Part shown: positions 1-13,237 of the stretch, piece by piece | Layout: the number at the start of each line of letters is the position of its first letter | Position numbering within the stretch: position 1 is the stretch's first letter | Origin: Clostridiales bacterium | Lineage (GTDB): Bacteria > Bacillota > Clostridia > Christensenellales > DUVY01 | Assembly (NCBI GenBank): GCA_031290295.1 | Contig: JAITNT010000225.1 | Span: 1 to 13,237 of the forward strand | Direction: 5' to 3' | DNA length: 13,237 nt | Made by a program: the position numbers and the translations under genes | Notes under the pieces: generated by a model | Database searches by the model: none | Seen by the model: the letters and a program-made list of their open reading frames with translations, nothing else | What the model was told of the DNA's origin: nothing

Positions 1-828
1 ATATGACAGCTGTAATTCCGAATCGATAACCGTAGCTTTTTTGAGAATTTTTATCAGCTCGGGATTATTATTATAATTAACGCAGGCGCGCCACTCATCT
101 GCAGAAGCAAACACCCAACTATAGTCGGTAACGGTTTGAGCGGGCGCGTCATATACAAAGCTGCTCATGAATACCGTGCCTGCGTCGTCGTTACCGCAAA
201 GCTCCCAATTCGCTTCGATAGTCGCTTCGATAGTCGGGTCTATCACAACGGGGTACGCCGCCGTTTCAAAGAAGTCCGCGTCGGCGGTTACCGTCAGATA
301 ATACCCGTTTCCGTCCGCCGCAAGCGCATACTCTACCGCGCGCGAGGCGTTGCCGTCTGCGTCGTACATGTACCCCTTGGGCATTATGTAAACGGTATTG
401 CCGTCTGCGTCCTTGATAACGATATCGCCGTTTGAATACGAAGCGCCGAAGCTCTCTAATTCCAGCCGAAAAGCAAACTCGTAGCTTTCCAGAGGCGCGT
501 TGACGACGATATTTTCCTTTAGCCTGCTTCCCTCGAGCAGGTACTCGACATCCGTATTATCCTGTATATCCGGATAGTATACCGAGGAATTTATTTTGGT
601 CAGCGCCCCGTCTAGGGCTTCCCTTAACTCCTGATTTTTGATGTCCAGGCTATTTAACGTATCCCTGGCGATATTGCCGTATTCCGGCTTGCTTTGCTCC
701 TTTTTCTCTTCAAAAGCGTTATCGTTTTTTGCCTTAGCTTCCGCGCCCGAGGTATCCTGCTTAGCCTCCGACAGCTCTCTTGCGCCGTCGTAAATAAAAG
801 GGTCTTTCCTCGTATTTTCATAACGGGG
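1..828 (-). pseudogene. Continuation of the RHS/DNRLRE-type exported protein, other frame, runs off the left edge
   Basis: From 828 down to base 1 the minus strand is open for 276 codons with no good start of its own, so it is best read as the continuation of the gene starting at 1309. It begins with a charged, low-complexity linker rich in E, K and A (about the first 50 residues). It then has 'Y-Y-P-D-I-Q-D-N-T-D-V-E-Y-L-L-E' followed by 'L-K-E-N-I-V-V-N', which in this family marks the domain preceding the cell-wall repeats. A later 'A-A-Y-P-V-V-I-D-P-T-I' is the usual end of that domain, after which DNRLRE or YD repeats are expected. Those lie beyond the window, as would any C-terminal toxin. 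A short in-frame duplication (T-I-E-A twice, at about 215-240) follows the IDP motif. Identification rests on motif order and is fairly secure at the level of protein class. Confidence 0.65.
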
Positions 829-1309
829 TCAACGAAACCGAGCCTTTTTCGTCCGTCAGCTTAACGATTGCTTCCTTGCTTCCGTCGTCAAACTCTACGC
901 TGAACGCGTTGGCTTTGTTTTTGAAAGCTTCGTCAATAGTATTATCTATTTCGACGAATTCTCCGCCCGACAAATAGTGAACGGCGGTTCCGTAATCCTG
1001 AAACACGAACGTGCCGTCCGCCTGAACGAAGGTTTTTGAGGTAGCCGTCCGCCTTGTAATATCCTCGGCGACGATTTCCGCTTTGTCGTATGCTTCCTCG
1101 TGCAGGTTGTCGGGCGCATAAACGTCGCCGTCTAAGAACGCTTTTTCGGACGAATCGGCTTCGTCATTTTCCGTCCGTTCGGACGCGCCGCGAATGCCGT
1201 CGGCAAACGCCTGCATGCTTTGCGGCATCGAAACGCCGATAAGTATTATCGACAGGACGACCGCTATTACCGCCGAGAATAAATTGCGCGGCTTAATTTT
1301 TCGTTTCAT
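818..1309 (-). pseudogene. N-terminal part of wall-associated RHS/DNRLRE-type exported protein (frameshifted)
   Basis: The reading frame starts at an ATG preceded by GGGGAGA, a good ribosome binding site. Residues 1-36 are a signal peptide: a basic KRKIKPR stretch, a hydrophobic core at about 11-28, and a likely cleavage after A-F-A36. The mature part has the layout typical of the N-terminus of Firmicutes RHS/wall-associated or DNRLRE proteins: an 'R-T-x-x-S-K-T-F' segment, 'D-G-T-F', 'V-H-Y' and then 'E-I-D-N-T-I', a module found ahead of DNRLRE and YD repeats. The frame stops after 163 residues, but the same protein continues in another frame (positions 1-828). One C too many in the CCCC run at 825-828 would explain this; removing it joins the halves as ...VSLTRYENTRKDPF... 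The break could be a real mutation or an assembly error. The product would be secreted and cell-surface bound. The family call is from remembered sequence patterns. Confidence 0.7.
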
Positions 1310-1376
1310 GCTTTCTCCCCGTTAAAACCCTCAAGGCTCATTCGTCCGATATATATTCATAATATCCGCTGCTGTT

Positions 1377-1405
1377 ACTATACATGAAATTATACGCCGT
1401 GTCAA
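1377..1405 (-). promoter_or_regulatory. Promoter of the RHS/DNRLRE-type gene
   Basis: Read on the minus strand there is a consensus -35 TTGACA (1400-1405), a 17-base spacer and a TATAGT -10 (1377-1382). Transcription would start near 1370, leaving about 60 bases of leader before the ATG at 1309. It lies about 50 bases from the divergent promoter at 1453-1481, so the two genes share one intergenic control region. Confidence 0.65.
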
Positions 1406-1452
1406 TAGCCTTATAATTAAGATTTTTTAATGTTTTTTTAATAAGGCTGTAA

Positions 1453-1481
1453 TTGTATTTTTCTTTGGCGTATGATATAAT
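1453..1481 (+). promoter_or_regulatory. Promoter of the 4-TM protein gene
   Basis: TTGTAT (1453-1458), a 17-base spacer and a perfect TATAAT (1476-1481) preceded by TGA, which makes an extended -10. The leader is about 70 bases and carries the strong ribosome binding site AAGGAGTGAGG at 1541-1551. Confidence 0.7.
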
Positions 1482-1555
1482 AAGTAAAATAATCGGATGC
1501 GGTTTAGATTTTTGACCGCGCCGAACAAGCAACCTTTTGTAAGGAGTGAGGATTT

Positions 1556-2245
1556 ATGAAAAAATTCGGTAGATTTTTAGGCGAGCTTTTTGCCTTGGTC
1601 TTTATGGCGGCGGCTATATCTGTAATATACGTCGCGCCGATTCAGTTTCTGTTTAATTGGCTGTCCGATGCGGGCTGGGCTTCGGCGTTGCATGAAACGC
1701 TCGGCAAAACGTGGTTCTTTTTGACGGTCGCGGGCGGCTTGGGGCTTATAACCGCCGTCGTCATGCGCGTAATTCCTATAAGACGCCTGAAGCTTCTTTG
1801 GGCGGTTATACTCGGCGCGGTTCTTTACGGCGGTCTGTATTTTGTTTATACGCTTGCGGTCAAGAACAATCCGTTGCTGTTCATTCAGTTTTATCCCGAA
1901 AGCTTAGTAGAGAAAATCCCCGAAAGCGGCGATTATATCCTCCTCGGCATAAGCGGCGGCTTATACGTTATCGCGATTCTTATCGCCGCGCTGTGCCGCA
2001 AGTCCCGCGGCAAGGAACGCTCCGGCTCGGGCAAGGCGCCCTCCGCCAAAAAAGAAAGAGCGGCGGTTTCGTCTAACAACACCTCGGACGCCGCGCCCGC
2101 CTATGAGCAAACAACCCAGCCGCTGCCGTCGCGCAACACCGATCCGAAGCCTAAGGCGCAGCGCTACGTCCGCGACCCGTGGGGCAACCTGATTACCGAG
2201 GAAGACTATAACAAACGGATAGACGATATCCGCAATAAAAAGTAG
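1556..2245 (+). CDS. Hypothetical 4-TM membrane protein with charged cytoplasmic tail
   Basis: I do not recognise the family. The 229-residue product has four hydrophobic segments (about 10-34, 52-72, 79-101 and 127-147). The short loop after the second carries R-V-I-P-I-R-R. The tail (about 148-229) is polar and low-complexity, first rich in K, S, G and A, then P, T and Q. It ends in a better-ordered motif, R-Y-V-R-D-P-W-G-N-L-I-T-E-E-D-Y, which looks like a conserved C-terminal peptide rather than random tail. Positive charges around the tail suggest both termini lie in the cytoplasm. The start is well supported by AAGGAGTGAGG five bases upstream and by an extended -10 promoter. It stands alone between a divergent wall-protein gene and the lipoprotein pair; no terminator is evident before the next gene, so read-through is possible. 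Confidence 0.75.
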   Translation: MKKFGRFLGELFALVFMAAAISVIYVAPIQFLFNWLSDAGWASALHETLGKTWFFLTVAGGLGLITAVVMRVIPIRRLKLLWAVILGAVLYGGLYFVYTLAVKNNPLLFIQFYPESLVEKIPESGDYILLGISGGLYVIAILIAALCRKSRGKERSGSGKAPSAKKERAAVSSNNTSDAAPAYEQTTQPLPSRNTDPKPKAQRYVRDPWGNLITEEDYNKRIDDIRNKK

Positions 2246-2303
2246 CTTTTTGTATCGGTTCATTACTCTCTCTGCGCGTGAAAATCCGTTATGAGGAGTT
2301 TTT

Positions 2304-3002
2304 ATGTATATCGCACAAGAAACCCTTACCGGTTCAGGCAAAGCAACCGCACGGACAAAATCAATTAAGCCGCCGTCGGGCGTCGTGAGGATACTTACGC
2401 TTCTATTTCTGTTGCCCGTTTTTTTGTTGACGGGTTGCGGAAACGGCAACGGCTTAAAGGTAGGTTTCGAGTACGGGTTTTCCCCGAATCCCATAGCGTG
2501 CGCCGTCAAAAGCGAAAAAACCGAATTCGATATAGACGATGTGACGTTAGATTTTTATTACGGCAGTCCCGAATCGGCATGGGGTATAGGCGACGGAAAT
2601 TACGAGCTCGTTTGTTTTGCCGTTTATTTTTGTAATTCAAAATACCTTAGTACAATTGAATACTTAACAACCGTAATTGACGACTACCGCATAATCTACG
2701 GTTACTTTTTTGTAAAAGAAATTAGTCCCGAGGAATATGCTTCCGGCGATTACGATGTAGAAAACAAGATGTTTTCAGATAAGAAATTTAATCATTATGA
2801 AACCTTGACCGTTCCCAAAGAAGCGCTGGAACTCTCAAAGGGTTATTTCGGTTTAACTATTATGGAAACATATTATTCGCAAAAAGACGACGGTTATTGC
2901 GTGACGCATAAAGGATTCGGCGCGGTGAGATACGAAAAAATTACCGACCGAACCGTCCGTCTTTCCAAACCGGAAACAACCGTTTTTTCAGATCCCGTTT
3001 AA
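2304..3002 (+). CDS. Lipoprotein, copy A of a tandem pair
   Basis: The product is a 232-residue secreted lipoprotein of unknown function. The signal peptide has an unusually long polar n-region (about 1-28), a hydrophobic core L-T-L-L-F-L-L-P-V-F and the lipobox L-L-T-G-C, with C45 as the lipidated residue. A Gly/Asn-rich linker (GNGNG) follows. The mature domain looks beta-rich, with E-K-T-E-F-D-I-D-D-V-T-L-D-F-Y-Y and later E-I-S-P-E-E-Y-A-S-G-D-Y-D-V. The start is supported by GAGGAG a few bases upstream. It is followed 59 bases later by a close paralogue in the same direction. Compared with that copy, the n-region is about 14 residues longer and unrelated at its very start, so this 5' end may have been rebuilt after duplication. 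I know of no named family for the mature domain. Confidence 0.8.
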   Translation: MYIAQETLTGSGKATARTKSIKPPSGVVRILTLLFLLPVFLLTGCGNGNGLKVGFEYGFSPNPIACAVKSEKTEFDIDDVTLDFYYGSPESAWGIGDGNYELVCFAVYFCNSKYLSTIEYLTTVIDDYRIIYGYFFVKEISPEEYASGDYDVENKMFSDKKFNHYETLTVPKEALELSKGYFGLTIMETYYSQKDDGYCVTHKGFGAVRYEKITDRTVRLSKPETTVFSDPV

Positions 3003-3471
3003 TTAAGCTTGTACAAAGGAAATAACCTTTGTATAACATAAAAAATTCAAGGAGAATGAAAATGAAAAAAGTCAAATCAATTAAGTCTATATCAGGTATC
3101 GCGAAGATACTTACGCTTCTATTTCTGTTGCCCGTTTTTTTGTTGACGGGTTGCGGAAACGGCAACGGCTTAAAGGTAGGTTTTGGCTCCGGCAATAACC
3201 GCGCCGCCATCATGGTTGCCGTCAAAAGCGAAAAAACCGAATTCGATATAGACGATGTGACGTTAGATTTTTATTACGGCGGTTCCGATATTGGCAAATA
3301 CGGTGGTGAAGCCTATGAGCGTATTGGTTTTGCGGTCTATTTTTTTAACGGCAAATATTTGAAAACAATTAAAAACCTAGAACCCGTTATCGAGGACTAC
3401 CGAGCAATCCCGGGCTTTTATTTCGTAAAAGAAATTAGTCCCGAGGAATATGCTTCCGGCGATTACGATGT
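2390..3471 (+). repeat. Tandem duplication with mosaic identity (two units, period about 716 bp)
   Basis: Three blocks are base-for-base identical between the two lipoprotein genes: 2390-2467 with 3106-3183 (78 bp), 2502-2564 with 3218-3280 (63 bp), and 2712-2758 with 3425-3471 (47 bp). The offset is 716 for the first two blocks and 713 for the third. Sequence between the blocks is clearly diverged, including indels. Identity at silent positions inside the blocks and its loss outside them is what recent duplication plus gene conversion would leave. Confidence 0.85.
3012..3033 (+). promoter_or_regulatory. Intergenic hairpin between lipoprotein genes
   Basis: A perfect 8-bp inverted repeat, TACAAAGG (3012-3019) and CCTTTGTA (3026-3033), with a 6-base AT-only loop, sits just after the stop codon of copy A. 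There is no run of T directly after it, so it is a weak terminator at best. It may instead set the relative levels of the two lipoprotein messages. Confidence 0.4.
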
Positions 3472-3718
3472 GGAAATAAAGGGTTTTTCCGACGTAAAGT
3501 TTAATCACAACGAAACCTTGACCGTTCCAAAAGAAACGCTGGAGCTCTCGAAAGGTTATTTGTGCTTAACCGTTATGGAAATATATTATTTACCGGGCGG
3601 CGAGGTTTATTGCGTGCATCATACCGGACATGTCGGGGTAAGATACGAAAAAATTAACGACCGAACCGTCCGCCTTTCCAAACCGGGAACAATAACCTCT
3701 TACCCCGATCCGTCTTAA
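3062..3718 (+). CDS. Lipoprotein, copy B of a tandem pair
   Basis: This is the paralogue of the gene at 2304-3002. The best start is the ATG at 3062, seven bases after AAGGAG (3049-3054), giving 218 residues; starts at 3029 or 3056 are in frame but badly placed relative to that site. The signal peptide is conventional (M-K-K-V-K-S-I-K), with lipobox L-L-T-G-C and C31 as the lipidated residue. The mature domain repeats the EKTEFDIDDVTLDFYY and EISPEEYASGDYDV segments of copy A. Divergence is concentrated in the stretches between these, including the region just after the linker, the G-S-D-I-G-K-Y-G loop and the C-terminal H-H-T-G-H-V-G. Function is unknown; the tandem arrangement suggests a family expanding locally. 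Confidence 0.8.
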   Translation: MKKVKSIKSISGIAKILTLLFLLPVFLLTGCGNGNGLKVGFGSGNNRAAIMVAVKSEKTEFDIDDVTLDFYYGGSDIGKYGGEAYERIGFAVYFFNGKYLKTIKNLEPVIEDYRAIPGFYFVKEISPEEYASGDYDVEIKGFSDVKFNHNETLTVPKETLELSKGYLCLTVMEIYYLPGGEVYCVHHTGHVGVRYEKINDRTVRLSKPGTITSYPDPS

Positions 3719-3784
3719 TCAATTTATATGGTTTTGCTAAAGCGCAACATTTGAAGAAAATAAAAATTTTAAGGGGAACAGAAA

Positions 3785-3820
3785 ATGAAAAAGGTCAAAA
3801 TTATTCCGCGCGGAATTTAG
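3785..3820 (+). pseudogene. Remnant 5' end of a third lipoprotein copy
   Basis: Sixty-six bases after copy B there is AAGGGGAACAGAAA followed by ATG and M-K-K-V-K, matching the start of copy B and its ribosome binding site spacing. The frame then departs and stops after 11 residues. No further similarity to the lipoproteins follows. It looks like the stub of a third tandem unit removed by deletion, and it marks the junction with the AT-rich minus-strand block. Confidence 0.45.
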
Positions 3821-3871
3821 CTTCGGTATTATATTAAGAAATCCGTTTCGGGAACTATTTATCGGCGTATG

Positions 3872-4123
3872 TTATCTCGTCGCCGTTTTCAGTTGAACCA
3901 TTATCCGGCTGTCAATTATGGGGTTATTATCGCCGTCCGCGCCCGTTATCCCGCCCGAATACAGTATAAGCGGTCCCATTGTTTCGTAACCCTTTGCCTT
4001 GACCCAATTTTGAAGCATGGTAATTTGCTTGTTTTGCGAAAAAAGCTCCGCCGTGGGAATCTTTCTCGACAAAACATTCGTGAGCTTGAGTACTTTATTT
4101 TCTCTGAATTCTATTTGCGGCAT
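3872..4123 (-). pseudogene. Fragment resembling the N-terminal half of a GyrI-like/AraC effector-binding domain
   Basis: The 83-residue frame reads like a protein: a basic N-terminus, N-V-L-S-R-K-I-P, a helix, then Y-E-T-M-G-P-L-I-L-Y-S-G and D-S-R-I-M-V-Q-L. That layout (beta-helix-'GP-i' strand, then a strand before 'Q-L') is what I would expect from the first half of GyrI-like or related effector-binding domains, which normally run to about 150 residues. At its end one more A in the AAAA run would carry the frame on as L-K-N-G-D-E-I-T-Y-A-D-K before a TAG at 3855, still far short of full length. I infer a decayed or truncated gene. It starts 16 bases after the stop of the 8-TM gene, probably as the last unit of that transcript. 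Its ribosome binding site (AAGGGAT) is weak. The family call is tentative. Confidence 0.4.
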
Positions 4124-4139
4124 GGCTATCCCTTATTCC

Positions 4140-4931
4140 CTATGAAACATCAACATCATTAACAATATCATTGCCCTGTTTTTTTGTAATAAATTTATAA
4201 ATTCTTTTTGAGTTATATAGATTAGGTATAACAAACAAAACGGCTATGAACATAGGAAAAACGTTTATAGTGGTTTTTTGATTTTCCGCTAACTCTAAGA
4301 ACACGTTGCTGCCGAATATAACCGTAATGACCGTGCAAATCGCAAAAGAAACGACTTCAAGCGCCAGCAACGGTTTCCACCTATAATCGGGGCTGCATTC
4401 GATAAATCTAGATATGCACAGCCACGCTAAAAGCGCATAGAGCGCAGCCGTAATAATGTAGCTTGCAACGTTTTTACCGTATATGATATTCAACAGCATT
4501 ATGATTCCGACAGTTACAACGGAAAAAATGTTTGTTGACAAAATTTCTTCTTGAACCCGGCGTTGTTGCTCAGCTTTCGATAAATTGAGTTTTTTTGAAA
4601 TGAAGCTTACGAACAAATACGTTTCAAAACCAAAAAGTAAAGCTGTAAAAAACAGTACCAATATTACTATAGCCCGGCTGTCTGTGAGTTGAAAGAGAAC
4701 TATATTCGCCGAGCTAATCAATAATGGCAACAATACCAATATGCTGACACCTTTCCCCCTAAATCTTCTGAAAAAATTTGCATAATACAAATAAAGGAAC
4801 ACGTCGGTAACAATAAATATACCCGTAATTATTGCGAAATTTTCCCTTAGATTAAGCAGTTTAATTATTCCGACCGCAATATGCAGAATGAGCATAAGCA
4901 TCAAAAATACAACGTACCTATATTTTTTCAT
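4140..4931 (-). CDS. Hypothetical 8-TM membrane protein in the bacteriocin-like block
   Basis: The 263-residue protein is almost entirely hydrophobic, with eight likely membrane segments (about 6-26, 31-52, 62-82, 87-111, 134-152, 156-176, 186-206 and 222-239). The one larger polar loop (about 112-133: K-K-L-N-L-S-K-A-E-Q-Q-R-R-V-Q-E-E) looks like a cytoplasmic amphipathic helix. No ATP-binding, peptidase or CAAX-protease (EExxxR) motif is visible, so it is neither the GG-processing transporter nor an Abi-type immunity protease. The start is supported by AAGGAAGAG a few bases upstream. It lies downstream of the GG-leader peptide and the 2-TM gene, on the same strand, separated from them by a hairpin. 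By position it could be an immunity or accessory membrane protein for the peptide; nothing in its sequence proves that. Confidence 0.7.
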   Translation of the reverse strand: MKKYRYVVFLMLMLILHIAVGIIKLLNLRENFAIITGIFIVTDVFLYLYYANFFRRFRGKGVSILVLLPLLISSANIVLFQLTDSRAIVILVLFFTALLFGFETYLFVSFISKKLNLSKAEQQRRVQEEILSTNIFSVVTVGIIMLLNIIYGKNVASYIITAALYALLAWLCISRFIECSPDYRWKPLLALEVVSFAICTVITVIFGSNVFLELAENQKTTINVFPMFIAVLFVIPNLYNSKRIYKFITKKQGNDIVNDVDVS

Positions 4932-4947
4932 GACTCTTCCTTAGCAA

Positions 4948-4990
4948 AAAAGCTGCGGCAATAACCTTTACATCATTTACCGCAGCTTTT
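4948..4990 (-). terminator. Hairpin terminator or attenuator between the 2-TM and 8-TM genes
   Basis: An 11-bp perfect stem, AAAAGCTGCGG paired with CCGCAGCTTTT (4980-4990 and 4948-4958), with a 21-base loop. On the minus strand the distal arm runs straight into extra Ts (CTTTTTTGC), as in a Rho-independent terminator. It lies 47 bases after the 2-TM gene and 16 bases before the 8-TM gene start. No strong promoter is evident between hairpin and start, so partial read-through is the likely way the 8-TM gene is expressed. Confidence 0.6.
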
Positions 4991-5037
4991 GCATAATTAC
5001 CTATTCATCGCACCGCGTCGCAGCCAACCATGCAAAA

Positions 5038-5232
5038 TCATTTTGAATTGTCATGTTTTTTGCTCCAAAGAAAAATAATGAAAAACAAAACCGCTCCGCT
5101 GATAACCGCACTGATTATTGCAACGACGATATCTTCAAGCTCTTGAAAGATTGAACCGATTGCCAAATTTACAAGAAAAAATACTACTACCGATATTGCC
5201 GCGAATATTAAGCCTTTTTTCATAATTTTCAC
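5038..5232 (-). CDS. Small 2-TM protein, candidate immunity protein
   Basis: A 64-residue protein with two hydrophobic helices (about 8-27 and 35-56), a short acidic connection (Q-E-L-E-D) and a lysine-rich tail (S-K-K-H-D-N-S-K). Two starts are plausible. The GTG at 5232 has AGGAAG five bases upstream; the ATG at 5223 (61 residues) has GGGGTGA eight bases upstream. It begins only 15 bases after the stop of the GG-leader peptide, so the two are surely co-transcribed. Tiny two-helix membrane proteins directly downstream of class II bacteriocin genes are often dedicated immunity proteins; that role is inferred from position and size only. No specific family is recognised. Confidence 0.7.
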   Translation of the reverse strand: MKIMKKGLIFAAISVVVFFLVNLAIGSIFQELEDIVVAIISAVISGAVLFFIIFLWSKKHDNSK

Positions 5233-5247
5233 CCCGACTTCCTAAAA

Positions 5248-5655
5248 TCAAAAATTCAAAGCGAATAAGGTATTATTCCCGCCAATAAGCCATGAGTTGG
5301 CTAATTGTATATTAAAATCAATGCCTTTATTTGCCCTATAAGCATCTTGCAATATATTTCCTAGAATCGCGCCAATGATCCCGCCGACTATACCGGCAGC
5401 GGCTATTATTGCAAACCCCCAAACTCCGGCTGTCCATGCAACCTTTGCGGCTTTTCCAACTGCAGCTAATACACATGAGGCAATAAACACAGCTAATCCT
5501 GCTCCAATTAGACTGCCTACTGTTTCGGCACTAATTCTTACGCTGAAAGAATAAGATCCACCGCCCTCAATATAAGACATCTCCTCTCTGTCAAGCTCCA
5601 CTCCGGTCGTTGGCAACACAAGGTTGCTTCTGCTCATCGTCATTGCGTTTGTCAT
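5248..5655 (-). CDS. Double-glycine-leader bacteriocin-like peptide precursor
   Basis: The chosen start (5655) has GGAGGA seven bases upstream; a longer frame from 5733 would translate across two palindromes and has no such site. The precursor is 135 residues. Residues 1-33 form a leader ending ...V-E-L-D-R-E-E-M-S-Y-I-E-G-G-G, a typical double-glycine leader (hydrophobic and acidic positions before GG) recognised by C39 peptidase-containing ABC transporters. The remaining core of about 102 residues is long for a class II bacteriocin. It is rich in Gly, Ala and Ile, with two hydrophobic helices (about 43-67 and 76-102) containing GxxxG patterns at G47/G51, G88/G92 and G91/G95/G99, like pore-forming two-peptide bacteriocins of the Blp/lactacin F type. 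The single Cys (C61) rules out an internal disulfide. It is followed by a 2-TM gene and preceded by a strong promoter. A signalling or surface role cannot be excluded. Confidence 0.72.
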   Translation of the reverse strand: MTNAMTMSRSNLVLPTTGVELDREEMSYIEGGGSYSFSVRISAETVGSLIGAGLAVFIASCVLAAVGKAAKVAWTAGVWGFAIIAAAGIVGGIIGAILGNILQDAYRANKGIDFNIQLANSWLIGGNNTLFALNF

Positions 5656-5685
5656 TTGATTTTCCTCCGTAATGTAATTTTTTGC

Positions 5686-5727
5686 GTCTACAATCATGAT
5701 TGTAGACAAATACCATATATGGTATTT
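5686..5727. promoter_or_regulatory. Two adjacent perfect palindromes in the peptide gene leader
   Basis: Positions 5686-5707 are a perfect 22-bp palindrome (half-site GTCTACAATCA). It directly abuts a perfect 20-bp palindrome at 5708-5727 (half-site AAATACCATA). Both lie in the transcribed leader, between the -10 (5755-5760) and the ribosome binding site (5661-5669). They could be repressor operators acting as roadblocks, or two zero-loop RNA hairpins controlling stability or access to the start. Confidence 0.7.
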
Positions 5728-5798
5728 CGCCACACACAGTATCTAATTTATTATATTATATCACACTTCATTGTGCATGTCAACCAAAATTTTTTTCC
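5711..5798 (-). repeat. Promoter-module repeat, copy 1 (partner at 6345-6429)
   Basis: This stretch and 6345-6429 share, in order, an A-rich block with TTTTGGTTGACATG, AGTGTGAT before the -10, and the start-region motif GATACYGTGTGYGGYGAAATACYATRTATGG in segments. Spacing between -10 and GATAC differs by one base. In this copy the position matching the ATG of the 4-TM gene reads ATA. Confidence 0.75.
5755..5783 (-). promoter_or_regulatory. Promoter P1 of the GG-leader peptide gene
   Basis: On the minus strand: perfect TTGACA (5778-5783), 17-base spacer, perfect TATAAT (5755-5760) with an upstream TGA giving an extended -10. This is as close to the vegetative sigma consensus as any in the window, so tight control by something downstream, such as the palindromes, would make sense. 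The sequence around it is repeated at 6345-6429. Confidence 0.85.
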
Positions 5799-5889
5799 TA
5801 ATATTTTGAGAACATCGATTGGGGTTAATTGTCAATTCCAGCGTGCAGTCGAAGAATACTTTTACCATTACCGGCATAATCCTCTGATT

Positions 5890-6354
5890 TTATAGGGTTT
5901 GCTCTTTTTTTTGTTTAAGGTAACTTTTTCCCATTTTTTGATTCGTCAACGCTTGCAAAATCAGCGCGCCTAAATGCGCCGCTACGATTAATATGCAGAA
6001 AATTGTCATTAACCGCTGTTCCAATATAAATCCTGTCGGGGTATCCGCGTATTCTACGTTTGTAAAAACACACGCCGCTACAATGCAGGCTAACAAATAA
6101 ATATACTCTGCTATTACCCTTTTTTTCGACGCGAACCGCGGATTCTTTAACAGAAATCGCACTCTGAATATCGCGCAAGCCGCTCCGACCGCCAAAAGAG
6201 AAAATAATAAAATTGTAGTGCTTAACATTGCATATCCAAAAATCAACATGCAGCTTCCGACCGCAAACGGTAATATAACGGCGAACCATGAATACACATT
6301 TGCATTGCCTAATTCCTTCAATTTCATATTATCTGAACGAGTATTCCCATACAT
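5890..6354 (-). CDS. Hypothetical 4-TM membrane protein, candidate immunity protein co-regulated with the peptide
   Basis: The 154-residue protein has four membrane segments (about 21-43, 45-63, 83-99 and 113-136) and a strongly basic, glutamine-rich C-terminal tail (K-M-G-K-S-Y-L-K-Q-K-K). The start at 6354 is preferred because GGTGA lies eight bases upstream; an alternative ATG at 6327 has no visible ribosome binding site. I recognise no family. Its promoter region is a near copy of that of the GG-leader peptide gene, so the two are very probably switched on together. Co-regulation with a toxin-like peptide and the four-helix membrane topology make an immunity role a reasonable guess, but no sequence motif supports it directly. 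The gene is AT-rich like its neighbours in the block and unlike the genes from 6519 onward. Confidence 0.72.
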   Translation of the reverse strand: MYGNTRSDNMKLKELGNANVYSWFAVILPFAVGSCMLIFGYAMLSTTILLFSLLAVGAACAIFRVRFLLKNPRFASKKRVIAEYIYLLACIVAACVFTNVEYADTPTGFILEQRLMTIFCILIVAAHLGALILQALTNQKMGKSYLKQKKEQTL

Positions 6355-6429
6355 AGTATTTCACCGCACACGGTATCCGATTGTTTTATTAAATCACACT
6401 ACCTTGTACATGTCAACCAAAATTTTTCC
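6345..6429 (-). repeat. Promoter-module repeat, copy 2 (partner at 5711-5798)
   Basis: This is the second copy of the promoter/start module. Here it includes the ribosome binding site and ATG of the 4-TM gene. The palindrome seen at 5708-5727 is present only as an imperfect version (AATACTATG then TATGGGAATA), and the 22-bp palindrome is absent. Confidence 0.75.
6388..6416 (-). promoter_or_regulatory. Promoter P2 of the 4-TM gene
   Basis: On the minus strand: perfect TTGACA (6411-6416), 17-base spacer, TTTAAT -10 (6388-6393) with upstream TGA. One base away from the consensus -10 of P1, so it is predicted to be somewhat weaker. The predicted transcript start lies about 25-30 bases before the ATG at 6354. 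Confidence 0.8.
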
Positions 6430-6518
6430 GTTGTTTTGAAAATATCCGTTAAGAAATTTTATCGGAGCGTCCAAGCCTGCCGTTTCGCAATATTTATCGG
6501 GCAGAGCAACCCGCGCGG

Positions 6519-6995
6519 TCAATTCATAAGCATTACAACCAAATTCGTTACCGTTAAAAAAGCTATCCAAGCGTCAAACGCCGCGAACAGTAAAAAAGCG
6601 GTTTTGCAGGATTTTTTCTTGAGGTCTACCGCTATGTACGAGGTAAGCACGAGAACCGCGATAATTATTACCGCCGACCACGTGACGCTGTGTACGGCGT
6701 AAAAAAGCGGCGGCCACAAAATCAACCCGAGCGCAAGACCGCCTGCCATAAGGTATAAATATCTGTCGCCGCACCCTTTGAGAAGAATCAGGCAAAATGC
6801 GCAGCCTGCCGCGGCAAGCATTACGCCCCAAATAATAAGAAGCGCAAGCCCGCCGGGCATAAAGCCCGGCAGCATAAGCCCCCGATACCAGTCGGACTCC
6901 GAATCGACAAAAAGCACGGCCGCCGCAAACAGTATTGCCGCCGCTATGCCCGCAAAGGCGACCGGAAAACCGGATTTTTTGATTTTTTCGTTCAT
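6519..6995 (-). CDS. tspO: TspO/MBR family protein (tryptophan-rich sensory protein homologue)
   Basis: The 158-residue length and five membrane segments fit TspO, the bacterial relative of the mitochondrial translocator protein, which binds porphyrins and is linked to tetrapyrrole and stress responses. Family landmarks visible in order are the first helix (about 11-30), the loop with W36-Y37 and P43/P47 (usual form W-Y-x-x-L-x-K-P-x-x-x-P-P), a Trp in helix 2 (W56), a W-P-P-L-F-Y stretch (94-99) plus S103/W106 matching the N-x-x-W-x-x-L-F region, and the last helix with D141-A-W143 and N151 (usual P-Y-x-x-W...L-N). It starts 9 bases after the stop of the DUF2935 gene, so the two form an operon. 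The ribosome binding site (GGCGGGCGG) is only moderate, which suggests translational coupling. The sequence is divergent but the assignment is fairly firm. Confidence 0.75.
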   Translation of the reverse strand: MNEKIKKSGFPVAFAGIAAAILFAAAVLFVDSESDWYRGLMLPGFMPGGLALLIIWGVMLAAAGCAFCLILLKGCGDRYLYLMAGGLALGLILWPPLFYAVHSVTWSAVIIIAVLVLTSYIAVDLKKKSCKTAFLLFAAFDAWIAFLTVTNLVVMLMN

Positions 6996-7004
6996 GCCGC
7001 CCGC

Positions 7005-7895
7005 CTACCCTTTTATTCCGGCAATTCTCAGCAGGTAATTAGTCTCGCGCAAAATATGGTCGGCTTGCAGTACGGGCATTCTTGTGAGAACCTTTACAGA
7101 CAACTGCCTGTCGACGAGCGTATTCAGGTAATCGGCAAAGCGTTCCGCCGTGCCGACAAGCGCGTCCAAACCGTTTTCGCCGTCCAAAACGGCGAGCGCG
7201 GCGTTAAACTCGCGGGCAAAGCCGTTTGCCAAGGAAATATCCGCGGTTTCGGACGGGTCAAGGTCTCCGCGCATCACGAGCGCGTGCTCCTTGTGGCGCT
7301 CTGTCCAAAACCTCACCGCCGATACGTTATAGCCGTAGACGGCGCCGCCCTTTTCGAGAAGCCGCAAGCCCGCGAGGTATTGTTCGGCTTCCAAAATCTG
7401 ATGCGTACACTCGGCGGGATAAAATGCGGCGGCGGCTTGACCCGTGCGGAGGCTCTCCGAAACCGTTTGGGTAAGCTCGGTAAGCCCCTTTGCAAGCTCC
7501 GCGCCCTTGCCGTTGAGCTTAACCGCGTGCTCGTAGATAATAGGAAGCCTGCCCACGGGAACGGCGGACGGCTTGGATATGCTCTCGGCTTGCAGGGCGG
7601 TTATGCGTGGATTTTCGGAAACGCCGTACAGCTCGCGCATTTTGTTTTCGCACTTAGCCGTATTATCGGTAACCATTTCGCCGGCTTCCCGCGCGGCGGC
7701 GGGCAGGTGCGAAATAATTTCCAGGCACTCGCCTAGGAGCATTTCAAAATGCACCTTGTACCTCTCGAAGGATTGCACAAACCGCATAACGGGCGGAGGA
7801 AGCCCCGCGGCGTCAAGCGCGCAATGCTCCTTAAGTATCCGCGAATAAAACATGTTAAGCTCCACCGCGTCGGTAATGTACTGTTCACGAGTCAT
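7005..7895 (-). CDS. DUF2935 family protein (ferritin-like four-helix bundles)
   Basis: The 296-residue product starts at the ATG at 7895, which has GGAGGG four bases upstream; the longer frame from 7991 lacks such a site. It is all-helical with two similar halves. The first half has E12-L-N-x-F-Y-S-R-I-L-K-E-H24; the second repeats the pattern as F-W-T-E-R-H-K-E-H204. It closes with D-H280-I-L-R-E284-x-N-Y-L, the usual last helix of DUF2935 proteins. The paired Glu/His positions resemble the metal-binding helices of ferritin-like bundles, though DUF2935 has no established biochemical role that I can cite. Such proteins are common in Clostridia and Bacilli. Its operon partner is the TspO homologue, hinting at redox, haem or metal stress; that is inference. 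Confidence 0.75.
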   Translation of the reverse strand: MTREQYITDAVELNMFYSRILKEHCALDAAGLPPPVMRFVQSFERYKVHFEMLLGECLEIISHLPAAAREAGEMVTDNTAKCENKMRELYGVSENPRITALQAESISKPSAVPVGRLPIIYEHAVKLNGKGAELAKGLTELTQTVSESLRTGQAAAAFYPAECTHQILEAEQYLAGLRLLEKGGAVYGYNVSAVRFWTERHKEHALVMRGDLDPSETADISLANGFAREFNAALAVLDGENGLDALVGTAERFADYLNTLVDRQLSVKVLTRMPVLQADHILRETNYLLRIAGIKG

Positions 7896-8015
7896 AGCGC
7901 CCTCCGGAAATATACTGCTATATTTTATGAGGGATTGTCCGCCGTTATGATTGCCGTATCTTTTTTTCGGGGCGAATGCATTAAAATACATTCGCGTTAC
8001 AACGCGTATAATTCA

Positions 8016-8113
8016 CCCCTTTACGGGGGTTCTTCACGCCCTTGCGGGCTAAAACCCATTAAGGGGCGCGGAACAAAACGCGGTTTTGCCCCGCGCGAAC
8101 CGACTTGCGTCGG
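8016..8113. other. Cluster of short GC-rich hairpins in the 8159/7895 intergenic region
   Basis: Four hairpins follow each other: CCCC/GGGG (8016-8028), GCCC-TTGC-GGGC (8038-8049), GCGCGG-aa-CAAAA paired with TTTTG-cc-CCGCGC around a 5-base loop (8066-8096), and CCGAC-TTGC-GTCGG (8100-8113). On the minus strand the last has a GCAA tetraloop of the GNRA class. They lie just after the winged-helix membrane protein gene and may end its transcript, but no T run follows any of them. They could equally be REP-like palindromes. Confidence 0.4.
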
Positions 8114-8158
8114 TATTAAAACGCAATCGTCCAGGGTATGGGGCATAAGCGTACCGGG

Positions 8159-9361
8159 TTACCGCTTAATCCTGAAAATCGGGCTTAACGCCGCGTAGAA
8201 AATTCCGAATACCGCGGGGAAAAGGCTCAACGCCGTTGCGAGGTCAACCGACCCGCTGCCGATAGCCTTCAGTAATTCCGCGGGCGTGCCGCCCTGCACG
8301 GCGTATACAAAAAGCAAAACGAGACCGGCGGACAAAACCAAACCGACCGCCAAAACGATAAGGGCAAGACCTTTGATTCCGCTGTAAAAGCTGTTTCTGC
8401 CGAAAAATATGCTAGCGGCGCCGAGCAAGGCTACAATACCGAACACGCCGTAAAGCCAAAATTGCAGGGTCGGATTCGTTCCTATTTCCGTTATAACCGA
8501 CGCGCCGAAAAATACGTTAAGCGCGGCGAACACAACCGCGGCGGCAATAAGCGCGACGCCGGCAAGCATAAGCGCTTTCAGCCTTTTTTCGCCGCCGCCC
8601 GAACCGTTATCGACCCGCGCTTCCGGTTTGCCGGTTCTCACATCCGCAGACGACGATTGCTCCACTACTATTGACGGCGAACCGCTCAGAAGCGATGCGA
8701 TGCGCTCGTCTAACGTTTTATTCGCGGGCGTCCGCGTCGGCTCGTCGACAACAGCGGCGGCTTTTTCGGGTGCGGGCTCCTGAGCAATCGGGCGCGGCGG
8801 CGCGGCGGACACCGCTTCGCCGCTCACGGCGACCTCGTCCGCAGACTCGGGCTTAGGTCTCGGCGGACGCGGGGCGCGGGGCTTGGGCGGATTAGCCGAC
8901 GGCGCGCGTTGAGGCTTGGGCTTAGTTTCGGGCATGGGGTTCTCCTTGATAACAAGCGGCTCATCCCTGCCCTTCTGCGTCAAATGAAAATAAATAATCC
9001 CGTCGTCGTCGCCGATTCCGAGAACATAGCGTCCCTTATCGAGCTTAAAAAGCATGGACGTCAACGCGCCGGACGTAACCTCATAGCCGTTCTTGTTGTG
9101 AACGCGTATGTATTCGCCCAGCTCGGCCGCCGATTTCTTCCCGTCGCCGAGCGCGGTCATTATCAGCCGATAAATTTCCGCTCTCAACTGCTCGGTAGTC
9201 TTTTCCGCAGGCTCGGGCTTCTTTGCGGCGGCGGCAACCGTTTTTGCGCCCACCGCTTTAGCCGCGGCGGGCTTTTTTGCAGCGGCAGGTTTCTTTGCGG
9301 CGGCGGGTTTAGCTCCGTCCGCTTTGGTTTTTTTTCCGCTCTCGTTTCCGTTGTTTGCCAT
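8159..9361 (-). CDS. Winged-helix membrane protein with histone-H1-like N-terminus
   Basis: I chose the ATG at 9361 because CGGAGA lies about ten bases upstream; an ATG at 9382 is in frame but lacks a site. The 400-residue protein has four parts. Residues 10-48 are a Lys/Ala/Pro tract with repeats of A-A-A-K-K-P, like histone H1 tails and bacterial nucleoid-binding tails. Residues about 56-132 look like a winged helix: helices E-Q-L-R-A-E-I-Y-R-L-I and S-A-A-E-L-G-E-Y-I, a recognition helix T-S-G-A-L-T-S-M-L-F-K-L, then a hairpin wing Y-V-L-G-I...I-I-Y-F-H-L-T. Residues 140-255 are a Pro-rich acidic linker. Four membrane helices follow (about 262-285, 300-321, 332-356 and 373-394). A DNA-binding, membrane-tethered role is a fair inference. 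I recognise no named family for the whole. Confidence 0.75.
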   Translation of the reverse strand: MANNGNESGKKTKADGAKPAAAKKPAAAKKPAAAKAVGAKTVAAAAKKPEPAEKTTEQLRAEIYRLIMTALGDGKKSAAELGEYIRVHNKNGYEVTSGALTSMLFKLDKGRYVLGIGDDDGIIYFHLTQKGRDEPLVIKENPMPETKPKPQRAPSANPPKPRAPRPPRPKPESADEVAVSGEAVSAAPPRPIAQEPAPEKAAAVVDEPTRTPANKTLDERIASLLSGSPSIVVEQSSSADVRTGKPEARVDNGSGGGEKRLKALMLAGVALIAAAVVFAALNVFFGASVITEIGTNPTLQFWLYGVFGIVALLGAASIFFGRNSFYSGIKGLALIVLAVGLVLSAGLVLLFVYAVQGGTPAELLKAIGSGSVDLATALSLFPAVFGIFYAALSPIFRIKR

Positions 9362-9393
9362 AATTCTTGTCTCCGTGTTCATACGTTCTTATA

Positions 9394-9437
9394 CCGGATT
9401 TCTGCCTAACCGGAAAGGTTATGCCGGAAATCCGGCG
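9394..9437 (-). promoter_or_regulatory. Leader hairpin with two competing folds
   Basis: The leader of the winged-helix gene can form a 9-bp perfect outer stem, CCGGATTTC (9427-9435) with GAAATCCGG (9394-9402), enclosing a smaller TAACC/GGTTA hairpin. The 5' strand of that stem can instead close on itself as GCCGG-ATTT-CCGGC (9424-9437). The structure lies about 20 bases upstream of the ribosome binding site. Confidence 0.4.
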
Positions 9438-9494
9438 TTAGCGCCGCCGCGAAACCAAATGCGAGGCGTTCCGCTACAACTCTAATGTTATTTT

Positions 9495-9523
9495 AGTATA
9501 GCATACATATCGTATAAATACAA
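9495..9523 (-). promoter_or_regulatory. Promoter of the winged-helix membrane protein gene
   Basis: On the minus strand: TTGTAT (9518-9523), 17-base spacer, TATACT (9495-9500) with TGC just upstream, an extended -10. It leaves a leader of about 125 bases, long enough for the hairpin at 9394-9437. Confidence 0.7.
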
Positions 9524-9650
9524 CCTCACAAAACAAACTCATTGCGAAAAAAACGGAAATAAAATAAGCCCGGTCGGGTTGCCGCGCCGCAAGTGCGCGT
9601 ATAGCTAAGGACGGAGAGGACCGGTTAGAGGGCTAGTTAAATAATTGGTA

Positions 9651-9690
9651 AGCGGTAAAGAGATTCTTCGACAAGCGATAGATTTGACAT
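9651..9690 (+). repeat. Dispersed short repeat, copy 1
   Basis: This is a degenerate member of a family with the shape AGCGGYRAAGAGATnnTTCGAC...TAGnnnTGACA. Other members lie at 10230-10269, 11714-11752 and, on the minus strand, 5829-5858. Similar words are the source of the well-known spurious 'CHCERSEA'-type ORFs in many genomes. Confidence 0.5.
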
Positions 9691-9895
9691 GGATTTTGTT
9701 TTGTTGTATGGGGTACGGGTAGCACGGGCATGGATAGGGTTTTAGCGGTATGGGGAACGGGTAAACAAACGCGGTTGTCCAAAGTTGGGGCGGCCGCCCC
9801 CGATCGCCCGTATATGTCGGCTGCGGCACGGTTTTGTGCGATAAAAAAATGGCAAAATTTGGCAAAAAATATTTTACGATTTCTGTCAAAAACGC

Positions 9896-9925
9896 TTGCA
9901 AACGCATGTTCGGGTATGATATAAT
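9896..9925 (+). promoter_or_regulatory. Orphan plus-strand promoter with no gene downstream
   Basis: TTGCAA (9896-9901), 18-base spacer and perfect TATAAT (9920-9925) with an extended TGA. About 60 bases downstream is ACATTGACAACTGAAT (from about 9984), which resembles the conserved 'TTGAAAACTGAA' words of Clostridial rRNA leaders and spacers. No ORF, tRNA or rRNA that I can recognise follows. It may drive a small RNA or be a leftover rRNA-type leader. Confidence 0.45.
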
Positions 9926-10108
9926 GCGGGTACGGTGGTTAACGAACGAGCGTTTTGTTATGTTTAGGGGCGTTACTCCGTGTGTACATTGACAACTGAA
10001 TCACAAAGCATTTACGGGGGCGGTTCTATCGGCGCGCCCTCTCTCCGGGGTATTTCCGGCGGTCGCTAGGCGGGGGCGGCACGGCGGGAAAGGAAGGGGA
10101 GCAAGGGC

Positions 10109-10620
10109 GGGGGGGGGAAGAGGGCAAGTGAATTGCATCGGGGCGATGAAAGCGGCGAAGAGGGTCTGGATTCCTACGGCGCGCTAGCGCGCCTCTGAAT
10201 GACAGAGAGGGCTTATTTGTTTATTAGCAAGCGGCGAAGTGTTGTTTCGACTACGCGATAGCAATGACATGGGCTTGTTTGGTTTGTATTGTGTACGAGT
10301 GGACAAGGTGAACCGTACCGCTAGCGAGCGCAAGTGAAGCGCGCGAGCGGCTTTTAGCCGTACAATACGAGTATACCGTAATAACCCGGATAAGACTATG
10401 CCGTTGAAGTCCGCCCGAATGCGAAAAAGCGAGACGAAGCCGCCGCTAAGGCGGCGCAGCGAGCGCGCATTCGCGTCGGGGCGGCAAAAGTCCGACTGAA
10501 TGCGACTAAGCAAGACAGCCGCCCGTAAAGGGCGGCTTGTCGCAGCGCTTATTCACGCTTGGTCGGCTCTCTTGCGCGCATTCGCGTCCGGGCGGCTTAT
10601 TCACGCTTGGTCGGTATGGT
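10109..10620 (+). repeat. Repeat block R1 (partner R2 at 11668-12190)
   Basis: R1 begins with a G9 tract followed by AAGAGGGCAAGTGAATTG. It carries a dispersed-repeat copy (10230-10269), a 50-bp block at 10347-10396 that matches 11804-11853 at all but two bases, and a block of about 170 bp (10399-10569) matching 12017-12189 closely. The right part holds two hairpin units. It ends with a second copy of the 20-base word beginning GCTTATTCACG (10547-10566 and 10595-10614). R1 and R2 have the same orientation and flank the DHH gene. Confidence 0.8.
10492..10566 (-). repeat. Gene-3'-end palindromic element, copy in R1
   Basis: CCGAC (10492-10496) pairs with GTCGG (10562-10566) and TGAAT with ATTCA inside it; the centre is a strong stem AGCCGCCC/GGGCGGCT (10517-10524 and 10530-10537). 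The matching element in R2 keeps the outer and central stems while bases around them change. It lies about 76 bases past the DHH stop codon; the word GGTCGGCTTA also occurs right at that stop. It may act as a bidirectional terminator, although no T run follows. Confidence 0.5.
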
Positions 10621-10642
10621 ATCGTTTGGTCGGCTTAGTCCT

Positions 10643-11557
10643 TTAGCCGTCCTTTTTCATAACGGCGATAAGCTCGGCGATCGCCTTATCGGCCTCGCCG
10701 TATACCACCTGACAGGTGCCTACCTGGCGGTGTCCGCCGCCGCCGTACTTCAAAAGAAGCTTGCCGACGTCGGTCTTAGACGTGCGGTTGATAACGCTGT
10801 GACCAACCGCGATAGGGCAATTCTGCTTGCCGCGCCCGTCTACTATCCACAATGAAATGTTTTGCTCCGGGTACATACTGTAAACAAGGAAGCGGTTGCC
10901 CGTATAAATTGTTTCCACGTTCCTCAGGTCGCTGACGATAACGTTGCCGTCCGTACGGGTGTGCGCCTTGACCATTTCTTTGAAAAGCTTATCCTGCTCG
11001 AAATACAGCTTAACGCGTTCCTTAACGTCGGGCAACGCCATAATCTCGTCGATATTCATAGTCGCACAGGCGTCAATGAGCATTTCCATAAGCTGATAAT
11101 TACTGATTTTGAAATCGCGGAAGCGTCCCAACCCCGTGCGCGGATCCATAACGAAGCCTAACAATACCCAGCCCGTCGGGTTGAGAATTTCTTCCTTAGC
11201 GAGTTTTGCCGCATCAACCTTATCGACGGCCGTTACCATTTCGTCAAAGTGCGGGAGCTTCGCTTTGCCGCCGTAATAATCGTAAATAACGCGGGCGGCG
11301 GAGTCGGCAAGGCGGCTCATGCCCTCGTATTTTACATTAGCTCCCAGTCTCTCGTTCTCGCTCGAATGATGGTCAAACCACAGCTTGCAACCCTCGATAT
11401 ACGGAACGTTCGCCAAAACGTCGTCCTTAGTTACCTCTACAAGCCCGTCCTGCATATCCTTAGGGTGGACAAACTTCCAGTTGTCGATAATCCCCAATTC
11501 TTTCAAAAGAGCGCCGCAGGCAAGTCCGTCGAAATCCGATCTGGTAAGTAAACGCAT
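10643..11557 (-). CDS. DHH/DHHA1 family phosphoesterase (exopolyphosphatase- or oligoribonuclease-like)
   Basis: The 304-residue protein has the motifs of DHH phosphoesterases, Mn-dependent enzymes that cleave phosphate esters in short RNAs, cyclic dinucleotides or polyphosphate. The first metal motif is S-D8-F-D10-G (usual H-x-D-x-D-G, with Ser replacing the common His). The second is the signature D62-H63-H64. A-A-R (87-89) and V-D112-K-V-D115 supply further ligands. The C-terminal DHHA1 domain ends with G-G-G-G-H276-R-Q-V-G, the substrate-binding glycine loop. No membrane segment or CBS, PAS or GGDEF domain is present, so it is a stand-alone cytoplasmic enzyme rather than a GdpP. The start at 11557 has GGGAGA upstream and a strong promoter at 11599-11627. 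It is monocistronic and flanked by direct repeats R1 and R2. Family assignment is firm; the exact substrate cannot be told. Confidence 0.88.
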   Translation of the reverse strand: MRLLTRSDFDGLACGALLKELGIIDNWKFVHPKDMQDGLVEVTKDDVLANVPYIEGCKLWFDHHSSENERLGANVKYEGMSRLADSAARVIYDYYGGKAKLPHFDEMVTAVDKVDAAKLAKEEILNPTGWVLLGFVMDPRTGLGRFRDFKISNYQLMEMLIDACATMNIDEIMALPDVKERVKLYFEQDKLFKEMVKAHTRTDGNVIVSDLRNVETIYTGNRFLVYSMYPEQNISLWIVDGRGKQNCPIAVGHSVINRTSKTDVGKLLLKYGGGGHRQVGTCQVVYGEADKAIAELIAVMKKDG

Positions 11558-11598
11558 AAATTTAATCTCCCTTGTTGTTAATCTTAAGATATAAATAC

Positions 11599-11627
11599 AT
11601 TATATCATGTAATTACAATTTATTCAA
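11599..11627 (-). promoter_or_regulatory. Promoter of the DHH phosphoesterase gene
   Basis: On the minus strand: TTGAAT (11622-11627), 17-base spacer, perfect TATAAT (11599-11604) with TGA just upstream. The leader is about 35 bases, with GGGAGA before the ATG. Confidence 0.8.
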
Positions 11628-11853
11628 GAAAATATCAACGGCAATTTTATTATTCGCTCCGGCAATAGGGGGGGGGGGGAAGAGGACAAGTGAATTGTAT
11701 ATGGGGCGGTGAAAGCGGCGAAGAGATGTTTCGACTGCGCGCTAGCATTGACAGAGAGGGTTGGTTTGAACTGGATTGCCACGCTGCGCTCGCAATGACA
11801 ATAGCGGCTTTTAACCGTACTATACGAGTATACCGTAATAACCCGGATAAGAC

Positions 11854-12013
11854 GAGTATGTTCATACCGCCGAAGGCGTGCAGATTTCAGTCAATTTTAG
11901 TGTCCGTCAAGGCGTTTTTTCGCAGGCGTAGTAGAACTACGCCAAGAAAAAAGAACACAGACGGACGCTGAAAGGGACGATATATGCCGCTTGCGCGCGG
12001 CATGAACATACTC
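11854..12013. mobile_element. MITE-like 160-bp element with 12-bp perfect inverted repeats
   Basis: GAGTATGTTCAT (11854-11865) and ATGAACATACTC (12002-12013) are perfect inverted repeats. Inside are three arms: a left hairpin CGCC-GAA-GGCG (about 11868-11878), a long central arm made of nested pairs (TTTCAG/CTGAAA at 11885 and 11968, GTCCGTC/GACGGAC at 11902 and 11960, TTTTTTC/GAAAAAA at 11915 and 11946, GCGTAGT/ACTACGC at 11926 and 11936), and a right hairpin GCCGC/GCGGC (11986-12001). The whole folds as a cloverleaf. Repeat R1 lacks it: GATAAGAC is followed there directly by TATGCCGTTG, and here by the element and then TATTGCCGTTG. No clear target-site duplication is seen and no protein is encoded. 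Confidence 0.65.
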
Positions 12014-12111
12014 TATTGCCGTTGAAGTCCGCCCGAATGCGATTAAGCGAGACGAAGCCGCCCGCAGGAAGCGGCGGAGCGAGCGCGCATTCGCGTCCGG
12101 GCGGCAAAAGT

Positions 12112-12186
12112 CCGACTGAATCGGATTAAGCAAGACAGCCGCCCGTAAGGGGCGGCTTGTCGCAGCGCCGATTCACGCTTGGTCGG
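12112..12186 (-). repeat. Gene-3'-end palindromic element, copy in R2
   Basis: CCGAC (12112-12116) pairs with GTCGG (12182-12186), TGAATCGG (12117-12124) with CCGATTCA (12168-12175), and AGCCGCCC with GGGCGGCT (12137-12144 and 12150-12157). The element ends six bases from the permease stop codon, so it probably lies at the 3' end of that transcript. Confidence 0.5.
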
Positions 12187-12192
12187 CTTAAC

Positions 12193-13237
12193 TTATTCCG
12201 TCCTCAAAGCGACCACGGGGTCTTTTTTGGAGGCTATTCTCGACGGAACGAGTCCGGCTATGAGGGATAACAGCATACTTATGAGGATAAGCCCTATCGC
12301 GTACCATACGGGCAGGGCGGCTATTCCGGACACGCCCACGAGTCCTGCGACTATGAGGTTAATCGGTATCGACAAAAGCAACGTAACAAGTATGCCGAAC
12401 GTGCCCGCTACAAAGCCTATCAGCAGGGTTTCGGCGTTAAATACGCGTGAAATATCCTTCTTGCGCGCGCCGAGGCTTCGCAGTATACCGATTTCCTTAG
12501 TGCGCTCGACGACGGAAACATAGGTGATTATGCCGATCATTATAGAGCTTACGACCAACGATATTGCGGCGAACGCCGCGAGAACGACGGTAACCGTATT
12601 AAGCATGGTAGATATGGCCCCCGAAATTGTTTCCGCGATATCGGAATAAATAATTTGCTCCGTCTCGTCCCTGCTCTTGTTATAGGCGTCAAGATAGACC
12701 TTGATCGCCTCCTTATCGTCAAAGGTTTTGGGATAAATCGAAACGCCCGTCGGCATAACGTCCGCGCCTATCGCCTTTGCGGCGGCGGAATACGTATTTG
12801 TCGCGGTAAAAGCGTTGCCCGTAATTACGTTAACCGTCTTGCTCGCCGTTTGTGCGGCGGCTATATCCGAGCCCTGCTCGAGTCCCAGCATATACTCCGT
12901 AAGCGCGGCGGTGTAGCCGAAGCCCGCGTTCAAAAACTCGCTCGACGAGCTTTCCTTGACGCGCATTACCCCTACGATTCTTAGCGTAAGCGCGCTTTCG
13001 TTCTCGTACAAATTCCCGAGACCCGCATCCGCCTCAAAAAGACCGCCCGCGCCCTCGGTGTAATAATCGTTATTTGCGATAACCCTAAGCTCTCTGCCGA
13101 TAAGCTCGCCGAAGGTATACGTATCCTTGACGGCGACCCCGAAGCGATCAAGTATGCGCGTGTCCACCCTGTTTTGCTTATCCACGATAAGCGCCATGTC
13201 GGTCTTTTCTACGGGATAACGGCTGCCTGCGCCTAAT
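12193..13237 (-). CDS. FtsX-like (MacB-type) ABC transporter permease, C-terminal part
   Basis: The frame runs off the right edge: upstream of the first ATG (13197) another 13 codons stay open, so the true start lies outside and 347 residues are visible. The first 200 or so visible residues form an extracytoplasmic domain (strands and helices, with R-I-V-G-V-M-R and A-E-T-I-S-G-A-I) typical of MacB/FtsX periplasmic regions. Then comes the FtsX core: a membrane helix (about 203-229, counting from the ATG at 13197), the conserved cytoplasmic coupling loop V-V-E-R-T-K-E-I-G-I-L-R-S-L-G-A-R-K-K-D-I, and two more helices (about 257-287 and 296-317). It ends in P-S-R-I-A-S-K-K-D-P-V-V-A-L-R, the usual C-terminus. 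Such permeases export or sense peptides, lipids or antibiotics, or act mechanically. It may be the permease half of an ATPase-permease fusion. Confidence 0.88.
   Translation of the reverse strand, partial: LGAGSRYPVEKTDMALIVDKQNRVDTRILDRFGVAVKDTYTFGELIGRELRVIANNDYYTEGAGGLFEADAGLGNLYENESALTLRIVGVMRVKESSSSEFLNAGFGYTAALTEYMLGLEQGSDIAAAQTASKTVNVITGNAFTATNTYSAAAKAIGADVMPTGVSIYPKTFDDKEAIKVYLDAYNKSRDETEQIIYSDIAETISGAISTMLNTVTVVLAAFAAISLVVSSIMIGIITYVSVVERTKEIGILRSLGARKKDISRVFNAETLLIGFVAGTFGILVTLLLSIPINLIVAGLVGVSGIAALPVWYAIGLILISMLLSLIAGLVPSRIASKKDPVVALRTE

Follow-up and report, generated by a model that had tools for sequence, protein, structure and literature searches.

The 160-bp block at positions 11854 to 12013 of the window, the stretch of 13,237 nucleotides that was analyzed, is well supported as a mobile element. 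It is one member of a family of hairpins, detected in genomes of the same order and phylum, in which a core of ~91 nt is kept and the ends change, an unusual pattern. The reading that we favor, and regard as reasonably probable, is that of a non-autonomous, MITE-like element that is moved in trans by an IS5-like DDE transposase and has a folded core under selection.

Insertion into an intergenic repeat

The block is bounded by perfect 12-bp terminal inverted repeats, GAGTATGTTCAT at 11854 to 11865 on the plus strand and its counterpart at 12002 to 12013 on the minus strand, which reads ATGAACATACTC on the plus strand, exactly as the original prediction had placed them. Also as predicted, it encodes no protein; short open frames cross it, none of them gene-like, and there is no room for a transposase. 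A length of 160 bp (<500 bp), terminal inverted repeats and the lack of a transposase gene are all features by which MITEs are recognized. The element is flanked by a minus-strand open frame of 304 amino acids (10643 to 11557), for which there is no Pfam match, and by a minus-strand gene for an FtsX-like permease (12193 to 13236). Neither a tRNA nor a tmRNA gene is present in the window, and an origin of the element from either was rejected. Elsewhere in the window, two adjacent and closely similar open frames (2304 to 3002 and 3029 to 3718) have a lipoprotein-like start (LLTGCGNGNG); the second has no Pfam match.

The element interrupts a host repeat on the plus strand. The left part of this repeat (11803 to 11853) ends with GATAAGAC and the right part (12014 to 12188) begins with TATTGCCG, where uninterrupted copies have TATGCCG. 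One uninterrupted copy, repeat R1 (10346 to 10568, plus strand), is continuous across the point that matches the insertion, as had been noticed in the original prediction, with this point located at 10396/10397 (GAC|TATG). The repeat is abundant in the source genome (G000; 1.77 Mb in 306 contigs, 62% complete), with at least 45 matches to repeat R1 when 40 of 109 candidates were scored. The 22-base empty junction GGATAAGACTATGCCGTTGAAG occurs there at 41 sites with three or fewer mismatches, 30 of them exact, and the reversed pattern, used as a control, at none. With 41 junctions in a genome that is 62% complete, the host repeat constitutes a large intergenic family, and in the window (10205 to 10640 and 11690 to 12190) it is a mosaic of modules, among them attgccac..gcaatgacaat, ttcgac..aatgaca and GTCCGCCCGAATGCG..CGCATTCGCGTC.

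Three copies of the element are present in the source genome: the window copy on contig C271 (100%), a second full-length copy on C290 (99%) and a partial copy on C274, in which the left 103 bp are retained with 92% identity. Three filled copies against 41 uninterrupted junctions leave no place for the scenario in which the block is single copy in all genomes and repeat R1 is a deletion derivative. Several copies next to empty sites are likewise a trait of MITEs. As 41 other junctions of the host repeat are intact, the empty repeat is taken to be the ancestral state. The left junction, GATAAGAC|GAGTATG, is identical in all three filled copies and the right junction, CATACTC|TATTGCCG, in both copies that retain the right flank. 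Empty sites read GAC-TA-TGCCG, the TA lying precisely where the element went in, and the insertion is therefore at a TA. Of the two TAs that would be expected, the left one is absent from all three filled copies, which thus have no target duplication, and the two copies with a right flank have one extra T there. The 22-base search is blind to junctions with an extra T; in a recount on the sequences with gaps allowed, this T was present at none of 32 uninterrupted junctions (30 loci). Because filled copies at different loci share this odd junction, the simplest history is probably that the element inserted once and that the filled repeat was then copied or converted.

A folded core in the order and phylum

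When folded as RNA, the 160 bp have a free energy of -84.0 kcal/mol, compared with a mean of -40.3 (sd 3.9) for shuffled sequences (z -11.3), and 0 of 200 dinucleotide shuffles fold as well; with DNA parameters, z is -9.8. Pairing is thus far above chance, but the cloverleaf with three arms of the original prediction is contradicted, as the minimum-energy and centroid structures coincide in a single, unbranched, imperfect hairpin. The conserved core of 91 nt occupies 11888 to 11978 on the plus strand. Within it are the two sides of a conserved loop motif, CAAGGC at 11908 to 11913 and AACACAG (consensus AACGCAG) at 11954 to 11960, and an apical stem-loop, GGCGTAGTAGAACTACGCC, at 11925 to 11943.

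The core was first recognized in G002, a genome from another genus of the family, which has seven matches; elements in this genome are of nearly equal length, have different ends and fold in a similar manner, with z -11.6 and, for a second end type, -4.4. A covariance model built from nine cores (model R1) has six matches in the source genome, the three copies on C271, C290 and C274 plus additional members on C71, C58 and C102. Across the order, it has matches in 18 of 200 genomes, the own genome being counted, or in 15 of 200 without three doubtful genomes (G010, G129 and G140), in which the matches are ~70 nt long, lack ~20 nt of the core and may be other hairpins. A second model (R2), built from 38 order-level cores, has matches at E 1e-4 in 10 of 398 genomes of the phylum, own genome again included. 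The window core is matched by both models, with 86.9 bits for model R2, and is a member of the training set for both. Among the phylum matches are two single-contig genomes of 6.5 Mb with 10 and 4 copies, which are probably from Paenibacillus as the only plasmid match, to an element of the type found in the complete genome G534, is a Paenibacillus cellulosilyticus record. G534 itself carries ten or more copies. Plasmid records contain no match to the element of the window, and viral contigs none to one core pattern of the G534 type. A contig scan with a single pattern returned two loci, both from the MAG Clostridiales bacterium Gx485_bin36, which is G002, and the covariance models found far more. 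At gathering score, Rfam 15 has no match on any element among the window and 12 loci of relatives, its only match elsewhere being a tmRNA, and with lax filters the best E value, 1.6, is at the chance level. We found no description of this hairpin family in the open literature, most subscription journals being outside the search.

Starting from 99 core matches, reverse-strand self-matches, near-identical or truncated copies, the three doubtful genomes and some weak matches were dropped, leaving 38 cores in the covariation alignment and 47 in the order part of a count of arm complementarity. On the 38 cores, a hairpin of 33 pairs has 81.2% of its cells paired, compared with 43.7 to 50.6% when the structure is slid along the alignment, a control flattered by the rows being hand-chosen and the structure drawn from the same sequences. 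The covariation score is 0.397, against at most 0.159 for slid structures, with none of 500 shuffles scoring as high, and there are two-sided changes at 27 pairs. The covarying stems for which the original prediction had suggested a search are thus present. Conservation averages 0.96 for the TTTT/AAAA stem and 0.57 for stem B, which follows it. The motif CAAGGC/AACGCA has a mean of 0.85, stem C of 0.71 and the apical stem of 0.81; the second loop, at 0.56, is no better conserved than stem B. 'Loop' is a loose term, as three pairs are possible inside the first motif and are formed in 66.7% of cases. In 19 rows aligned across the phylum, including two from the training set, the CAAGG and ACG motifs are kept and the stems changed. 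Outside the 91 nt covered by the model, complementarity of the arms exceeds that of 99% of shuffles in 33 of 47 order matches and 32 of 40 phylum matches; as these arms lie outside the model, their complementarity was not selected by it. The original prediction had offered a retained structured RNA as the alternative to a mobile element. The structure stands and the choice between the two does not, as the covarying core and its loop are common to elements with unrelated ends, which speaks for both features together.

Such a structure could also be a cis-acting RNA, namely a terminator, processing site or riboswitch-like hairpin that was spread by mobility and is kept for control of host genes. 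The covariation, the conserved loop motif and the mostly intergenic position are consistent with this, but there is no rule of orientation. Among 81 elements, five lie inside an open frame and six lack a neighbor, and for the 70 with genes on both sides (heuristic gene calling) the neighboring genes run in the direction of the core in 19 cases, against it in 22, towards each other in 19 (convergent sites) and, less commonly, away from each other in 10 (divergent sites). With the lack of an Rfam match, this makes a cis-acting RNA unlikely, and a mobile element with a selected fold remains the reading that we prefer.

Several other loci deserve mention. L113 (G198) has two elements on the same strand ~2.65 kb apart, with genes between them that we take to encode adenylate kinase and methionine aminopeptidase. 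L121, L122 and L074 (G010, G129) contain strong hairpins in tandem, spaced by ~160 bp, which give scores with the core model, lack ~20 nt of the core and are possibly unrelated. L063 and L081 (G001) have the same flanks, with a hairpin in one and 16 different bases in the other, and were rejected as a clean empty site.

Ends, target sites and candidate transposases

Four end types are present in the source genome: that of the window, GAGTATGTTCATACC, and those of the further members, GTGTGGACGCTAATGG at C71, TA|GACTTCTTGCAAAACT at C58 and TA|GGGCGTGCTCACACT at C102, where the contig stops within the element. Across genomes, the types include, besides that of the window, GGGCGTGCTCACAC (G000), GGGTGTGTTCATA (G120), GAACCTGTATTCA (G002, G018), GA(C/G)TTGTT(G/A)CGAAA (G002, G034), GATAGTGTGGAC (G001), GATACTGATG (G114, G128), GGGCGTGTCTGAAAA (G534, G575) and GGGGCTATCAAG (G508). 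In a comparison of 780 pairs of 40 hand-chosen elements, similarity of ends and similarity of cores are partly uncoupled. Within G406, L140 and L166 have cores with 79% identity and ends that are alike only at the chance level (14; 95% null 15), and L163 and L166 have similar ends (28; null maximum 20) and cores with 57% identity. Likewise, the ends of L107 (G018) resemble the G002 type (35 to 40), and its core has 65 to 74% identity. This suggests, as far as sequence comparison can, that both ends are exchanged together. The ends could be different through fast divergence rather than exchange; we infer that exchange, and not mere divergence, has occurred.

The same observations bear on the possibility that this is an ordinary MITE, with an interior that is a chance passenger, cores that are similar by common descent and ends that diverge rapidly. 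Size, ends, duplications and absence of a gene are all MITE-like, short conserved stretches are known within MITEs (TIMEs, PMC4133298), and there are deletion derivatives of 45 to 58 bp that lack the core. The compensatory changes, a loop motif conserved at 0.85 across the order next to a stem at 0.57 and present also in the phylum, and the presence within G406 both of elements that are alike in their ends but not their cores and of elements that are alike in their cores but not their ends are all difficult to reconcile with a passenger, and we consider this explanation improbable relative to a core that is itself under selection.

Target duplications are evident in relatives. Of five copies of the GAACCTG type that match the motif at both ends, four (three from G002 and one from G018, which belongs to another family) are 160 bp long with a perfect TTA/TTA duplication, and the fifth is 163 bp long without it; L005, with an altered right end, and diverged copies were excluded from this count. 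With the window-type copies and empty sites, these 3-bp direct duplications support the original prediction of a non-autonomous, transposase-dependent element. The 14 copies in G534 and G575, two complete genomes, were inspected by eye; nine have TA on both sides and five on one side, so that a TA on a single side, as in the window, is nothing out of the ordinary. Automatic counts of TA near computed ends (18 of 47 and 22 of 40) include chance TAs, miss shifted ends and were not relied upon. Length is also conserved. At the sites listed for the G534/G575 end motif (88 of 102 in G534, 62 of 62 in G575), at least 19 neighboring inward-facing pairs span 162 to 168 bp from TA to TA, at least 10 of them exactly 164 bp, equivalent to 160 bp between the TAs, and at least eight neighboring pairs span 45 to 58 bp. 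Mini hairpins of 49 to 58 bp in L170, L174 and L175 (G534, G575) consist of little but the ends, retain the TA flanks and have the appearance of 160-bp elements with the interior deleted. Other neighboring pairs of this motif, 25, 375, 497 and 2057 bp apart, include none recognized as an IS, and the complete list of end sites in G575 likewise contains no autonomous IS. Another end motif, TAGTGCGTGTTCAAAAA, is found repeatedly in G534, and in L169 it forms an inverted pair of 2057 bp that encloses two genes, each end being followed by a GCGTAGGCAAAACTACG hairpin.

There are no DDE_Tnp_1 genes and no Y1_Tnp genes in the source genome, which is 62% complete, as compared with three and one, respectively, in G002. 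Two of the G002 DDE genes, at L058:1447-2096 and L059:1-839, are fragments of IS5-family transposases (NF033581, E 2.6e-20 and 3.9e-22; PF01609, PF13359), with scores below the NF033581 whole-protein cut-off as the genes are pieces cut by contig ends. Positioned 21 and 6 bp past their stop codons are TA|GAGTTGTTGCGAAAAG (L058) and TA|GAGTTGTCAACTAACT (L059), both GAGTTGT... ends that were noticed after the fact; each IS has only one end on its contig, and the L059 flank is another repeat, TATTGCCGCG..CGCAATGAC. Subgroups of IS5 target TA and TNA. In a comparison of 13 hand-chosen end types, seven GA(C/G)TTGTT-like hairpins match the L058 end at 11 to 13 of 16 bases, a likeness equalled by 0 to 5 of 5000 shuffles. 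A core match is present in five of these hairpins (L075, L087, L092 and one each in L097 and L008) and absent from the other two, in L005 and L008. Hairpins at L005:1709-1850 and L008:1241-1440, with the ends ATTAGACTTGTTGCGAAA and GAGTTGTTACGAAACC and a common stem, GAGGGATTTTT / CGAAAAGACCC, have an incomplete core. The window end matches that of L058 at 8 of 16 bases, a level reached by 188 of 5000 shuffles, and that of L059 at 7 of 16 (465 of 5000), a likeness that is not convincing; the other five end types tested likewise do not match. GCAATA precedes the ends of both IS fragments and, read inwards, the right end of the window element. The prediction of a transposase elsewhere thus gains support through IS5-family ends in a sister genus that match one related end type, not the window's own, for which we infer mobilization in trans. 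L057, with an IS982-like transposase and unrelated ends of its own, was rejected as the partner IS; half a hairpin of another type is located 331 bp from its open frame.

A target duplication is not expected of REPINs, and the element might instead be REP/REPIN-like, moved as single-stranded DNA by a Y1 transposase of the RAYT or IS200/IS605 type. The long hairpin, intergenic position, fixed length, lack of a duplication in the window copies and single Y1_Tnp gene in G002 would fit. The TTA direct duplications and TA flanks of the relatives and the long inverted terminal repeats do not, there is no Y1_Tnp gene in the source genome, albeit incomplete, and the conserved ends and variable spacer described for REPINs (PMC3116915) are the reverse of this family. 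We give this explanation little credence and prefer movement by a DDE transposase.

Relation to known elements and proposed mode of spread

Bacterial MITEs are described, in PMC10969869, as shorter than 500 bp, with inverted ends, no gene, a hairpin, an intergenic location, a target duplication and dependence on an IS. RUP, for example, is 107 bp long and has ends like those of IS630-Spn1 (PMC3049150). RUP and Correia elements resemble the hairpins described here in size, inverted ends, lack of a gene, hairpin and intergenic location; in those families, however, the ends are common to all members, whereas here the core is common and the ends differ. The BOX, RUP and SPRITE repeats of pneumococcus are nested in one another, as is the hairpin within a repeat here, but the portion of PMC3049150 drawn on describes no covarying core with several end types, and the likeness drawn here is by description. 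REPINs share with this family a palindromic hairpin of fixed length and compensatory changes (PMC3116915). The bcr1 group A repeats of Bacillus cereus, likened again by description, are MITE-like, intergenic, 100 to 400 bp long and in some cases transcribed (PMC6542083 and PMC3446304); their mobility is tied to a TTTAT motif (PMC6542083), not to TA or TTA as here. Among IS, those of the IS5 family (NF033581) come closest, as the TA-flanked GAGTTGT... ends of the G002 fragments resemble one hairpin end type, but these are fragments, with no full IS, and the window's own ends have no clear match.

In the MITE-like reading that we favor, a DDE transposase, with the IS5 kind as the likeliest candidate, would recognize the ends of the element in trans and would target and duplicate TA, or TTA for one related end type. 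One copy would have entered a TA within the abundant intergenic repeat of the source genome, and copying or conversion would later have carried the filled repeat to two or more further loci, with the element hitch-hiking on the host repeat. Selection would act on the folded strand of the core, either as RNA or as single-stranded DNA formed at replication or on cruciform extrusion, and the core would most likely aid persistence or movement of the element. Lineages would swap ends, and hence transposases, and retain the core. A more far-reaching version, which we put forward tentatively and regard as possible rather than probable, is that of a phylum-wide selfish hairpin with the folded core of ~91 nt as its heritable identity, the ends and transposase being exchanged and the core, as RNA or single-stranded DNA, having a conserved task, for example that of recruiting a factor of the host or of transposition.

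It is generally by their ends that MITEs are defined and detected, and a family defined by its core, with interchangeable ends, would escape searches based on ends. The covariance model makes such a family searchable, the conserved folded motif provides a handle with which to seek its partner, and experiments would be possible in complete genomes that, like G534, carry at least ten copies. Such a family would also suggest that tiny, non-coding mobile DNA can switch transposases.
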